Shown here in pieces: positions 1 through 64,000 of a stretch of 64,000 nt of DNA. Both the position numbers and the translations under genes were made by a program. The notes beneath the pieces were generated by a model that was not told the origin of the DNA, did no database searches, and saw nothing but the letters and a program-made list of their open reading frames with translations. Position 1 is the stretch's first letter; every line of letters begins with the position of its first letter. This DNA is from Emcibacter sp. (lineage in GTDB: Bacteria; Pseudomonadota; Alphaproteobacteria; Sphingomonadales; Emcibacteraceae), in contig JAJFIQ010000019.1 of the NCBI GenBank assembly GCA_021774785.1, positions 868,001-932,000 of the forward strand, written 5' to 3'.

Positions 1-22
1 AAACAACTTCTACCTGCTGATT

Positions 23-472
23 TTACACCTTCTTGTCCCACCCGCCCTGCTCTGTCTGCTGCCAGTAGGTAAGGTCATGGGCCGCCTCTTTATATTTTTT
101 CCAACGAACCCTTGCAGCAGTGACAGCCTCTTGATCCATGCCATCGAACATTTCCAGACAGCGGTCATATTTACCAATCTCGTCAGATTCAACACTATCA
201 ACCAAAACAAGTATCTTAGCCCCGGCTGGATTTTCATCACCTGTAGTCAGGTATATTGGCTGCTGGTCAGGAAATTTCTCATTCATAGTGCCGTGGGGCA
301 GAAAACTTTGCTTATTAAAATCCCAAAGGGCTTCATTAAGTTCCGCCATGCGATCATCTGATCCCACCTTGATAACAGTCTTAAAACCTGCACCATGCAC
401 TTTTTCAAGCAGCTTGGGCAAAGCGCTCGTTAAAGGCAAGTGCAACAGGTGATAAAAGCTGACATCTGTCAT
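23..472 (-). CDS. holC: DNA polymerase III chi subunit
   Basis: Chi is the clamp-loader accessory subunit that links the replicative polymerase to single-strand binding protein. The 149-residue protein has the family's usual length and pattern, with an N-terminal TDVSFYHLLH strand, a central region with PIYLTTGDENPAGA and the acidic segment LVLVDSVESDEIGKYDRC. A TTG lies one codon upstream, but the ATG used here gives the standard start. It begins five bases after the pepA stop, so the two are co-transcribed, which is the usual alphaproteobacterial pairing. Confidence 0.9.
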   Translation of the reverse strand: MTDVSFYHLLHLPLTSALPKLLEKVHGAGFKTVIKVGSDDRMAELNEALWDFNKQSFLPHGTMNEKFPDQQPIYLTTGDENPAGAKILVLVDSVESDEIGKYDRCLEMFDGMDQEAVTAARVRWKKYKEAAHDLTYWQQTEQGGWDKKV

Positions 473-477
473 CAAAT

Positions 478-1971
478 CTAATCTTCGTAATTGTTACGTA
501 CCAATTGATCCAGAAGGCGCACCCCATATCCGGTGGCACCGCGATCCGCCACGTCTGAGCTTTCGGTTTTCCATGCTGTTCCGGCAATATCAATATGAAC
601 CCACGGCACATCATTGGCAAAACGTTGCAGGAATTGCGCGGCGGTAATGCTGCCACCATATTTACCGCCAATATTTTTCATATCGGCAATCTTGGAATCA
701 ACCATCTTGTCAAAACCCTTGCTGAGCGGCATGCGCCATACCAGTTCATCAACTTCTTGTCCGGCCTTGGTCAAATTTTCACAAAGTTCATCATTGTTGG
801 AAAATATTCCGGCAAACTCCTGCCCCAATGCTATCATCATCGCTCCGGTTAACGTGGCGAGATCAATCATAAATTTGGGCTTGAAACGGTCTTGAGTATA
901 CCATAGGGCATCTGCAAGAACCAGCCGCCCCTCTGCATCCGTATTAATCACTTCAATGGTCTGTCCAGACATGCTTGTCACCACATCACCGGGACGTTGT
1001 GCTGTACTGGATGGCATATTTTCCACAAGGCCAACAACCCCGATGGCATTTACCTTTGCATTGCGTCCGGCCAATGCCTTCATGGCACCAACAACCGCCG
1101 CAGAACCGCCCATATCAAATTTCATATCTTCCATACCGGCTCCCGGTTTCAAGGAGATACCACCCGTATCAAAAGTAACACCCTTACCGACAAAGGCCAC
1201 CGGTTGCTCATCATCATTATCCGAGCCATTCCAATGCATGATCACCAGTAATGATTCACACGCACTGCCCTGCCCGACTCCCAGCAAGGAGCCCATGCCC
1301 AATTCTTCCATTTCATCTTCGGCCAAGATTTCCACATCTATTCCAAGGGTGGATAGCTCCTTGATTTTCTCAGCATAGCTTTCAGGATAAATCACATTGC
1401 CCGGCTCCGTCACCAGATTACGGGCAAATTGAACGCCATCTGCAACAGCGTCCAGTTCCGCAAAAAGCTTTTGCGCGTTTGCTGCCGAAGTGGACATCAT
1501 GGAAACACTAATCACAGATGGTTTTTTATTATCTTCTTCTTTTGTGAAATATTTATCAAACCGGTAGCGACGCAGACGAATGCCATATGCCATATGTGCC
1601 GCAAATTCCGCACCTGAAATATTAGATTCTTTTGGTGTATCCGCCGCAATAGAAATGCTCTCATCACCGGAGGAAATCAGCTTGCTCATTATCTTGCCGC
1701 CAGTTTTCTGCAACTTAACTTCATCAAGCTTGGCTTCTTCCCCAAGCCCGATAACAAGCACACGATTAATTTCCAGATTTACCGGTGCGACAAGGTCAAT
1801 GATCTGGCCGAACTTTCCTTCGAAATGTCCAACTTCCATGGCACGACTGATCAGTCCTTCGGTTTCCTTGTCAATTTTCTGCGCGGAGGCCGATAATTTC
1901 CGATCTTCATAAGCAAAAATGATGTGAGCGTCGGAAGTGGGAAGACTGTTTTTGATAAATTTTATATTCAT
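478..1971 (-). CDS. pepA: Leucyl aminopeptidase (M17 family)
   Basis: This is a cytosolic dimetal aminopeptidase that removes N-terminal residues from peptides. The M17 signature NTDAEGRLVLADAL lies near residue 343, and the metal-site stretch GKGVTFDTGGISLKP near 262-276. The reading frame is open for 17 more codons upstream, but the internal ATG giving MNIKFIKNS is preceded by GAGG at suitable distance and yields 497 residues, the family's usual length. It is the first gene of a two-gene unit with holC and is divergent from lptD. Confidence 0.93.
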   Translation of the reverse strand: MNIKFIKNSLPTSDAHIIFAYEDRKLSASAQKIDKETEGLISRAMEVGHFEGKFGQIIDLVAPVNLEINRVLVIGLGEEAKLDEVKLQKTGGKIMSKLISSGDESISIAADTPKESNISGAEFAAHMAYGIRLRRYRFDKYFTKEEDNKKPSVISVSMMSTSAANAQKLFAELDAVADGVQFARNLVTEPGNVIYPESYAEKIKELSTLGIDVEILAEDEMEELGMGSLLGVGQGSACESLLVIMHWNGSDNDDEQPVAFVGKGVTFDTGGISLKPGAGMEDMKFDMGGSAAVVGAMKALAGRNAKVNAIGVVGLVENMPSSTAQRPGDVVTSMSGQTIEVINTDAEGRLVLADALWYTQDRFKPKFMIDLATLTGAMMIALGQEFAGIFSNNDELCENLTKAGQEVDELVWRMPLSKGFDKMVDSKIADMKNIGGKYGGSITAAQFLQRFANDVPWVHIDIAGTAWKTESSDVADRGATGYGVRLLDQLVRNNYED

Positions 1972-2126
1972 TATTGCCTCAATTATGTCCAAATATCTTT
2001 CTAGTGATTGATACTGCCGCAAATGTCATAGTGCAAGTGTAAAATCTTAGCCAATTACATGACTATTTTTAGGCAAAGGGGAAATAACTGTAGGCAATAA
2101 AAAGAAAAGTATGTAAATAACGCTAT

Positions 2127-4322
2127 ATGGGAAGAAAAATAATCCTCACCTGCTTGTTTTCAAGCGCATTTTTATCAGTGTCTTCATTGGATGGTCTATC
2201 CTATGAGAATAACTTGGCTAATGCTGAATTGCCCAGCCTACAAAAGAATATTGATTTTGCAGCAAACCAGATCGAATATGACAGCGTCAAGGGACTGATT
2301 ACCGCCAGTGGTGATGTCACCTTATTTCAGGGCACTAACGTCCTTAAAGCCGATAAAATTATCTTTAACCAGAATACAAAAGAGGTAACAGCCACCGGCA
2401 ATATCAGCCTTCGTGATGGCAATGGAAACATAATGTTTCTGGAGGAAACGGTTCTAAAGGATGGTTTCCGGGACGGTTTTATTCGTAACGTGAGGGTCTT
2501 ATTTTCTGATGATGGGCATCTGGTGGCTCAGGAAGGCACACGCCTAGACGGTAGGACAACCTTCAAAAAAGCGGCCTATTCACCCTGCAAGACCTGTAAC
2601 ACCGATGGGGAAAGGGAACCATTATGGCAAATCAGAGCAGACAGCATTACCCATGATGAAAATAATAAGGTTATCAAATATAAAAATGTGTTGCTGGAAG
2701 TTGCCGGAGTACCAATTTTCTATACACCCTATTTTTCCCATCCTGACCCTTCCGTACATTCCGCTTCCGGTTTCCTGACACCAGAATTCTCCACATCATC
2801 GGAACTGGGCGTTTTCGTTACCCTACCCTATTATTTTAATCTAGCCCCGCACAGAGATATTACCCTAGAGCCATTAATCACCTCTAAGGAAGGTCTGGTT
2901 ATGGCCGGTACATATCGCCAGCATACTGGAAATGGACAGTTTTTTATCAAAGGGTCCGTCACCAATGCCATAGACCGGGATATAGACCAGATTGATACCG
3001 GCAACCGTGAAGTCCGGGGCCATATTTTTTCTGGTGGCAAATTTGATCTTGATAATTTGAAATTTGCCGGGGACAAATGGCAATGGGATTACGCCCTGCG
3101 CTGGGTCAGTGATGACACTTACCTCAGGCGCTATTATCAGGACCGTTCCGACGTTCTGCAAAGTCATGTCAAAATCGAGAATTTCACGAACCGCAGCTAC
3201 TTCACGGCGGGTGTTTATGGGTTTCAGGGTCTGGACGAAGAAGATAACAGTGCAACAACGGGGCATGCCCTGCCCGCTTTCGATTTGAATATTGCCTCCA
3301 CGCCCGGCAAATGGGGTAATCAATTCACGGTCGATGCCAGCGGTGTGGCCATTGCGCGGACCGATGGCTTGAATTCACAACGAATGAGCCTTAAGGGTGC
3401 ATGGAAACTGCCCTTGAAAACAAGACTAGGTGATTTTTATACTTTCACCGCCAGTGTTCGGGGGGATGTCTTTCACAATAGTTCCGCAGAAAAACAGGAC
3501 CAGCCCATCCACGGTGGAGAAAATGGAACCTTTAGCAGGATATTACCAAAATTTGCCGTCGACTGGAAGTTGCCCTTCATCAAAAACGGCGCAACGACAC
3601 AGCAAATAATTGAGCCATTGGTTTCGATTATTTTTGCTCCAAACAACAAAAACACCCCAGAAATTGTTAATGAAGACAGCCGCAATTTCGAATTTGACGA
3701 AAACAACCTATTCAGTCATGACCGCTATAACGGATATGACAAATGGGAATCTGGAACGCGGATCAATTACGGCGTACGATATTCCCTTTATTCAGAACAT
3801 ACTACGGTCATTGCCATGATTGGGCAGAGCTTTCGTTTACAATCAGCAGAAACTTTTCCTGTGGGTTCCGGATTTGAAGGAAAATCATCTGACTTTGTTG
3901 GTCGCCTGGACCTGACTTTTGGCGACTATATTGACTATGTCCATCGCTTCAGGCTAGATAAAGACAGCCTACGCCTGCGCCGCAATGAAATGATCCTGTC
4001 AGGTGGTACAAAAAAGATCAGAGTTTCCGTACGCTTCCTCGATTTAGACAGAGAATCAACAGATCTCACCAATACAGAACTTGTAAACAGCAAGGAAATT
4101 GGAACCGGATTTCAATATCTGGCTACGGACCGCTGGACCCTTCACGGAAGCTGGGTCCATGATTTACTTAAAAAAGACACAATTTCATATGATGCTGGCA
4201 TTAAATTCAAGAATGAATGTCTGGAATTTGGCTTGGGCTTTGAGAGACGACTGACATCGGACAGGGATATTACCCCATCAAGTACAATCCATCTGAGGTT
4301 AGTGCTAAAACATCTGGGATAA
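2127..4322 (+). CDS. lptD: LPS-assembly protein LptD
   Basis: LptD is the outer-membrane beta-barrel that, with LptE, inserts lipopolysaccharide into the outer leaflet. A hydrophobic N-terminus (about residues 4-22) is a probable signal peptide. An LptA/OstA-like beta-jellyroll follows (about 40-150, with AANQIEYDS and ITASGDVTLFQGTNVLKADK). Then comes a Cys-x-x-Cys at YSPCKTC and a long barrel to the C-terminus, with one late Cys (NECLEFGLGFERR) that could form the family's inter-domain disulfide. The 731 residues are normal for the family. It heads a run with surA, pdxA and rsmA, a common alphaproteobacterial order. Confidence 0.93.
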   Translation: MGRKIILTCLFSSAFLSVSSLDGLSYENNLANAELPSLQKNIDFAANQIEYDSVKGLITASGDVTLFQGTNVLKADKIIFNQNTKEVTATGNISLRDGNGNIMFLEETVLKDGFRDGFIRNVRVLFSDDGHLVAQEGTRLDGRTTFKKAAYSPCKTCNTDGEREPLWQIRADSITHDENNKVIKYKNVLLEVAGVPIFYTPYFSHPDPSVHSASGFLTPEFSTSSELGVFVTLPYYFNLAPHRDITLEPLITSKEGLVMAGTYRQHTGNGQFFIKGSVTNAIDRDIDQIDTGNREVRGHIFSGGKFDLDNLKFAGDKWQWDYALRWVSDDTYLRRYYQDRSDVLQSHVKIENFTNRSYFTAGVYGFQGLDEEDNSATTGHALPAFDLNIASTPGKWGNQFTVDASGVAIARTDGLNSQRMSLKGAWKLPLKTRLGDFYTFTASVRGDVFHNSSAEKQDQPIHGGENGTFSRILPKFAVDWKLPFIKNGATTQQIIEPLVSIIFAPNNKNTPEIVNEDSRNFEFDENNLFSHDRYNGYDKWESGTRINYGVRYSLYSEHTTVIAMIGQSFRLQSAETFPVGSGFEGKSSDFVGRLDLTFGDYIDYVHRFRLDKDSLRLRRNEMILSGGTKKIRVSVRFLDLDRESTDLTNTELVNSKEIGTGFQYLATDRWTLHGSWVHDLLKKDTISYDAGIKFKNECLEFGLGFERRLTSDRDITPSSTIHLRLVLKHLG

Positions 4323-4442
4323 TTCAGGAGATAATTTCTCTTTTGATTTTTCAAATATTTACCAGTATATTTCCCAGCCGTTTACAGGTATAGATGGATC
4401 GAGAATATTAAGGGTTAGAGCAAAGTTAGGCCAAGGTTAGGT

Positions 4443-5762
4443 ATGTATAAAATGAATCGCAAATTTGTCGCAGGAACAAGAAAATTAGGCTTATTGAGTA
4501 TTATAAGCAGTTTCTTGCTATCCCCTCTCAGTGGATTTGCTCAACAATCCGATAATGTAAAGCAACTAAGCGATGTGCAGCAAATTGTTGCCGTAGTCAA
4601 TGACAGCCCCATATCACTCTATGACCTGAAACAGCGTGTGCTCTTATTTATGATGTCATCAGGCGTCAATCAGTTTTCTGAGAAGGATCAGCAATATCTA
4701 AATCAACAAGGCCTTCAAAGTCTGGTTGATGACAAATTAAAAACCCAGGAAGCAGAAAAATATAAAACGGTTATCAGCAAAGGCGAACAGGAACAATCCT
4801 TTGCAACATATGCCCAACAAATGCGGTTAACCCCTCAACAACTGGAAAGTCAGTTAAATAAGGTTGGTATTCGTAAAGAATCCATGTTGAAGCAGGTAGA
4901 AGCGAGCTTGGCATGGGAGCAGGTGGTCGGCGGACTTCTTATGCCACAGGTCAGTATTAGTGACGAAGAAATCTTTTCTATCCTGGACAGAATGACAACG
5001 AACAAGGGACAGTTGGAATATCACCCGCTGGAAATTTTTCTTTTGGTTGCTGAAAATGATCAACGTGAAGATGGTAGAATTGCTGCATTGCGTATTGTTG
5101 AACAATTAAAAAACAAAACATCGTTCCAAGTTATGGCCCGCCAATTTTCTCAATCTACCACTTCCGCTGTGGGCGGTGATCTGGGATGGCTTATGAAGTC
5201 ACAAATCAATGCAGAAATAATCTCTACAATCGAGACAATGGAAAAGGGTCAGATTTCAGATCCTATTGAAACAGAAGACGGATTTTATATCATTCAATTA
5301 GCGGACAAAAGACAAATCCTAACCCCCAGTGAAACTGATGCCCGCGTAGATTTACAACATCTATTCTTTGAAGTTTCTGATAAGGCGCAGAGCGATGAAT
5401 TGGACGCTCTGGAGAAAATTGTCGCCGCAGCAGCCAAAAAAATTGAAAATTGCGAAAAACTTGAAGAACAGGGCAAGGAACTGGGTGCTAAAGAAACCGG
5501 AAGCCTGGGAAATCTAGCCATTTCTGATTTGCCCAAGAATCTGCATCAAACAATCCTTAATCTTGAAATTGGCCATGCGACCGCCCCGCTTAAGGAAGAA
5601 AACGGCTATCGCGTATTTGTAGTCTGTGACAGAACGGAACCTGTCGTACGTCTACCGGATTATGACAGCGTGGAAGGGAGCCTTTCCCAGCAACGGGTTG
5701 GCCTAATCGCCAGACGTCACCTCAGGGACCTTCGGCGTGATGCCATCATCGACTATAAATAA
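4443..5762 (+). CDS. surA: Periplasmic chaperone/peptidyl-prolyl isomerase SurA
   Basis: SurA escorts unfolded outer-membrane proteins, including LptD, across the periplasm. The 439 residues show a signal peptide (LLSIISSFLLSPLSGFAQ), a SurA N-terminal domain (about 45-165, beginning QQIVAVVNDSPISLYDLKQR), a parvulin domain (about 190-290, with ARQFSQSTTSAVGGDLGWL) and a second degenerate parvulin-like domain (about 305-400). An ATG three codons in is an equally possible start. Its 3' end overlaps pdxA, and lptD lies directly upstream, so chaperone and client are neighbours. Confidence 0.9.
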   Translation: MYKMNRKFVAGTRKLGLLSIISSFLLSPLSGFAQQSDNVKQLSDVQQIVAVVNDSPISLYDLKQRVLLFMMSSGVNQFSEKDQQYLNQQGLQSLVDDKLKTQEAEKYKTVISKGEQEQSFATYAQQMRLTPQQLESQLNKVGIRKESMLKQVEASLAWEQVVGGLLMPQVSISDEEIFSILDRMTTNKGQLEYHPLEIFLLVAENDQREDGRIAALRIVEQLKNKTSFQVMARQFSQSTTSAVGGDLGWLMKSQINAEIISTIETMEKGQISDPIETEDGFYIIQLADKRQILTPSETDARVDLQHLFFEVSDKAQSDELDALEKIVAAAAKKIENCEKLEEQGKELGAKETGSLGNLAISDLPKNLHQTILNLEIGHATAPLKEENGYRVFVVCDRTEPVVRLPDYDSVEGSLSQQRVGLIARRHLRDLRRDAIIDYK

Positions 5763-6786
5763 TTCTAAGTCCCTACCCTTTGCCCTTTCAATTGGGGAAC
5801 CTTCCGGTATTGGCCCCGAAATAATACTGAAAAGCTGGGCTGAACGCAGTGAACAGAAGCTACCCGATTTTTTTGTTGTGGGCAGTGAACAAATCATGCT
5901 GAAAACCGCCCAGAAAATAGGGCTGGATATTCCCCTTCAGAAAATAACAACACCCATGCAAGTGAGTACTATTTTTCAAAATGCTTTGCCTGTTCTGGAT
6001 ATTGAACGGGATGCTGATTTTGAATTTGGAAATCCTTCCACGCTTACCGCTGCCCTGACAATCGGTGCCATTGAGCAATCTGTTAAAATGGTTTTTGATG
6101 GTAAAGCCGCCGGACTGGTAACAGCACCGATACAAAAAGCTGCACTATATGAAGCGGGCTTCACCTCCCCCGGGCATACGGAATTTCTGGCGGAACTTTG
6201 CAAGAAAAGAACATCTGCCGCCGAAATGCCAGTGATGATGCTGGTTGCGGATGGTTTACGTGTTGTCCCCCTGACCATTCATATAACCATCACAGAGGTT
6301 GCTAAATCCATTTCGCCGGACATCATCCGCTGGACCTGCGAAAAGGTAAACACGGCCCTGATTGAAGATTTTGGCATTGAAAAGCCCAGGATTGCCGTTG
6401 CCGGATTAAACCCTCATGCCGGGGAGGATGGCACCATAGGTAATGAAGAACAGCTTATCATAGGGCCAGCCCTTGACCGTCTGCGTGATCAGGGTATGAA
6501 TATCATGGGCCCCCTGCCTGCCGACACCATGTTTCATGGGGCTGCCCGTGTGAAATATGATGCCGCTTTATGTATGTATCATGATCAGGCCCTGATCCCC
6601 ATAAAGACATTGGACTTTGAAGGCGGGGTAAATGTAACGGTTGGCTTGCCCATTGTGCGCACGTCACCGGATCACGGTACGGCATTAGATATTGCAGGGC
6701 AAAATCTGGCCAACCCCAACAGCATGATCAATGCCCTGAGGATGGCGGAACAGATATATAAAAACCGGATGATAAGCCATGTATGA
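5740..6786 (+). CDS. pdxA: 4-hydroxythreonine-4-phosphate dehydrogenase
   Basis: PdxA oxidises 4-phosphohydroxy-threonine in the DXP-dependent route to pyridoxal 5'-phosphate. The family motifs are present: SIGEPSGIGPEI near the N-terminus, GHTEFLAEL (metal His), GLNPHAGEDG (metal His) and MYHDQALIPIK (third metal His). A GTG sits one codon before the ATG; the ATG is preceded by AGGGACC. The start overlaps the end of surA by 23 bases and the stop overlaps rsmA, so translation is probably coupled. Confidence 0.94.
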   Translation: MPSSTINNSKSLPFALSIGEPSGIGPEIILKSWAERSEQKLPDFFVVGSEQIMLKTAQKIGLDIPLQKITTPMQVSTIFQNALPVLDIERDADFEFGNPSTLTAALTIGAIEQSVKMVFDGKAAGLVTAPIQKAALYEAGFTSPGHTEFLAELCKKRTSAAEMPVMMLVADGLRVVPLTIHITITEVAKSISPDIIRWTCEKVNTALIEDFGIEKPRIAVAGLNPHAGEDGTIGNEEQLIIGPALDRLRDQGMNIMGPLPADTMFHGAARVKYDAALCMYHDQALIPIKTLDFEGGVNVTVGLPIVRTSPDHGTALDIAGQNLANPNSMINALRMAEQIYKNRMISHV

Positions 6787-7642
6787 AGATGGTCTGCCCC
6801 CGCTCCGGGATGTTATCAGTCACTATGATTTAAATGCCAAAAAGTCTCTAGGTCAAAATTTTCTGACCGACCTGAACCTGACTGGAAAGATTGCCCGTTC
6901 AGCAAATGGTCTGGGCGGCAGTAGCTTAAAAGACTCGATCATATATGAAGTCGGCCCCGGCCCCGGCGCACTGACCCGCGCCTTATTAATGAACGGCGCA
7001 CACAGAGTTGTTGCCGTGGAAATGGATCCAAGATGCATCGAAGCACTGGCGCAAGTTCAGGCTGCTTATCCGGGCAAGCTGGACGTCCACTTCGGAGATG
7101 CCCTGAAAGTAGATGAGCAAGAATTAATCGGTGATACCAAAGGCCGTCCGGTCAAGATAATAGCAAATCTGCCCTATAATGTGGGCACAGCCCTGCTGGT
7201 AAAATGGCTGACCCTGAAAGACTGGTTGCCGTGGTACAGCTCACTGACCCTGATGTTCCAGAAGGAAGTGGGACAACGCATCATTGCCGAGCCACGCACT
7301 AAAGCATATGGGCGATTGTCAGTTCTTGGACAATATCGGGCTGAAGCCAAAATCATGTTCGATGTCCCCGCCCGTGCATTTATTCCACCGCCAAAAGTTA
7401 CATCCTGCATCGTCGCACTTACCCCGTGTGCAGAACGGGCTGACACACCAAAGCAGGATATATTGGAAAAGGTCGTCTATGCGGCCTTTAACCAACGGCG
7501 CAAAATGCTCCGTACCAGCCTTAAAGCTCTGGGACAAGACCCGTTGCCCTATCTGGAGGCTGCTGACGTAAAAGAAACCTGCCGTGCGGAAGAACTTACG
7601 ATAGACGACTTCTGCCGGCTGGCAAAAGTATACAAAAAATAA
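6779..7642 (+). CDS. rsmA: 16S rRNA dimethyladenosine transferase
   Basis: RsmA (KsgA) dimethylates two adjacent adenines in the 3' helix of 16S rRNA, a late check in 30S assembly. The sequence shows KKSLGQNFLTD, the SAM-binding loop EVGPGPGALTRALL, the acidic strand VVAVEMDPRC and the catalytic NLPYNVGTALL. Its 287 residues are standard. It starts eight bases inside pdxA and ends four bases before the convergent gmk, with no obvious hairpin between them. Confidence 0.95.
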   Translation: MYEDGLPPLRDVISHYDLNAKKSLGQNFLTDLNLTGKIARSANGLGGSSLKDSIIYEVGPGPGALTRALLMNGAHRVVAVEMDPRCIEALAQVQAAYPGKLDVHFGDALKVDEQELIGDTKGRPVKIIANLPYNVGTALLVKWLTLKDWLPWYSSLTLMFQKEVGQRIIAEPRTKAYGRLSVLGQYRAEAKIMFDVPARAFIPPPKVTSCIVALTPCAERADTPKQDILEKVVYAAFNQRRKMLRTSLKALGQDPLPYLEAADVKETCRAEELTIDDFCRLAKVYKK

Positions 7643-7646
7643 AACC

Positions 7647-8282
7647 CTATTCTTCACCAGTAATTTCATGAACGAATGAGACGAGACCCGTCTGACGTTC
7701 ACGGTTCAGGCGCTCGGCCTGCAATATTGAAAAGAGCTGTTTCTCCGCCTTTTGAAGGTCATCATTGACAATGATATAATCATAGCCATCCCAATGGCTG
7801 ATTTCCTCACCTGCCTTGGACATGCGTTTGGCAACGACTTCATCGCTATCCTGTGCCCGTTCTTTTAGGCGCCGTTCCAATTCAGCTTTGCTGGGTGGCA
7901 GGATAAAAACACGTACCAGATCTTTGGCAACTTTTTGCGTAAGTTGCTGGGTTCCCTGCCAGTCAATGTCAAACAATACGTCGCTTCCTTCAGCCATAGC
8001 CCTTTCCACTGGTGCTGCGGGCGTGCCGTAATAGTTATCAAACACCTTAGCATGCTCCAGAAAACCATCCTGTTCAACCAGTTCTTCAAATTCCGGTGTA
8101 GACACAAAATTATAATCCACACCATCCTTTTCCCCCGGTCTTGGTGTCCGCGTGGTCATGGATATGGACAGGGTAATATTGTTATCTTTTTCCAGCAAAA
8201 GACGTGACAGGGTTGATTTCCCGGCCCCGGAAGGGGAGGAAAGAACCAATAACAATCCTCGGCGTTCTATATTCTTCGTCAT
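7647..8282 (-). CDS. gmk: Guanylate kinase
   Basis: The enzyme phosphorylates GMP to GDP. The P-loop is SSPSGAGKSTLSRLL, followed by the GMP-binding region SMTTRTPRPGEKDGVDYNFV and FLEHAKVFDNYYGTP. Its 211 residues are typical. It lies five bases downstream of yicC on the same strand, so both are probably one transcript, an arrangement common in alphaproteobacteria. Confidence 0.96.
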   Translation of the reverse strand: MTKNIERRGLLLVLSSPSGAGKSTLSRLLLEKDNNITLSISMTTRTPRPGEKDGVDYNFVSTPEFEELVEQDGFLEHAKVFDNYYGTPAAPVERAMAEGSDVLFDIDWQGTQQLTQKVAKDLVRVFILPPSKAELERRLKERAQDSDEVVAKRMSKAGEEISHWDGYDYIIVNDDLQKAEKQLFSILQAERLNRERQTGLVSFVHEITGEE

Positions 8283-8287
8283 TTATT

Positions 8288-9175
8288 TTACTCGATATTC
8301 TGAACTTGTTCACGGAATTGGTCGATGGTTGTCTTAAGGGACAATCCAATATCGGTTAGGCGAATATCCGATGCCTTACTACAAAGGGTATTGGCTTCGC
8401 GGTTGAATTCCTGAGTGAGAAAATCCAACTTACGACCTATCTGCCCGTCAGTATTAATATGCGATCTTCCCGCCTCAATATGAGCATAAAGACGGTCGAT
8501 TTCTTCCTTAATATCCGCCTTAGTCGCCAGCAATACGACCTCTTGAGCAATACGGTCAGGATCAATACCGGTTTTATCATCCAGAAGCGCATTGACCTTA
8601 TCCATATACCGTTTTTTAATCAGGTCAGGAAGTTCCTGTGCTATACTATCAGCCTGTTTAACCAGTTCTTCAATTTCATCCAGAAGGCTTGTCAGGACTT
8701 CCTGCATCGCGGCTCCTTCCGTATCACGGGAAGTTTTAAATGCGGCCAGAGTCTTTAAAAAAGAGGTTTTCAATGCCCCGTCACGTGCCTTGATTGTAGC
8801 ATCATCTTCTTCTGTTTCCACATATTGAATCACATCCCTGACACCCATAAGCGCATCAAGACCCGGTTGGGGCAGGTGATTATTCATGGCGGTCGTGGTG
8901 GCGACTTCCACTAAAGCGTCCAACATTTCCTGATTTACTTTGAACGATGTACCTTCTGTATCCCGGTTCATTTGAAGATTGATATTAACCGAACCTCGCG
9001 CGATATTTTCTTTCAGGATTTTGCGCGCCACCTGCTCAACGGCATCCAGCCCTTGTGGTGTGCGGCAACGTACATCAAGGTTGCGGCCATTGACGCTTTT
9101 AATTTCCCACGTCCAATGATAATTTTCCCAACTTCCCGATACACGGGCGAAACCAGTCATACTAGATAATGTCAT
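8288..9175 (-). CDS. yicC: YicC-family endoribonuclease
   Basis: YicC proteins are stress-associated endoribonucleases. The characteristic N-terminus SSMTGFARVSG is followed by WEIKSVNGRNLDVRCRTP, and the C-terminal domain carries KADIKEEIDRLYAHIEAGR and GRKLDFLTQEFNREANTLCSK. The 295 residues match the family. Neither possible ATG (the first, or the one at residue 6) has a clear Shine-Dalgarno sequence. It is the first gene of the yicC-gmk pair and is divergent from a short-chain dehydrogenase. Confidence 0.93.
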   Translation of the reverse strand: MTLSSMTGFARVSGSWENYHWTWEIKSVNGRNLDVRCRTPQGLDAVEQVARKILKENIARGSVNINLQMNRDTEGTSFKVNQEMLDALVEVATTTAMNNHLPQPGLDALMGVRDVIQYVETEEDDATIKARDGALKTSFLKTLAAFKTSRDTEGAAMQEVLTSLLDEIEELVKQADSIAQELPDLIKKRYMDKVNALLDDKTGIDPDRIAQEVVLLATKADIKEEIDRLYAHIEAGRSHINTDGQIGRKLDFLTQEFNREANTLCSKASDIRLTDIGLSLKTTIDQFREQVQNIE

Positions 9176-9242
9176 AGTTTAATGTTTTTCATATGTTATT
9201 GTTACATTTGATATAAACAATCTATAGCAGGAATAACCACAG

Positions 9243-10007
9243 ATGAAAAATCCAAAATCCATTCTTATTACCGGCGGCAACAGTGGACTGGGTGCTTCAC
9301 TCGCCAAAGAATATGCCGCAAAGGGAATTACATTGTTCCTGTCAGGACGCAATGAAGAACGGCTTGAGGAAATCAAAAATGAATGTCTTTCACGCGGAGC
9401 AGATGTTCATGTCGCGCCTATTGATACCAGTGATGAAAATGCTATGTCCGACTGGATCAGGGAATGTGATGCTGTAGCACCACTGGATTTGGTCGTTGCC
9501 AATGCGGGTATCGGAATAGGTTTTAACACAAAAATGGATTTAGGTGAGCATACCAAACAAATTATGGATATTAATGTGAATGGTGTTTTTAATACGGTTC
9601 ATCCGGCCATCCGCCTTATGCAGCCGCGCGGCAAAGGCCAAATTGCCATTATATCCTCTCTCGCAGGCTATCATGGCTCCCCAACTGCCCCAGCCTATTC
9701 CACCAGCAAAGCAACCGTTAAGGCATACGGTGAAGCTTTACGCGGTCTTTATGCCCGTCATGGCATCGAAGTTAATGTGGTCTGTCCCGGCTTTGTCAAA
9801 AGCCCCATGACCGCCACCAACAAATTTCCTATGCCTTTCCTTATGGAAACCGACAAGGCGATTAAAATTTTGCGGGTCGGGTTAGAGAAAAATCAGGCCC
9901 GCATCACCTTCCCGTGGCAATTGAGTCTCATTTACGGGGCAATGGTACGCTTCCTGCCGGAATGGTTATTTGACCGGATTTTCAGAGTGATGCCACACAA
10001 GAATTAA
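9243..10007 (+). CDS. Short-chain dehydrogenase/reductase
   Basis: This is a classical SDR of 254 residues. The nucleotide-binding motif is ITGGNSGLGASLA, the NAG motif is VVANAGIGIG, the catalytic Ser is in IISSLAGY and the Tyr-Lys pair is in YSTSKATVKAYGEAL. The start of the coenzyme strand ends in SGRNEE, which favours NADP(H). The C-terminus (VRFLPEWLFDRIF) is hydrophobic with basic residues and might touch membrane. The substrate is unknown. It is a single gene on the plus strand between yicC and mltG, and its stop overlaps the mltG stop by four bases. Confidence 0.85.
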   Translation: MKNPKSILITGGNSGLGASLAKEYAAKGITLFLSGRNEERLEEIKNECLSRGADVHVAPIDTSDENAMSDWIRECDAVAPLDLVVANAGIGIGFNTKMDLGEHTKQIMDINVNGVFNTVHPAIRLMQPRGKGQIAIISSLAGYHGSPTAPAYSTSKATVKAYGEALRGLYARHGIEVNVVCPGFVKSPMTATNKFPMPFLMETDKAIKILRVGLEKNQARITFPWQLSLIYGAMVRFLPEWLFDRIFRVMPHKN

Positions 10008-10990
10008 TTTTCCTTACTTATCAACTTCTCAATCCTGCGCCATTTTTTGACGTTTCTAAGGTGTTGTTTCAGGCTACTGGCGAAGGCATGTCCCCCTGTG
10101 CCGTCAGCTACGAAATAAAAATCATCGGTCTTAAGCGGGTTAAGCACCGCCTCAATCGATGCCCGTCCCGGATGGGCAATGGCTGTCGGTGGCAAACCCT
10201 TAATCCGATACGTGTTATAAGGATTATCGGATTGAAGATCAGATTTACGAATGGGCCGGTCCAAAGATCCCTTGCGGTCAATGCCGTAAATTACCGTCGG
10301 GTCTGTCTGAAGCCGCATATTTTTGCGCAGACGATTGATGAAAACCCCCGCGATATGGGCGCGTTCTTCGGGCGTTGCGGTTTCTTTCTCAACAATTGAC
10401 GCCAATATTAAGGCATCTTCTATGGACAGGAATGGTAACCCGTCTGCTCTTTTTTCCCAAATACTATCCAGCAAGTCCAGTTGGCGCATCTGCATCCGTC
10501 GGACCAGGTCATGGCGTTTCGTATTTTTGGTATATAGATAAGTTTCCGGTAAGATAGTACCTTCCCGTGGCAGGTCTACAATAGGATCGGTCAGATTTTC
10601 AATTCCATTGAGATACTCTATAATCTGCCAACTTGTCCAGCCTTCTATGATGGTCAGGCGGTGCTGAATAACCTCACCACTTGATAGGATCATCATGATA
10701 TCAAACATGCTTGATCCAGCGGGAATAGCAAACTCACCAGCCTGTAATTTTCGCTCGAAACCCGATAACTTGACCCCAAGTTTGAAAATATCCTGGTTGG
10801 TGACAAACCCCTGTTGTTCCAGCTCCCAAGAAGTACGGATTACCCCCTGCCCCTTTGGCAGATAATAGGCTACATCCTGATTCTTAGGGCCTGTTTCATG
10901 AAATTTTTTATACCCCAAATAGAAAAACAGCGCCGCGAATGCGACGCTGCCAATCAATAATAAAATAATATATTTTCGCACCCCTGTCAT
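10004..10990 (-). CDS. mltG: Endolytic murein transglycosylase MltG
   Basis: MltG cleaves nascent peptidoglycan glycan strands at the inner membrane. One N-terminal membrane anchor (about residues 7-26) is followed by a LysM-like region and the YceG/MltG catalytic domain. The catalytic Glu lies in ILASIVEKETATPEER, and the downstream motifs LQTDPTVIYG and NPYNTYRIKGLPPTAIAHPG are diagnostic. Its 328 residues are normal. It starts eight bases after fabF stops, which is the usual fabF-mltG coupling. Confidence 0.94.
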   Translation of the reverse strand: MTGVRKYIILLLIGSVAFAALFFYLGYKKFHETGPKNQDVAYYLPKGQGVIRTSWELEQQGFVTNQDIFKLGVKLSGFERKLQAGEFAIPAGSSMFDIMMILSSGEVIQHRLTIIEGWTSWQIIEYLNGIENLTDPIVDLPREGTILPETYLYTKNTKRHDLVRRMQMRQLDLLDSIWEKRADGLPFLSIEDALILASIVEKETATPEERAHIAGVFINRLRKNMRLQTDPTVIYGIDRKGSLDRPIRKSDLQSDNPYNTYRIKGLPPTAIAHPGRASIEAVLNPLKTDDFYFVADGTGGHAFASSLKQHLRNVKKWRRIEKLISKEN

Positions 10991-10998
10991 AGGCTACG

Positions 10999-12264
10999 TT
11001 AAACTGCCTTAAAGATTACAGAAGCATTGGTGCCACCAAATCCGAAACTGTTGGAAAGGACAGCCGTAATTCCTGTCTTGCGCTGTGCTTCATGGGGCAC
11101 CAGATTAATTCCTTCAATGCCATCCGATGGATTATCCAGATTAAGCGTCGGTGGCAATTCACCCCTGTTCATAGCCAATATACTAAAAATCGCTTCAGTA
11201 CTGCCCGCAGCACCCAATAGGTGACCGATAGATGATTTAGTTGATGACATAGTTGTCTTCGCCGCCGCATCGCCGAACAATCTTTTCACAGCATTAAATT
11301 CAATCTCATCGCCAAGAGGCGTTGATGTACCATGGGCATTAACATAACCAATGTCATCAGGTGTCAGACCAGCCCGTTTGAAAGCCGCCTGCATGGCGCG
11401 GTAGCCGCCGCTACCATCCGGTGCGGGGGCGGTCACATGATAGGCATCTCCTGAAAGGCCATAGCCCACAACTTCGGCATATATTTTGGCACCCCGTTTT
11501 TTGGCATGTTCATATTCTTCCAAAATCACCATACCGGCACCTTCACCGATAACAAAACCGTCCCGATCACGGTCATAAGGCCGCGATGCTTTTTTCGGAG
11601 TGTCGTTAAAATGCGTGCTCAGAGCTTTAGCCTGTGCAAAACCGGCAACGCCCATCTCGCATATAGCAGCTTCGCCACCACCGGCAACCATGACATCCGC
11701 ATCGTCCAGCGCAATCATACGCGCTGCATCGCCAATGGCATGAGTCCCTGTGGCACAAGCCGTAACAACGGCATGGTTTGGCCCCTTCAGGCCATTACGG
11801 ATTGATACATTTCCAGAAATCAGGTTAATCAGACAACGGGGAATAAAGAACGGGCTGACCCGCCGTACACCGCGCTCATGCATATTGATTGATTCATTCT
11901 GAATTCCGGGAAGTCCACCTATACCAGATCCAGTTAAAATGCCTGTACGCCATTGATCTTCATCGCTTGTTGGCTTCCAACCGGCATCTTCCAGAGCCAT
12001 TTCAGCGGCCGCAATTCCGTAAAGGATAAAATCATCAATACGACGACGTTCCTTAGCATTCATCCAGTCATCTGGATTAAATGTACCATTGCTGCCATCA
12101 CCCAATGGTACTTCACAGGCAACAAGTGCTGAGAGTCCCTCAGTGTTAAATCTTGTGATGGGTCCCGCGCCGGACTCTCCGGCGATAAGACGTTTCCAGG
12201 TTTCTTCAACCCCCGAAGCAAGCGGGGTAACAAGCCCCAATCCAGTAACAACCACTCGTCTCAT
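10999..12264 (-). CDS. fabF: 3-oxoacyl-ACP synthase II
   Basis: FabF catalyses chain-elongating condensation of malonyl-ACP with acyl-ACP. The nucleophile Cys is about residue 170 in VVTACATGTHA, and the catalytic His residues lie in NAHGTSTPLGD and SIGHLLGAAGSTEA. The frame is open upstream, but the second of two consecutive ATGs has AAGAAGG seven bases before it and gives the canonical MRRVVVTGLG start, 421 residues. It lies downstream of acpP in the fatty-acid cluster. Confidence 0.95.
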   Translation of the reverse strand: MRRVVVTGLGLVTPLASGVEETWKRLIAGESGAGPITRFNTEGLSALVACEVPLGDGSNGTFNPDDWMNAKERRRIDDFILYGIAAAEMALEDAGWKPTSDEDQWRTGILTGSGIGGLPGIQNESINMHERGVRRVSPFFIPRCLINLISGNVSIRNGLKGPNHAVVTACATGTHAIGDAARMIALDDADVMVAGGGEAAICEMGVAGFAQAKALSTHFNDTPKKASRPYDRDRDGFVIGEGAGMVILEEYEHAKKRGAKIYAEVVGYGLSGDAYHVTAPAPDGSGGYRAMQAAFKRAGLTPDDIGYVNAHGTSTPLGDEIEFNAVKRLFGDAAAKTTMSSTKSSIGHLLGAAGSTEAIFSILAMNRGELPPTLNLDNPSDGIEGINLVPHEAQRKTGITAVLSNSFGFGGTNASVIFKAV

Positions 12265-12430
12265 CATTTTACCTTCTTTTTTTCTTTGCACAACTTGGCT
12301 AAATTTAAAGCAGAATACACTAAAAATAACAAGACCGCGAACCCTGTATCTTCATTAACAAAGATATAGTGCCACGCGGCCATTATTATTTTGCATACCT
12401 ACGATATCAGGCAACATAATCTGCTATATT

Positions 12431-12664
12431 TTAAGAGTTCGCGCTGATAAAATCGATAGCGTCTTTAACCGTAAGGATTTTTTCAGCAGCATCATCTGGA
12501 ATTTCACAACCAAACTCTTCTTCGAATGCCATTACGAGCTCAACTGTATCCAGACTATCCGCGCCCAGATCATCAATAAAGCTTGAAGTATCTGTAACCT
12601 TGTCATCTTCAACACCTAAATGTTCAACAACAATTTTTTTTACGCGTTCAGCTACGTCACTCAT
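12431..12664 (-). CDS. acpP: Acyl carrier protein
   Basis: This is the 77-residue acidic carrier for growing acyl chains. The phosphopantetheine site is Ser37 in [11 protein letters not shown]. The frame is open for nine more codons upstream, but the internal ATG giving [10 protein letters not shown] has AGGGA eight bases before it and is the universal start. A 218-base gap separates it from fabG and holds its own probable promoter, as expected for a very highly expressed gene. Confidence 0.97.
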
Positions 12665-12727
12665 ATTTTTTTCCCTTTTTTGGGGGACCACCTAAGGCCC
12701 GGGTTTTGATAATCACAGAACCAGTAA

Positions 12728-12756
12728 TTAATACTCTATTTTCCTTTTACAAGCAA
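12728..12756 (-). promoter_or_regulatory. Probable acpP promoter
   Basis: On the minus strand TTGCTT and TATTAA are separated by exactly 17 bases, a good sigma-70-type spacing. The -10 element lies about 64 bases upstream of the acpP ATG. This would give acpP and fabF transcription independent of fabD-fabG. It is a sequence match only. Confidence 0.5.
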
Positions 12757-12882
12757 AAGCAATAAAAAACTGAATTCATAATACTAAATAATGGATATTG
12801 ATATTTAACCAATCCGCTCATTCACCGGAGGGTTCCTAGCACATTAAGTCCGTTCTTGCCAAGAATAAATATACTATAAAAA

Positions 12883-13620
12883 TTAAATCATTGCCATACC
12901 ACCATTGATATGAAGCGTTTGACCCGTAACATAGGCTGCTTCATCACTGGAAAGATAAAGCACACCGGAAGCTATCTCATCCCCTAACCCTAAGCGTTTC
13001 ATGGGAACATTAGCCAACAAATTTTTTTTCTGATCATCTGTCAATACATCCGTCATGGGACTTTCGATAAAACCGGGCGCGATACAATTGACCGTAATAT
13101 TACGGGATGCCAGTTCCTGTGCCAGACTTTTGGTCATGCCAATCATACCGGCCTTGGACGCTGCGTAGTTGGCCTGTCCCGGATTTCCGGTTACGCCAAC
13201 GATAGAGGTGATATTGATAACACGACCCCACCTGCGCTTCATCATGCCGCGCATAAGCCCCTGTGACAATTTAAAGGCCGCTTTCAGATTGACCTGCATC
13301 ACACTGTCCCATTCGTCATCTTTCAGACGCATGGCAATGTTATCACGGGTAATCCCGGCATTATTCACCAGAATATCCACCTGCCCCATGGCCCCTTCTG
13401 CCGCCTTTGGCAGGGCAGCGACAGAATCTGGGTCCGAAAGGTTAGCCGGAACAACAAAAGCCCTGTCCCCCAGTTCGGCGGCCAATTGTTCCAACGGCTC
13501 GACCCTTGTACCGGAAAGTGCCACTTTCGCGCCACTGCTATGCAAAATGCGGGCAATAGAGCTTCCCAATCCACCAGATGCCCCGGTTACCAATGCGCAT
13601 TTACCATCCAGATTAAACAT
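12883..13620 (-). CDS. fabG: 3-oxoacyl-ACP reductase
   Basis: FabG reduces 3-oxoacyl-ACP with NADPH. The motifs are TGASGGLGSSIA, ILVNNAGITRDN, the catalytic Ser in NITSIVGVTGNPGQ and Tyr/Lys in NYAASKAGMIGMTKSLA, with the C-terminal VTGQTLHINGGMAM. Its 245 residues match housekeeping FabG closely. Its ATG overlaps the fabD stop by one base (TAATG), indicating translational coupling. Confidence 0.96.
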   Translation of the reverse strand: MFNLDGKCALVTGASGGLGSSIARILHSSGAKVALSGTRVEPLEQLAAELGDRAFVVPANLSDPDSVAALPKAAEGAMGQVDILVNNAGITRDNIAMRLKDDEWDSVMQVNLKAAFKLSQGLMRGMMKRRWGRVINITSIVGVTGNPGQANYAASKAGMIGMTKSLAQELASRNITVNCIAPGFIESPMTDVLTDDQKKNLLANVPMKRLGLGDEIASGVLYLSSDEAAYVTGQTLHINGGMAMI

Positions 13621-14567
13621 TACTCATCTCCCACTTTAGCAAAATTTTCTATATCCGATGGCGTTTGCAAAGAAACACCCTTTATATCACGGCAAATTCG
13701 CCTTGTCATACCCGTCAGGACTTTACCCGCCCCGGCTTCAACCAGTTGATCTACACCGAGTTCATTCATTTTAAGGATAGTCTCGCGCCAGCGGACTCTT
13801 CCGGTAACTTGCTCAACCAAATATTTCCTTATCATCTCAGGATCCCTTTCAGGGGAAGCCGTCACATTGGTAATTACGGGCATTTTTGGTGGAGAAATTA
13901 TTGTATCTGAAAGGGCGTTTGCCATTTCATCCGCCGCTGGCTGCATAAGTGAGCAATGGAAAGGCGCACTAACGGGCAACAGCAATCCTCTTTTAGCACC
14001 CCGCATTTTGGCTATTTCAATGGCGCGCTCTACAGCGACCTTATGACCACTGATAACCACCTGTCCATCGGCATTGTCATTCGCTGCTGTGCAAACCTCA
14101 CCCTGTGCCGCCTCTTCAGCAACTTCCTGAGCCACATCAAAATTCAGGCCGAGAAGTGCCGCCATAGCACCAATACCAACAGGAACCGCCCTTTGCATGG
14201 CTTCACCGCGCAACCGCAACAGGCACGCAGTATCGGATATACTGAGAGCCTCTGATGCTGCAAGGGCTGAATATTCCCCGAGGGAATGTCCGGCAACATA
14301 TGATGCGACATTGGCAAGATTAATATCAAAATCCTTCTTAAGAACCTTTATTACCGCAAGGCTAACCGCCATTAAGGCGGGCTGGGCATTTTGTGTCAGG
14401 GTGAGCTCCTCCTGTGAGCCCTCAAACATCAGACCGGACAGATTTTGTCCCAGAGCATCATTTATTTCTTCAAAAACCTGTGCCGCGACGGGCATATTTT
14501 CGGCTAGTTCCTTACCCATCCCGACGGTCTGGCTGCCTTGGCCGGGAAAAACAAATGCACTGCTCAT
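13620..14567 (-). CDS. fabD: Malonyl-CoA:ACP transacylase
   Basis: FabD loads malonyl groups onto ACP. The motifs are FPGQGSQTVGMGKE at the N-terminus, the catalytic Ser95 in AGHSLGEYSAL and the His in PVSAPFHCSLM. Its 315 residues are typical. It is the first gene of the fabD-fabG-acpP-fabF-mltG cluster and is divergent from rpsF across 300 bases. Confidence 0.95.
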   Translation of the reverse strand: MSSAFVFPGQGSQTVGMGKELAENMPVAAQVFEEINDALGQNLSGLMFEGSQEELTLTQNAQPALMAVSLAVIKVLKKDFDINLANVASYVAGHSLGEYSALAASEALSISDTACLLRLRGEAMQRAVPVGIGAMAALLGLNFDVAQEVAEEAAQGEVCTAANDNADGQVVISGHKVAVERAIEIAKMRGAKRGLLLPVSAPFHCSLMQPAADEMANALSDTIISPPKMPVITNVTASPERDPEMIRKYLVEQVTGRVRWRETILKMNELGVDQLVEAGAGKVLTGMTRRICRDIKGVSLQTPSDIENFAKVGDE

Positions 14568-14701
14568 TGTATGGAATTCCTTTTGATGTTCATGTCATGC
14601 TAGTCATAACAATTAGGCCCATAAATGTCGACCTTTGAGAGGGTTATTTTAACGGAATTATCTGGCCAGCAAAAAAAATCCTTAAAAAGCCCTTCTACCC
14701 C

Positions 14702-14729
14702 TTGTCTTTACTGACCTTTCATGTATATT
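14702..14729 (+). promoter_or_regulatory. Possible rpsF operon promoter
   Basis: TTGTCT and TATATT are separated by 16 bases, about 140 bases upstream of the rpsF start. Transcription from here would give a leader of roughly 130 bases, long enough for an autoregulatory structure. It is a consensus match only. Confidence 0.4.
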
Positions 14730-14792
14730 GCGCCGCTTCAGGGTGTTCTTGTATAGAATGCCTCGGTTTGCTGTGTCGGTTAATAATATAAT

Positions 14793-14817
14793 GTGACGAT
14801 TTGATATTCGTAATCAC
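14793..14817 (+). promoter_or_regulatory. Bulged hairpin in the rpsF leader
   Basis: GTGACGA can pair with TCG and TCAC across a three-base bulge (TAA), with an eight-base loop. A CCCGAAAAACCG stretch lies just downstream. Leaders of rpsF operons in many bacteria carry a structure bound by the S6:S18 dimer. I cannot confirm that this one matches the known motif. Confidence 0.3.
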
Positions 14818-14867
14818 CCCGCCCGAAAAACCGTTAAATGAACTTATAAATAAGGAGTAGCCTGCAA

Positions 14868-15302
14868 ATGGCTTTTTATGAACATATATTTATCGCTCGC
14901 CAGGATATCCAACCTCAACAGGTTGAAGCGATTAGCAAAGATTTGACACAAATCGTTGAAGATAATGGCGGCAAAGTTACCAAAACTGAACAATGGGGTC
15001 TACGGTCCCTTGCGTATCGGATTAAGAAATACAAAAAAGGTCACTATGTCCTGTTGAACATTGATGGTTCTGCGGATGCCGTTTCTGAACTGGAGCGTAA
15101 TGAACGCCTGCATGAAGATGTTGTGCGTTTCATGACAATCCGGGTTGATGAACTGGAAGAAGGTGATTCAGTTGTTGTGCGTTCAAGAGATCGTGAAGGT
15201 CGTCCCACACGATATGAAGGCAAAGACAGTCGCCCAAACCGTTTTGAAAACAAAAAACCAGATTCAAACAAAACTGAATCTTCAGAAACAGCAGCAGAAT
15301 AA
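14868..15302 (+). CDS. rpsF: 30S ribosomal protein S6
   Basis: S6 binds the central domain of 16S rRNA with S18. The start MAFYEHIFIARQDI, the motif EQWGLRSLAYRIKKYKKGHYVLLN and ELERNERLHEDVVRFMTIRVDE are canonical. The last 40 or so residues form a low-complexity charged tail (RDREGRPTRYEGKDSRPNRF), longer than in E. coli and common in alphaproteobacteria. It is the first gene of rpsF-rpsR-rplI, with AGGAG eight bases upstream. Confidence 0.97.
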   Translation: MAFYEHIFIARQDIQPQQVEAISKDLTQIVEDNGGKVTKTEQWGLRSLAYRIKKYKKGHYVLLNIDGSADAVSELERNERLHEDVVRFMTIRVDELEEGDSVVVRSRDREGRPTRYEGKDSRPNRFENKKPDSNKTESSETAAE

Positions 15303-15314
15303 GGAGAACATCAC

Positions 15315-15569
15315 ATGGCTGAACAACGTTCCGAGGGTGGCAACACACGTCGTCCCTTTTTCAGACGCCGCAAAACCTGTCCTTTCTCTGGTGCTAATGC
15401 CCAGACAATTGACTATAAAGATGTGCGTCTTTTAAGCAAATTCATTTCCGAGCGTGGCAAGATCGTCCCAAGCCGCATCACAGCCGTTTCCACCAAGAAA
15501 CAACGTGAACTGGCCAAGGCCATCAAACGCGCCCGTAATCTGGCACTTCTGCCATACATCGTACAATAG
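15315..15569 (+). CDS. rpsR: 30S ribosomal protein S18
   Basis: S18 partners S6 on the small-subunit platform. The 84-residue sequence contains [28 protein letters not shown] and [20 protein letters not shown], all typical. AAGGAG precedes the ATG at good spacing. It lies 12 bases after rpsF and 12 bases before rplI. Confidence 0.97.
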
Positions 15570-15581
15570 GGAGAATGAAAC

Positions 15582-16223
15582 ATGGAAATCATACTTCTTG
15601 AACGCGTACGCAAACTGGGCCAGATTGGCGATATTGTAACCGTCAAAAATGGTTATGCCCGCAACTTTCTGTTACCACAGAAAAAAGCCCTACGCTCAAC
15701 TAAAGCCAACTTGGCATTTTTTGAAACCCAGCGTGCAGAGATCGAAACCAGAAACCTTGAAGCCAAAACAGAAGCGGAAGCCGTTTCAAACAAACTTGAA
15801 GGCGTATCAGCGATCATCATCCGTCAGGCTGGTGAATCCGGCAATCTTTATGGTTCTGTATCTGCCCGTGATATTGCTGCTGCTCTTGGTGAACAGGATC
15901 TGAAAGTAGCTCGCACACAGGTCATTATGGATCATGCTATCAAATATCTTGGTATCTACACCATACAGATCAAACTGCATGCCGAAGTTTTCTCCACCAT
16001 TGAAATTAACATTGCCCGCTCAGCTGAAGAAGCTGAGATGCAGGCACAGGGTCTTGATGCCAAAGCCGCAGAGGAAGATCTTGACGTTTCCGTTGAAGAT
16101 TATTTCGAGAACGAAGAAGATTCAGAAGCTGCAATCGCCGCTGAGCATGAAGGTGACGAATCAGAAGAGACCGTAACAGAAGACGTTGTTGCGGAAGAAG
16201 CTGAGGAAGAGAAAAGCGAATAA
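15582..16223 (+). CDS. rplI: 50S ribosomal protein L9 with acidic C-terminal tail
   Basis: L9 is a two-domain large-subunit protein near the L1 stalk. The N-domain is canonical (EIILLERVRKLGQIGDIVTV, GYARNFLLPQKKAL) and the C-domain includes GESGNLYGSVSARDIA. The protein has 213 residues against roughly 150 in E. coli. The extra residues from about 150 on are a strongly acidic Glu/Asp/Ala-rich tail (YFENEEDSEAAIAAEHEGDE). Alphaproteobacterial L9 proteins often carry such tails. AGGGAG precedes the start and a strong terminator follows the stop. Confidence 0.96.
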   Translation: MEIILLERVRKLGQIGDIVTVKNGYARNFLLPQKKALRSTKANLAFFETQRAEIETRNLEAKTEAEAVSNKLEGVSAIIIRQAGESGNLYGSVSARDIAAALGEQDLKVARTQVIMDHAIKYLGIYTIQIKLHAEVFSTIEINIARSAEEAEMQAQGLDAKAAEEDLDVSVEDYFENEEDSEAAIAAEHEGDESEETVTEDVVAEEAEEEKSE

Positions 16224-16253
16224 CTTACGCTAATCTTCAATAATTCATTAAAA

Positions 16254-16283
16254 GGAGCTACTGTTTAAGTGGCTCCTTTTTTT
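16254..16283 (+). terminator. Rho-independent terminator of rpsF-rpsR-rplI
   Basis: GGAGCTAC pairs with GTGGCTCC (eight pairs, one G-T) around a seven-base loop, directly followed by seven T residues. It lies 30 bases past the rplI stop and ends the ribosomal operon, so the following DUF547 genes need their own promoter. Confidence 0.9.
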
Positions 16284-16413
16284 GTCTATCTGCCAAATAA
16301 TAAAATATATTGAAAATCATATGAAAGTGATTATAGTTTATTTATTCCTTAAATACCCAATTAAATCTGTAACTTAAGACATATATTTTAATTTTAAAAC
16401 TGGGGATAAAATA

Positions 16414-17676
16414 ATGCAATATTCAGGAATAAAGTCTTTAAAGCGTTTATTCATCTTAACTTCTTTAGCAATATTTGTCCCCTTTCAGTTTGGCCATACT
16501 GAAGATCAGACCAAAAATAATATTGAAAAAATAATAACCCATGATCCAAGTTCAAAAATCGCCATAAATTATGAGAATTTAACACTCCTATTACAAGCCA
16601 CCGTTACCAGACCAAGGGTATCTTCCCGAATTTATGCTCAGAAATCTAACAACTCTATTGGCTCTAGGGTAAATCTTTCCAACAAGAACCCAACACGCAT
16701 GGAAGCAAGCCGTACTTTTTATCACTTTATCGATAAAGAAGAACTGGAATATGTCCAACTGTTACGCCAAGGTATGGAAGCCTTGCCCCAAGTCGTGCCA
16801 TTGCAAAATTTAAACCGTAATGAACAATTGGCCTACTGGCTCAATCTATATAATATCACCGTTTATGAGCAACTTGCTAAACGTTATCCAATCCGAAAAT
16901 TAAAGAAACTTTACAAAGGAACCCGTAAAACCCCCGCCCTATGGGATGAAAAAATTGTAACGGTTAATGGAATAGCTTTATCATTGAATGATATCCAATA
17001 TAATATCATTCAGAAAACATGGCGGGATCCGCTTGTGATCTATGGACTGTATCAGGGGGCCATTGGGGGACCAAACTTGCGTCGAAAAGCCTATACGGGC
17101 AAAATTGTCTATGAACAGTTGGCCGATAATGCTGAAGAATTTGTCAATTCGCTTAGAGGGCTACGCTTTAAAGGAAAAGAAGCCCAAGTCTCGGAAATCT
17201 ATTACTGGAACCGGGACCTATTCCCGGACTTTGACCATGACCTGCGTCGTCACCTGAGAAAATATGCGAATTTACGCTTGGTTACACGACTGGACAGCAG
17301 CCGAAAAATCAAAATAAAATTTTATGACTGGCATATCGCCGATGTCCTGAATGGTGGGCGCGCGAATACTGGAGGGGTCGGTAGTACAAACCCCGTTAGT
17401 ATGGCGCTATCATTCGGCGGTGAGGAATCTGTAGTTGGCCCAGGAATAACCGCGAATGGTTTTGATGGGGGCGACAGTAGCACTCATTTCAATTCACGCT
17501 TGTCTACACATACTGATAAGGCTTTAGATACTGCCATTATACGCAACAGCATGCCTTTGGATGCTGCCGTTTTCTTAAAAGAATTTCTAGAACGTAATAG
17601 AAAACTAAAAGGTGCCAATGTGACAGTCGAGGAAATAGAAAAAAAAGATTTAGATAAAATTAGAAAACAAGACTAA
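16414..17676 (+). CDS. Exported DUF547 protein, copy 1
   Basis: This is a protein of unknown function, 420 residues. A hydrophobic segment (about 11-27, LFILTSLAIFVPFQF) suggests export. A block at about 40-100 (ITHDPSSKIAINYENLTLLL, PTRMEASRTFYHF) is shared by all three tandem copies. The DUF547 domain spans roughly 125-250, with LNRNEQLAYWLNLYNITVYE, LSLNDIQYNIIQKTWRDPLV and YQGAIGGPNLRRKAYTG. The stretch that in many bacterial DUF547 proteins reads like NCASxGCPNL has no cysteine here. The C-terminus ends VTVEEIEKKDLDKI. GGGGA lies eight bases before the ATG, and a strong terminator lies upstream. Confidence 0.8.
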   Translation: MQYSGIKSLKRLFILTSLAIFVPFQFGHTEDQTKNNIEKIITHDPSSKIAINYENLTLLLQATVTRPRVSSRIYAQKSNNSIGSRVNLSNKNPTRMEASRTFYHFIDKEELEYVQLLRQGMEALPQVVPLQNLNRNEQLAYWLNLYNITVYEQLAKRYPIRKLKKLYKGTRKTPALWDEKIVTVNGIALSLNDIQYNIIQKTWRDPLVIYGLYQGAIGGPNLRRKAYTGKIVYEQLADNAEEFVNSLRGLRFKGKEAQVSEIYYWNRDLFPDFDHDLRRHLRKYANLRLVTRLDSSRKIKIKFYDWHIADVLNGGRANTGGVGSTNPVSMALSFGGEESVVGPGITANGFDGGDSSTHFNSRLSTHTDKALDTAIIRNSMPLDAAVFLKEFLERNRKLKGANVTVEEIEKKDLDKIRKQD

Positions 17677-17785
17677 ATCCGATAACTAAAACGTGACTTC
17701 GCTTTAAACAACCTTTCCGTTATTTTAGGATTAAAGAACAGATTAATTTCGAGTTTAAAATTATTTTTGTAGGAGTAATATTAAG

Positions 17786-19008
17786 GTGGGAATCAATATC
17801 AAATTTAAAAACCTGAGATGGCTGGTGATTAGTATTCTTTTAAGTTTTTCACTGACAAATAGTGTTCTCGCTAGCGATCAAAAGAAGATAAAAACCCATG
17901 ACCCTGATTCAAAAATAATAATCAATTATGAAAATTTGACACTTCTGTATCAAGCAACGGTTACCAGACCCAGAACATCATCTCGAAAATATGCGGCTAA
18001 AGCCAGACCGGGCATCGGAACTAAAGTAAATTATTCCAGCTCAAGGCCCACACGTTTGGAAGCCAGTCGGGTTTTCTTTCATCAAATTGGCAAAGAAGAA
18101 CAGGAATCTGTTCATATGCTCCGTCTTGGTATGGAATCTCTGCCCGATGTTATCCCCTTACATACCCTGAACCGGAATGAACAGCTGGCCTATTGGCTCA
18201 ATCTTTACAACCTCACGGTTTATGATGAAATTGCCAAACGCTACCCCATAAGTAAATTAAAGAAGCTTTATAATGGCACCAGTAAGACGCCATCTCTGTG
18301 GGATGAAAAAATCATCAATATTAATGGCATAAACATATCATTGAATGATATTCAATATAATATCATTCAGAAATCATGGCATAATCCCCTTGTCATGTAT
18401 GGACTGTATCAGGGTACGATTGGCGGACCAAATCTACGCAGAAAGGCTTTTACGGGAAAAAAAAATATAGCCAACTCGAAGATAATGCTGAGGAATTCGT
18501 TAATTCTCTTAGAGGAATGCGCTTTAAGGGAAAGGACACTTTTGTATCTGAACTCTACGAAAGAAGCCAAGAATTATTTCCCAATTTTGACCGGGATTTG
18601 AGGCGGCACCTTAGACAATTTGCAAATTTTCGTTTACTCACAAAACTGGATAGTAGCCGTAATATCACCCCCAAATTCTATGATTGGCATATCACTGATG
18701 TATTAAATGGGGGAAATCTCAGAGCCAATAGTGCGACTAGTACTAACCCCGTGGGTTTGTTATTATCATTCTCAAAAGCTGCAAGTGGATCGGGCAAACC
18801 TGCTGGTAATGCTCATTATGGTTTATTTGATAATACCATAAACACGGCATCGCTTAATAACCGTCTACCGGATGGAGCAGCTATTTTTCTTCAAAGCTTT
18901 GTTTCTAATAATAAAAATGACAGGTCCGGCAAAGTGACTGTCGAGGAAATCGATAAAAAGGGATATAAAAAAATAAAAATTCAGAAAAAAACTGACCTCG
19001 ACAATTAA
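17786..19008 (+). pseudogene. Exported DUF547 protein, copy 2, frameshifted at A9
   Basis: This second paralog has a GTG start with AGGAG upstream and a hydrophobic export signal (WLVISILLSFSLTNSVLA). The first frame matches copies 1 and 3 through PNLRRKAFTGK, then leaves alignment at a run of nine A (18457-18465) and stops at 18601. The continuation is in another frame, resuming as YSQLEDNAEEFVNSLRGMRF and running to the conserved C-terminal VTVEEIDKKGYKKI. One extra A would restore a full protein of about 407 residues. It may be a recent pseudogene, a sequencing error in a homopolymer, or a gene expressed by polymerase slippage. Confidence 0.75.
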
Positions 19009-19029
19009 ATATTGAAACATTACTATTGC

Positions 19030-19053
19030 CCTTCATCTCAATTGAGATGAAGG
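19030..19053. terminator. Perfect 24-base palindrome between DUF547 copies 2 and 3
   Basis: Ten bases (CCTTCATCTC) are followed by AATT and their exact reverse complement (GAGATGAAGG). As RNA it forms a ten-pair hairpin with a four-base loop. It lies 22 bases past the copy 2 stop and just before copy 3. The following ATTTCTG is only weakly T-rich, so it may be an attenuating terminator or an operator. Confidence 0.5.
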
Positions 19054-19075
19054 ATTTCTGATATTAGGAATGTTT

Positions 19076-20233
19076 ATGGTGCTTAAAACCAATTTGAATA
19101 TATCAAAATGGCTTATCATCTTATTTTCGATGACAGTCATTCATCATGCCCATGCAGATAGCCCAGAAAATACAAATTTTGATATATTCAAATATCATGA
19201 TCCAAATTCAAAAATTACCATCAATTATGAAAATCTGACCAGCCTGCTTAAAGCAACCGTCGTCAGAGCAAGAATGTCATCACGGGTTTATGCTCAAAGG
19301 CCACAGGCGGGCAAAGGGTCAAAAATAAATTTTGCCAATCCTAATCCGACCCGTCTGGAAGGCAGCCGTGTGCTTTACAGTTATCTGAAAAATGAAGATA
19401 AGGCCTATATCCAAAATCTTCGTCTGGCTATGGAGGCGCTTCCCGAAGCCATAAATTTTCGAACTTTGAACCGGAATGAGCAATTGGCCTTTTGGCTCAA
19501 TCTTTATAACATCACCGTTTTTGAACAGATCACCAAGCGCTACCCCATAAGGAAACTTAAAAGCCTGCGTATGGGAACAGGCAAACAATCATCACTGTGG
19601 GACGAGAAATTATTAAACATTTACGGCATTACCTTGTCCCTGAATGACATCCAATATGAAATTATTCAAAAAATATGGCCAGACCCGCTTGTTATATACG
19701 GTATGTATCATGGCTCTATTGGTGGGCCAAATATCCCCAACAAGGCTTTTACGGGTGAGAATTTATATAATCTGCTCGAATATAATGCAGAAGAATTCAT
19801 TAATTCCCTTCGTGGGTTACGTTTCCGGGGCAAAGATGCTCTTGTGTCTGAGATGTATCAATGGAATGAAGAATTTTTCCCGGATTTGCAAACAGATCTG
19901 AGGCGGCACCTCAGAAAATATACCAATTACATGTTAACCATACGATTGGATACCAGCAAGACAATCAAGACAACTTCCTATGACTGGTATATTACCGATG
20001 TCAAAAATGCCAGCGTTACAACGGCGGGTGGTCATATAAGTACGAACCCGGCGGCGATGGCCGGCAATAGAAACCTACCTCATACTGGCATTGCCTGGGA
20101 CACAGCTGTAATCAATAACCGCCTGAAAAATAATTCAGCAGCTTTTTTGATTGATTTCCTCAAATACAATAACAAAAATGCCAAAACCAAGATCACTATT
20201 GAGGAAATCGAAAAGAAGGATTTGAAAAAATAA
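19076..20233 (+). CDS. Exported DUF547 protein, copy 3
   Basis: This is the third intact paralog of unknown function, 385 residues from the chosen start. An ATG two codons earlier directly abuts AGGA, whereas this ATG has AGGA six bases upstream. It shows an export signal (WLIILFSMTVIHHAHA), the shared N-terminal block (KYHDPNSKITINYENLTSLL), the DUF547 domain (LNRNEQLAFWLNLYNITVFE, LSLNDIQYEIIQKIWPDPLV, YHGSIGGPNIPNKAFTG) and the common C-terminal ITIEEIEKKDLKK. It is the most diverged of the three between the domain end and the C-terminus. dnaB follows after 64 bases. Confidence 0.8.
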   Translation: MVLKTNLNISKWLIILFSMTVIHHAHADSPENTNFDIFKYHDPNSKITINYENLTSLLKATVVRARMSSRVYAQRPQAGKGSKINFANPNPTRLEGSRVLYSYLKNEDKAYIQNLRLAMEALPEAINFRTLNRNEQLAFWLNLYNITVFEQITKRYPIRKLKSLRMGTGKQSSLWDEKLLNIYGITLSLNDIQYEIIQKIWPDPLVIYGMYHGSIGGPNIPNKAFTGENLYNLLEYNAEEFINSLRGLRFRGKDALVSEMYQWNEEFFPDLQTDLRRHLRKYTNYMLTIRLDTSKTIKTTSYDWYITDVKNASVTTAGGHISTNPAAMAGNRNLPHTGIAWDTAVINNRLKNNSAAFLIDFLKYNNKNAKTKITIEEIEKKDLKK

Positions 20234-20297
20234 ATAGTACAGAGTGAAACTGATCTTATGATATAGTGGATTCGCAAAGGGACACATTTATAATCAT

Positions 20298-21827
20298 ATG
20301 ACAGACTTTCCAGATATACCAATTGATGAAGAAATGGTGGATGACAATGTTGTCGCCTATGATGCCAGTACATTTCGTCAGACACCCCACAACCTGGAAG
20401 CGGAACAGGCTTTGCTGGGTGCTATTCTGGTTAATAATGATGCCATTGAAAAAGTGCAGGATTTTCTGACCGGAAATCATTTTATTAACCCTGCACACCA
20501 AAAAATATTTGAAGCCTGCCGGAAATTAATCGAAAAAGGCCTGATTGCATCGCCTGTAACACTCAAACCTTTTTTTGAAAATGAAGATAGTTTGTCTGAA
20601 ATTGGCGGCGCGGAATATCTGGCCCGCCTTGCAGGGTCAGCCGTTACCATCATCAATACCACAGAATATGGCCAGATCATTCAACAGATGGCCATCAAAC
20701 GGGAATTGATCTCTGTTGGTACTGATATCGTCAATGGGGCTTACGATCACAGCGTCGACAATACGGCCCAGGACCAGATCGAAGAAGCAGAAAAAAGCCT
20801 CTACGGGCTAGCGGAACAGGGCAGTTCCGAAGGGGGCTTTAAAAGTTTTGCCAAATCCTCTACCGATGCGGTCGATATTATTGAAATGGCTTTCAAACGT
20901 GGGGGAAAACTTGCCGGCAAAACAACTGGCTTTGAAAGCATCAACAGAAAGATCGGCGGTCTGCATAAATCTGACCTTATGATTGTTGCGGGGCGGCCTG
21001 CCATGGGCAAAACGGCCCTTGCAACAAACATCGCTTTCAACACAGCGAAAGCTTATCGGGACGACGGGGCACTGGGCGTTTCCCATGAAGACAGCAAAGG
21101 GGCCGTTGTGGCTTTCTTTTCTCTGGAAATGGCCGCCGACCAGCTTGCTGCCCGTATTTTAGCTGAACAGGCCGGACTGTCATCTCAAGATCTGCGTCAG
21201 GGAAAGCTCAGTCAGGATCAATTCAACACACTGGCCCGCACAGCACAGGAGCTGGAAGAACTACCCCTTTATATTGACGATACCGCCTCCCTCAGCATCG
21301 GGGCACTAAGAACCCGCGCGCGACGTCTGAAGAGGCAGCATGGCATGGGCCTTGTTATTGTGGACTATCTACAATTGCTCTCCGGCTCTGGTCGGGGTGG
21401 CAGGGGGCCGGAAAACCGGGTTCAGGAAATATCAGAAATAACACGTGGTCTCAAAGGCTTGGCAAAGGAACTTCAGATTCCGGTCATGGCTCTGTCACAG
21501 CTCAGTCGTAATGTTGAATCCCGTGATAACAAGCGGCCCTTGCTGTCTGATCTGCGTGAATCCGGCTCCATCGAGCAGGATGCGGATATGGTGACCTTTG
21601 TATACCGGGCGGAATATTACCATAATCTGGTACAGCCCGACGAAGGCACTCACGAGCATCTGGAATGGCTGACAAAAGGCGAAGAACTTTACGGCAGGGC
21701 TGAATTCATCATTGCCAAGCAGCGTCATGGTCCAACGGGGAAAATCGATTTGTTATTTGACGCCAGTTCCACAAAATTCACTGATTTGCCTGAATCAGAT
21801 GACTATCTACCGAAGCAAAATAACTGA
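20298..21827 (+). CDS. dnaB: Replicative DNA helicase
   Basis: DnaB is the hexameric 5'-3' helicase of the replication fork. The N-terminal domain begins at HNLEAEQALLGAILVNNDAI. The RecA-like core carries Walker A in GRPAMGKTALATNIA, Walker B in LVIVDYLQLLSG and the motif QLSRNVESRDNKRPLLSDLRESGSIEQDADMV. Its 509 residues are normal and there is no intein. In many bacteria dnaB follows rplI directly; here three DUF547 genes intervene. Its stop overlaps the alr ATG (TGATG). Confidence 0.96.
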   Translation: MTDFPDIPIDEEMVDDNVVAYDASTFRQTPHNLEAEQALLGAILVNNDAIEKVQDFLTGNHFINPAHQKIFEACRKLIEKGLIASPVTLKPFFENEDSLSEIGGAEYLARLAGSAVTIINTTEYGQIIQQMAIKRELISVGTDIVNGAYDHSVDNTAQDQIEEAEKSLYGLAEQGSSEGGFKSFAKSSTDAVDIIEMAFKRGGKLAGKTTGFESINRKIGGLHKSDLMIVAGRPAMGKTALATNIAFNTAKAYRDDGALGVSHEDSKGAVVAFFSLEMAADQLAARILAEQAGLSSQDLRQGKLSQDQFNTLARTAQELEELPLYIDDTASLSIGALRTRARRLKRQHGMGLVIVDYLQLLSGSGRGGRGPENRVQEISEITRGLKGLAKELQIPVMALSQLSRNVESRDNKRPLLSDLRESGSIEQDADMVTFVYRAEYYHNLVQPDEGTHEHLEWLTKGEELYGRAEFIIAKQRHGPTGKIDLLFDASSTKFTDLPESDDYLPKQNN

Positions 21828-22921
21828 TGAATAAAAGTGATTTTCCGCCCGATTCTCAGGCAACCCTGACCATTGACCTTAAGGCCATCGTTGAAAATTA
21901 CCAAAATTGTAATCACCTTGCCGGCGGGGTCGAATGTGCTGCCATGGTCAAGGCTGATGCGTATGGCATGGGCATTGAACAAGTGGCCCCAACCTTGTTC
22001 CATAAGGCCGGATGCAAAAATTTCTTTGTGGCAAATCTTGCAGAGGCGATAAAATTACGTAGCTTTACCCCTGATGCTATTATTTATGTATTGAACGGTA
22101 TTTTTCCAAACCATATTGATTATTTTATTCGTCACAATATCAGACCCGTATTGAATGATCTGGATCAAATCAGACTTTGGGCCGAAATTCCCTCAACTGC
22201 CCGCCCACCCTGTGCCATTCATTTTGATACCGGGATAAACCGATTGGGGTTAAGTCCAAAGGAAACCAAACTATTCATTAATGATACTAGTATGAGGGAA
22301 AGGCTTGATATTTCGCTTATCATGAGTCACCTTGCCTGTTCTGATGACCGAACAAACCCTATGAACGCGCAACAATTGGCGGATTTCACAACCATTACCC
22401 GGCATTTTCCCGGCACCCCAGCAAGCCTTGCTAATTCCGGCGGTATTTTACTTGGGCCGGATTATCATTTTGATATGGTTCGCCCCGGCCTGTTGTTGTT
22501 TGGTGGCAATCCTTCTAACGGGGTCATGCCGGAAAATATCAGGGCAGCTTTCCAGATTACCGGCAAGATATTGCAAATCCGGACCCTTGAGCCGGGTCAA
22601 TCGGTGGGGTATGGTGCCACATGGACGGCCAGTAAAACTTGTCATATTGCGACCATAAATATTGGCTATGCCGATGGCTACTTGCAAATGTTCAATAATT
22701 GTGGGTTTGCCTATGCCGACAAAACAAAGCTTGCCATCGTTGGCCGAGTGTCCATGGATATGATCGCCGTTGACGTGACAGATATTAAAATTAAGACAGG
22801 AGGTGATGTGGAACTTCTCGGGGCGCATATAACGCTTGAAATGGCGTCGGAAGTCTCTACCCTAAGCCAATATGAAATCCTGACCGGGGTCAGGGAACGA
22901 TATCAACGAATTTATAATTAA
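21827..22921 (+). CDS. alr: Alanine racemase
   Basis: The enzyme makes D-alanine for peptidoglycan. The PLP Lys is in MVKADAYGMG near residue 46, and GYGATW, IGYADGY and GRVSMDMIAVDVTD are characteristic of the fold III C-terminal half. Its 364 residues are typical. The ATG overlaps the dnaB stop by one base, so the two are translationally coupled, a frequent dnaB-alr arrangement. Confidence 0.94.
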   Translation: MNKSDFPPDSQATLTIDLKAIVENYQNCNHLAGGVECAAMVKADAYGMGIEQVAPTLFHKAGCKNFFVANLAEAIKLRSFTPDAIIYVLNGIFPNHIDYFIRHNIRPVLNDLDQIRLWAEIPSTARPPCAIHFDTGINRLGLSPKETKLFINDTSMRERLDISLIMSHLACSDDRTNPMNAQQLADFTTITRHFPGTPASLANSGGILLGPDYHFDMVRPGLLLFGGNPSNGVMPENIRAAFQITGKILQIRTLEPGQSVGYGATWTASKTCHIATINIGYADGYLQMFNNCGFAYADKTKLAIVGRVSMDMIAVDVTDIKIKTGGDVELLGAHITLEMASEVSTLSQYEILTGVRERYQRIYN

Positions 22922-22937
22922 AAAATTAGGTGTATAA

Positions 22938-23714
22938 ATGAATTTTCTTGCCGTCATCGGACGGGTTGTATTCAGCTTTCTGCAAGCTGCGGGTCGTTTG
23001 GGAATTTTTGCATCCACTGCCGTATCCCACATGTTTACACCACCGTTTTATTTCCGATCACTCCTGAAGCAAATGATGACCATTGGTTATTATTCCCTAC
23101 CGGTGGTTGGACTTACGTCTTTATTTACCGGTGCCGCTCTGGCACTCAATATATTTGAGGGTGGCTCTCGCTTTAATGCGGAAAGCGCATTGCCCAGCAT
23201 TGTCGTTATCGGCATTGTCCGGGAACTAGGGCCTGTATTGTGTGGATTGATTGTCGCTGGACGGGTTAGTGCTTCTATGGCAGCAGAACTTGGCACCATG
23301 CGGGTTACAGAACAAATCGATGCCATGGTCACACTGTCCACTGATCCTTTTAAATATCTGATCGCACCGCGTATCATCGCCACCACATTGATGATGCCTT
23401 TCATGCTCGTGGTTGTTGCTGACAGCGTCGGGGTTATGGGCGGGTATTTGATTGCCACAGGAAAGCTTGGTTTTAATTCAGGTAATTACATGACCTTGAC
23501 CATGGATTTTCTGGAGGCAATGGATGTCTATGCCAGCCTGACCAAAGCGGCTGTTTTCGGCTTCTTTATCTCGCTTATGGGCTGTTATCACGGCTTTTAC
23601 AGCAGAGGCGGCGCACAAGGCGTGGGTGTTTCCACCACAAATGCGGTGGTTTCCGCCTGCATGCTTATTCTATTAACAAATTATATGGTAACGGAGATAT
23701 TTTTCGCATCATGA
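22938..23714 (+). CDS. mlaE: Lipid-transport ABC permease, MlaE family
   Basis: This is the membrane permease of the MCE/Mla phospholipid transport system. The 258-residue hydrophobic protein shows the MlaE motifs VVIGIVRELGPVLCGLIVAGR and SASMAAELGTMRVTEQIDAM, with about five membrane segments. It overlaps mlaF by four bases (ATGA). The substrate-binding MlaD and periplasmic MlaC are not in this window. Confidence 0.92.
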   Translation: MNFLAVIGRVVFSFLQAAGRLGIFASTAVSHMFTPPFYFRSLLKQMMTIGYYSLPVVGLTSLFTGAALALNIFEGGSRFNAESALPSIVVIGIVRELGPVLCGLIVAGRVSASMAAELGTMRVTEQIDAMVTLSTDPFKYLIAPRIIATTLMMPFMLVVVADSVGVMGGYLIATGKLGFNSGNYMTLTMDFLEAMDVYASLTKAAVFGFFISLMGCYHGFYSRGGAQGVGVSTTNAVVSACMLILLTNYMVTEIFFAS

Positions 23715-24487
23715 CTGATACGCCAAAAATTAGCCTGAAAGGCTTGCATAAACAATTTGGCCCGAAAGTGGTTCTTGATAGCGTCGATCTTGACGTAATG
23801 CCCGGTGAATCCATGGTGATTATCGGCGGTTCCGGTTCTGGTAAATCTGTCACCTTAAAATGTATTTTGGGTCTGCTTCATCCCGAAAGCGGCAGCATTA
23901 AGGTCGACGGGGAAGAAACCGTAAGTTTACGGGGTAGAGACCGCAAAAGACTGCAACGGAAATTCGGCATGCTGTTTCAAGGGGCAGCCTTGTTTGATAG
24001 CCTACCGGTCTGGGAGAATATTGCCTTTGGCTTGCTGGCGGAACGCAAAGTAAACCGTGCCGATGCCAAAGAAATTGCCATTGAAAATCTGCGCAGTGTG
24101 GGTCTTAGCCCCGACGTTGCCCTGTTAAGTCCAGCTGAATTGTCCGGTGGCATGCAAAAGCGTGTGGGACTGGCCCGCGCCATTGCCAATAAACCTGAAA
24201 TTATCTTTTTTGATGAACCGACAACGGGCCTTGACCCGATCATGGCTGATGTAATCAATGAATTGATAATCGAGCGGGTAAAAGAGATGGGGGTCACTGC
24301 CCTAACCATCACCCATGACATGTCCAGTGTGCGTAAAATAGCCGATAAAGTCGCCATGATCTATCACGGCAACATCATCTGGACCGGACCGCGCAGTGAC
24401 ATAGACAATAGTGGCAACCCCTATGTGGAACAATTCATCCACGGCAAAGCTGAAGGGCCAATCCAGATGGAGGTTCTGAAGGCTTAA
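23711..24487 (+). CDS. mlaF: Lipid-transport ABC ATPase, MlaF family
   Basis: This is the ATPase partner of the preceding MlaE-type permease. Walker A is GGSGSGKSVTLKC, the Q-loop is MLFQGAALFDSLPVWENIAF (the latter part typical of MlaF), the signature is LSGGMQKRVGLARA and Walker B is IIFFDEPTTGLDPI, followed by ITHDMSSV. Its 258 residues are normal. The start overlaps mlaE by four bases and radA follows after three bases. Confidence 0.93.
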   Translation: MTDTPKISLKGLHKQFGPKVVLDSVDLDVMPGESMVIIGGSGSGKSVTLKCILGLLHPESGSIKVDGEETVSLRGRDRKRLQRKFGMLFQGAALFDSLPVWENIAFGLLAERKVNRADAKEIAIENLRSVGLSPDVALLSPAELSGGMQKRVGLARAIANKPEIIFFDEPTTGLDPIMADVINELIIERVKEMGVTALTITHDMSSVRKIADKVAMIYHGNIIWTGPRSDIDNSGNPYVEQFIHGKAEGPIQMEVLKA

Positions 24488-24490
24488 AGT

Positions 24491-25870
24491 ATGGCAAACC
24501 CCCGAAAAATATTTGTCTGTCAATCCTGCGGGTCAACAGCTTCCAAATGGTCCGGACAGTGCGAGGCCTGCAATGAATGGAACAGCATTGTTGAAGAACA
24601 GGACATTCGCCATCCGGCGGGACTGGGCAAGGCATCCCCCAACAAAACCAAAGGCCGCGTCATAACCTTAAGTGATCTGGAAGGTGAAGATGCCCCGCCA
24701 CCGAGGTTAATTTCCGGAATTCATGAATTTGACCGCGCATGTGGCGGCGGACTGGTTCCCGGTTCCGCCATTTTGATCGGCGGTGACCCCGGAATCGGCA
24801 AATCCACAATCCTCTTGCAAGCCGTAGGCAAGCTGGCAACAAATAATATCAAGACTATTTATATTTCTGGCGAAGAATCCATCTCACAGGTGCGCATGCG
24901 AGCCAAGCGGCTAGGGCTAAATCAAAGCCCGGTTAAGCTGGGTGCCGAGACCAACCTGCGCGATATTCTAACCACACTGGACAAGGAAGCCGATCTTCAG
25001 GTGGTGGTTATTGACAGTATTCAAACCATGTATGCCGATACGGTGAGCAGTGCGCCGGGCACAGTGACACAGGTAAGAACCTGCGCCCAGGAATTAATCC
25101 GTTACGCCAAGCGCAAGAATGTCTGTATCTTTCTGGTGGGCCATGTGACCAAGGATGGTCAGATTGCCGGCCCGCGTGTGCTTGAGCATATGGTCGATAC
25201 GGTGCTTTATTTTGAAGGCGACCGAGGCCATCAGTTCCGAATTCTGCGTGCAGTAAAAAACCGTTTTGGCGGCACCGATGAAATTGGCGTCTTTGAAATG
25301 AGCGATCTTGGCCTTCAAGAAGTCTCAAACCCCTCCGCCCTGTTTATCGGCAACAGGTCAGGTGATATCAGCGGCTCTGCTATATTTGCCGGAATGGAAG
25401 GGTCACGACCCATGCTGGTGGAGATACAGGCGCTTGTCGCCCCCTCCTCACTTGGGCAACCGCGCAGGGCCGTGGTTGGGTGGGATAATGGCCGCCTAGC
25501 CATGATCATTGCCGTGCTTGATGCCCGCTGTGGCCTCGGTCTTGGGGCTTATGATATTTACCTGAATGTGGCCGGAGGTTTGCGCATAACGGAGCCTGCG
25601 GCAGACATGGCGGTGGCGGCGGCCTTAATATCGTCACTTTCAGATCGTCCAATACCGGAAGAGACAATTTTATTTGGTGAGATTAGCCTGTCCGGTGAAA
25701 TCAGACCCGTCAGCCAAGCCGAGGCTCGCTTAAAGGAATCGTCAAAACTGGGCTTTGTTCAGGCCTATATGCCGTCAAATATCAAACATAAAGGCAAGGG
25801 TCTGAAACTCATGGAACTTGACCAGATAACAAAATTAGTCGATCTTGTGGCCCAAGATGCGTTACAATAA
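24491..25870 (+). CDS. radA: DNA repair protein RadA
   Basis: RadA promotes branch migration during recombination. A four-Cys zinc finger at residues 10-27 (CQSC, then CEAC) is followed by a RecA-like core with Walker A GGDPGIGKSTILLQ, the RadA-specific KNRFGGTDEIGVFEM and a C-terminal Lon-protease-like domain (from about 300). Its 459 residues are typical. It sits between mlaF and cvpA, and the radA-cvpA-purF order is conserved in alphaproteobacteria. Confidence 0.96.
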   Translation: MANPRKIFVCQSCGSTASKWSGQCEACNEWNSIVEEQDIRHPAGLGKASPNKTKGRVITLSDLEGEDAPPPRLISGIHEFDRACGGGLVPGSAILIGGDPGIGKSTILLQAVGKLATNNIKTIYISGEESISQVRMRAKRLGLNQSPVKLGAETNLRDILTTLDKEADLQVVVIDSIQTMYADTVSSAPGTVTQVRTCAQELIRYAKRKNVCIFLVGHVTKDGQIAGPRVLEHMVDTVLYFEGDRGHQFRILRAVKNRFGGTDEIGVFEMSDLGLQEVSNPSALFIGNRSGDISGSAIFAGMEGSRPMLVEIQALVAPSSLGQPRRAVVGWDNGRLAMIIAVLDARCGLGLGAYDIYLNVAGGLRITEPAADMAVAAALISSLSDRPIPEETILFGEISLSGEIRPVSQAEARLKESSKLGFVQAYMPSNIKHKGKGLKLMELDQITKLVDLVAQDALQ

Positions 25871-25882
25871 ACAGGATTTTCA

Positions 25883-26554
25883 TTGATGAATGAAGTAGCT
25901 CAAGGTTTTTCAATCAATCCGCTGGATGCAACAGTAGTGGTCATTATGATCATATTCGGCATTGCATCATATGTCCGGGGGTTTACCGCTGCCGCCCTGA
26001 CACTTGCCGCTTGGGGCGGAGCCTTCATGACCACTAGCTTTTTTTCTCCTCTGGTCGTTCCTCATGTCTATGAAATGGTTCAGCCAGAGATAATGGCCTA
26101 TGTCATGACCTATGCTGTTATGTTTGCCCTGAGCCTTCTGGTACTGAAAGTGGTAGCAGGAATGATCGGCAGGATGGTCAAAAACAGCAACATTGGGTCT
26201 TTGGACAGTGCCATGGGGTTGCTGTTTGGCCTGTTCACCGGCATGTTTGTCATCAGCGCCATCTATATGCTCACCACCCCCTTCATATCAGAGAACAATC
26301 AACCTGATTGGTTTCAGGAAGCCAAATCCAGACCCTTGATTCAATATGGGGCCAGTATGATTTCCGCCATGAACCCCTATTTTGATGAATTGGATTTACA
26401 GGAAAAACGCAAAGACCTTGAGGCGCTCGAACGCATGAAAAAGATGATTCCCTCTTTTCCCACAAGCGATAAAGCTGATAACAGCCAGGAAAAATACAAA
26501 AAAGAAAACCAAGAGGAAATGGATAGATTGTTCGAGAAACTATCAAATGACTAA
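25883..26554 (+). CDS. cvpA: CvpA family membrane protein
   Basis: CvpA-family proteins are small inner-membrane proteins, linked in E. coli to colicin V production and envelope tolerance. Four hydrophobic segments (about 15-40, 50-70, 74-100, 115-140) are followed by a hydrophilic, lysine-rich C-terminal tail. LDATVVVIMIIFGIASYVRGF and SLDSAMGLLFGLFTGM are family-like. Its 223 residues are slightly long because of the tail. It precedes purF, as in most proteobacteria. Confidence 0.88.
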   Translation: MMNEVAQGFSINPLDATVVVIMIIFGIASYVRGFTAAALTLAAWGGAFMTTSFFSPLVVPHVYEMVQPEIMAYVMTYAVMFALSLLVLKVVAGMIGRMVKNSNIGSLDSAMGLLFGLFTGMFVISAIYMLTTPFISENNQPDWFQEAKSRPLIQYGASMISAMNPYFDELDLQEKRKDLEALERMKKMIPSFPTSDKADNSQEKYKKENQEEMDRLFEKLSND

Positions 26555-26620
26555 AAAAAGGTTTCCTTATGCTGAAATAGGCAATATAAGGCGACCAAAT
26601 ACCATTTTGATGAGTTACAT

Positions 26621-28123
26621 ATGACAGATCGAAATCACGCCCCGTTGACCTTGAAACCATTTGTCCCAAATCTATTTGAAGAAGACAAATTTCATGATGA
26701 GTGTGGGGTTTTTGGCATCTGCAATCACGCTGAATCTGCTGCTCATACAGTACTTGGTCTTCACGCGTTACAGCATCGCGGACAAGAAGCCGCAGGCGTT
26801 GTTTCCTGCGACGAGGCTCAATTCCACTCCCATAAATCTTTGGGTCATGTATCTGATAATTTCAATTCACAGCCGGTAATCGAATCACTTCCCGGTGATT
26901 GTGCCATCGGTCATGTAAGATATTCCACAGCCGGCGGGGCCGGATTACGTAATATTCAGCCCCTGTTTGCCGACCTGTCCACGGGTGGCTTTGCGGTTGC
27001 GCATAATGGCAATCTGACCAACGCTCTGACATTAAGGCAGTTGCTGGTCAGTAAAGGCTCCATATTCCAGTCCACGTCAGATTCAGAAGTGATCATTCAT
27101 CTGGTGGCGACAAGTACCTATCTTACACTGAAGGATCGCTTCATTGATGCCCTGCGCCGGGTCGAAGGTGCCTTTGCAATCGTCGCCCTTAGCAAGGACA
27201 GCCTGATCGGGGCCCGTGACCCCCTTGGTGTTCGCCCCCTGGTATTGGGTAAGCTTTCCGACAGTAGCTATATTTTTGCATCCGAGACCTGTGCGCTCGA
27301 TATTATCGGCGCACAATATATTCGGGACGTGGAACCGGGTGAATTGGTCACTATTGATGAAAACGGTATTCATTCCATGAAACCTTTTCCAGTACTAAAA
27401 GCCCGGCCTTGTATTTTTGAGCATGTATATTTCTCGCGTCCAGACAGCCTTACAGGTGGGCAAAGTATTTACAAAGTACGCAAAAATATCGGTAAGGAAC
27501 TGGCCAAGGAATCTAAAATCAATGCTGATCTTGTGGTCCCCGTGCCGGATTCCGGCACGCCAGCGGCCATTGGCTATGCACAGGAAGCAGGCATTCCCTT
27601 TGAACTGGGTATTATCCGCAATCATTATGTGGGCCGCACTTTCATTGAGCCGTCTGATCAAATCCGTCACCTTGGGGTTAAGCTAAAACATAATGCCAAC
27701 CGTGGTGAGCTGGAAGGCAAGATTGTTGTTCTGGTTGATGACAGCATCGTTCGCGGCACAACATCCACTAAAATAGTTGATATGGTACGACAGGCAGGGG
27801 CCAAGGAAGTTCATATGCGCATTGCCAGCCCACCAACCACCGGGCCCTGTTATTACGGTGTGGATACCCCGGAAAAAGACAAGCTTCTGGCGTCAAGAAT
27901 GTCCATAGAGGAAATGACAAAATATATCGGCGCAGACAGTCTTGATTTTGTTTCCATAGATGGCCTTTACCGTGCGGTAAGTGAAACTGATAGGGACCAG
28001 AACGGTCCGCAATATTGCGATGCCTGCTTCACTGGCGAATATCCAACCAGTCTCACTGATGTGGAACAGGATGAAACACCCGCGCAAATTTCATTTCTTA
28101 ATGAAATCCGGGCAAAATCATGA
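26621..28123 (+). CDS. purF: Amidophosphoribosyltransferase
   Basis: PurF commits PRPP to purine synthesis. The Ntn glutaminase nucleophile is Cys28 in DECGVFGICN, so a 27-residue propeptide must be removed. The glutaminase domain includes LHALQHRGQEAAGVV and GHVRYSTAGG. The PRTase domain carries the PRPP loop VVLVDDSIVRGTTSTK. Its 500 residues are typical. The stop overlaps the following SDR by four bases. Confidence 0.95.
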   Translation: MTDRNHAPLTLKPFVPNLFEEDKFHDECGVFGICNHAESAAHTVLGLHALQHRGQEAAGVVSCDEAQFHSHKSLGHVSDNFNSQPVIESLPGDCAIGHVRYSTAGGAGLRNIQPLFADLSTGGFAVAHNGNLTNALTLRQLLVSKGSIFQSTSDSEVIIHLVATSTYLTLKDRFIDALRRVEGAFAIVALSKDSLIGARDPLGVRPLVLGKLSDSSYIFASETCALDIIGAQYIRDVEPGELVTIDENGIHSMKPFPVLKARPCIFEHVYFSRPDSLTGGQSIYKVRKNIGKELAKESKINADLVVPVPDSGTPAAIGYAQEAGIPFELGIIRNHYVGRTFIEPSDQIRHLGVKLKHNANRGELEGKIVVLVDDSIVRGTTSTKIVDMVRQAGAKEVHMRIASPPTTGPCYYGVDTPEKDKLLASRMSIEEMTKYIGADSLDFVSIDGLYRAVSETDRDQNGPQYCDACFTGEYPTSLTDVEQDETPAQISFLNEIRAKS

Positions 28124-28863
28124 CAAAAAAACTTGAAGGCAAAATTGCTCTGGTTACCGGAGCAACCCGTGGCATTGGTGCCGGTGTAACATTGGCTCTG
28201 GCCCGCGAAGGTGCCCATATCATTATGCTAGGTCGCACTACCGGCGCTTTGGAAGAAATGGATGATGCGGTTCAGGAACTGGGGGCTGAATCCACGCTAG
28301 TCCCCCTTGACCTGATGGATTATGACGGCATAGACCGGCTTGGCGGACATGTGGCAGAAAAATGGGGGAAACTTGACATTCTGATCGGCAATGCCGGCAT
28401 TTTAGGTCCCATCAGCCCCCTCGGACATATTCCACCCAAAGACTGGGATAAGCTTATGGCGGTCAATGTGACGGCTAATTATCGGCTGATACGTTCCTTT
28501 GATCCGCTTTTGAAAGCATCCGATACCGGACGGGCCATCTTTGTCACCTCTACGGTTGCCGAGACCTGTCGGGCCTATTGGGGCGGCTATGCCACCACCA
28601 AAGCAGCTGTGAACTGCATGGTTAAAACCTATGCTAATGAAATAGCTAATAACACGAATGTCAAAGCCAACATCATCAACCCCGGTCCCATCCGTACAGC
28701 CATGCGTTCTGCGGCCATGCCCGGTGAAGATCCGGAAACCTTGGACACACCGCACGATATTGCACCCTTGTTCGTGAAAATGTCTCTGCCGGATTTTCAG
28801 AAAAATGGCGAAATCATTTCATATGCGGATTATAAGGCGGGTGTTTACGAGGATATGTTTTAA
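28120..28863 (+). CDS. Short-chain dehydrogenase/reductase next to purF
   Basis: This is a 247-residue SDR with VTGATRGIGAGVTLALA, ILIGNAGILGPISPLGH, the catalytic Ser in FVTSTVAE, and Tyr/Lys in YATTKAAVNCMVKTYA. It resembles the YciK-like oxidoreductases often found as a purF-overlapping gene in alphaproteobacteria. The substrate is unknown. The ATG overlaps the purF stop (ATGA), so it is translated from the purF message. A palindromic repeat follows the stop. Confidence 0.85.
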   Translation: MTKKLEGKIALVTGATRGIGAGVTLALAREGAHIIMLGRTTGALEEMDDAVQELGAESTLVPLDLMDYDGIDRLGGHVAEKWGKLDILIGNAGILGPISPLGHIPPKDWDKLMAVNVTANYRLIRSFDPLLKASDTGRAIFVTSTVAETCRAYWGGYATTKAAVNCMVKTYANEIANNTNVKANIINPGPIRTAMRSAAMPGEDPETLDTPHDIAPLFVKMSLPDFQKNGEIISYADYKAGVYEDMF

Positions 28864-28877
28864 ATCACTTCTCAACC

Positions 28878-28973
28878 GTCATTCCTGCGAAAACAGGAAT
28901 CTAGTAAAATAAAGAAGCCTTCTTAAAAGTCATTGTTCTCTTGACTGGATTCGACGGACTTCGCAGGAATGAC
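28878..28973. repeat. Palindromic intergenic repeat element (REP/MITE-like)
   Basis: Fourteen bases GTCATTCCTGCGAA recur as an exact inverted copy at the other end of a 96-base unit. Inside lie imperfect partner arms (ACAGGAATCTAG and GACTGGATTC). The ends resemble the widespread proteobacterial repeat beginning GTCATTCCcGCGAAaGC. It fills the space between two convergent genes and may act as a bidirectional terminator. I saw no second copy in the window. Confidence 0.75.
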
Positions 28974-28991
28974 TGTTAAGGTATGTGAATA

Positions 28992-30341
28992 TTACCTTTT
29001 TTCCCAAGTGGTGCCATCCGGCCCATCAAGCAATGATATACCCTGTTCGGAAAGCTGGTTTCTTATTTCATCCGACCGGGAAAAGTCTTTATTCATCTTG
29101 GCTTCTGCACGTTCTACGATTAATTTTTCAATTTCATTTTCCGAAATAGCATTTTCATCAACCGTAGCATCAAACCACTCCCTTTTTTCTTTTTCCAATA
29201 CCCCAAACAGATTAGCTGCAGCCTTCAATTGCTTTTTCGCAGCATCATCATTAACCGCTTTTTTCGCTAATGCATTCAGTTCCGCAATAGCTTTCGGCGT
29301 ATTCAAATCATCCCTTAATGCCACAAGTATAGTCTCCGGCACTTCTCCTGCCTCCACACCGTCCGTCAGGCGATACCATCGGTCTAATTGACGTTGGGCC
29401 TGTTTGATGCCGTCACGGCTGAAATCTACGGGTTGGCGGTAATGTGCCGACAGGAGACACATACGGATCGCTTCACCCTTGCCGGGGAATTCTTCCAGCA
29501 AATCATGAACCGTTACGAAATTGCCCAGAGATTTAGACATTTTTTCGCCGTCAACAGTCAGGTAACCGTTATGCATCCAGTAATTGGCCAGTGGCGCACC
29601 TTCGTGAGCACAACGGCTTTGGGCGATTTCATTTTCGTGGTGGGGGAAAATCAGGTCAAGTCCGCCGCCATGAATATCAATGGTTTTGCCAAAGTTATCC
29701 TCGATCATGCAGCTGCATTCCAGATGCCAGCCCGGACGACCCCGGCCCCACGGGCTGTCCCAACCCGGTTGATCGTCGTTCGATGGCTTCCATAAAATAA
29801 AGTCCGCCGCATCATTTTTATAAGAGGCCACGTCAACCCTGGCTCCTGCGATCATATCTTCAAGCTTGCGGCCTGACAATTCGCCGTAATTTGACATGCT
29901 CAGCACGGAGAACATCACATGACCGTCTTTCTCGTAGGCATGGCCTTTTTCTATCAAGGCAGCTGTCATACCAATCATCTGAGCAATATAGTCGGTAGCC
30001 TTGGGTGTTAAATCCGGTGGTCCGGCATTCAGGGCTGCCATATCCGCTTCATAAATTCCGGCGTATTTTTCAGTGATATCCGCTATAGCATCGCCACTTT
30101 CCTGTGCCGCTTCAATAATTTTGTCATCAATATCAGTGATGTTGCGGGCATAAGTAACTTTTTTGTAATCATGACGTAACAGCCGAACCAGCAAGTCAAA
30201 CACCACTACCGGCCGGGCATTGCCCACATGGGCATAATTATAGACCGTCGGACCACAGACATAGAGCGTCACATGATCCGGGTTGATGGGTTTAAAATCT
30301 TCTTTCCTCTTGTTCAGGGTATTATATAGCTTGAGGCTCAT
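28992..30341 (-). CDS. cysS: Cysteinyl-tRNA synthetase
   Basis: This class I synthetase charges tRNA-Cys. The zinc-site start LYVCGPTVYNYAHVGNARP contains the HIGH-like motif, WHLECSCM contributes the zinc Cys, and DLIFPHHENEIAQS and KMSKSLGNFVT are diagnostic. Its 449 residues are typical. The ATG overlaps the gltX stop by four bases, so the two synthetases form one operon. Confidence 0.96.
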   Translation of the reverse strand: MSLKLYNTLNKRKEDFKPINPDHVTLYVCGPTVYNYAHVGNARPVVVFDLLVRLLRHDYKKVTYARNITDIDDKIIEAAQESGDAIADITEKYAGIYEADMAALNAGPPDLTPKATDYIAQMIGMTAALIEKGHAYEKDGHVMFSVLSMSNYGELSGRKLEDMIAGARVDVASYKNDAADFILWKPSNDDQPGWDSPWGRGRPGWHLECSCMIEDNFGKTIDIHGGGLDLIFPHHENEIAQSRCAHEGAPLANYWMHNGYLTVDGEKMSKSLGNFVTVHDLLEEFPGKGEAIRMCLLSAHYRQPVDFSRDGIKQAQRQLDRWYRLTDGVEAGEVPETILVALRDDLNTPKAIAELNALAKKAVNDDAAKKQLKAAANLFGVLEKEKREWFDATVDENAISENEIEKLIVERAEAKMNKDFSRSDEIRNQLSEQGISLLDGPDGTTWEKR

Positions 30342-31675
30342 GCTGATTTACCCTGCAAGCGTGCTTTGACAATGTCCGGATCAATCAAGGGTAATAGCAA
30401 GCCCATTTCCGGTCCGTGATCCATACCCGTTATGGCCTGTCGCAGTGGCATGAATAATGCTCGACCCTTGGCACCCGTCGTTTCCTTGACGGCACTGGTC
30501 CAGGTTTTCCATGTTGTCTCATCCCACGGCGCATCAGGGAGAAGGGTTGCCGCCTGATTTGCGAAGTCCTGATCTTCAACAACAGGCTCCAGTGGTCCTT
30601 TAACTATTAAATTCAAATCATTAATATCGCTAAGTTTATTTATGTTCCCACGACATATATTCCACAGGGCTTCTTCCACTCCATCCATACGATTTGATAC
30701 CGTAGAATAGTCCGTTTGATGAAGAATTTTCGCATTCAGTATCTCAAGATCCTTGGGGTCAAATTTTGCCGTAGAGCGGCTGTATTTTGCAAAATCAAAA
30801 CCATCAACCAATGGCTTAAGCGATAACACGGGTTCAATGGCATCAGATGAGCCAAGACGCGCCAAAAGACTATTAATACTCATAGCTTCTAGGCCATCTT
30901 CATCCCGGTAAGACTGAATACTGGCGGTACCAAGTCGTTTTGACAGCCCTTCACCACCTGCCCCTGTCAGTAGGGAGAAATGGGCATATTCAGGGGCTTG
31001 CGCCCCCAAAGCTTCAAAAAGCTGGGTTTGCACCGCGCTATTGGTAGCATGGTCCTCACCACGCATTATATGGGTAATGCCAAAGTCGATATCATCAACA
31101 ACCGATGGCAGAGTATAAAGAAAACTACCGTCTTCACGGATCAGTATCGGATCGCTGAGTGCGGCAAGATCAAAGCTCAAGTGGCCCTTGACCAGATCAG
31201 TCCAGTCCACCCGCGCTGGCAGGTCAAGCTTGAAACGCCAATGTGGTTTGCGGCCTTCCTTCTCAAAGGCCGTAACTTCTGCATCCGTAAGATTCAAGCC
31301 AGCCCGATCGTAAATAGGCGGTTTGCCCTGACCCAACTGAATTTTGCGTTTTAATTCAAGTTCCTGTCCTGTCTCGTAACAGGGGTACAGACGGTCATCG
31401 GCTTTTAGTTTTTCAACGGTTTCATTATATCTTTCAATACGGTCCGATTGCCGAGCTGTAGCATCCCAATCAAGCCCTAGCCATGTGAGATCACGTTCAA
31501 TGGCCTCTGCGAAGGCCTGTGTTGAGCGGACCTCATCCGTATCATCAAGCCGTAGCAGAAAACTTCCCCCCTGTTGACGGCAAAATAACCAGTTCACAAG
31601 GGCTGTACGGATATTGCCCACATGAAGCAGGCCAGTTGGACTTGGGGCGAAACGGACTTTTACAACTTTAGTCAT
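30338..31675 (-). CDS. gltX: Glutamyl-tRNA synthetase
   Basis: This class I synthetase has RFAPSPTGLLHVGNIRTAL (HIGH-like motif) and GLSKRLGTASI (KMSKS-like). Its 445 residues are a little shorter than E. coli GltX. Alphaproteobacteria commonly carry two gltX paralogs, one of which charges tRNA-Gln for the amidotransferase route; which kind this is cannot be settled here. It is coupled to cysS and lies 15 bases downstream of nadE. Confidence 0.92.
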   Translation of the reverse strand: MTKVVKVRFAPSPTGLLHVGNIRTALVNWLFCRQQGGSFLLRLDDTDEVRSTQAFAEAIERDLTWLGLDWDATARQSDRIERYNETVEKLKADDRLYPCYETGQELELKRKIQLGQGKPPIYDRAGLNLTDAEVTAFEKEGRKPHWRFKLDLPARVDWTDLVKGHLSFDLAALSDPILIREDGSFLYTLPSVVDDIDFGITHIMRGEDHATNSAVQTQLFEALGAQAPEYAHFSLLTGAGGEGLSKRLGTASIQSYRDEDGLEAMSINSLLARLGSSDAIEPVLSLKPLVDGFDFAKYSRSTAKFDPKDLEILNAKILHQTDYSTVSNRMDGVEEALWNICRGNINKLSDINDLNLIVKGPLEPVVEDQDFANQAATLLPDAPWDETTWKTWTSAVKETTGAKGRALFMPLRQAITGMDHGPEMGLLLPLIDPDIVKARLQGKSA

Positions 31676-31690
31676 CTAAAATATTCTCAT

Positions 31691-33352
31691 CTATAATCTT
31701 GCATTACGAAAACCATTGGTAATCGGGTAACGACGGTCACGACCAAAATTCCGGCGGGTTAATTTTACACCGGGTGGGGCCTGACGTCTTTTATACTCCG
31801 CGATATATAGCAGATGTTCAATGCGCGCAACAGTCTCCCTTGCATGTCCCTTTGCCACAATGTCATCCACGGTCATTTCGTGCTCAATCAGACATTCCAG
31901 AATATCATCCAGCACTTCATAAGGCGGTAGACTATCTTCGTCTTTCTGATCTGGTTTCAGTTCCGCTGTGGGCGGTTTTGTGATGATATTATCAGGCATA
32001 ATCTGACCCTTTGGCCCTAACACGCCCAATGGATGATTTTCGTTGCGCCATTCACTAATGGCAAATACATCAGTTTTATACAGGTCTTTTATGACCGAAT
32101 AGCCGCCGCACATATCACCATAAAGCGTGGCATAACCCACAGACATTTCCGACTTGTTTCCAGTGGTCAGCAACATATAGCCAAATTTATTGCTGATTGC
32201 CATAAGCATTACACCACGGATTCGGGATTGTAGATTTTCTTCAGTTGTATCTTGCTCTGTCCCCGCGAATTGCCCGGCTAGCATTTCATCATAAGCCTGC
32301 ACCGCTGGTTCAATAGGAATATTGTCAATTCGCGCCCCGATCCAGTCGGCACAAAGCGCCGCATCCAACAGACTTTCCTCACTGGTATATTTTGACGGCA
32401 TCATAACAAGGTGAACATTTTCCGCCCCCAGGGCATCCACGGCTACGACAGCACTGATGGCACTGTCTATTCCCCCCGACATGCCAAGTACCACACCGGG
32501 AAAGTGATTTTTACCAACATAATCCCGAAGCCCGGTCACCATTGCCTGATATATGGCCGCGTAACCATCAGGAACAGGTAGAACTTCACCTGCCTCACAT
32601 GTCCATGAGCCAATTTCCTTGTGCCAGCTCGTTACCATATTGCTTTCCTGCCAGCTCACCGAACGAACAGCAAGCACGCCATTCTTATTTAGGACAAAAG
32701 CCCCACCATCAAAGGCTAATTCATCCTGTCCACCAACTTGGTTCACATAGATCAACGGGCGCGCATTTTCAAATACCCGTTCCTGTGCCAACATCTCGCG
32801 TTCATTATGCTTATCCTGTTCATAAGGAGAACCATTAAGAGCTATCATCATTTCTGCGCCATCAATGGTCAGGGTTTCAGATATTTCCGGCTTCCACATA
32901 TCCTCGCAAATCATTACACCAAGTTTCACACCGCGAAATGATAAGGCTTTCGGTTTCGGACCCGCTGCAAAAACCCGTTTTTCGTCAAAGACACCATAAT
33001 TGGGCAGGTCAGCCTTGTGGTGTATAGCGGCAATCTTCCCTTGATCCAGAAGAATGGCCGAATTATAGAGCAAGCCACCCTCCCGCCAGCAGGAACCAAT
33101 AAGCAGAGCTGGACCACCATCAGCGGTAACTGCCGCCAATTGAGTAACCTTGTCCATAGCCGCCATCTGAAAAGCACCTTTCAGAACAATATCTTCGGGA
33201 GGATAACCAATCAGGCAAAGTTCGCTATAAACAATCAGATCAGTCCCGTCACTGCGCGCGATTTCACGGGCTGCGAGTATCTTGTCATAATTTCCTGACA
33301 GGTCCCCAACGGTCGGGTTAAGGCTCACCAGGGCGATTTTCAACTGATCCAT
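31691..33352 (-). CDS. nadE: Glutamine-dependent NAD+ synthetase
   Basis: This is a two-domain enzyme that amidates deamido-NAD using glutamine. The N-terminal nitrilase-type glutaminase shows the Glu in VYSELCLIGYPP, Lys in HHKADLPNYGVFDE and Cys in VMICEDMW. The C-terminal synthetase has the PP-loop GMSGGIDSAISAVVAVDAL and GYATLYGDMCGGYSVIKDLYK. Its 553 residues fit the glutaminase-fused form. It is followed by gltX. Confidence 0.95.
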   Translation of the reverse strand: MDQLKIALVSLNPTVGDLSGNYDKILAAREIARSDGTDLIVYSELCLIGYPPEDIVLKGAFQMAAMDKVTQLAAVTADGGPALLIGSCWREGGLLYNSAILLDQGKIAAIHHKADLPNYGVFDEKRVFAAGPKPKALSFRGVKLGVMICEDMWKPEISETLTIDGAEMMIALNGSPYEQDKHNEREMLAQERVFENARPLIYVNQVGGQDELAFDGGAFVLNKNGVLAVRSVSWQESNMVTSWHKEIGSWTCEAGEVLPVPDGYAAIYQAMVTGLRDYVGKNHFPGVVLGMSGGIDSAISAVVAVDALGAENVHLVMMPSKYTSEESLLDAALCADWIGARIDNIPIEPAVQAYDEMLAGQFAGTEQDTTEENLQSRIRGVMLMAISNKFGYMLLTTGNKSEMSVGYATLYGDMCGGYSVIKDLYKTDVFAISEWRNENHPLGVLGPKGQIMPDNIITKPPTAELKPDQKDEDSLPPYEVLDDILECLIEHEMTVDDIVAKGHARETVARIEHLLYIAEYKRRQAPPGVKLTRRNFGRDRRYPITNGFRNARL

Positions 33353-33394
33353 AGTCCCAAATCTCTTTTATTAAAAAAGATCAGGCCAACAAAA

Positions 33395-34783
33395 TTACAC
33401 TTGGGCGGTTTCAGTTTGCGCCTGTTTTGCGAGAGCCTGACGTTCTTCTTTTAAACTTTCTGCAATCAAAAAGGCAAGCTCAAGCGACTGACCAGCGTTA
33501 AGCCGTGGGTCACAAAATGTCCGGTAACGATCGGCAAGCTTCTCATCAGTGATGGCTTCAGCACCACCCGTACATTCCGTAACATTCTGTCCGGTCATTT
33601 CAAAATGCACCCCACCGGCATAAGTTCCCTGCGCACGATGTACCCGGAAAAAACGGCGGATTTCAGCCAGAACCTGCTCAAAAGGTCGGGTTTTAAAACC
33701 GGTTGAGGATTTTATGGTATTGCCGTGCATGGGATCAGATGACCAGACAACCTGGCAGCCTTCTTCCACAATACGGCGGATGACAGGGGGTAGTTTATCT
33801 TCCAATAAATCAGCACCCATACGACAGATTAAAGTGATCCGGCCGGCTTCATTTTGCGGGTTTAACCTGTCCAGAATGCGAATCAAGTCATCCAAATCCG
33901 TGGTTGGTCCAACTTTCAGACCCAAGGGATTACCAATGCCGGATAAAAACTCAATATGGGCTTCATCCAAAATACGGGTACGATCACCAACCCATAACAT
34001 ATGACCCGATGTATCATACCATTTTCCCGTCGTGCTATCCACACGGGTCAATGCCTGCTCGTACCACAGTAAAAGTGCTTCATGGGAGGTATAAAAATCT
34101 GTGCCGCTTAATTCACGGGCATCCGCATCCACACCACAAGCCCGCATAAACCCAAGGGCCTCGTCAATGCGATTGGCCATATCAGTATATTGTTCAGATG
34201 CCGGATTATTTTTTACAAATTCCAGATTCCATTGATGAACTTTATGCAGATTGGCATATCCCCCCTGTGCAAAGGCCCGTAGAAGATTTAAAGTAGAGGC
34301 CGACTGACTGTATGCCTTGAGCATACGTTTTGGGTCCGGAATACGTGATTCCGCCGTAAATTCTAGCCCATTAATGATATCACCCCGGTAACTGGGCAAT
34401 TCTACCCCATCAACCGTTTCAAACGCGCCACTACGGGGTTTTGCAAACTGGCCAGCCATACGACCAACCTTGATCACGGGACAGGCCGCAGCAAAGGTCA
34501 TGGCTACAGACATTTGAAGCAACACCCGGAAGGTATCGCGAATATTATCAGGATGAAATTCGCCAAAGCTTTCTGCACAATCGCCGCCCTGTAGTAAAAA
34601 GGCTTTACCTTCTGCCACATCACCCAGTTGGGCCGTCAAACGCCTGGCCTCACCGGCAAAAACCAATGGCGGGCATATGTTCAGTTCTGCTTCTACTTTT
34701 TCCAGCTCTGCTTGGTCAGCATACTCTGGTACCTGCCGAATTGGTTTTGATCTCCAACTATCAGGTGTCCAGTTCTTACTCAT
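33395..34783 (-). CDS. 3-deoxy-7-phosphoheptulonate synthase, class II
   Basis: The enzyme condenses PEP and erythrose-4-phosphate, the entry to the shikimate pathway. It is the plant-like class II type: [17 protein letters not shown] at the start, [12 protein letters not shown] with the metal Cys, [14 protein letters not shown], and [10 protein letters not shown] and [12 protein letters not shown] near the end. Its 462 residues are typical. It lies 42 bases upstream of nadE on the same strand. Confidence 0.95.
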
Positions 34784-34901
34784 AATTCTATCCGTTCGTT
34801 ATCATACCCATGGCATCATATAAGACTCTTCACACTGCAACACCAGCGAAAACAACGACAGTGAGGCATTTTCTTCTAAAATAATTAATTTCAATAAAAT
34901 A

Positions 34902-36251
34902 TTATTTCATTAAGACAAATTCTTCTGCCGATGAAGGATGTAGTGCGACAGTGGCATCAAACTGTGCCTTTGTAGCCCCACATTTCATGGCAATAGCTAT
35001 GCCTTGCGCAATCTCTGCTGAATCCGGCCCTATCATATGAACACCGATCACGATGTCAGTGGATTTCTGTACTATCATCTTCATGAGGGATCTTTCTGGT
35101 CGTCCGCTGAGAGTAAATTTCATGGACCTATATTCTGACCTGAATACCGTTACATCATCGTCAAATTTTTCCACGGCTTGCTCTTCTGACAAACCAATGG
35201 TTCCGATGGAAGGCTGCGAGAATACGGCGGTGGGAATATTATCATAATTCACCAGCGTCGGGGTATCGTTAAACTGTGCTGCGGCCAATGCGGCCCCTTC
35301 CCTGATGGCAACAGGAGTAAGTTGAATTTTGCCCGTCACATCACCCACGGCAAAGATATTATCAACCGATGTTTTGAAATTCTCATCAACGATAATGGCA
35401 CCGTTACTTTCCATTTCCACACCAAGGTTTTCCAAACCCATATTTTTTGAATTGGGAACCCGACCCGTAGCATACATCACCGCATCAACAGTAAGTGTTG
35501 AGCCATCTGTCAGGTTAAGGTCCAACCCATCTGCGGTTTTGGTAATTTCAGTTACATTAGTATGTACCCGGACATCAACGCCCTTTTTACCCATTTCCTC
35601 GTTCAGTTTTCCAGCAATCTCAAGATCAAAGCCGCGTAATATCTGGACGCCACGATACAGAAGATGCATATCAACGCCCATGCCATTAAATATTCCGGCA
35701 AATTCAACGGCGATATAGCCGCCGCCGACAATGGCCATTTTCTTTGGTAATTTTTCCAGATGAAAGGCCTCATTAGAGGTTATGGCATGCTCAATACCCG
35801 GAATATCCGGCATTTGCGGCCAGCCACCGGTAGCAATCAGGATTTTATCAGCTGTAACGGAACGGGTGCCTTCGGCTGATGACAATTCAATTGTGTGCGC
35901 GTCTAAAAGTTTTCCACGGGCCTGAATAGTATCTACATTGTGATTATCCAAAGTCTGTTTATAAAGCCCGTTCAGGCGGTCAATTTCCTTGTCCTTGGCT
36001 GCGATTAATGCGGGCCAGTCAAATTTCTGTTCCCCGCCAGACCAGCCAAAGCCTTTTGAATCGCTGAAATGTGATGAATATTCAGAGGCATAGACAAATA
36101 GTTTCTTTGGCACACAACCCCGGATAACACAAGTACCCCCTACTCGATAGTCCTCACATATGCCAACCTTGGCACCATAAGTTGATGCCATACGGCTGGC
36201 CCGTACCCCGCCAGAGCCCGCACCAATGACAAAAAAATCATAATCATACAT
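34902..36251 (-). CDS. gor: Glutathione-disulfide reductase
   Basis: This FAD/NADPH flavoenzyme regenerates glutathione. The FAD site is FVIGAGSGGVRASR, the redox disulfide is GGTCVIRGCVPKKLFVYAS (Cys-x4-Cys), the NADPH site is IVGGGYIAVEFAGI, and the C-terminal dimer-interface His is in ALHPSSAEE. Its 449 residues are normal. The Val-Pro-Lys-Lys after the second Cys distinguishes it from lipoamide dehydrogenase. It is divergent from the DUF945 gene. Confidence 0.93.
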   Translation of the reverse strand: MYDYDFFVIGAGSGGVRASRMASTYGAKVGICEDYRVGGTCVIRGCVPKKLFVYASEYSSHFSDSKGFGWSGGEQKFDWPALIAAKDKEIDRLNGLYKQTLDNHNVDTIQARGKLLDAHTIELSSAEGTRSVTADKILIATGGWPQMPDIPGIEHAITSNEAFHLEKLPKKMAIVGGGYIAVEFAGIFNGMGVDMHLLYRGVQILRGFDLEIAGKLNEEMGKKGVDVRVHTNVTEITKTADGLDLNLTDGSTLTVDAVMYATGRVPNSKNMGLENLGVEMESNGAIIVDENFKTSVDNIFAVGDVTGKIQLTPVAIREGAALAAAQFNDTPTLVNYDNIPTAVFSQPSIGTIGLSEEQAVEKFDDDVTVFRSEYRSMKFTLSGRPERSLMKMIVQKSTDIVIGVHMIGPDSAEIAQGIAIAMKCGATKAQFDATVALHPSSAEEFVLMK

Positions 36252-36381
36252 GTTATATTTCCCTGAATGTATTTTTATATAAGACCTTAATTTAAGAGTG
36301 AACTCAAAATTATCAAGTGACTGGCTTGAAGATTAGTTTATAGTATAGCAATTAGTTAAACACAAAAATTGGGGAATGTCC

Positions 36382-37866
36382 GTGAAAAACAAAAAACCCT
36401 TAACCCTTATCCTTATAATTATTCTAATCATTGCTATTGCACCCTATTTTGTGGGTAACATGGCGAAAGAAAATATTGAAAAACAGGCAGCCCATATATC
36501 TCAAATGCCCGGGTATACGCTTGAAATACGCGACTATGATCAAGGCTGGTTTTCTTCCCATGTGATCATTTCTTATGGTTTTGACGAACATACCCTGAAT
36601 ATTATGAAAAATTCAGAGGATTTAGATCCAGCCTTTTTTGAATTATTGAATAAAGGCGTTACCCTTGATGTTACCGTAACCCATGGTCCTGTTACTTTCC
36701 AGAATGGTATTAACTTTGTCCTACTTACCCTATCTGGGGAAATACAAGAAATTGATCATCAGGCCTATAGAGACTTTATGGCAAAGGCCAATATAGATAG
36801 TCTGGCAACTACATTTGTTTCTGTTTCTTATGGGGGAACAACAAGCATAAAAGTAACCAGCCCGCCCTTTAAAGTAGATTATTCTGATATTGTTGGCACA
36901 AAAATGGTCTTTGATTCCGCCGGCATTGATATGCAGGGTACTATTAATGCGGCCTTTGACACATACATGGTAGAGGGCCACTTGAATAAGCTGGCCATGG
37001 AATTCGAAGAAGGCAATATGGTCTTTAATGAAATGGATATTCATTCCAATGGTAACAAAATTAATGATTTTCTCTGGACCGGAAATGGCACGACTTCCAT
37101 GGAGAATTTCACAATTGCGCTGAAATCCTTTAAAGATTCTGATCCTAAAAACTTTGATTTCTCTGTTTATAATATCACCAGTGATTATGACTTGAGCAAG
37201 GAAAGTGATGACGCACTTAAGTTAAATTTCATGCTCAATATGGATAAAATCACAACAGATGAGATCGAGTTGGATGAATTTCAGTTAAGCTTCAGCCTGA
37301 ACCATCTTAATCTTGATGCTATTACCTATTACGTAAAATCCATAAATGAAATTTACCAGCCCCAGAATGGTGAAATACCAACGCCGGAACAAACAGCGGC
37401 TAACATAGAATTAATTGCCACCCAGGTGGGTGAAAAGCTGGTTAAAGGCTCACCGGAACTGATCATTAATAATTTTAATTTCTTAATGGGCGAAGGATTC
37501 TATAACAGTAATGGCACCGTAACCATTAATGGTGAAGGCTTGGAAAATATTAAGCAATTGTCTGATCCCATAATCATGAACGAAAGACTTGCCGCCATTG
37601 CCAAGGTCAAATTTAACAAAGCTTTGGCTGTGATCCTCACCGAAATAGGATTGAAAAAACAATTGGCAGATGGGGGCGTAGATTTAAAAACCATCCCTGC
37701 AGAACAATTTAATCAAATGGTCAATGTCCAGTCTTCTGGGGCCTTGCAGGCATTTATCACCCAAGGCTACATCCAAATGGACGGCGAAGATTATTCCACT
37801 CACTTTAATATGAAAAATGGACAGATACTCATCAACGGTAAGCCTCTGCCCATTCCAGAATTATAA
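36382..37866 (+). CDS. DUF945 family protein
   Basis: This 494-residue protein of unknown function has an N-terminal membrane anchor (TLILIIILIIAIAPYFVG). Next comes the DUF945-like opening NIEKQAAHISQMPGYTLEIRD and DQGWFSSHVIISY, then a long beta-rich region, probably periplasmic. GGGG lies too close to the first ATG (one base away) but seven bases before this GTG, so I place the start at the GTG two codons in. DUF945 (YdgA-like) proteins are better known from gammaproteobacteria. Its stop lies one base from the convergent helicase stop. Confidence 0.75.
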   Translation: MKNKKPLTLILIIILIIAIAPYFVGNMAKENIEKQAAHISQMPGYTLEIRDYDQGWFSSHVIISYGFDEHTLNIMKNSEDLDPAFFELLNKGVTLDVTVTHGPVTFQNGINFVLLTLSGEIQEIDHQAYRDFMAKANIDSLATTFVSVSYGGTTSIKVTSPPFKVDYSDIVGTKMVFDSAGIDMQGTINAAFDTYMVEGHLNKLAMEFEEGNMVFNEMDIHSNGNKINDFLWTGNGTTSMENFTIALKSFKDSDPKNFDFSVYNITSDYDLSKESDDALKLNFMLNMDKITTDEIELDEFQLSFSLNHLNLDAITYYVKSINEIYQPQNGEIPTPEQTAANIELIATQVGEKLVKGSPELIINNFNFLMGEGFYNSNGTVTINGEGLENIKQLSDPIIMNERLAAIAKVKFNKALAVILTEIGLKKQLADGGVDLKTIPAEQFNQMVNVQSSGALQAFITQGYIQMDGEDYSTHFNMKNGQILINGKPLPIPEL

Positions 37867-37867
37867 A

Positions 37868-39619
37868 TTAAGCCGCACGGGTGGGGCGCAATGTCTTTCT
37901 CTTGGGGGAGAAAGCTTTGTTGCCGCCATTATTTTTACCCTGTGGCTTATGTGACCGTTCTGGGCGTTTAGCGGTCAGTGTTTTCTTACCACCGCGAACC
38001 TTCTTACGGCCAAATGGCTTGGCATCGCCTTCTTTCTTTTTGAAGGGTTTTTTCTTCGCACCCGTCTTTACAAAATCGGACTTATCTTCTTTTTTGCTGT
38101 CAATTTTAGGTGGTTTTCCAAGAAGTTTGCCCAGCACTGGGTCATCGGTATATTTCTTGGCCTCTGCTGTCCAAGGATCATAACGTTTGGCTTCCTTGCG
38201 AACGGGTTTATCTTGTCTGAAAGGCTTATCTTTTTTAAAGGATTTTACTTGTTTCTTAGGTGCCGCGCGGCGATCATCACGATCTTCTTTTTTCCAATCA
38301 CTATTGGCGGCCTTCACATTGTCGCGGGATTTATAGCGGTCAGATTTCGAGCGATTTTCGCGGAAACCTCTGTCTTCCCTCTTGCCACCACGGCCATTGC
38401 GGTCCCGCGAGAAACGACCTTTTTTGCCGCCTGCCTTACCGCGCGTTGTCACATCAATATGAAAATCGTGATCTTCATCCACCTCAATAGCCTGTTTAAT
38501 CAGCTTTTCAATGGGAATCAGCAAACGCATGTCGCTTGGATCACAAAAGGATATGGCAATGCCCTTTGCCCCGGCACGGCCCGTGCGGCCCACACGGTGA
38601 ATATAATTTTCCGGCTCAATAGGAAGCTCGTAATTGACCACATGGCTGATACCATCAACATCAATACCTCGTGCTGCCACATCGGTAGCCACAAGAACCT
38701 TGGTCCGGCCCCGGCGGAAGTTCATCAGGATTTTTTCCCGCACCCGCTGGCGCTTATCACCATGAATCGCATCAGAACGGATACCATTTTCATAGAGTTC
38801 CTTGGACAAGGCATCTGCACCCAATTTAGTGCGGGCAAAGACAAGTGTTTTTTCCACATCATCGCCAGACAAAATTTCTGACAGCAATTTAGCTTTGTTT
38901 TTCCGGCTCACATTCATAATTTTATGTGAAATAGTATCAGCAACCGCTGTTTTCTTGGCAATCTCCACATTAACCGGATTATTCAGTAAATTTTTGGTAA
39001 GGTTACGAACTTTTGGGTTCATTGTGGCGGAAAACAGAATGGTCTGATGTTCTTCCGGCAGGCTATCGGCAATGTCACGCACATCATCAATGAACCCCAT
39101 ATCAAGCATACGATCCGCTTCATCCAGAATGAAGATATTGGTATCAGAAAATTTGACATTCTTACGGCCAATATGGTCGATCAGCCGACCGGGTGTTGCC
39201 ACAAGAATATCAACACCACGACGTAATTTATTGGTTTGTGGCGGGTAAGGCTGGCCACCAGCAACGACAAGGCTTTTAAGCTTGGTACCTTTAGCAAATG
39301 TTACGATGCATTGTTCTATCTGCATGGCAAGTTCGCGGGTTGGTGCCAAAATCAATACCTTTGGCATATTCTGCCGTGGTTTTTGATAATCTGCCAGCAA
39401 GCTGTTTATCATCGGTAATGCAAAAGCCGCCGTTTTGCCGCCGCCAGTCTGGGCGATACCGATCAGGTCATTACCTTCCATCAAAGGCGGAATAGCCATA
39501 GATTGAATCTGTGTCGGGCTTGTAAAACCCTCATCAGCTATTGATTTCAAGATTGTTTCGGCAAGCCCAAAGGCTTCGAATCCGTACTCGTCAGGTGATG
39601 GCGCATCCAAATGCGTCAT
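37868..39619 (-). CDS. DEAD-box RNA helicase, RhlE-like
   Basis: This is an ATP-dependent RNA helicase of 583 residues. Motifs run GIAQTGGGKTAAFALP (I), APTRELAMQI (Ia), DEADRMLDMGF (II), LFSATM (III), VATDVAARGID (V) and HRVGRTGRAGAKG (VI). From about residue 395 the tail is very basic and low in complexity (GKKGRFSRDRNGRGGKRE), likely an RNA-binding extension. The frame is open 33 codons upstream, but AGAGGA lies eight bases before this ATG, which gives MTHLDAPSPDEYGF. It probably serves ribosome assembly or mRNA turnover. Confidence 0.9.
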   Translation of the reverse strand: MTHLDAPSPDEYGFEAFGLAETILKSIADEGFTSPTQIQSMAIPPLMEGNDLIGIAQTGGGKTAAFALPMINSLLADYQKPRQNMPKVLILAPTRELAMQIEQCIVTFAKGTKLKSLVVAGGQPYPPQTNKLRRGVDILVATPGRLIDHIGRKNVKFSDTNIFILDEADRMLDMGFIDDVRDIADSLPEEHQTILFSATMNPKVRNLTKNLLNNPVNVEIAKKTAVADTISHKIMNVSRKNKAKLLSEILSGDDVEKTLVFARTKLGADALSKELYENGIRSDAIHGDKRQRVREKILMNFRRGRTKVLVATDVAARGIDVDGISHVVNYELPIEPENYIHRVGRTGRAGAKGIAISFCDPSDMRLLIPIEKLIKQAIEVDEDHDFHIDVTTRGKAGGKKGRFSRDRNGRGGKREDRGFRENRSKSDRYKSRDNVKAANSDWKKEDRDDRRAAPKKQVKSFKKDKPFRQDKPVRKEAKRYDPWTAEAKKYTDDPVLGKLLGKPPKIDSKKEDKSDFVKTGAKKKPFKKKEGDAKPFGRKKVRGGKKTLTAKRPERSHKPQGKNNGGNKAFSPKRKTLRPTRAA

Positions 39620-39794
39620 AGCATAGTCCTCTCGCGTCTGTTTATTGTACTGTTGTACAATGTCATCTCCGCGATCGCACTTGGCCTTGAATTTATTCAT
39701 CAGGCTAAACGTGGTCAATACTAAACCACGGCTGCTAAGCGGAATTCATTTCGTTCGGGCCGTATTTGCAACCTTTCTGCAACAAAGTCAAGCC

Positions 39795-41189
39795 TTATAT
39801 GTGTATGGCATGCCCAAGAGCCGAAAGACTAGCCTCTGCAAAGCTTTCAGTCACGGTTGGATGGACATGAATTGTATCAGCAATATCCTCCAAACGAGCA
39901 CCCATTTCCATCGCCAGCGCAAATTCACCGGAAAGTTCCGATATTTGAGGGCCAACCGCGTGAATACCGACAATCACATGATTATCGGCCCGCGCCGTGA
40001 TGCGGACAAAGCCGCCGCCCTCACCGGCTTCCATTGTCAAAGCCCGACCATTGGCCATTAGGGGAAATTTGCCGACAATGGTCTCAACGCCAGAGGTCTT
40101 AGCTTCAGCCCCGCTCTGCCCGACGGCAATAATTTCAGGATCGGTAAAACATACGGCGGCAATGGCATTGGGGTTGAATTCGCGTTTTTTGCCCGCAATG
40201 ATCTCTGCGACGACCTCGCCCTGCGCAGAGGCGCGGTGAGCCAGCATGGGCTCGCCCGTTATGTCGCCAATGGCCCAGACATTTTTCATGGCTGTGCGGC
40301 AATATTTATCAATTTTAACAAACGGTCCATCCATATCAACAGCCATATTCTCCAGACCCCAGCCTTCAGTATTTGGCTTACGGCCCACAGTCACGAGAAG
40401 CTTGTCAGCGGCTATTGTCTGCGCCTCGCCATCTTTGTCTGCATAAGACAGTTTATTGTCTTTCCAACCTGACGCCTTGGCACCAAGATGAACCGTAATG
40501 CCATTTGCCTGAAGCCATTTAGCAACAGGCGCCGTCAGTTCCTTATCATAGGTGGCAAGGATACGGCTATCGGCCTCTATGAAGGTCACTTCTGACCCTA
40601 GTTTGCTATAGGCTATGCCAAGCTCAAGGCCAATATAGCCCGCACCAACCACGACAAGTTTCTCGGGGACTTGCTCAAGGGTCAGAGCTTCTGTGGAAGA
40701 CAGAACATCCCCGCCAAAAGGCAGGAAAGGTAATTCTGTTGGTTTTGAACCATTGGCAAGGATCACATGTTCTGCCGCGATGGTCACAATACCACTTTTA
40801 GTTTCTACATCACAGGTTTTGGCATCCTTAAAAGTTGCCCACCCCTTGATCTGCCTGACCTTGGCTTTTTTCAACAAGCCCTCAACGCCACCGTTCAAAC
40901 GATCAACTATGCCTTCTTTCCATGTCATCGTTTTCGCAAAATCAAGTTCAGGTTCAGTTTTAAGCGAAATACCCAAATGGCCTTTGCCAGTATGCTTATT
41001 GATTTGCTGATATTTATCAGCCGCATGGATCAGGGCCTTTGACGGGATACATCCCCGGATCAGACAGGTTCCCCCGGCCCGATCACCCTCAACAATGATG
41101 GTATCTATTCCCAATTGCCCTGCACGAATGGCCGCGACATATCCACCCGGTCCAGCTCCAATGACCAACAGCTTGCATTTCATTTCCAT
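39795..41189 (-). CDS. lpdA: Dihydrolipoyl dehydrogenase (E3) of the branched-chain complex
   Basis: E3 reoxidises the lipoyl arm of the E2 core. The FAD site is VIGAGPGGYVAAIRAGQLG, the redox disulfide GGTCLIRGCIPSKALIHAA, the NAD site VVGAGYIGLELGIAYSKLG, and the C-terminal His-Glu is in HVHPTVTESFAEA. Its 464 residues are normal. It is the last gene of a four-gene operon, nine bases after E2, so it is probably dedicated to the 2-oxoisovalerate complex. Confidence 0.93.
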   Translation of the reverse strand: MEMKCKLLVIGAGPGGYVAAIRAGQLGIDTIIVEGDRAGGTCLIRGCIPSKALIHAADKYQQINKHTGKGHLGISLKTEPELDFAKTMTWKEGIVDRLNGGVEGLLKKAKVRQIKGWATFKDAKTCDVETKSGIVTIAAEHVILANGSKPTELPFLPFGGDVLSSTEALTLEQVPEKLVVVGAGYIGLELGIAYSKLGSEVTFIEADSRILATYDKELTAPVAKWLQANGITVHLGAKASGWKDNKLSYADKDGEAQTIAADKLLVTVGRKPNTEGWGLENMAVDMDGPFVKIDKYCRTAMKNVWAIGDITGEPMLAHRASAQGEVVAEIIAGKKREFNPNAIAAVCFTDPEIIAVGQSGAEAKTSGVETIVGKFPLMANGRALTMEAGEGGGFVRITARADNHVIVGIHAVGPQISELSGEFALAMEMGARLEDIADTIHVHPTVTESFAEASLSALGHAIHI

Positions 41190-41197
41190 AACGGCAC

Positions 41198-42439
41198 CTA
41201 CATAAACAACGTTGCGGGCTGTTCTAAAACCCCTTTGATAAACTGAATAAGTTCGGCAGCAACATAGCCATCGACCACACGATGATCAAAAGAAGAGGAC
41301 AGGTTCATCATCTGACGAATTTTAATATCCGTGCCCCCCATCACCATCGGGCGTGGTACGATCTTATTGACACCTATGATACAGACTTCGGGGTAATTGA
41401 TCACAGGCGTCGTCACGATACCGCCAATTTTGCCAAGGCTTGTTATGGTAACTGTGGAGCCAGATAATTCATTCCGCTTGGCCTTGCCCGCACGGGCCGC
41501 AGAGGACACGCGCATCATCTCTGTCGCCATATCCCATATATCACGCGTTTCTGCGTGGCTTACAACAGGGACCATCAGGCCATTTGGCGTCTGACTGGCA
41601 ATACCCAGATGAACGCCCGAGAAACGCCGAACCAGGCTGTGCGCCGGATCATAATGAGAATTACATTCAGGAAATTTCTCCATGCCTTTTAATGTGGCCA
41701 TCATGATGAAGGGCAGAATAGACAATTTCGGCTGATCTTCTGTACGGTTATCATTGAGAAAAAGGCGCAATTTCTCAACCTCTGTCACATCCACTTCTTC
41801 CACATAAGAATAATGGGGAATAGAACGTTTGCTAAGCTCCATCCTTTCGGCGATCTTACGACGAATACCGATCACAGGAATTTCTTCAATAGCCGTGCGT
41901 TTCTGATGGCTAGGTTGACCAACACGGCCACCAGCCGCGATAAAATCATCCAAATCCTGATGGCTGATACGACCCGCAGGGCCGCTACCCGAAACACGGG
42001 TAAGGTCGACATCCTCTTCCAGAGCCCGACGTCTTACAGCAGGAGACGTCAATGGTTTTTCACTTGTTGCACCACTCAGAACCGGGGCTACAGGAGTTGC
42101 AGGAGTAATTTTTGCAACCGGTTCATCAGCTTTTACGGGAGCAGAAACTTCCACAACCGCTTCCGCTTTAACCGGTTCCCCGTCCACATTTCCCTCGCCC
42201 TCTACCTCTAAGACCACCATGACAGAGCCAACGGCAATCATTTCACCGAGATTACCACTTATAGACAGAATTTTTCCGTCTACAGGGCTCGGCATTTCTA
42301 CTGTGGCCTTGTCAGTCATCATGTCGATCAAAGGCTGGTCTTCGGTTACCATCTCACCCACTTTTACGTGGATATCTGCTATTTCTGCTTCAACGAGCCC
42401 TTCGCCCAGATCGGGAAGTTTGAAATTATACTGTCCCAT
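41198..42439 (-). CDS. bkdB: Branched-chain 2-oxoacid dehydrogenase E2 (lipoamide acyltransferase)
   Basis: This is the core acyltransferase of the BCKDH complex. One lipoyl domain (residues 3-78) carries the lipoyl Lys44 in MTDKATVEMP. A Pro/Ala/Val-rich linker, a peripheral subunit-binding domain (about 131-168, SPAVRRRALEEDVDLTRVSG) and the catalytic domain follow, with His386 and Asp390 in SSFDHRVVDGYVAAEL. Its 413 residues and single lipoyl domain fit BkdB rather than pyruvate dehydrogenase E2. It lies between E1 beta and E3 with gaps of three and eight bases. Confidence 0.93.
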   Translation of the reverse strand: MGQYNFKLPDLGEGLVEAEIADIHVKVGEMVTEDQPLIDMMTDKATVEMPSPVDGKILSISGNLGEMIAVGSVMVVLEVEGEGNVDGEPVKAEAVVEVSAPVKADEPVAKITPATPVAPVLSGATSEKPLTSPAVRRRALEEDVDLTRVSGSGPAGRISHQDLDDFIAAGGRVGQPSHQKRTAIEEIPVIGIRRKIAERMELSKRSIPHYSYVEEVDVTEVEKLRLFLNDNRTEDQPKLSILPFIMMATLKGMEKFPECNSHYDPAHSLVRRFSGVHLGIASQTPNGLMVPVVSHAETRDIWDMATEMMRVSSAARAGKAKRNELSGSTVTITSLGKIGGIVTTPVINYPEVCIIGVNKIVPRPMVMGGTDIKIRQMMNLSSSFDHRVVDGYVAAELIQFIKGVLEQPATLFM

Positions 42440-42442
42440 TAT

Positions 42443-43456
42443 TTAACCCTCCATAACTTTTTTAATGGCGTCCAGAACCCGCCCCTGCCCCGGAAAATAT
42501 TCCCACTCAAACGCATGGGGATAAGGAATATCCCAACCTGCCACACGCACTATGGGAGATTCCAGCTTCCAGAAACATGTTTCCTGAATCTGTGAGAGAA
42601 TTTCAGCTCCGAACCCGCCGGTTTTTGTTGCTTCGTGAACGATGACACAGCGTCCCGTACGGCATACGGACGATGCAATATGATCGATATCAAGCGGTGT
42701 AAGCGTACGCAGGTCAATAACCTCCACATCATGTCCAGACAATTCTGCCGCCGCAAGAGATACATGAACCATAGTGCCATAAGTCACAATGGTCAGATCA
42801 CTTCCGGCCCGTACGGTTTCCGCTTTACCAATGGGAACCGTATAATGTCCTTCTGGAACATCGCCTTTTACATGGCTATCCCAAGATTGCGACTGCGCCT
42901 TGGGGTCACCAAAAAACGGCCCGTTGTAAAGCCGTTTTGGTTCAAAAAATATTGTCGGATCGTCATCTTCGATAGCACTGATCAAAAGCCCTTTGGCATC
43001 ATAGGGGTTGGACGGCATGGCGGTCTTGACACCCGACACATGGGTAAAGATACCCTCTGGACTCTGTGAATGGGTCTGTCCGCCACGAATGCCACCTCCA
43101 CAAGGCGTTCGGATAGTAATGGGCGCCCAATATTCACCACCGGAACGATAACGCAGACGAGAGGCTTCTGACACGATCTGATCAAAAGCCGGATAGATAT
43201 AATCCGAAAACTGAATTTCAGTGACGGGCCGCATTTCATTGACGCCCATACCGATGGCAAGTGCTATAATACCACCTTCGGCAATGGGGGTATCGAAAAC
43301 GCGCTGGATACCGTATTTTTTCTGCAATCCTTCTGTGCAGTTAAAAACCCCGCCAAAATAGCCTACGTCTTCGCCGAAAACCACTACCGAACTATCCCGC
43401 TCCAGCATTACGTCCTGTGCCGAATTGATGGCCTGTACCATATTCATTTTAGTCAT
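42443..43456 (-). CDS. bkdA2: Branched-chain 2-oxoacid dehydrogenase E1 beta
   Basis: This is the beta chain of the thiamine-diphosphate-dependent E1 decarboxylase. It shows VFGEDVGYFGGVFNCTEGLQ, TPIAEGGIIALAIGMGVNEMRPV, EIQFSDYIYPAFDQIV and TIRTPCGGGIRGGQTHSQSP, a BCKDH pattern. Its 337 residues are typical. It starts two bases after the E1 alpha stop. Confidence 0.94.
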   Translation of the reverse strand: MTKMNMVQAINSAQDVMLERDSSVVVFGEDVGYFGGVFNCTEGLQKKYGIQRVFDTPIAEGGIIALAIGMGVNEMRPVTEIQFSDYIYPAFDQIVSEASRLRYRSGGEYWAPITIRTPCGGGIRGGQTHSQSPEGIFTHVSGVKTAMPSNPYDAKGLLISAIEDDDPTIFFEPKRLYNGPFFGDPKAQSQSWDSHVKGDVPEGHYTVPIGKAETVRAGSDLTIVTYGTMVHVSLAAAELSGHDVEVIDLRTLTPLDIDHIASSVCRTGRCVIVHEATKTGGFGAEILSQIQETCFWKLESPIVRVAGWDIPYPHAFEWEYFPGQGRVLDAIKKVMEG

Positions 43457-43458
43457 CT

Positions 43459-44691
43459 CTATACTCCCAACTGCTGACGTTGGCGGCGCAGGTTATCGGG
43501 CATTTCCTTAAACACATCTTCAAACATACTGCTGACCTCTGGTCGCGCCCCTGAATTCAGGGTGCCGTAGGATTCGGCCTCTTTGTATTTTTTTGTGACC
43601 AAGGCAGTAATATCTTTTGCGGTCTGTTCATGGCGTTCGTCAGACCATTCACCGATTTCAATCAAGTGATTTTTCAGTCTTTCAATAGGATCGCCAAGAG
43701 GCCATACTTCCGGCTCGTCTTCCGGTCTATATTTAGCGGGATCATCGCTCGTAGAATGTCCACCAGCACGATAAGTAAAATGCTCAATCATTGTGGGGCC
43801 ACCACCGCAACGTGCGCGTTCTGCCGCCCATTTTGTCGCGGCATAGACTGCGAGAAAATCATTTCCGTCAACCCGCAGGCCCGGCATACCATAACCAATA
43901 CCACGGCTGGCAAAAGTGGCCCGTTCGCCACCGGCAAAACCCTGAAAACTGGATATGGCCCATTGATTATTAACAACATTGAGGAGGACAGGCGCGTTAT
44001 AGACAGCCGCAAAGGTCATTCCATGATGAAAATCTGATTCGGCGGTTGTACCTTCCCCGACCCAGGTGGAGGCGATGGCATCTTCGCCTTTATAGACAGA
44101 GGCCACGGCCCAGCCCACGGCCTGGCAAAACTGAGTACCAAGATTGCCTGAAATGGAAAAGAAATTTCCCTCTTTCCAAGTATACATAATCGGTAGTTGT
44201 CGACCTTTGCAATTGTCGCCGGAATTGGACAGGCAGTGGTTCATCATATCTAGCAAATCACGACCCCGGGAAATCAACAGACCCTGCTGACGGTATGAAG
44301 GGAACAACATATCCTTTTTGTCCAATGCCATGGCCTGTGCCACAGCAACCGCCTCTTCACCCCGTGATTTCATGTAGAAGGACATTTTACCGACCCGTTG
44401 CATATTCTGCATCCGGTCATCGTAAATACGCGTTATCATCATATCCGTAAGACCCTTGCGCAAATCATCGGGGCTTAAGCAAGGATTCCATTCCCCAACG
44501 GCCTTGTTCTTCATATCCAACACACGTATCATCGTGTTGGCATAGGCGAACATCTCCTTTGGGTCGGTAAGAATATCCGGTCGCGGTGCAGCCCCGGCAT
44601 TGGGAATATCAAGATCGTCAAATTCCGGCTCTTCCCCCGGTCTGTGACGGGGGGTTGGAACATTAAGGTTTTTACCGCTACTTGGAACCAT
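43459..44691 (-). CDS. bkdA1: Branched-chain 2-oxoacid dehydrogenase E1 alpha
   Basis: This is the thiamine-binding alpha chain of E1. FPSYRQQGLLISRG, the ThDP region WVGEGTTAESDFHHGMTFAA and NNQWAIS, and YRAGGHSTSDDPAKYRP (the phosphorylation-loop region in eukaryotes) are characteristic of BCKDH. The frame is open 21 codons upstream, but GAAGGAG lies about six bases before this ATG, giving MVPSSGKNLNVPTPRHRPGE and 410 residues. It is the first gene of the operon E1 alpha-E1 beta-E2-E3 and is divergent from an Lrp-type regulator. Confidence 0.94.
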   Translation of the reverse strand: MVPSSGKNLNVPTPRHRPGEEPEFDDLDIPNAGAAPRPDILTDPKEMFAYANTMIRVLDMKNKAVGEWNPCLSPDDLRKGLTDMMITRIYDDRMQNMQRVGKMSFYMKSRGEEAVAVAQAMALDKKDMLFPSYRQQGLLISRGRDLLDMMNHCLSNSGDNCKGRQLPIMYTWKEGNFFSISGNLGTQFCQAVGWAVASVYKGEDAIASTWVGEGTTAESDFHHGMTFAAVYNAPVLLNVVNNQWAISSFQGFAGGERATFASRGIGYGMPGLRVDGNDFLAVYAATKWAAERARCGGGPTMIEHFTYRAGGHSTSDDPAKYRPEDEPEVWPLGDPIERLKNHLIEIGEWSDERHEQTAKDITALVTKKYKEAESYGTLNSGARPEVSSMFEDVFKEMPDNLRRQRQQLGV

Positions 44692-44769
44692 TTCATTCTC
44701 CTTCGCGCACATTTTACCACTATTCCGCTGAAATTTCTTCCCATTTATCCCCACAATAGCTATATATAT

Positions 44770-44813
44770 GGTACAAAATTTTTAATTATCGTTAAATAAT
44801 GGGATATTGTGCC
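44770..44813. promoter_or_regulatory. Candidate operator between bkd operon and Lrp gene
   Basis: GGTACAAAAT and ATATTGTGCC form an imperfect inverted repeat (eight of ten positions) around 24 AT-rich bases. It lies in the 125-base divergent spacer, immediately before the regulator's start. Lrp/AsnC proteins typically bind such spaced AT-rich dyads in divergent promoters. Confidence 0.4.
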
Positions 44814-44816
44814 AAT

Positions 44817-45278
44817 ATGGATGAGCTAGATAAAAAAATACTAAATCTGTTACAGGAAGATGCCATGCTGCCAGTGGCGGAAATTGCTGAAAAAATTGGT
44901 TCTTCAAAATCGGTTTGCTGGCGCAGGATCCAGCGGCTTCAGACTGATGGCATAATTAAGGATAGGGTCGCCCTTCTCGATCATAACAAAGTCGGTCTAG
45001 ACATAATTCTCTTTGCTCAGGTAAAGATGACAGCCCATGGCCGCAGACTACCTCACTTCATTGAAATCATTAGGGATATCCCACAGATTCTGGAATGCTA
45101 TACCCTAATGGGTAATGTTGATTTTCTTCTGAAAATTGTTGTGAAAGATATTCAGGAATATGAAGATTTATGGTGGCACCAACTCTCGCAAATTGAAGGC
45201 GTGCAGGAAATTAATTCCACTATAGCCATGACAGCGGTTAAGCACACCACAAAACTACCCCTAAGTCACGGCGGTTAG
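44817..45278 (+). CDS. Lrp/AsnC family regulator (BkdR-like)
   Basis: An N-terminal winged HTH (LDKKILNLLQEDAMLPVAEIAEKIGSSKSVCWRRIQRLQ region) is followed by a C-terminal RAM ligand-binding domain with ECYTLMGNVDFLLKIVVKDI. Starting at this ATG gives MDELDKKILN, 153 residues, the usual Lrp opening; six in-frame codons upstream lack a ribosome site. Divergent position implies control of the branched-chain dehydrogenase operon, as BkdR does in Pseudomonas. Its 3' end overlaps the convergent kynU by 18 bases. Confidence 0.88.
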   Translation: MDELDKKILNLLQEDAMLPVAEIAEKIGSSKSVCWRRIQRLQTDGIIKDRVALLDHNKVGLDIILFAQVKMTAHGRRLPHFIEIIRDIPQILECYTLMGNVDFLLKIVVKDIQEYEDLWWHQLSQIEGVQEINSTIAMTAVKHTTKLPLSHGG

Positions 45279-46502
45279 CTGATTATATTCAGGTTTCCGC
45301 CAAAGTTCATTTTCCATAATATTTTTTAAACAGATTACGGCATCCCAGACATCCACGTAACGGGTATATAATGGGGTAAAACCAAAGCGAATAATATCCG
45401 GCGCCCGAAAGTCCCCCACGACCTTACTCGCGATCAAAGCCTGCATGATAGCAAAGCCTTTTTCATGTTGAAAGGAAACCTGACTTCCCCGCTCTTCGCG
45501 ATGACGTGTGGTGGCGAGGGATAATCCGTATTCTTCACAATGTTCTTCCACAAGACCGATGAAGTAATCACATAAGTTCATGGATTTTTCACGAATTTTA
45601 GCCATATCCGCCCGTTCAAATATTTCTAACCCACATTCAAGGACGGCCAGGGATAGAATAGGCTGGGTTCCGGTTAAGGTTTGCTGAATATTATCCGCTG
45701 GCCGATAATCCTTCTCAAAGGCAAAGGGGGCGGCATGGCCCCACCAACCCGTTAACGGCTGCATCGCCTTTCCCTGATGACGTCTCGCAACAAAAATAAA
45801 GGCCGGCGCCCCCGGCCCTCCATTGAGATATTTATATCCGCACCCAAGGGCAAAATCGGCATTACAGTTGTTTAAATCAACCGCTAACGCCCCCGCACTA
45901 TGACATAAATCCCAGATCACCAGCGCACCAACCTCATGGGCTTTATTGGTTATCTCTTCCATATCAAGAAGATGACCGGTCTTATAATGAACCTGTGTCA
46001 GTGACACCACGGCTACATCATCGGTGATGGCAGTCAATATGTCGTCTTTTTCAGCAAACCGTATCTGGTGACCCCGATCCAGATGCTTTATCAAACCCTG
46101 AGCCGTGTAATTATCTGTTGGAAAATTGCTGCCCTCCATCACAATAACCTTACGGTCAGGGCGCATATCCAGCGCCATGGCTAACAGCTTGTAAAGATTT
46201 ATTCCTGTGGCATCACAGGCCATAACCTCGCCCAGACCTACGCCAATCAACCGGGCAATCTTATCACCCAATTTTTCGGCCAGATGAAACCAGTTATTCT
46301 TATTCCAACTGGTAATAAGGTCCTGTCCCCATTCCCGCTCGACAACGTCTATAGCGCGTTGTTTTGCAGATAAAGGCATCGCTCCAAGCGAATTGCCATC
46401 CAAATAAATCAAATCTTCCGGCAGATGAAATTCATCCCGAAACGATGCCAATTCATCACAACGATCAAGGTCCAGAAAAAAATTACGCGACAGTTCAGAC
46501 AT
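45261..46502 (-). CDS. kynU: Kynureninase
   Basis: This PLP enzyme cleaves kynurenine to anthranilate and alanine in tryptophan breakdown. It shows YLDGNSLGAMP, DLCHSAGALAVDLN and the PLP Lys224 in GCGYKYLNGGPGAPAF, with GWWGHAAPFAF. Its 413 residues are normal. It is divergent from an arylformamidase-like hydrolase across 65 bases. Tryptophan 2,3-dioxygenase is not in the window. Confidence 0.94.
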   Translation of the reverse strand: MSELSRNFFLDLDRCDELASFRDEFHLPEDLIYLDGNSLGAMPLSAKQRAIDVVEREWGQDLITSWNKNNWFHLAEKLGDKIARLIGVGLGEVMACDATGINLYKLLAMALDMRPDRKVIVMEGSNFPTDNYTAQGLIKHLDRGHQIRFAEKDDILTAITDDVAVVSLTQVHYKTGHLLDMEEITNKAHEVGALVIWDLCHSAGALAVDLNNCNADFALGCGYKYLNGGPGAPAFIFVARRHQGKAMQPLTGWWGHAAPFAFEKDYRPADNIQQTLTGTQPILSLAVLECGLEIFERADMAKIREKSMNLCDYFIGLVEEHCEEYGLSLATTRHREERGSQVSFQHEKGFAIMQALIASKVVGDFRAPDIIRFGFTPLYTRYVDVWDAVICLKNIMENELWRKPEYNQLTAVT

Positions 46503-46567
46503 TCATATTACTCAATATATTTTCATCTATTGCTGTTGAATTAATAACACTGTAAAATTGATTAAAT

Positions 46568-47425
46568 ATGAATATGAACCACTATTACAATATGAGCAAG
46601 AAAGAACTGGAACGGGAATATACACCCAGCTCCTGTATTGATGATATAATGGTCTATATCCGGAAATATGGTGATCAAAGCCAGGCTGTAAATGAAACCC
46701 TGAATTCAAAATGTCAGAAATATGGACCCGAAAAAAGATCCCATATGGATATATTTGTGCCAGGCGGCGAAGGTCCATACCCCGTTCATGTCTTTATTCA
46801 CGGCGGTTATTGGCAGGAATTATCCAAAACTGAAAGCACGTTTGCTGCCCCCAATTTCACCAATCATAATATTATCTTCATCGCTCTGGACTATAGCTTA
46901 GCCCCGGAAGCAAATATGTTCGAAATAATTGATCAGGTGAAAAGGGGATTCATGTGGGTATTAGATAATATCGAAAATTATCAAGGCGATAAAAACAATA
47001 TCACTCTTTCCGGGAGTTCCGCAGGTGGACATCTTGTTGCCGAAGTTTTAAGCATTGACTGGCCAAAATACGGTTATGATGATTGCCCCATAAGGGGCGC
47101 ATGTGAGGTTAGCGGTATATTCGATCTGCGGCCCCTCGCCCTGACCAGCGTTAATAAACCACTTGGCATGAGCGAAGAAGACGCGAGCCAGTTAAGTCCC
47201 CTCTTCCACATTCCCAAACACGCCTGCCCGGTCATTTTCTCATATGGTGAGAATGAAACCACCGAATTCAAGCGTCAGACCCAGGACTATATGAACGCTT
47301 GGCAAGAGGCCGGACATGTGGCAACTTATATTGATATGCTTGGCTTTAACCATTTTGACATTATTCTGGAACTGAACAATAAAAACAGCCCCCTATTCAG
47401 GGCTATTCTTGAACAGATTTTATGA
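46568..47425 (+). CDS. Alpha/beta hydrolase, probable arylformamidase
   Basis: It probably hydrolyses N-formylkynurenine to kynurenine. The 285-residue protein has the oxyanion motif HGGYWQE (about 78-84), the nucleophile Ser151 in SGSSAGGHL, and a late His in GFNHFDII. HGGYW is typical of the AFMID/arylformamidase branch of the esterase-lipase family. Divergence from kynureninase supports the call. Three in-frame ATGs (residues 1, 3, 9) lack a clear Shine-Dalgarno sequence. The 3' end overlaps the convergent dehydrogenase by six bases. Another carboxylesterase activity cannot be excluded. Confidence 0.75.
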   Translation: MNMNHYYNMSKKELEREYTPSSCIDDIMVYIRKYGDQSQAVNETLNSKCQKYGPEKRSHMDIFVPGGEGPYPVHVFIHGGYWQELSKTESTFAAPNFTNHNIIFIALDYSLAPEANMFEIIDQVKRGFMWVLDNIENYQGDKNNITLSGSSAGGHLVAEVLSIDWPKYGYDDCPIRGACEVSGIFDLRPLALTSVNKPLGMSEEDASQLSPLFHIPKHACPVIFSYGENETTEFKRQTQDYMNAWQEAGHVATYIDMLGFNHFDIILELNNKNSPLFRAILEQIL

Positions 47426-48466
47426 TTTTCTGGCGGCCTGAATAATCTCATTAGCCAGTTCATCGGCGATGTGATTTGTAGGCCGGCTCTCGGATACGGA
47501 CCGTTCAAAAATTACCGTCAAACTATCATAGATCTTTTCGACCTTGCCCTTGACCCAAGTGACATCATAGGCACCACGCGTTTCCGCCGCGATATTAATT
47601 ATCCCGCCTGCATTGATCACATAATCAGGTGCATAAAGTATCCCTCGATCCATAAGTGCCTGCCCATGATCATCTCGGGCTAATTGATTATTGGCAGCCC
47701 CGGCTATGATGCTGGCCTTGATATGGTCAATGGTATCATCGTTGATAATCGCACCCAATGCACAGGGGGACAGAACATCGGCATCCACAAAAAGTATATC
47801 ATCCAGATCAACCGTTTCAGCACCAAAGTCCGATGCAACGCGGTTCACAGAATCCTGATTAATATCCGATACCAGAAGCTTTGCCCCTGCTTCATGTAGT
47901 TGTCGACATACATGATAACCAACATGTCCCAAACCCTGTACAGCGATCGTTAAGCCCGCAACACTGTCCTTGCCCAACTTATGTTTGACAGCAGCCTTAA
48001 TCCCAAGGAAAACACCAGTTGCCGTAAAGGGAGATGGATCACCACTGGCATGTGCGCCTTTGTTTAGACCGGCGACATAAGGGGTTTCTTCGGCAATAAG
48101 TTCCAAATCTTCCACAGTCATGCCCACATCTTCAGCAGAAATATATTTACCACCAAGACTATCAACCATGCGGCCAAAAGCGCGGAAAAGGGCTTCGGAT
48201 TTATCAGTTCCTGAATCACCAATAATAACGGCCTTGCCACCGCCAAGCTTAAGGCCTGCCACAGCATTTTTATAACTCATACCCCGGGATAGACGCAAAA
48301 CATCATTCAGAGCTTCAACCTCATTATCGTATTTCCACATACGGCAACCACCGGCAGAAGGGCCAAGCGTTGTATCATGAACAGCAATGAAGGCTTTTAA
48401 ACCCGTTTCCTTATCATGCAGATATACAACCTGTTCATGGTCCCTAAATTGATTTATATCCATCAT
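47420..48466 (-). CDS. Leucine dehydrogenase-type amino acid dehydrogenase
   Basis: This Glu/Leu/Phe/Val dehydrogenase oxidatively deaminates a branched-chain or aromatic amino acid with NAD. It has TTLGPSAGGCRMW, the catalytic region LKLGGGKAVIIG (Lys about 78), ISAEDVGMT and the Rossmann motif VQGLGHVGYHVCRQL. Its 348 residues fit leucine dehydrogenase rather than glutamate dehydrogenase. The neighbouring BCKDH operon and divergent Lrp gene fit a role in Leu/Ile/Val breakdown, but phenylalanine specificity is possible. Two consecutive ATGs are both possible starts. Confidence 0.85.
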   Translation of the reverse strand: MMDINQFRDHEQVVYLHDKETGLKAFIAVHDTTLGPSAGGCRMWKYDNEVEALNDVLRLSRGMSYKNAVAGLKLGGGKAVIIGDSGTDKSEALFRAFGRMVDSLGGKYISAEDVGMTVEDLELIAEETPYVAGLNKGAHASGDPSPFTATGVFLGIKAAVKHKLGKDSVAGLTIAVQGLGHVGYHVCRQLHEAGAKLLVSDINQDSVNRVASDFGAETVDLDDILFVDADVLSPCALGAIINDDTIDHIKASIIAGAANNQLARDDHGQALMDRGILYAPDYVINAGGIINIAAETRGAYDVTWVKGKVEKIYDSLTVIFERSVSESRPTNHIADELANEIIQAARKS

Positions 48467-48881
48467 ATCAATATCACTACTCTTGTCAGAATTTCCAGAA
48501 TGGTATGGTTACTTGGTAGTAGCCAAAATTAATTTTGTCGAGAAGTTTTTTTTACACAACGGAACTGACCACGAACAGAAAAATGGATATTTCTCATTTT
48601 TCAAAATATTTGCAAATAACGAATGATCAGAACAGCAATAAAATTGCGGGTTTAGCGCAAATATGAGAAGGATAAATACACAGTGAAGTTTTTTTGACGT
48701 TGGAATAATATTTCAAAAATATTGTCAAAATGGTGTTTTTAAACCCTATTATTGAAATTTTATTAAAACGACTCTTTAAAAAGATTCGCTTCAATTTCAT
48801 TAAAAATATTTATGAATATATTGCTGATTTAAGGTATATTCGGGATAAAATTATATGTTCCAAGCATGATAGAGATAAAAT
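48467..48881. other. Divergent intergenic region, leucine dehydrogenase/Lrp
   Basis: This AT-rich 415-base spacer lies between divergent genes. A 72-codon open frame at its right end is low-complexity and looks accidental. The region contains a nested palindrome described separately, plus AGAAAAATGGATATTTCT at about 48577-48594, a looser dyad. No RNA gene is recognisable. Regulatory function is inferred from the size and the divergent layout. Confidence 0.5.
48692..48730. promoter_or_regulatory. Nested palindrome, candidate Lrp operator
   Basis: TTTTGAC at one end and GTCAAAA at the other are exact reverse complements. Inside, AATATTT and AAATATT form a second exact dyad around CAA. It lies about 150 bases before the Lrp gene and 225 bases before the dehydrogenase start. 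Confidence 0.4.
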
Positions 48882-49358
48882 ATGCCTGATAATCTCAGTG
48901 AAACCGATAAAAAAATACTGGACGTCCTGCAAAAAAATTGTGATCTGACCAATACGGAACTGGCAGAGAGGGTGGGTCTGTCAACGGCCCCTTGCTGGCG
49001 GCGTGTCAAAAGGCTTGAGGATATGGGAATCCTGACCCGACGGGTGGCTTTGATTGATCCTAAAAAACTTAATCTTGATATTGTTGTTTATGCCAGCATA
49101 AAATTATCCAATCATACGGAAGAGGCTTTGGAAATTTTTGAAAGCACTATCAGTACCTACCCAGAGGTCACAGAATGTTACACCATCAGCGGATCGATGG
49201 ACTATATGGTTCGTGTCATTACAAAAGATATGCAGACCTATGAGAGCTTCCTGCGTAAACGGTTGCTTAAGTTGGATATGGTAAATGAAATCCATTCCCG
49301 CTTTGCGGTAACAAAGGTAAAATACACCACGGCTATTCCTCTGGCCCTATCTACTTAA
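48882..49358 (+). CDS. Lrp/AsnC family regulator, second copy
   Basis: An HTH of the Lrp type (ETDKKILDVLQKNCDLTNTE, then GLSTAPCWRRVKRLE) is followed by a RAM domain (ECYTISGSMDYMVRVITKDM). Its 158 residues are normal. It is clearly related to the regulator beside the bkd operon but not a recent duplicate. The divergent position implies control of the leucine-type dehydrogenase. The 3' end overlaps the convergent acylase gene by eight bases. Confidence 0.87.
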   Translation: MPDNLSETDKKILDVLQKNCDLTNTELAERVGLSTAPCWRRVKRLEDMGILTRRVALIDPKKLNLDIVVYASIKLSNHTEEALEIFESTISTYPEVTECYTISGSMDYMVRVITKDMQTYESFLRKRLLKLDMVNEIHSRFAVTKVKYTTAIPLALST

Positions 49359-51714
49359 GCGCAGGAACCAGATGAAATGACCATTTTGTTTTACCCGGCA
49401 GGAATGGTGTCATCTTACCCTCTAACCAGTCATTATGCCCTGCCCCATAATAGGGTGAAAGCGGATGGCCGGATTGGCCCGCAGGCATATTCATAAGGCC
49501 ATCTTCTTCATGCCCGGGGCTGACGACAATACGTTCGGACTGACCAAATCGATGCCCTGAGATATGGGGCATTTTCTCATGAACCCCGTCCTGCATGACA
49601 TCAGGCATATCTGTTAAAAGGCTCAGAAAAGGGACTGACCTACTTAATGGATGTTGAATGAATGATCTATTCTGCTCGCCCCAAATATAATCCTTCAATG
49701 CTATATCACCGCTCAATACTGGTCCCCAGGCGACACGGATCATCCCTTCAAAGAAAGCCTGCCAATCATCATTAAATTCGGCAGGCAACCACCCATCCGG
49801 TTTCTGATCCACCAAACGCCATAAAGGGCTTTCCATGAGATGCGTTGCTTTTTTATAATCACATGATGCAAATTTTTCCACACAGGGTGCCGTCAAATAC
49901 CCCATCAGACCCTCATTAACGGCTTTACGATAATTCTTCACCAGCCGAAAACCAACGGAGGACACCGCGGCACGGCCACCCCACCCATCAACCTCTTTAA
50001 CAAAAGGCGTAAATTTCTCATCAGATGAATTTTTCAAAACACTCAGAAGCTGCTGCTGCCATCGTTCCCAGAATATTGCCCTATTATCAAGTTGAATGGC
50101 ATAAAGATCTTTTTCTACAAGATCTTCACCCAACTGCATCAAGCCATCGCGTATTTGCTGCTGTCTGGCCCCAATATCGGCCCCGCCATCACCCACTTTA
50201 GCAAAATCCACACCGGATACGACCCGGCTATTGGCACTCCACAGGCGGTTCTGTATCGGATTATAAACTTTTGGCTGATCGTCAGAACTTAGCCAGCCAT
50301 CCCACCCCAAACTTCCATTCGACCAATCACCGGGCCGTTCATAATTGCCGGACTTACGGTTTGGTAGCACGCCAAAATGAACCCACCCGATATTACCATC
50401 ACGGTCCGTCAGCATGGCATTTTGTGCCGGAACACCATTGCTTGCTGCGGTTTCCATAGCACCTTTCACGGTTTTCACCTGCTCCATCCTGATCAAACCC
50501 ATATTGATCGCTTGCGGTTGGTGAACCACCCATTTCAAGGCAAATTTCTCCGCCGTACCAAAATCATATACTGGACCCCATATTGTTTCACGTATGTCCA
50601 ATGTTACCGGCTCTGATCCTTTTACCTTGATTTCCTCACTATGGATTACAAAGTCCTTATAACCATTCTGGGTCATATATTGCTGATCAAAAACGGGGTT
50701 TAGCTTCAGTTCAATATAGTCCGACGTATCAACAAAGGCATTGGTATAACCCCAAGCCACCGAACCATTGCTGCCCGCAACAATAAGCGGCGTACCGGGC
50801 AAGGAAACGCCTGATATATCGAGCGAGTTATCAATAAGTTTTAATCTTAAGCGAAACCAAGTCGCCGGCGCACTGATACCCAAATGCATGTCATTAGATA
50901 GCATGGCGGCCCCGGTTTTGGTCAAAGCCCCTGATACGGCCCAGTTATTGCTACCGGGTATCGGGCTATCTTCCGTCTGTAAGAAGGTTAATTTCCCTTT
51001 ATGGCTTTGCAATACATCACTGGATGGAATTTCCTGCGGTTTCCATGGCACGGCATCAGCCTGAATTGGGGCATCCCATTCTGTTCTGCTAGGCAAAAGG
51101 AAATTTGCGAGTCTCTGGTCAAGGCTCTGTTCCAGAAAATATTTATGCTTTTCTGCGTCAATTGTGCCGGATTGAAGCGTGAGTGACATGGCATAAATGA
51201 CCAAAAAACTGTCCTCTTCTGTCCATGGCCGGGGTTCCTGTTGCAACAGCCAATATTCAAAAGGCTTGGAACCCAGGTTATTCAGACCATCATTAATGCC
51301 TGCTACGTATTTTTTCAGTAGAGCTTTATTATCGTCTGACATGAACGCGATCGCTTCACTTGCTCGCGCACGAAAACGATGTAGTCGGTTGCTTTTGTCC
51401 ATTTCCAGAGCAATGGGACCAAATAATTCGGACAACTCCCCTGACGCCATACGTCGTGTCAGGTCTATCTGGAAAAATCTTTCCTGTGCATGGATGAATC
51501 CGGTAGCATAAGCTAGATCAAGCCTGTTTTCTGCTGTCAGGGTAGCATTACCGTTCTTATCCCTTTCCAAAAGGATGTTTTGAGCGACGGAGGCAGAGGT
51601 AATATTTCCTTCCAACATGGGAAGGCTTGCCCGGAACGTGAAATATATGGTGAATGAAGCAACCGCTACCACGATAAAGATCAAACCCAACAACCATTTA
51701 AATTTCCGCAACAT
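49351..51714 (-). CDS. Penicillin acylase family Ntn hydrolase
   Basis: This is a self-cleaving amidase of 787 residues. An N-terminal hydrophobic segment (about 7-27) exports or anchors it. The alpha-chain region includes DLAYATGFIHAQERFFQIDL, and cleavage before Ser255 in IPGSNNWAVSG would expose the nucleophile. ALTKTGAAMLSNDMHLGI and GSNGSVAWGYTNAFVD are family motifs, and GHNDWLEG lies near the end. Substrates in the family include beta-lactam side chains and acyl-homoserine lactones; the sequence alone does not decide. It lies ten bases upstream of the Moco gene's stop on the same strand. Confidence 0.85.
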   Translation of the reverse strand: MLRKFKWLLGLIFIVVAVASFTIYFTFRASLPMLEGNITSASVAQNILLERDKNGNATLTAENRLDLAYATGFIHAQERFFQIDLTRRMASGELSELFGPIALEMDKSNRLHRFRARASEAIAFMSDDNKALLKKYVAGINDGLNNLGSKPFEYWLLQQEPRPWTEEDSFLVIYAMSLTLQSGTIDAEKHKYFLEQSLDQRLANFLLPSRTEWDAPIQADAVPWKPQEIPSSDVLQSHKGKLTFLQTEDSPIPGSNNWAVSGALTKTGAAMLSNDMHLGISAPATWFRLRLKLIDNSLDISGVSLPGTPLIVAGSNGSVAWGYTNAFVDTSDYIELKLNPVFDQQYMTQNGYKDFVIHSEEIKVKGSEPVTLDIRETIWGPVYDFGTAEKFALKWVVHQPQAINMGLIRMEQVKTVKGAMETAASNGVPAQNAMLTDRDGNIGWVHFGVLPNRKSGNYERPGDWSNGSLGWDGWLSSDDQPKVYNPIQNRLWSANSRVVSGVDFAKVGDGGADIGARQQQIRDGLMQLGEDLVEKDLYAIQLDNRAIFWERWQQQLLSVLKNSSDEKFTPFVKEVDGWGGRAAVSSVGFRLVKNYRKAVNEGLMGYLTAPCVEKFASCDYKKATHLMESPLWRLVDQKPDGWLPAEFNDDWQAFFEGMIRVAWGPVLSGDIALKDYIWGEQNRSFIQHPLSRSVPFLSLLTDMPDVMQDGVHEKMPHISGHRFGQSERIVVSPGHEEDGLMNMPAGQSGHPLSPYYGAGHNDWLEGKMTPFLPGKTKWSFHLVPALK

Positions 51715-51724
51715 AAGTTTCCTT

Positions 51725-53332
51725 CTATTTTTTATTCAGACTTTCATAAGCCTCAAATGTGTCAATATCCAAAAAGATAGCATCCGAGCCAACGTCCACT
51801 TCTTCGATATATTCAGGATATTCATTGAGCAATATCTTTGCTCCCATATCCCCTTCCAGTCTTTCAAATTCATCGAAAAATTCACTGTCCCATAATATGG
51901 GATTACCCCGTTTTCCATTATGCCTGGGAATAATGATAGATCGGCCCACAGCCGGATTATAGTTCGCCATTATCTGTTTCAAGATATCTGCCGAAATATT
52001 TGGCATATCACCCAGAATGATAAGAACGGCATCAATATTATCCGGTAGTGAGGCAATACCCAATTTAACCGACGTACTCATACCCTCAGCATAAAGGTCA
52101 TTATGAAAAAATATGACTTCATGACAGCTTAGTTCCTCTTCAACCTCTTGCCTTTGATGTCCGGTTACAGCAAAAATTTCACGAATACCTGCTTGCTGAA
52201 TTTGCCCCAGAACATGGGACAATACAGTTTCATCCTTAAATGGTAACAACAGTTTATTTTCCTGCCCCATTCTTCTTGACTGACCCGCAGCCAGGATAAG
52301 GGCGGCAATATTCTTAGTCATAGGCATTTTCTTTTTTCGCTCTCGTGGTTGGGGACGCCCGGCATATTCACTAAGTAATCCGCCGACGCCCATGCTCATA
52401 ACATCAAGCCCGGTCACGTCAACTCCCGCAGATATTCGGGACAGAATAAGATCAATACCGTTTAGCTTTGGCGAGCGTGAACATCCCGGCAGACCCAACA
52501 CCCACTTGCCCCGTAATTTAGCCAACAGCATCAGATTTCCCGGATCAACCGGCATACCATACTGAACAATTTCACCCCCTGCGCTTATGATTGCTGCCGG
52601 AATGACATCATTTCTATCAGTAATAGCCGATGCCCCCATAATCAAGGTAATATCCTGATCGCCATCTGCTAAATTAGCAAGCTGTTCTGCCAGCGTTGTT
52701 TCTTCATGATGGCATCTGATTTCGTCAGTGAGCGATGCTCCAAAAACAGCCAGCCTGTGGGTCATGACCCTCATTGCTTTTTCAAACAGCTTTTCTGCGG
52801 TGCCATCAAGCATAGTCTGCACCATAATTGCTTTTTGCGGACGGAAAGGATGAAGGGCTATCAGGCTCCCCGCTATTTCTGCACTTATTTTCTCTATTAA
52901 CTCACCCTTGACGGCAAAGGGAATGATCTTGACCGTTGCAATCATTTGCCCCTTATGAACAATGGCATTTTGAGTGATGGTAGCAAGGGTGATCGCTTCA
53001 TCCATATGATTAAGGGCATTGACGGCTTTCTCATTTATGACAATCATCCCGTCTTCTGCGGCATAGAGATTAACGCGCCCGGTGAAGGCATCGGCACAGG
53101 TAACCTGATCACCGGAAATATATTCTGAAATTTTTCTGGCCGCATCATTTTCTGTCACATCCCCCGGCTCCAAAATAGCCGCCATAACATTTGTGATATT
53201 ATTTTTCGCCAAATTCGCAAGATCAAAATCCGTCAGAATATGGCCCTTTTTCAACAGGCCGGATGGAAGCCGCACCGAATGAGCCAGGTAGGCACCAACA
53301 AGCTGAGACAAAGGAAATTCACCAAATTTCAT
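51725..53332 (-). CDS. Molybdopterin-binding/MobA-like nucleotidyltransferase fusion
   Basis: This 535-residue two-domain protein starts with a MoeA/MogA-type molybdopterin-binding domain (about 170-320, with LIMGASAITDRNDVIPAAI and VLGLPGCSRSPKLNG). A basic linker (RPQPRERKKK) leads to a MobA/MocA-type nucleotidyltransferase (about 340-535) with LILAAGQSRRMGQENKLLLP and LGDMPNISADIL. It probably makes the cytosine dinucleotide form of molybdenum cofactor for xanthine-dehydrogenase-family enzymes. Its ATG overlaps the xdhC stop by one base. No molybdenum hydroxylase gene is in the window. Confidence 0.85.
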   Translation of the reverse strand: MKFGEFPLSQLVGAYLAHSVRLPSGLLKKGHILTDFDLANLAKNNITNVMAAILEPGDVTENDAARKISEYISGDQVTCADAFTGRVNLYAAEDGMIVINEKAVNALNHMDEAITLATITQNAIVHKGQMIATVKIIPFAVKGELIEKISAEIAGSLIALHPFRPQKAIMVQTMLDGTAEKLFEKAMRVMTHRLAVFGASLTDEIRCHHEETTLAEQLANLADGDQDITLIMGASAITDRNDVIPAAIISAGGEIVQYGMPVDPGNLMLLAKLRGKWVLGLPGCSRSPKLNGIDLILSRISAGVDVTGLDVMSMGVGGLLSEYAGRPQPRERKKKMPMTKNIAALILAAGQSRRMGQENKLLLPFKDETVLSHVLGQIQQAGIREIFAVTGHQRQEVEEELSCHEVIFFHNDLYAEGMSTSVKLGIASLPDNIDAVLIILGDMPNISADILKQIMANYNPAVGRSIIIPRHNGKRGNPILWDSEFFDEFERLEGDMGAKILLNEYPEYIEEVDVGSDAIFLDIDTFEAYESLNKK

Positions 53333-54285
53333 CAGATGTCGCCATTCCGATAGGTGGAAATCATCTGAGCCATAACAGAAAGAGCAATCTCCGCAGGTGT
53401 TTTTGCCCCAATACCAAGCCCCGCCGGGGCATGAATTCGGGCAATTTGTTCTGCTGTTATGCCTTGTGCCGTCAGCCTTTCCACCCGGGCCGCATGGGTT
53501 TTTCGGCTGCCCAAAGACGCGATATAAAAGGAATTGGATTTCAGAGCCACAAGCAAAGCCGCATCATCCAGCTTTGGATCATGGGTTAAGGTCACAATAG
53601 CCGTACCAGAGGTTATCTCACGTGACATTAACGCATCATCCGGCCAATCCGTACAAAGGTCAATGCCCGGAAAACGGTCGGCACTGGCAAATGTGGTACG
53701 GGGATCAACAACCGTTATATCAATATCCAGAGTTTGGGCAATTTTCACCATGGCCTGTGTGATATGAACTGCACCGATGACAATCAATTTTATTGGTTGC
53801 TCAAGAATTTGCGTGAAAATAGCCCCATTTTCAGTTTCACTGAGCTTACTTTTACCGGCATTGTTATCACCTAATGCAAAAATCGTTTCGCCTGTGCTGC
53901 AATCCGTAGTCAAAATTACCGGCCCCACAGCAGTTAGAATTTGATCCATATAGGGTAATTTTTCCGTGATGGCTTCAACCAGAACCCGGACCCGCCCACC
54001 ACAGGAAAGCCCTACTTCCCAAGCCTGATCATTGGTGACACTGAATTCCATCATTCGGGGTTCACGGGATGTCATTACTTCGGATGCTGCCTGAATGACA
54101 GCCCCTTCGATACACCCACCGGAAACTGACCCTTCTATGGCACCCTGATCATCAACAATCATCATGCTGCCCGTGGGCCTTGGCGAAGAACCCCAAGTAT
54201 CAACAACTGTGGCTAGGGCAAGCTTGCGCCCTGCCTCATGCCATTGTTTAATATTTTGCCAAATCGGCTTCCAGTCTGAACTCAT
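53332..54285 (-). CDS. xdhC: XdhC/CoxI family molybdenum cofactor insertion protein
   Basis: XdhC-type chaperones receive sulfurated cofactor and load it into molybdenum hydroxylases. The N-terminal XdhC/CoxI domain has VDTWGSSPRPTGSMMIV and GSVSGGCIEGAVIQ. The C-terminal Rossmann domain has LIVIGAVHITQAMVKIAQ and SLGSRKTHAARVERL. Its 317 residues are typical. It is upstream of and coupled to the Moco nucleotidyltransferase fusion. The client enzyme must be encoded elsewhere. Confidence 0.87.
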   Translation of the reverse strand: MSSDWKPIWQNIKQWHEAGRKLALATVVDTWGSSPRPTGSMMIVDDQGAIEGSVSGGCIEGAVIQAASEVMTSREPRMMEFSVTNDQAWEVGLSCGGRVRVLVEAITEKLPYMDQILTAVGPVILTTDCSTGETIFALGDNNAGKSKLSETENGAIFTQILEQPIKLIVIGAVHITQAMVKIAQTLDIDITVVDPRTTFASADRFPGIDLCTDWPDDALMSREITSGTAIVTLTHDPKLDDAALLVALKSNSFYIASLGSRKTHAARVERLTAQGITAEQIARIHAPAGLGIGAKTPAEIALSVMAQMISTYRNGDI

Positions 54286-54324
54286 AAATCGATTTTAGTC
54301 CAAAATCATAAGAGTGCAAGGATA

Positions 54325-54675
54325 CTATTCTGACCAGACGGCCAATTCATTTCCGCTCGGCTCAGTAAAGTGAAAACGACGCCCACCGGGAAACTCGAAT
54401 ATATCCACCACTATCTGACCGCCAGCATCCTTAACCAGAGCTTCTGTGGCTATCAGGTCATTACTGTATAATACAATCAGAGCAGCACCTTCTGACGCAC
54501 AAGATTTTAAATCAGACTGATAAAAGCCCCCGTCCGTTCCATGACCTGTAAAACAAGTATATTCAGGTCCATAGTCTTGAAAACTCCAGCCAAAAGCCTC
54601 CATGAAAAAGGCTTTTGTTGCTTCAATATCCTTTGCGGGGAACTCTATATAATTTATTTTATGATGATGTGACAT
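54325..54675 (-). CDS. VOC (glyoxalase/bleomycin-resistance fold) protein
   Basis: This 116-residue protein has one vicinal-oxygen-chelate unit: INYIEFPAKDIEATKAFFMEAFGWSF, a central YTCFTGHGTDGGFYQ, and FEFPGGRRFHFTEPSGNELAVWS. Such proteins act in detoxification or binding; the substrate is unknown. The frame is open upstream for 19 codons, but AGAGGA lies about eight bases before this ATG, which begins MSHHHKINYIEF. It is a separate gene between xdhC and the MarR-GNAT fusion. Confidence 0.82.
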   Translation of the reverse strand: MSHHHKINYIEFPAKDIEATKAFFMEAFGWSFQDYGPEYTCFTGHGTDGGFYQSDLKSCASEGAALIVLYSNDLIATEALVKDAGGQIVVDIFEFPGGRRFHFTEPSGNELAVWSE

Positions 54676-54747
54676 GTCTGGTTTCCTCTTTTGGTTATTA
54701 TATATTATAGCATATTCGAATGCTGGAACCAAATCAGGGTATGTGTC

Positions 54748-55692
54748 CTAATTCACATGATATTCCATACAGACATCTGCTCTGGCGTAGGGCGTATCCT
54801 CACTAACCGCAATATGAACAAAACCTGCTTTTTTATAAAGCGAGATGGCTTTTGGAAGCGTACTACTGGTTTCAAGATACAATCTTTTGCCGCCACGTGC
54901 ATGATAACGTTCAATAATCACATTCAGGAGTTCCTTACCGATCCCCAGTCCCTGGGCTTCAGGACGTACGCCCATTTTACTAACCTCAAATTCATCATTG
55001 CCCTGATATTTTAGAGCCGCCACACCAAGTACTTCATTCCCTTGCACCGCAAAATAAATTTCCCCACCCTGCGCCAGAACATATTTCTCCGGATTTTCCA
55101 GATTTTTTCTATCCGCTTCCTCCATCTCAAAAAATTCTTCTACCCACTGTTTGTTTATTTCATACCAATCTTTGCGATATTTCACATGGAATGGCACAAT
55201 ATTTATTTCAGGATTTTTCAAATTTCTGTTACGGCTAGCGTAACGCTGATAAAAACTTTTCTCCTGCAACTTTGCTTCAAAATCATTTAACCCTAACAAT
55301 AGATCATGCTCAGATTCTGTACGTATTTCCTTAACAATATTATTAATAACCTGCCATATAGGATAAAGTTCTTTAACAAGACTTTCACCCTTTTTCGTCA
55401 GGTGGATAATGCGGCTGCGGGCATCTTCACCCACTTTCATCACCACAATGTCTTTTTCCATAAGCTGTTTCACCGTTTGAGATACCGCAGAATGGGTAAA
55501 GACAGATATTTTCTGTAGCTGGGAAATGCTGAGTTCCTTATGGCCATTAAGGGCAAAAACTACCGGAAAATGGCGTACCCGAAAGTCCAGACCAGCATCA
55601 TTATAGATTTTATCTATATCAACACTGAGCAGCTCATATACCCGCTTTAACCTTGTTCCGATAACCAAGTCTAATAAAGAATCCTGTTGCAT
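54748..55692 (-). CDS. Bifunctional MarR regulator/GNAT acetyltransferase
   Basis: This is a 314-residue fusion. Residues about 1-145 form a MarR-type winged helix (SQLQKISVFTHSAVSQTVKQ, then GEDARSRIIHLTKKGESLV). Residues about 165-314 form a GNAT domain with the acetyl-CoA loop VRPEAQGLGIGKELLNVI and LYLETSSTLPKAISLYKKAGF. MarR-GNAT fusions are known in several phyla; the substrate is unknown. It is a single gene with a promoter presumably in the 116-base gap next to argG. Confidence 0.87.
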   Translation of the reverse strand: MQQDSLLDLVIGTRLKRVYELLSVDIDKIYNDAGLDFRVRHFPVVFALNGHKELSISQLQKISVFTHSAVSQTVKQLMEKDIVVMKVGEDARSRIIHLTKKGESLVKELYPIWQVINNIVKEIRTESEHDLLLGLNDFEAKLQEKSFYQRYASRNRNLKNPEINIVPFHVKYRKDWYEINKQWVEEFFEMEEADRKNLENPEKYVLAQGGEIYFAVQGNEVLGVAALKYQGNDEFEVSKMGVRPEAQGLGIGKELLNVIIERYHARGGKRLYLETSSTLPKAISLYKKAGFVHIAVSEDTPYARADVCMEYHVN

Positions 55693-55808
55693 GTATCTTG
55701 CCCTTATATAATATATTAGTGTTAATATAAGTGCTTAAATAATTATTACAACAGCTAGCCGAACAATTTTTCTGCTAGTTTCAGGATTATTGGAACTAAA
55801 AGAGTTAT

Positions 55809-57041
55809 TTATTCGTAACTAGGATTTATTTTTGTCTTTCCGCGCTGGTTCAACAATCGCAGACGTAAGGCATTCAGCTTGATAAAGCCCGCCGCATCAC
55901 GTTGGTCATAAACCTGATCTTCCTCGAAAGTCACATGTTCCATAGAATATAGAGACTCCGGTGACTTACGTCCCACAAGATGCACACCGCCCTTGTATAG
56001 CTTCAGCCGGACTGTACCTGTTACATGTTCCTGTGATTTGTCAATAAGGGCTTGCAGCATTTCGCGCTCGGGCGAGAACCAGAACCCGTTATATATCAAC
56101 TCAGCATATTTAGGCATCAATTCATCTTTCAGATGCATGGCCCCACCGTCAAGCGTAATGCTTTCAATACCCCGATGAGCCGTCAACAGGATCGTACCGC
56201 CGGGGGTTTCATATATGCCCCGTGATTTCATGCCGACAAAACGGTTCTCCAAAAGGTCAAGACGGCCAATGCCGTTGGCTCCGCCCAATTCGTTAAGCTT
56301 GGTCAGAATGGTAGCCGGAGACATTTTCTCACCATCAATGGCAACCGCATCCCCCTTTTCAAATTCTATTTCGATATAGGTGGGTTTATCGGGCGCATCT
56401 TCTGGAGCAACAATCCGGTTATAGACATATTCCGGGCTTTCTTCCCAAGGGTCTTCCAGGAGCTTACCCTCACTTGAGGTATGCAGTAGATTAGCATCAA
56501 CGGAGAATGGTGCCTCGCCGCGTTTATCCTTGGCTACGGGAATTTGATTTTTTTCCGCATAATCGATCAGTTTCGTCCTGCTGTTCAGATCCCATTCCCG
56601 CCAAGGTGCTATGACCTTGATATCCGGGTTAAGGGCATAATAGCCCAACTCAAACCGAACCTGATCATTGCCCTTACCTGTAGCACCATGGCATACGGCA
56701 TCAGCACCTACAGAACGGGCAATTTCAATCTGGCGTTTGGCAATCAGGGGACGGGCGATGGAAGTCCCCAAAAGATAAACCCCTTCGTAAAGCGCATTGG
56801 CCCGAAACATGGGGAATACATAGTCACGGACAAATTCTTCGCGCAGGTCTTCAATATAGATTTCCTTTACACCGAACATTTCCGCTTTTTTGCGGGCCGG
56901 CTCAAGCTCCTCACCCTGACCCAGATCAGCGGTAAAAGTCACAACTTCACAGTTATAAGTATCCCTGAGCCATTTCAGAATAATGGATGTGTCTAGGCCA
57001 CCTGAATAGGCCAGAACAACTTTCTTGATTTCTTTGGTCAT
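55809..57041 (-). CDS. argG: Argininosuccinate synthase
   Basis: The enzyme joins citrulline and aspartate using ATP in arginine synthesis. The PP-loop is [18 protein letters not shown], followed by [39 protein letters not shown] and [18 protein letters not shown]. Its 410 residues are normal. It stands alone, divergent from the small secreted peptide gene; argH is not in the window. Confidence 0.96.
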
Positions 57042-57130
57042 CTATTTTTCCTGCTGATAATTCGTGCCTTAAAATTTCCCGCGCAGTATAGGCAAAAGAA
57101 AAGCATACGCAACTGTTTCTCGCCCCTGAT

Positions 57131-57159
57131 TTGAGATATAATTTGTATCTTGCTATAAT
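57131..57159 (+). promoter_or_regulatory. Probable promoter of the small peptide/esterase unit
   Basis: TTGAGA and a consensus TATAAT are separated by exactly 17 bases. Transcription would begin around 57166, just before a dyad and about 70 bases upstream of the small gene's ATG. This is among the best sigma-70-like matches I found in the window. Confidence 0.6.
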
Positions 57160-57171
57160 AAACAAATATAC

Positions 57172-57196
57172 TTTGGATAATACATTATAATCCAAA
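57172..57196. promoter_or_regulatory. Dyad just downstream of the promoter
   Basis: TTTGGAT and ATCCAAA are exact inverted repeats around 11 bases. The dyad would cover about +6 to +30 of the predicted transcript, a classic repressor position. The binding protein is unknown. Confidence 0.45.
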
Positions 57197-57236
57197 TATA
57201 ATGCCTCAACCATAGTCCCTTATTTCAGGATATATA

Positions 57237-57413
57237 ATGCGCATTTTTTTCATCATTATACTTTGCACAGCAACGATAAATCCCAGCTATGCGCATTCTG
57301 TCGGTGAATTATGGCAACAGGCCGGAAAAGTCAATGGCGCGCAGATGATAATAAGGGCAACGTTAAAAAAATGCAGCGTTACGGCTAGTGGTGCTTATGA
57401 AAACAAAAAATAA
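57237..57413 (+). CDS. Small exported peptide, 58 residues
   Basis: This short frame is preceded by AGGA at about seven bases and by a promoter and dyad. It encodes MRIFFIIILCTATINPSYAH, a textbook signal peptide with likely cleavage after SYA. About 39 polar residues remain (SVGELWQQAG, then ATLKKCSVTASGAYENKK) with a single Cys. I do not recognise the family. The esterase gene, also with a signal peptide, follows after 24 bases, so they probably form one transcript. Confidence 0.6.
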   Translation: MRIFFIIILCTATINPSYAHSVGELWQQAGKVNGAQMIIRATLKKCSVTASGAYENKK

Positions 57414-57437
57414 TTGATGCCTTTGGACATTAGATAA

Positions 57438-58232
57438 ATGAACCTCAACAAAATAATTGGTGCGTTTCTTTTGCTATTATTCACCTGCCATCAGGCTATG
57501 TCCGGCGGGAACTTGTCTAAAAATATCCGCATTAAAAGCATCGGGTTAGGCTATGAGCTACAATATCGAGTTTATGTGCCAGAGGGAGTTAAACCCAACG
57601 ATAAACTGCAAACAATTTATATGACAGACGGCCAGCGGTATATTGAAAAAGGAAAAATGAATAAGATATTAGATCGGGAAATTGCCGCCGGAAATATTAA
57701 ACCTGTCATAGCTATTTTCGTTGATAGCCGTAATCCTGACAATTTAAAAGATAACAGAAGAAATAAACAATTCTTCTGCAACATCGCCTATGCCAATTTT
57801 TTCATGCAAGAGTTAATTCCTCATGTGGATAATCTTTTTCCCACCAGCCATGACCGAAAAGACCGTGTTATCCTGGGTTTATCCTTTGGTGGATTAAATA
57901 GTGCCTGTTTTGGAATAATGGCCCACCCCAGCTTTCAGGGAATAGCCATGCAGTCACCTGCTGGTGATAAACATATTCGCTTGGCAAGCAAGCTATATGC
58001 CACTGAAGATAAAAAACCAATCAAGATATATATGTCTGTTGGCACAAGAAATGATAATACTTCAGCGGGGCGGCTACTCAAACGGACATTAAAAAAGAAA
58101 GGCTATGACCTTACCTATAAAGAAGTTGCCAAGGGTCATAGCTGGGACAATTGGCGCCCGTTATTAGATGATATTCTTAAAAACTTCTTTGCGACGGAGA
58201 GTAGCGAACACAAGGGAAAGGCCCAGAACTAA
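57438..58232 (+). CDS. Exported esterase-like alpha/beta hydrolase
   Basis: This is a 264-residue hydrolase with a signal peptide (IIGAFLLLLFTCHQAMSG). The fold resembles the esterase D/enterochelin-esterase group: LQTIYMTDGQRYI, VIAIFVDSRN, the nucleophile Ser149 in LGLSFGGLNS and the His in AKGHSWDNWRPLL. It is probably periplasmic and acts on a small ester or a siderophore-like or cell-wall ester; the substrate is unknown. It is the second gene after the small exported peptide and converges on ilvE. Confidence 0.75.
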   Translation: MNLNKIIGAFLLLLFTCHQAMSGGNLSKNIRIKSIGLGYELQYRVYVPEGVKPNDKLQTIYMTDGQRYIEKGKMNKILDREIAAGNIKPVIAIFVDSRNPDNLKDNRRNKQFFCNIAYANFFMQELIPHVDNLFPTSHDRKDRVILGLSFGGLNSACFGIMAHPSFQGIAMQSPAGDKHIRLASKLYATEDKKPIKIYMSVGTRNDNTSAGRLLKRTLKKKGYDLTYKEVAKGHSWDNWRPLLDDILKNFFATESSEHKGKAQN

Positions 58233-58270
58233 AAAAATCTGGCCCCCAATACATAGATAGCGTTTAAGTC

Positions 58271-59146
58271 TTATCGGCCATAGACCAGATTTTCATAGTC
58301 TTTCATCAATGTCTTGCAGACATCACCAACCACAAAATTATAGGGGCCAATTTCACGAAGTGGGGTCACTTCGGCTGCGGTACCGGTAAGGAAAGCTTGT
58401 TCAAAATTTGCCATTTCGTCTGGCATAATGGCGCGTTCAACAATCTCAAAGCCGCGCTTTCTGGCAAGATCCATAACCGTACGACGAGTAATGCCATCAA
58501 GGAAGCAGTCAGGCGTGGGTGTATGTATCACACCGTCTTTCAGGAAAAAGATATTCGCGCCCGTGGCTTCGGCAATCTGCCCACGGTAATCCAGCATCAA
58601 CGCATCATCATAACCATGCTCCATGGAAGCATCCTTACAAAGAGAGGCAATCATATAAAGTCCCGCAGCCTTGGCATGAACCGGGGCTGTCTCCGGCGAC
58701 GGACGTTTCCATTTGGCAACCTCCAGACGAAGGCCTTTATGGAGTGCTTCCTCCCCAAAATAAGGTGGCCATTCCCATGCGGCAACCGCCAAATGAATTT
58801 TAGAACCCTTCGTGGCAACACCCATCATTTCTGATCCACGCCATGCAATGGGGCGAACGTAAGCATCCACAAGACCATTTGCCTTAACGACATCATTTGC
58901 AGCCTGATCAATTTCTTCGACCGAATAAGGGTTTTCAAAGCCCAGCATACGACCGGAATCAATCAACCGCTGCGAATGTTCCCGTAATTTAAAAATTACA
59001 CCGCCATATGCTTTCTGGCCTTCGAATACGCTACTGGCATAATGAAGAGCATGGGTCAAAACATGAAATTTGGCATCCCGCCAATTTACCAATTCCCCGT
59101 TATACCAAATAACGCCGTCACGGTCGTCGTAAGCTGCAGATGACAT
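58271..59146 (-). CDS. ilvE: Branched-chain amino acid aminotransferase
   Basis: This class IV PLP aminotransferase interconverts Leu/Ile/Val and their 2-oxoacids. The start DRDGVIWYNGELVNWRDAKF, the motifs HYASSVFEGQKAYGG and RPIAWRGSEMMG, the PLP Lys in APVHAKAAGLYMIA and EATGANIFFLKDG are characteristic. Its 291 residues are typical. It is divergent from a MarR-type gene. The enzyme would feed oxoacids to the dehydrogenase complex encoded at 40-45 kb. Confidence 0.93.
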   Translation of the reverse strand: MSSAAYDDRDGVIWYNGELVNWRDAKFHVLTHALHYASSVFEGQKAYGGVIFKLREHSQRLIDSGRMLGFENPYSVEEIDQAANDVVKANGLVDAYVRPIAWRGSEMMGVATKGSKIHLAVAAWEWPPYFGEEALHKGLRLEVAKWKRPSPETAPVHAKAAGLYMIASLCKDASMEHGYDDALMLDYRGQIAEATGANIFFLKDGVIHTPTPDCFLDGITRRTVMDLARKRGFEIVERAIMPDEMANFEQAFLTGTAAEVTPLREIGPYNFVVGDVCKTLMKDYENLVYGR

Positions 59147-59265
59147 TTGTAACCTCTATAAAATATTATTTCAAAATCTATGTCTGAAACATTATTTATA
59201 TACTAATTTTAGTTTGCATATAACAATATTTCACTAAAGACTTGATATGAGTAACATTATAATTT

Positions 59266-59292
59266 AAATATGTCAACATGACTGACATATTT
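59266..59292. promoter_or_regulatory. Perfect dyad covering the MarR start codon
   Basis: AAATATGTCA and TGACATATTT are exact inverted repeats, ten bases each, around seven bases that contain the MarR ATG. A TATAAT lies three bases upstream of the left arm. MarR proteins bind palindromes of this kind, so autoregulation and control of ilvE are likely. Confidence 0.6.
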
Positions 59293-59778
59293 ATTGATGC
59301 AAAAAACCACACTGATCATCAGAAGTTCCTGAAAGGTATGGAGCTGCTGTATTTTGCCTATCGCGATTTTATTAGCTGGCCCGATGATGTGTTGCATGCC
59401 CTTGGATTTGGCCGCGCCCATCACCGGATTTTACATTTTGTTGGTCGAAATCCCGGGCTAAAAGTAGCAGAACTTCTGAAGCTGTTGAACATCACCAAAC
59501 AAAGCCTGTCCCGTGTCTTAAGCACTTTGGTGGAAAAGGGTCATATCAGGCAGGACATTGGCGCCCAGGACCGCCGGCAAAGATTGCTCTATCTAACAGA
59601 TCAGGGTCAAAAATTGCTCAATAAAATTGCCGAACATCAAAAAGAACATATGTTAAAAGCATTTGAGAATGCAGGTGATCAGTCAGTAGAAGGTTTCTGG
59701 AAAGTACTTTCCGCCCTTCTCGCCGATGAAAACCGTGATGATATATTAATGCGAATTAATTCAGGTATTGACGATTGA
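59278..59778 (+). CDS. MarR family transcriptional regulator
   Basis: This 166-residue winged-helix regulator has the core HRILHFVGRNPGLKVAELLKL, the recognition helix NITKQSLSRVLSTLVEKGH and the wing DIGAQDRRQRLLYLTDQG. It begins MTDIFIDAKNHTDHQ. There is no Shine-Dalgarno sequence; a TATAAT 15 bases before the ATG would make the mRNA nearly leaderless. It is divergent from ilvE, and a dyad covers its start codon. The ligand is unknown, but branched-chain metabolism is a reasonable guess from position. Confidence 0.85.
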   Translation: MTDIFIDAKNHTDHQKFLKGMELLYFAYRDFISWPDDVLHALGFGRAHHRILHFVGRNPGLKVAELLKLLNITKQSLSRVLSTLVEKGHIRQDIGAQDRRQRLLYLTDQGQKLLNKIAEHQKEHMLKAFENAGDQSVEGFWKVLSALLADENRDDILMRINSGIDD

Positions 59779-59803
59779 GGGTTTAATGTCATACCCTACC
59801 AAT

Positions 59804-60025
59804 TCAACAATCCTCTTCTTCTAATTGTAGTATATCTCCCGGTTCACATTCCAACGCAATGCAAATCGCAAGTAAGGTTGAAAATCGTATTGCGCGTGCC
59901 TTACCTTTCTTAAGTATCGACAGGTTTGCCAGTGTAATACCAACCTTTTGGGATAGCTCGGTTAGCGTCATCTTTCGCTGGACAAGCAGAATATCAATAT
60001 TTACTTTAATTATACTGCTCATCAT
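59804..60025 (-). CDS. Small Xre-type HTH regulator (YozG-like)
   Basis: This 73-residue protein consists almost only of a Cro/C1-type HTH: LLVQRKMTLTELSQKVGI, TLANLSILKKGKARAIRF, then LECEPGDILQLEE. It resembles the small regulators paired with DUF2975 membrane proteins. Two consecutive ATGs overlap the upstream gene's stop by four or one base; the second has better spacing to GCGGA. Coupled translation with the membrane protein suggests joint function, perhaps membrane-linked control of its own operon. Confidence 0.85.
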   Translation of the reverse strand: MMSSIIKVNIDILLVQRKMTLTELSQKVGITLANLSILKKGKARAIRFSTLLAICIALECEPGDILQLEEEDC

Positions 60026-60933
60026 ATTGTCCGCATTTGTTCGTCGTAGATATTTGCGGCTTCGCGCGAAACACCTGCCAGTATGAGGATCAATATACCA
60101 AGAAAAAGACCATCACCACCATATTGAAATGCCGGATATATCTCTAGTCCTGGAACATTAAATTTTATATCATCAAGCATTGCCTGACCCCCAAAATATT
60201 GCATCATCGGAATAAAAATATTCCCTAAAATCACCACGACACCAATTTTTCTAATGCGTAAAGAATTTTCCACTGTGAAATACATACCCATGACCAGCGA
60301 AGCAAATAATTCCCGCATCTGCGTTAAGCAATAAAGCACAATCAACAATGTCACTTCATTAATTGCAATGAAAAGATACCACGCATCAACACTTAAGGTT
60401 TCAATATTCATCACTGTCTTGCCACTGATAATACCATTACGAAGACCTTCCACATTCATAGCCATATCGGTTAACAGTTCAAGATTGATCTGAAACCCCC
60501 AAAATACACTTAAATCCACACCCCACAGGCCAGCCCTGCCCTCAAAGTAATCAACACTCAATACTGCGCCAAAGAATGGCATCAGGATTGTGAGTCCCAG
60601 AACCAGAAACCATATGGCATCCAGATATAGCTTTACCAATCTGGTCAATTTATTTGGCTTCAGAGTTTGTTCGGAGTCTCTGATATCGTCTAAACGATCC
60701 AAAGCCTCAACCGGCTTTTGTCGAAGAGCCCTTACAAGAAAAACCATAAGCGTCAAAATTACAAGAATTAAGAATACCCCTGCTATGGTTGGTGCCATAG
60801 ATTTTGTAAATTGTGAGATTTGGAGCAAAAAGCCAAAGGCAATAATTATCGCCACAAACAGAACTATCGCCAGCGGCGAGCCTTTAAGCCTTTTTCCTAT
60901 CTCGGTTAGCTGTTCGAGCAATTTATGGGACAT
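60022..60933 (-). CDS. Polytopic membrane protein, DUF2975-like
   Basis: This 303-residue protein has about six hydrophobic segments (roughly 20-41, 48-68, 105-127, 183-205, 228-247, 275-292). DUF2975 proteins are typically paired with a downstream small Xre regulator, as seen here, and the C-terminal third (LRIRKIGVVVILGNIFIPMM, then FLGILILILAGVSREAANIYDEQM) has that family's look, although the protein is longer than simple members. GGAG lies eight bases before the ATG. The upstream region has three sets of inverted repeats. Function is unknown; the family call is tentative. Confidence 0.7.
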   Translation of the reverse strand: MSHKLLEQLTEIGKRLKGSPLAIVLFVAIIIAFGFLLQISQFTKSMAPTIAGVFLILVILTLMVFLVRALRQKPVEALDRLDDIRDSEQTLKPNKLTRLVKLYLDAIWFLVLGLTILMPFFGAVLSVDYFEGRAGLWGVDLSVFWGFQINLELLTDMAMNVEGLRNGIISGKTVMNIETLSVDAWYLFIAINEVTLLIVLYCLTQMRELFASLVMGMYFTVENSLRIRKIGVVVILGNIFIPMMQYFGGQAMLDDIKFNVPGLEIYPAFQYGGDGLFLGILILILAGVSREAANIYDEQMRTI

Positions 60934-60940
60934 TATTTTT

Positions 60941-60989
60941 CTCCAATATCTAATGTGTTGCTCATCATTAGATAGAGCAACAGATATTG
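60941..60989 (-). promoter_or_regulatory. Interleaved inverted repeats at the DUF2975 ribosome-binding site
   Basis: In the mRNA sense, CAATATC and TGTTGCTC pair with GATATTG and GAGCAACA as a 15-pair stem with a five-base bulge. The loop segment TATCTAATG can instead pair with CATTAGATA, which spans the bulge and outer stem. The two folds exclude each other or form a pseudoknot, and they end on the GGAG ribosome site. It could also be two overlapping operators at DNA level. Confidence 0.55.
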
Positions 60990-60996
60990 AATGGCA

Positions 60997-61029
60997 ATAG
61001 ATATTTATTGATAATCAATAAATATCTAT
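60997..61029. promoter_or_regulatory. Perfect 15-base inverted repeat between proC and DUF2975 gene
   Basis: ATAGATATTTATTGA is followed by TAA and its exact reverse complement. It is very AT-rich and lies 64 bases upstream of the membrane-protein ATG and 22 bases past the proC stop. It is a candidate operator for the small HTH protein; a terminator role for proC is less likely because it has no GC-rich stem. Confidence 0.55.
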
Positions 61030-61050
61030 CGAATAAAGATATGTTATATA

Positions 61051-61893
61051 TTAATCAGCCAGTTCTTTTGACCTTTGGTAGGCAGCACGAACGGCCCTAG
61101 TCATCAAACTGCTCAGACCGTCTCCCGCCATAAGTACATTTAAGGCAGCCTCTGTCGTGCCATTGGGGCTGGTGACATTTATCCTGAGTTGTGTAGCATC
61201 CTGATCAGATTGCTCCAGCAAGGCTCCGGCTCCGCAAATAGTATGCATAGCCAGTTTTTGTGCCAATTCCGGATCGAGCCCTATGGCTTCGCCCGCTCCC
61301 GCAAGGGCTTCCACCAAGTTAAAGACATAGGCTGGCCCACTCCCCGATACTGCTGTGACCGCATCAATCAGGCTTTCTTCAGAAACCCAATCAACCGCAC
61401 CGGCGGCAGTCAATAAATCATGGCAAACTGCCTTTTGCTGGTCACTAACATTTTTGTTGGGACAACCGACTGTAATACCCCGGCCTATGGCAGCGGGGGT
61501 ATTAGGCATGGCGCGTACGATTGCCGCATCCGGTCCAAAATACTGTTCAAAATATCCAATGGTTTTTCCGGCAGCAATGGAAAGGAAAACCGCATCGCCA
61601 CAATCAATGGATTTCATATCCGCCATCGCCTGATCCATCATCTGTGGCTTGACGGCCAGGATGACAAATCCCGGTTTTATTGCTTCTGGCAGGTCGGCAA
61701 TCTTTTCTACAAGATTTTCCTCCGCCAAATCGGGGAGCATCTTCCGCACACCCTCACGATAAGGGTCAACGACCTTGACCGCAGCGACATTCAACCCAGC
61801 CTCAAGCCAGCCCTGCATCATTGCCCCACCCATCTTGCCGCAGCCAATGAGCAGCAATGGCTTATCCGATGAAATTTGTGATAATTTCGACAT
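61051..61893 (-). CDS. proC: Pyrroline-5-carboxylate reductase
   Basis: This is the last step of proline synthesis, NAD(P)H-dependent. The Rossmann motif is LLIGCGKMGGAMMQGWL, followed by FVILAVKPQMMDQ, IVRAMPNTPAAIGRGI and the signature AVSGSGPAYVFNLVEAL, with TSPNGTTEAALNVL near the end. Its 280 residues are typical. It lies ten bases after ybjN on the same strand. Confidence 0.95.
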   Translation of the reverse strand: MSKLSQISSDKPLLLIGCGKMGGAMMQGWLEAGLNVAAVKVVDPYREGVRKMLPDLAEENLVEKIADLPEAIKPGFVILAVKPQMMDQAMADMKSIDCGDAVFLSIAAGKTIGYFEQYFGPDAAIVRAMPNTPAAIGRGITVGCPNKNVSDQQKAVCHDLLTAAGAVDWVSEESLIDAVTAVSGSGPAYVFNLVEALAGAGEAIGLDPELAQKLAMHTICGAGALLEQSDQDATQLRINVTSPNGTTEAALNVLMAGDGLSSLMTRAVRAAYQRSKELAD

Positions 61894-61903
61894 GTTAGTT
61901 TCC

Positions 61904-62410
61904 TCAGGCTTCGCCGATGGTATCCAGCATGGCGGCCTTTAACGCTTCTTCCGGGCTTTTTCCGGCCCATAAAACAAATTGAAACACCGGATAATATTTA
62001 TTGCTTTCAGTGAGGATAGCCTCCGTGGTTTTTTCACAGGTCGCCGCAGTAAGGTCATGATCCAGCCCCAGCAAACTGCTATGGCGGAACATCAGGGTAT
62101 TATCTTCGGTCCAGATAGCAAAATGCCCAATGGCAAGCCGCTCATTGACCAAGTTTATGGTCTCCAGCATTCTGGATTTTTTAACGTCAGGAACCCGCAT
62201 ATCCAGCATACCCGCCGCCTGTAGCAAGTTATCTTCTGCAACCCAGAAATAGCGGATATGGAAATCGCGCCATTCCCCGCTCACGGCAACGATGATTTCC
62301 TCATCATTAGACCGCTCATATGGCCATTCATTATCGCCCGCTATCATTTCCAGAATATCTAACGGATTAGCCGCAAAAGCATCGAATCCGTCATAATTTA
62401 CCGCTGTCAT
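61904..62410 (-). CDS. YbjN domain-containing protein
   Basis: This 168-residue YbjN-type protein has a chaperone-like alpha/beta fold of unclear role. NPLDILEMIAGDNEWPYERS, VSGEWRDFHIRYFWVAEDNLLQ and LVNERLAIGHFAIW fit the family. It is regularly found between the ubiK-like gene and proC in alphaproteobacteria. Its ATG overlaps the ubiK stop by four bases. Confidence 0.85.
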   Translation of the reverse strand: MTAVNYDGFDAFAANPLDILEMIAGDNEWPYERSNDEEIIVAVSGEWRDFHIRYFWVAEDNLLQAAGMLDMRVPDVKKSRMLETINLVNERLAIGHFAIWTEDNTLMFRHSSLLGLDHDLTAATCEKTTEAILTESNKYYPVFQFVLWAGKSPEEALKAAMLDTIGEA

Positions 62411-62679
62411 TTTTTACTACTTTTTGTTTTCTTCAGCTTCAGAGCTTTTTCTAATGCCGCTATTTTCTTTTCAAGCACCGCATTCTCTGTCCGCGCCTGC
62501 TTGACCATATCACTGACCACATCAAATTCTTCACGGCTGACCAGATCCATATCCTTTAGGACATGTTCCAGACGTGCACGAATCATGGCCTCTACTTCGC
62601 CCTTTACTCCGTGAAGAGTTCCAACGGCGCTTTGGCCCAATTTCGCTAGATCATCAAGAAATTTATTATCTGTCTGCAC
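62407..62679 (-). CDS. ubiK: UbiK/BMFP-family accessory protein
   Basis: This 90-residue, mostly helical protein has an amphipathic N-terminal half (LDDLAKLGQSAVGTLHGVKG, then MIRARLEHVLKDMDLVSREE) and a coiled-coil C-terminus (ARTENAVLEKKIAALEKAL) with a Lys-rich end. UbiK helps the ubiquinone synthesis complex under aerobic conditions; related BMFP proteins show membrane fusogenic activity. It is the first gene of ubiK-ybjN-proC, divergent from lgt. Confidence 0.85.
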   Translation of the reverse strand: MQTDNKFLDDLAKLGQSAVGTLHGVKGEVEAMIRARLEHVLKDMDLVSREEFDVVSDMVKQARTENAVLEKKIAALEKALKLKKTKSSKK

Positions 62680-62828
62680 GTGATCACCTTGTACATAAAA
62701 ACCGTAATATGACCAAACTCACAATGAAAGCCAAGCGGATTTGGATTTCATGGCGCTTGACTTGAGCGAAAAGCCCTGCATGATGACCCCTAAACAACTG
62801 TAAAACTGCAAGGAACGGCAACAAACAT

Positions 62829-63647
62829 ATGTTAGAAATTTTATTATCAACCGCCCTTACTTTCCCAAATATTTCACCGGATATAATCAGTTTTGGCCCC
62901 TTTACGATTCGCTGGTATTCTCTGGCTTATCTTGGGGGGTGGGCCGTTGCCTGGTTTTACATGCTGCAACTGATCAAGAAAAAAGGCGCCCCCTGCACCG
63001 CCCAACAAGTGGGAGACTTCGCTTTCTGGGCCATGGTCGGTGTGATCCTTGGCGGCAGGCTGGGCTATGTAATCTTTTATAATTTCAGTTATTATTTAGG
63101 CCATCCGGGGGATATTCTCGCCCTGTGGGATGGGGGCATGTCATTTCACGGTGGTTTCATCGGTGTCGCTCTGGCAACCTTATTTTTTTGCAAAAAACGA
63201 AAAATCCCTTTTTTCCGATTCACAGATTTACTGGCCTGCATTACGCCCTTTGCCCTGTTCCTCGGGCGGTTGGCAAATTTCGTCAATGGTGAGCTGTTTG
63301 GCCGCCCAACAGAAGCGGCCGTTGGCATGGTCTTTCCTCATGGCGGCCCCCTGCCCCGACACCCAAGCCAGCTTTATGAAGCGGCACTTGAGGGTTTGGC
63401 ACTGTTTTTCCTGCTATGGTTCCTATTTCACTTTACCAGCCTTCGTAAAAAACCCGGTGTATTGACCGGCGTCTTTCTCATCGGTTATGCGTCTGTACGT
63501 ACCTTTGTGGAACAATTCCGCGAGCCGGATAATCATATTGGATTCCTATATGGCACCGAATTTCTTACTATGGGACAATTGTTGTCAATTCCCATGGTTC
63601 TGGTTGGATTGTACCTTATATTCCGTAAAGTCAACAAAGCCATATGA
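62829..63647 (+). CDS. lgt: Prolipoprotein diacylglyceryl transferase
   Basis: Lgt adds diacylglycerol to the lipobox Cys of prolipoproteins in the inner membrane. The 272-residue polytopic protein shows ISFGPFTIRWYSLAYLGGW, LGGRLGYVIFYN, LWDGGMSFHGGFIGV, the signature GRLANFVNGELFGRPT, HPSQLYEAALEG and RTFVEQFREPD. The stop overlaps the next gene by four bases (ATGA). Confidence 0.96.
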   Translation: MLEILLSTALTFPNISPDIISFGPFTIRWYSLAYLGGWAVAWFYMLQLIKKKGAPCTAQQVGDFAFWAMVGVILGGRLGYVIFYNFSYYLGHPGDILALWDGGMSFHGGFIGVALATLFFCKKRKIPFFRFTDLLACITPFALFLGRLANFVNGELFGRPTEAAVGMVFPHGGPLPRHPSQLYEAALEGLALFFLLWFLFHFTSLRKKPGVLTGVFLIGYASVRTFVEQFREPDNHIGFLYGTEFLTMGQLLSIPMVLVGLYLIFRKVNKAI

Positions 63648-64000
63648 ACGCACTCGGATCATATTTAATCAAGCTTATTAAAGCCCAGGGTCCGATTACT
63701 ATCGCCACATTCATGGCTGAAGCTCTGGGCAATGCAAAATATGGCTATTACATGAAAAAGGATCCTTTCGGGCAAAAGGGAGACTTCACGACGGCACCGG
63801 AAATAAGCCAGATGTTTGGCGAGATGATCGGTCTGTGGCATGGTATCAACTGGCTTAATATGGGCAGCCCGGACAAAACCCACCTCATAGAAATAGGCCC
63901 CGGACGGGGAACCCTGATGCAGGATGTATTGCGGACCATGAAGGTTATCCCCGGCCTGATGGATGCCATAGAAGTTCATTTGGTTGAGATGTCCCCGGCA
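63644..64000 (+). CDS. MidA/NDUFAF7-family SAM-dependent methyltransferase (partial)
   Basis: Only the first 119 residues are in the window. ITIATFMAEALGNAKYGYYM, the motif GDFTTAPEISQMFGEMIGLW and the SAM loop LIEIGPGRGTLMQDVL identify the family whose mitochondrial member NDUFAF7 dimethylates an arginine of complex I. The ATG overlaps the lgt stop, a common alphaproteobacterial lgt arrangement. The frame stays open to the window edge. Confidence 0.9.
   Translation, partial: MNALGSYLIKLIKAQGPITIATFMAEALGNAKYGYYMKKDPFGQKGDFTTAPEISQMFGEMIGLWHGINWLNMGSPDKTHLIEIGPGRGTLMQDVLRTMKVIPGLMDAIEVHLVEMSPA

Follow-up and report, generated by a model that had tools for sequence, protein, structure and literature searches.

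The canonical members of the DUF547 family (PF04784), the closest described relatives of the genes analysed here, are marked by the motif H-x(3)-N-C-A-S-x-G-C-P, with the His found in 24 of 29 canonical-type ORFs and the first and second Cys in 26 of 29 each. Presumably the papain-like superfamily is a candidate relative of DUF547. Neither “DUF547” nor “PF04784” was returned by a term search of the main text of the 2023 papain-like classification (PMC10318531), and a literature search over titles and the beginnings of abstracts found no function for bacterial DUF547 proteins, with the matches being mostly plant papers by title. The matching text of PMC12444450 concerns another DUF number, and the paper was set aside as a false match.

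In the window, the whole 64,000-nt stretch of Emcibacter sp. DNA analysed, three DUF547 genes are present between rplI and dnaB (Table 1), as the sequence-only reading had stated, with copies 1, 2, and 3 scoring 76, 60, and 72 bits against a PF04784 cut-off of 27. The common N-terminal block and the (T/I)(V/I)EEI(E/D)KK end that it had described were also found. Export signals, claimed for all three, hold as a prediction, with the mean hydrophobicity over 12 N-terminal residues reaching 2.41, 2.34, and 2.03 in copies 1, 2, and 3 (threshold 2.0) by our own heuristic, which is not a signal-peptide program. An element resembling the stem-loop 3′ of rplI also lies 3′ of rplI in G006, G008, and G010.

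Table 1. Features of the rplI–dnaB interval, in positions of the window.
Feature	Position	Strand	Basis or remark
rplI (ribosomal protein L9), left neighbour	15582..16223	+	ORF list; same query matched 57/60 relatives
Terminator-like stem-loop and T-run 3′ of rplI	16250..16280	+	13 pairs, T tail; sets the DUF547 genes apart from the ribosomal operon
DUF547 copy 1, 420 aa, exported-type, intact	16414..17676	+	ORF, PF04784 profile, hydrophobicity heuristic
DUF547 copy 2, whole two-frame gene	17786-19008	+	ORFs, PF04784 profile
First frame of DUF547 copy 2, 271 aa from a GTG start, losing the frame past the A run	17786..18601	+	
A9 run in copy 2, point of frame loss; longest homopolymer of the window	18457..18465	+	
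DUF547 copy 2, second frame, 3′ part with conserved tail; open upstream to 18466	18517..19008	+	
Weak terminator-like palindrome (10 pairs) between copies 2 and 3	19030..19053	+	
DUF547 copy 3, 387 aa, exported-type, intact	19070..20233	+	ORF, PF04784 profile, hydrophobicity heuristic
dnaB, right neighbour	20298..21827	+	ORF list; the empty site of G006 has its upstream region conserved

Judged by sequence, the window copies and a second, unlinked pair of DUF547 genes in the same genome (near trxB–lysR, G000:C11:489740-492223) belong to a long exported-type subfamily, laid out as an N-terminal block, the DUF547 domain, a variable linker, a helix, and a GxVTVEE-like tail. Copies 1 and 3 each carry the N-terminal block, a thiol-free domain, a V-x-V-E-E-like tail, and an exported-type N-terminus by the heuristic; copy 2 has all of the long-form parts, but split over two frames. 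The canonical motif is replaced in the long form by a Cys-free, Gly-rich segment, with none of 85 aligned members having His at 209, Cys at 214, or Cys at 219, positions at which copy 1 has I209, Q214, and G219 and thus falls outside the Cys-type. Any Cys at all occurs in only two of the 85 domains, in three columns with one Cys each, none conserved in copies 1 and 3. Retained in copy 1 numbering are R248 and D310 (85/85 each), N144 and H280 (84/85 each), D193 (83/85), and N147 (82/85), together with an E97-x-N-R100 element specific to the long form (E97 and R100 84/85 each). The tail is looser, with V403 in 81/85, G401 in 61/85, V or I at 405 in 78/85, and E or D at 407 in 82/85, the strict pattern being found in only 46/85 rows. 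By the same heuristic, 92 of 115 members have a hydrophobic N-terminus compared with 132 of 487 neighbouring ORFs, and members from other genera share 28–38% identity with copy 1.

The AlphaFold model of the domain is confident (pLDDT 95), with linker stretches before the tail below 50. Foldseek searches of the PDB with the full or the domain model gave no match at E ≤ 0.001, which is not proof of a new fold; a second look at the fold with VIA gave best Z scores of 4.2 and 3.1 respectively, and the best PDB match by sequence, to histone acetyltransferases, had an E of 0.22. Comparison of the long form with the papain-like superfamily found no positive likeness and no significant PDB match, and the catalytic Cys of papain-like cysteine proteinases was not encountered. 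Searches of PADLOC and NCBIfam gave no match, with PHROGs giving only families of no assigned function, at E values of 0.025 and 0.045. None of 50,697 phage records matched. Ten of 72,556 plasmid records did, none covering 80% of the query; seven of these plasmids are from Pseudoalteromonas, and all ten are predicted to be non-mobilizable.

A recent triplication as the origin of the three window genes is contradicted by near-saturated synonymous sites (pS 0.70–0.75 between the copies) and by the tree, in which copy 1 groups with G008_a and G010_a (support 100/99) and copy 3 with G008_b and G010_b (support 100/98). Copies 1 and 3 represent two long-established lineages, and each of them has a separate ortholog 3′ of rplI in two congeners, copy 2 alone being confined to its own genome; the trio is old rather than newly copied. 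Copies 1 and 2, said to be almost identical in places, are not close overall (64% DNA identity, 60% protein identity, pS 0.75), but the statement stands for one 36-nt segment in which 35 of 36 positions are alike, a value reached by none of 300 codon shuffles. This segment has similar matches in the second cluster (33–34 of 36 in three of four copy pairs, for pairs where it is the best window), which weakens the case for a conversion specific to copies 1 and 2. A short tract of conversion or a constraint on codons is the most that it indicates.

The copy 1 ortholog in G008 is 78% identical and the copy 3 orthologs in G008 and G010 are 61% identical, with dN/dS values of 0.14, 0.16, and 0.19 indicating purifying selection, the estimates for copy 3 being rough owing to a dS of 1.55–1.83. 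Separately conserved orthologs with a known function would have spoken against the earlier proposal; such orthologs were found for copies 1 and 3, but not a known function. Copy 2 consists of two frames, the first departing from the family alignment at the A9 run, and is either a fresh pseudogene, or affected by a sequencing error in the run, or rescued there by slippage; its pN/pS past the break (0.37–0.45) is only slightly higher than in intact pairs (0.28–0.41). A frame break in the first copy of G010 was rejected as a parallel, since it falls in a stretch with N.

Among 15 genomes of the genus with rplI, own included, dnaB lies within ~0.35 kb 3′ of rplI in 11, and DUF547 genes lie there in three (own, G008, and G010), the copy 1 and copy 3 lineages being side by side in all three. 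In G010 dnaB is elsewhere, and in G013 a different gene follows rplI. The cassette is missing from G006 and G002, close relatives of carriers, and this patchy presence marks it as dispensable. On a ribosomal-protein tree the carrier state needs three changes, as it does in all 500 label shuffles, and a single origin at this site gains no support from it.

The rplI–dnaB interval is probably a secondary site, with relatives in other lineages keeping such genes by trxB and lysR. Across 78 long-form loci (L081–L158; Kordiimonas, Maricaulis, Pseudoalteromonas, Colwellia, Thalassotalea, and others), trxB is found around nine, with lysR at eight of the nine, in Maricaulis-type genomes and one Kordiimonas genome, which speaks against these loci having no neighbours in common. 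trxB adjoins lysR in 28 of 30 loci of relatives without a DUF547 match in the 1.5 kb examined; the pair therefore serves as a positional landmark and does not prove that the genes are linked in function. Runs of at least two long-form genes occur at 33 of the 78 loci, and in each of the seven multi-copy outside loci the copies group by locus in the tree. The commonest neighbouring families are found near 12 of 93 loci (not deduplicated), and none exceeds that count. Of the lineage-specific envelope system proposed earlier, the accessory, exported-type (by heuristic), and lineage-restricted character at rplI–dnaB is borne out, but “system” finds no general neighbour family behind it.

We tentatively propose that the genes form a long-standing accessory cassette for exported modules, thiol-free and serving in binding or assembly, which is under purifying selection and has been amplified lineage by lineage. 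Sec export would deliver the domain to the periplasm or the cell surface. There it may bind or help to assemble other components instead of working as a thiol enzyme, with the conserved tail docking on a partner that could be another paralog. Through tandem copies arising and diverging lineage by lineage, a single genome could acquire several variants that differ in partner or ligand. Against this reading stand the low ceiling of the neighbour counts, the modest share of rows with the strict tail pattern, and the patchy presence of the cassette, and the retained polar residues are equally compatible with an enzyme. That long-form proteins remain enzymes, targeting a polymer of the envelope or the extracellular space through a non-thiol site built from N144, N147, R248, H280, D310, and the E97-x-N-R100 element, is somewhat unlikely; the near-invariance of these residues argues for it, whilst the His and two Cys common to most canonical-type members are gone and no PDB relative offers a known site.

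A role accessory to TonB-dependent uptake or to the modification of secreted proteins appears unlikely. Long-form genes in several Gammaproteobacteria and in G059 do neighbour TonB receptors, TPR-sulfotransferases, 2OG-Fe(II) oxygenases, or a cadherin-rich protein together with an HlyD/OEP export set, with the domains confirmed at L039, L137, and L138; a TPR-sulfotransferase cluster lies within three genes at 12 of the 93 loci and a TonB receptor cluster at 10. Against this, an unrelated membrane-protein family lies near equally many loci (12), the neighbours at rplI–dnaB are housekeeping genes only, and Sulfotransfer_3 matches occur in 50 of 60 relatives anyway but in neither G008 nor G010, both of which carry the pair, so that dependence on sulfotransferases is rejected for the genus. 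We regard as quite improbable a nearly neutral cassette, whose redundant duplicates persist for a while, decay, and are lost; the frame break of copy 2 and the empty sites would fit, but the dN/dS of the orthologs, the joint retention of copies 1 and 3 in three genomes, and the slight rise of pN/pS past the break do not. More speculative still, and very improbable in our view, family-wide loss of the thiol motif may have created a new exported envelope module with a fold absent from solved structures, whose tandem paralogs co-assemble through the tail, so that these Proteobacteria would possess rapidly diversified hetero-oligomers at the surface or in the periplasm.

Because this large natural subfamily manages without the His/Cys/Cys motif and otherwise retains the core, it offers direct access to the role of that motif. 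A clean genetic test is also within reach, since one site holds two intact copies that separated long ago and close relatives have the site empty. The window copies share with canonical Cys-type DUF547 proteins the domain, the WxNxYN core, and the YDW end, but are longer (387–420 aa compared with mostly ~260–340 aa), are without the His/Cys/Cys motif, and add the N-terminal block and the linker and tail. They also stand in tandem, whereas 65 of the 81 other genomes of the class with a DUF547 match have a single one (82 of 289 with a match, own included). With the long thiol-free subfamily they have architecture, motifs, and a common tendency to tandem runs alike, its members elsewhere occupying other genomic sites, beside trxB and lysR or, in Gammaproteobacteria, beside TonB receptors and TPR-sulfotransferases.

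The sequence-only reading had placed three DUF547 (PF04784) genes at an unusual site between rplI and dnaB, and this location is genuine. The trio belongs to a wider, uncharacterised DUF547 variant, here called the long form (N-terminal block, domain, linker and tail), and its copies are old, with one broken in the sequence as given. All three pass the PF04784 cut-off in a Pfam profile search, which found no other family at E 1. The terminator-like element after rplI makes separate transcription of the trio and the ribosomal operon probable; promoter-like sites in the region show no excess over shuffles (14 versus a mean of 13.3).

Positions of the DUF547 genes and flanking features in the window
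Feature	Position	Placement	Product
rplI	15582-16223	left flank of DUF547 trio	
Terminator-like element	16250-16280	3' of rplI	
DUF547 copy 1	16414-17676	same strand as copies 2 and 3	420 aa
DUF547 copy 2	17786-19008	same strand as copies 1 and 3	two frames
DUF547 copy 3	19070-20233	same strand as copies 1 and 2	387 aa
dnaB	20298-21827	right flank of DUF547 trio	

A recent duplication had been suggested, a view contradicted by the copies' pairwise protein identity of 52-60% and pS of 0.70-0.75, with synonymous sites saturated or nearly so. In a tree of 34 proteins, the nine genus sequences form one clade (support 100/100), within which the first DUF547 gene of the congeners G008 and G010 joins copy 1 (100/99) and the second joins copy 3 (100/98). 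As each groups with its own orthologs, copies 1 and 3 were already separate before the three lineages diverged, while the branching among copy 2 and a second cluster of the same genome is ambiguous. This cluster is an unlinked tandem pair (genes a and b) of the same long-form subfamily (G000:C11:489740-492223; L036:9657-12233). The reported near-identity of copies 1 and 2 at the DNA level holds for one 12-codon segment (35/36, matched by 0 of 300 codon shuffles), but is not particular to that pair, with copy 2 matching gene b at 33/36 (0/300) and gene a at 34/36 (8/300), and copy 1 matching gene a at 33/36 (40/300).

The first frame of copy 2, opened by a GTG start, departs from the family alignment exactly where nine A residues follow one another (A9, 18457-18465). 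No homopolymer in the 64-kb window is longer, and the run is a possible site of slippage or sequencing error; beyond it, copy 2 continues in a different frame. Against the other copies, pN/pS is 0.37-0.45 behind the break and 0.30-0.39 in front, compared with 0.28-0.41 and 0.31-0.38 for five pairs of intact copies. Copy 2 thus shows little or no additional decay, and the break must either have arisen very recently, reflect an error in the sequence, or be overcome by slippage.

Among 16 genus genomes including our own, several of them incomplete (62-99%), rplI is present in 15, with dnaB following at most about 0.35 kb later in 11 and DUF547 genes following in three (our own, G008 and G010). 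In G013 (rplI region L058) a different gene follows rplI, and dnaB has no match despite a completeness rating of 99%. The G008 contig stops just past copy 3, and its dnaB contig opens with about 45 bases that are near-identical (compared by eye), so copies 1 and 3 very likely stand in this order between rplI and dnaB there too. In G010, unrelated genes follow the DUF547 genes and dnaB lies on a separate contig (G010:C40); its dnaB is only 73% identical to that of the window, compared with 85% for G008, although the two genomes are closely related. G006, whose site is empty, can be aligned to the window on either flank, through the terminator on the left and the dnaB upstream region on the right. 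Since a ribosomal-protein tree places G006 closest to G010 (100/93) and G002 closest to our genome (80/78, weak), the cassette seems to have been gained, lost or exchanged more than once at this site.

All five PF04784 matches of our genome fall within its two clusters, and it carries no canonical Cys-type DUF547. A search with copy 1 gave no match at E ≤ 0.001 in the 13 congeners searched besides G008 and G010. Those two each carry an additional match outside the rplI site (G008:C66, of Cys-type, and G010:C111). A GTDB genome scan returned 204 encoded relatives, the best 80 of which (78 loci) come from Kordiimonas and other Alphaproteobacteria, Maricaulis, and Gammaproteobacteria including Pseudoalteromonas, Colwellia, Thalassotalea and Paraglaciecola, among which marine genera are numerous. 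Tandem runs of at least two occur in 33 of the 78 loci, which are not independent (20 of two, 12 of three, one of four), and as copies cluster by locus in all seven outside multi-copy loci of the tree, amplification has taken place repeatedly. When 289 genomes were sampled evenly across the class (up to 6 candidates scored per genome), 82 had a PF04784 match, ours included. For the remaining 81, no listed match starts before profile position 22 or passes 354 of 392, hence none of these is a full-length long form.

In nine of the 78 loci, Pfam identifies a pyridine nucleotide-disulphide oxidoreductase, which we take to be trxB-like, flanking or close to the long-form gene (L095, L123, L130, L131, L133, L144, L147, L156, L157), with a LysR regulator in all except L156. 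These are Maricaulis-type genomes and one Kordiimonas, and the site is shared between lineages. In our genome, trxB and lysR are likewise found three genes away from the second pair, which adjoins an inositol-monophosphatase-family gene and typA/bipA. Of 30 loci from relatives, 28 have trxB next to lysR and lack a DUF547 match within the 1.5 kb retrieved. We infer that the trxB-lysR place is the inherited site, and the rplI-dnaB cassette would therefore be secondary.

Modelled in full from 85 sequences, copy 1 reaches a mean pLDDT of 83, with ten-residue means of 82-99 over residues 41-310 and stretches below 50 within the linker (318-325 and 336-364); the domain-only model reaches a pLDDT of 95.4 and pTM of 0.92. 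Neither found a PDB match reaching E 0.001, and a second comparison gave best Z scores of 4.2 (full; rmsd 6.2, 166 aligned) and 3.1 (domain; rmsd 4.9, 108 aligned), which does not show a new fold.

Within three genes of 93 loci (15 from the first fetch, some duplicating others), a TPR-sulfotransferase family occurs near 12, a TonB receptor family near 10, and a membrane-protein family of Kordiimonas relatives, presumably Bax-inhibitor-like, near 12. The first two, confirmed by Pfam for L039, L137 and L138, would favour a TonB- or sulfotransferase-linked role for the long form, however Sulfotransfer_3 is present in 50 of 60 relatives yet has no match in the carriers G008 and G010; sulfotransferases were therefore rejected as a general partner, and a role of this kind appears quite improbable. 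At the G059 locus (L039:34-15670), a DUF547 tandem pair is flanked on one side by OEP/HlyD-type export genes together with a cadherin-rich protein, and on the other by two TPR-sulfotransferases; an M50/HlyD protein also lies beside the pair. The arrangement resembles a locus that exports and modifies a large adhesin. Three gammaproteobacterial loci hold DUF547 near TonB receptors and TPR-sulfotransferases, accompanied by a putative esterase and 2OG-Fe(II) oxygenase domains (L137 and L138 by Pfam, L143 by similarity).

The shorter, canonical type carries a His/Cys/Cys motif, found at copy 1 columns 209, 214 and 219 in 24, 26 and 26 of 29 ORFs respectively (35 loci were given, six having no ORF found). 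The 85 aligned long-form domains instead have I/M/L/V at 209, mostly Q or M at 214 (His in eight) and G/S/T at 219, with Cys absent from 214 and 219 throughout and present anywhere in only two. Three canonical-type ORFs (L015, L050, L162) likewise lack both Cys and look intermediate. The long form, exported-type by a sequence heuristic, displays purifying selection, motif loss, a conserved tail and repeated tandem amplification. Tentatively, and at less than even confidence, these proteins would act outside the cytoplasm in a thiol-free binding or assembly role, with the tail serving as a docking peptide; the trxB-lysR finding leaves the odds of this reading unchanged, while those of the TonB/sulfotransferase rival were reduced very slightly. 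That the long form is instead a non-thiol enzyme is somewhat less likely. The canonical type and the long form have N144, N147, H280 and the YDW end in common.
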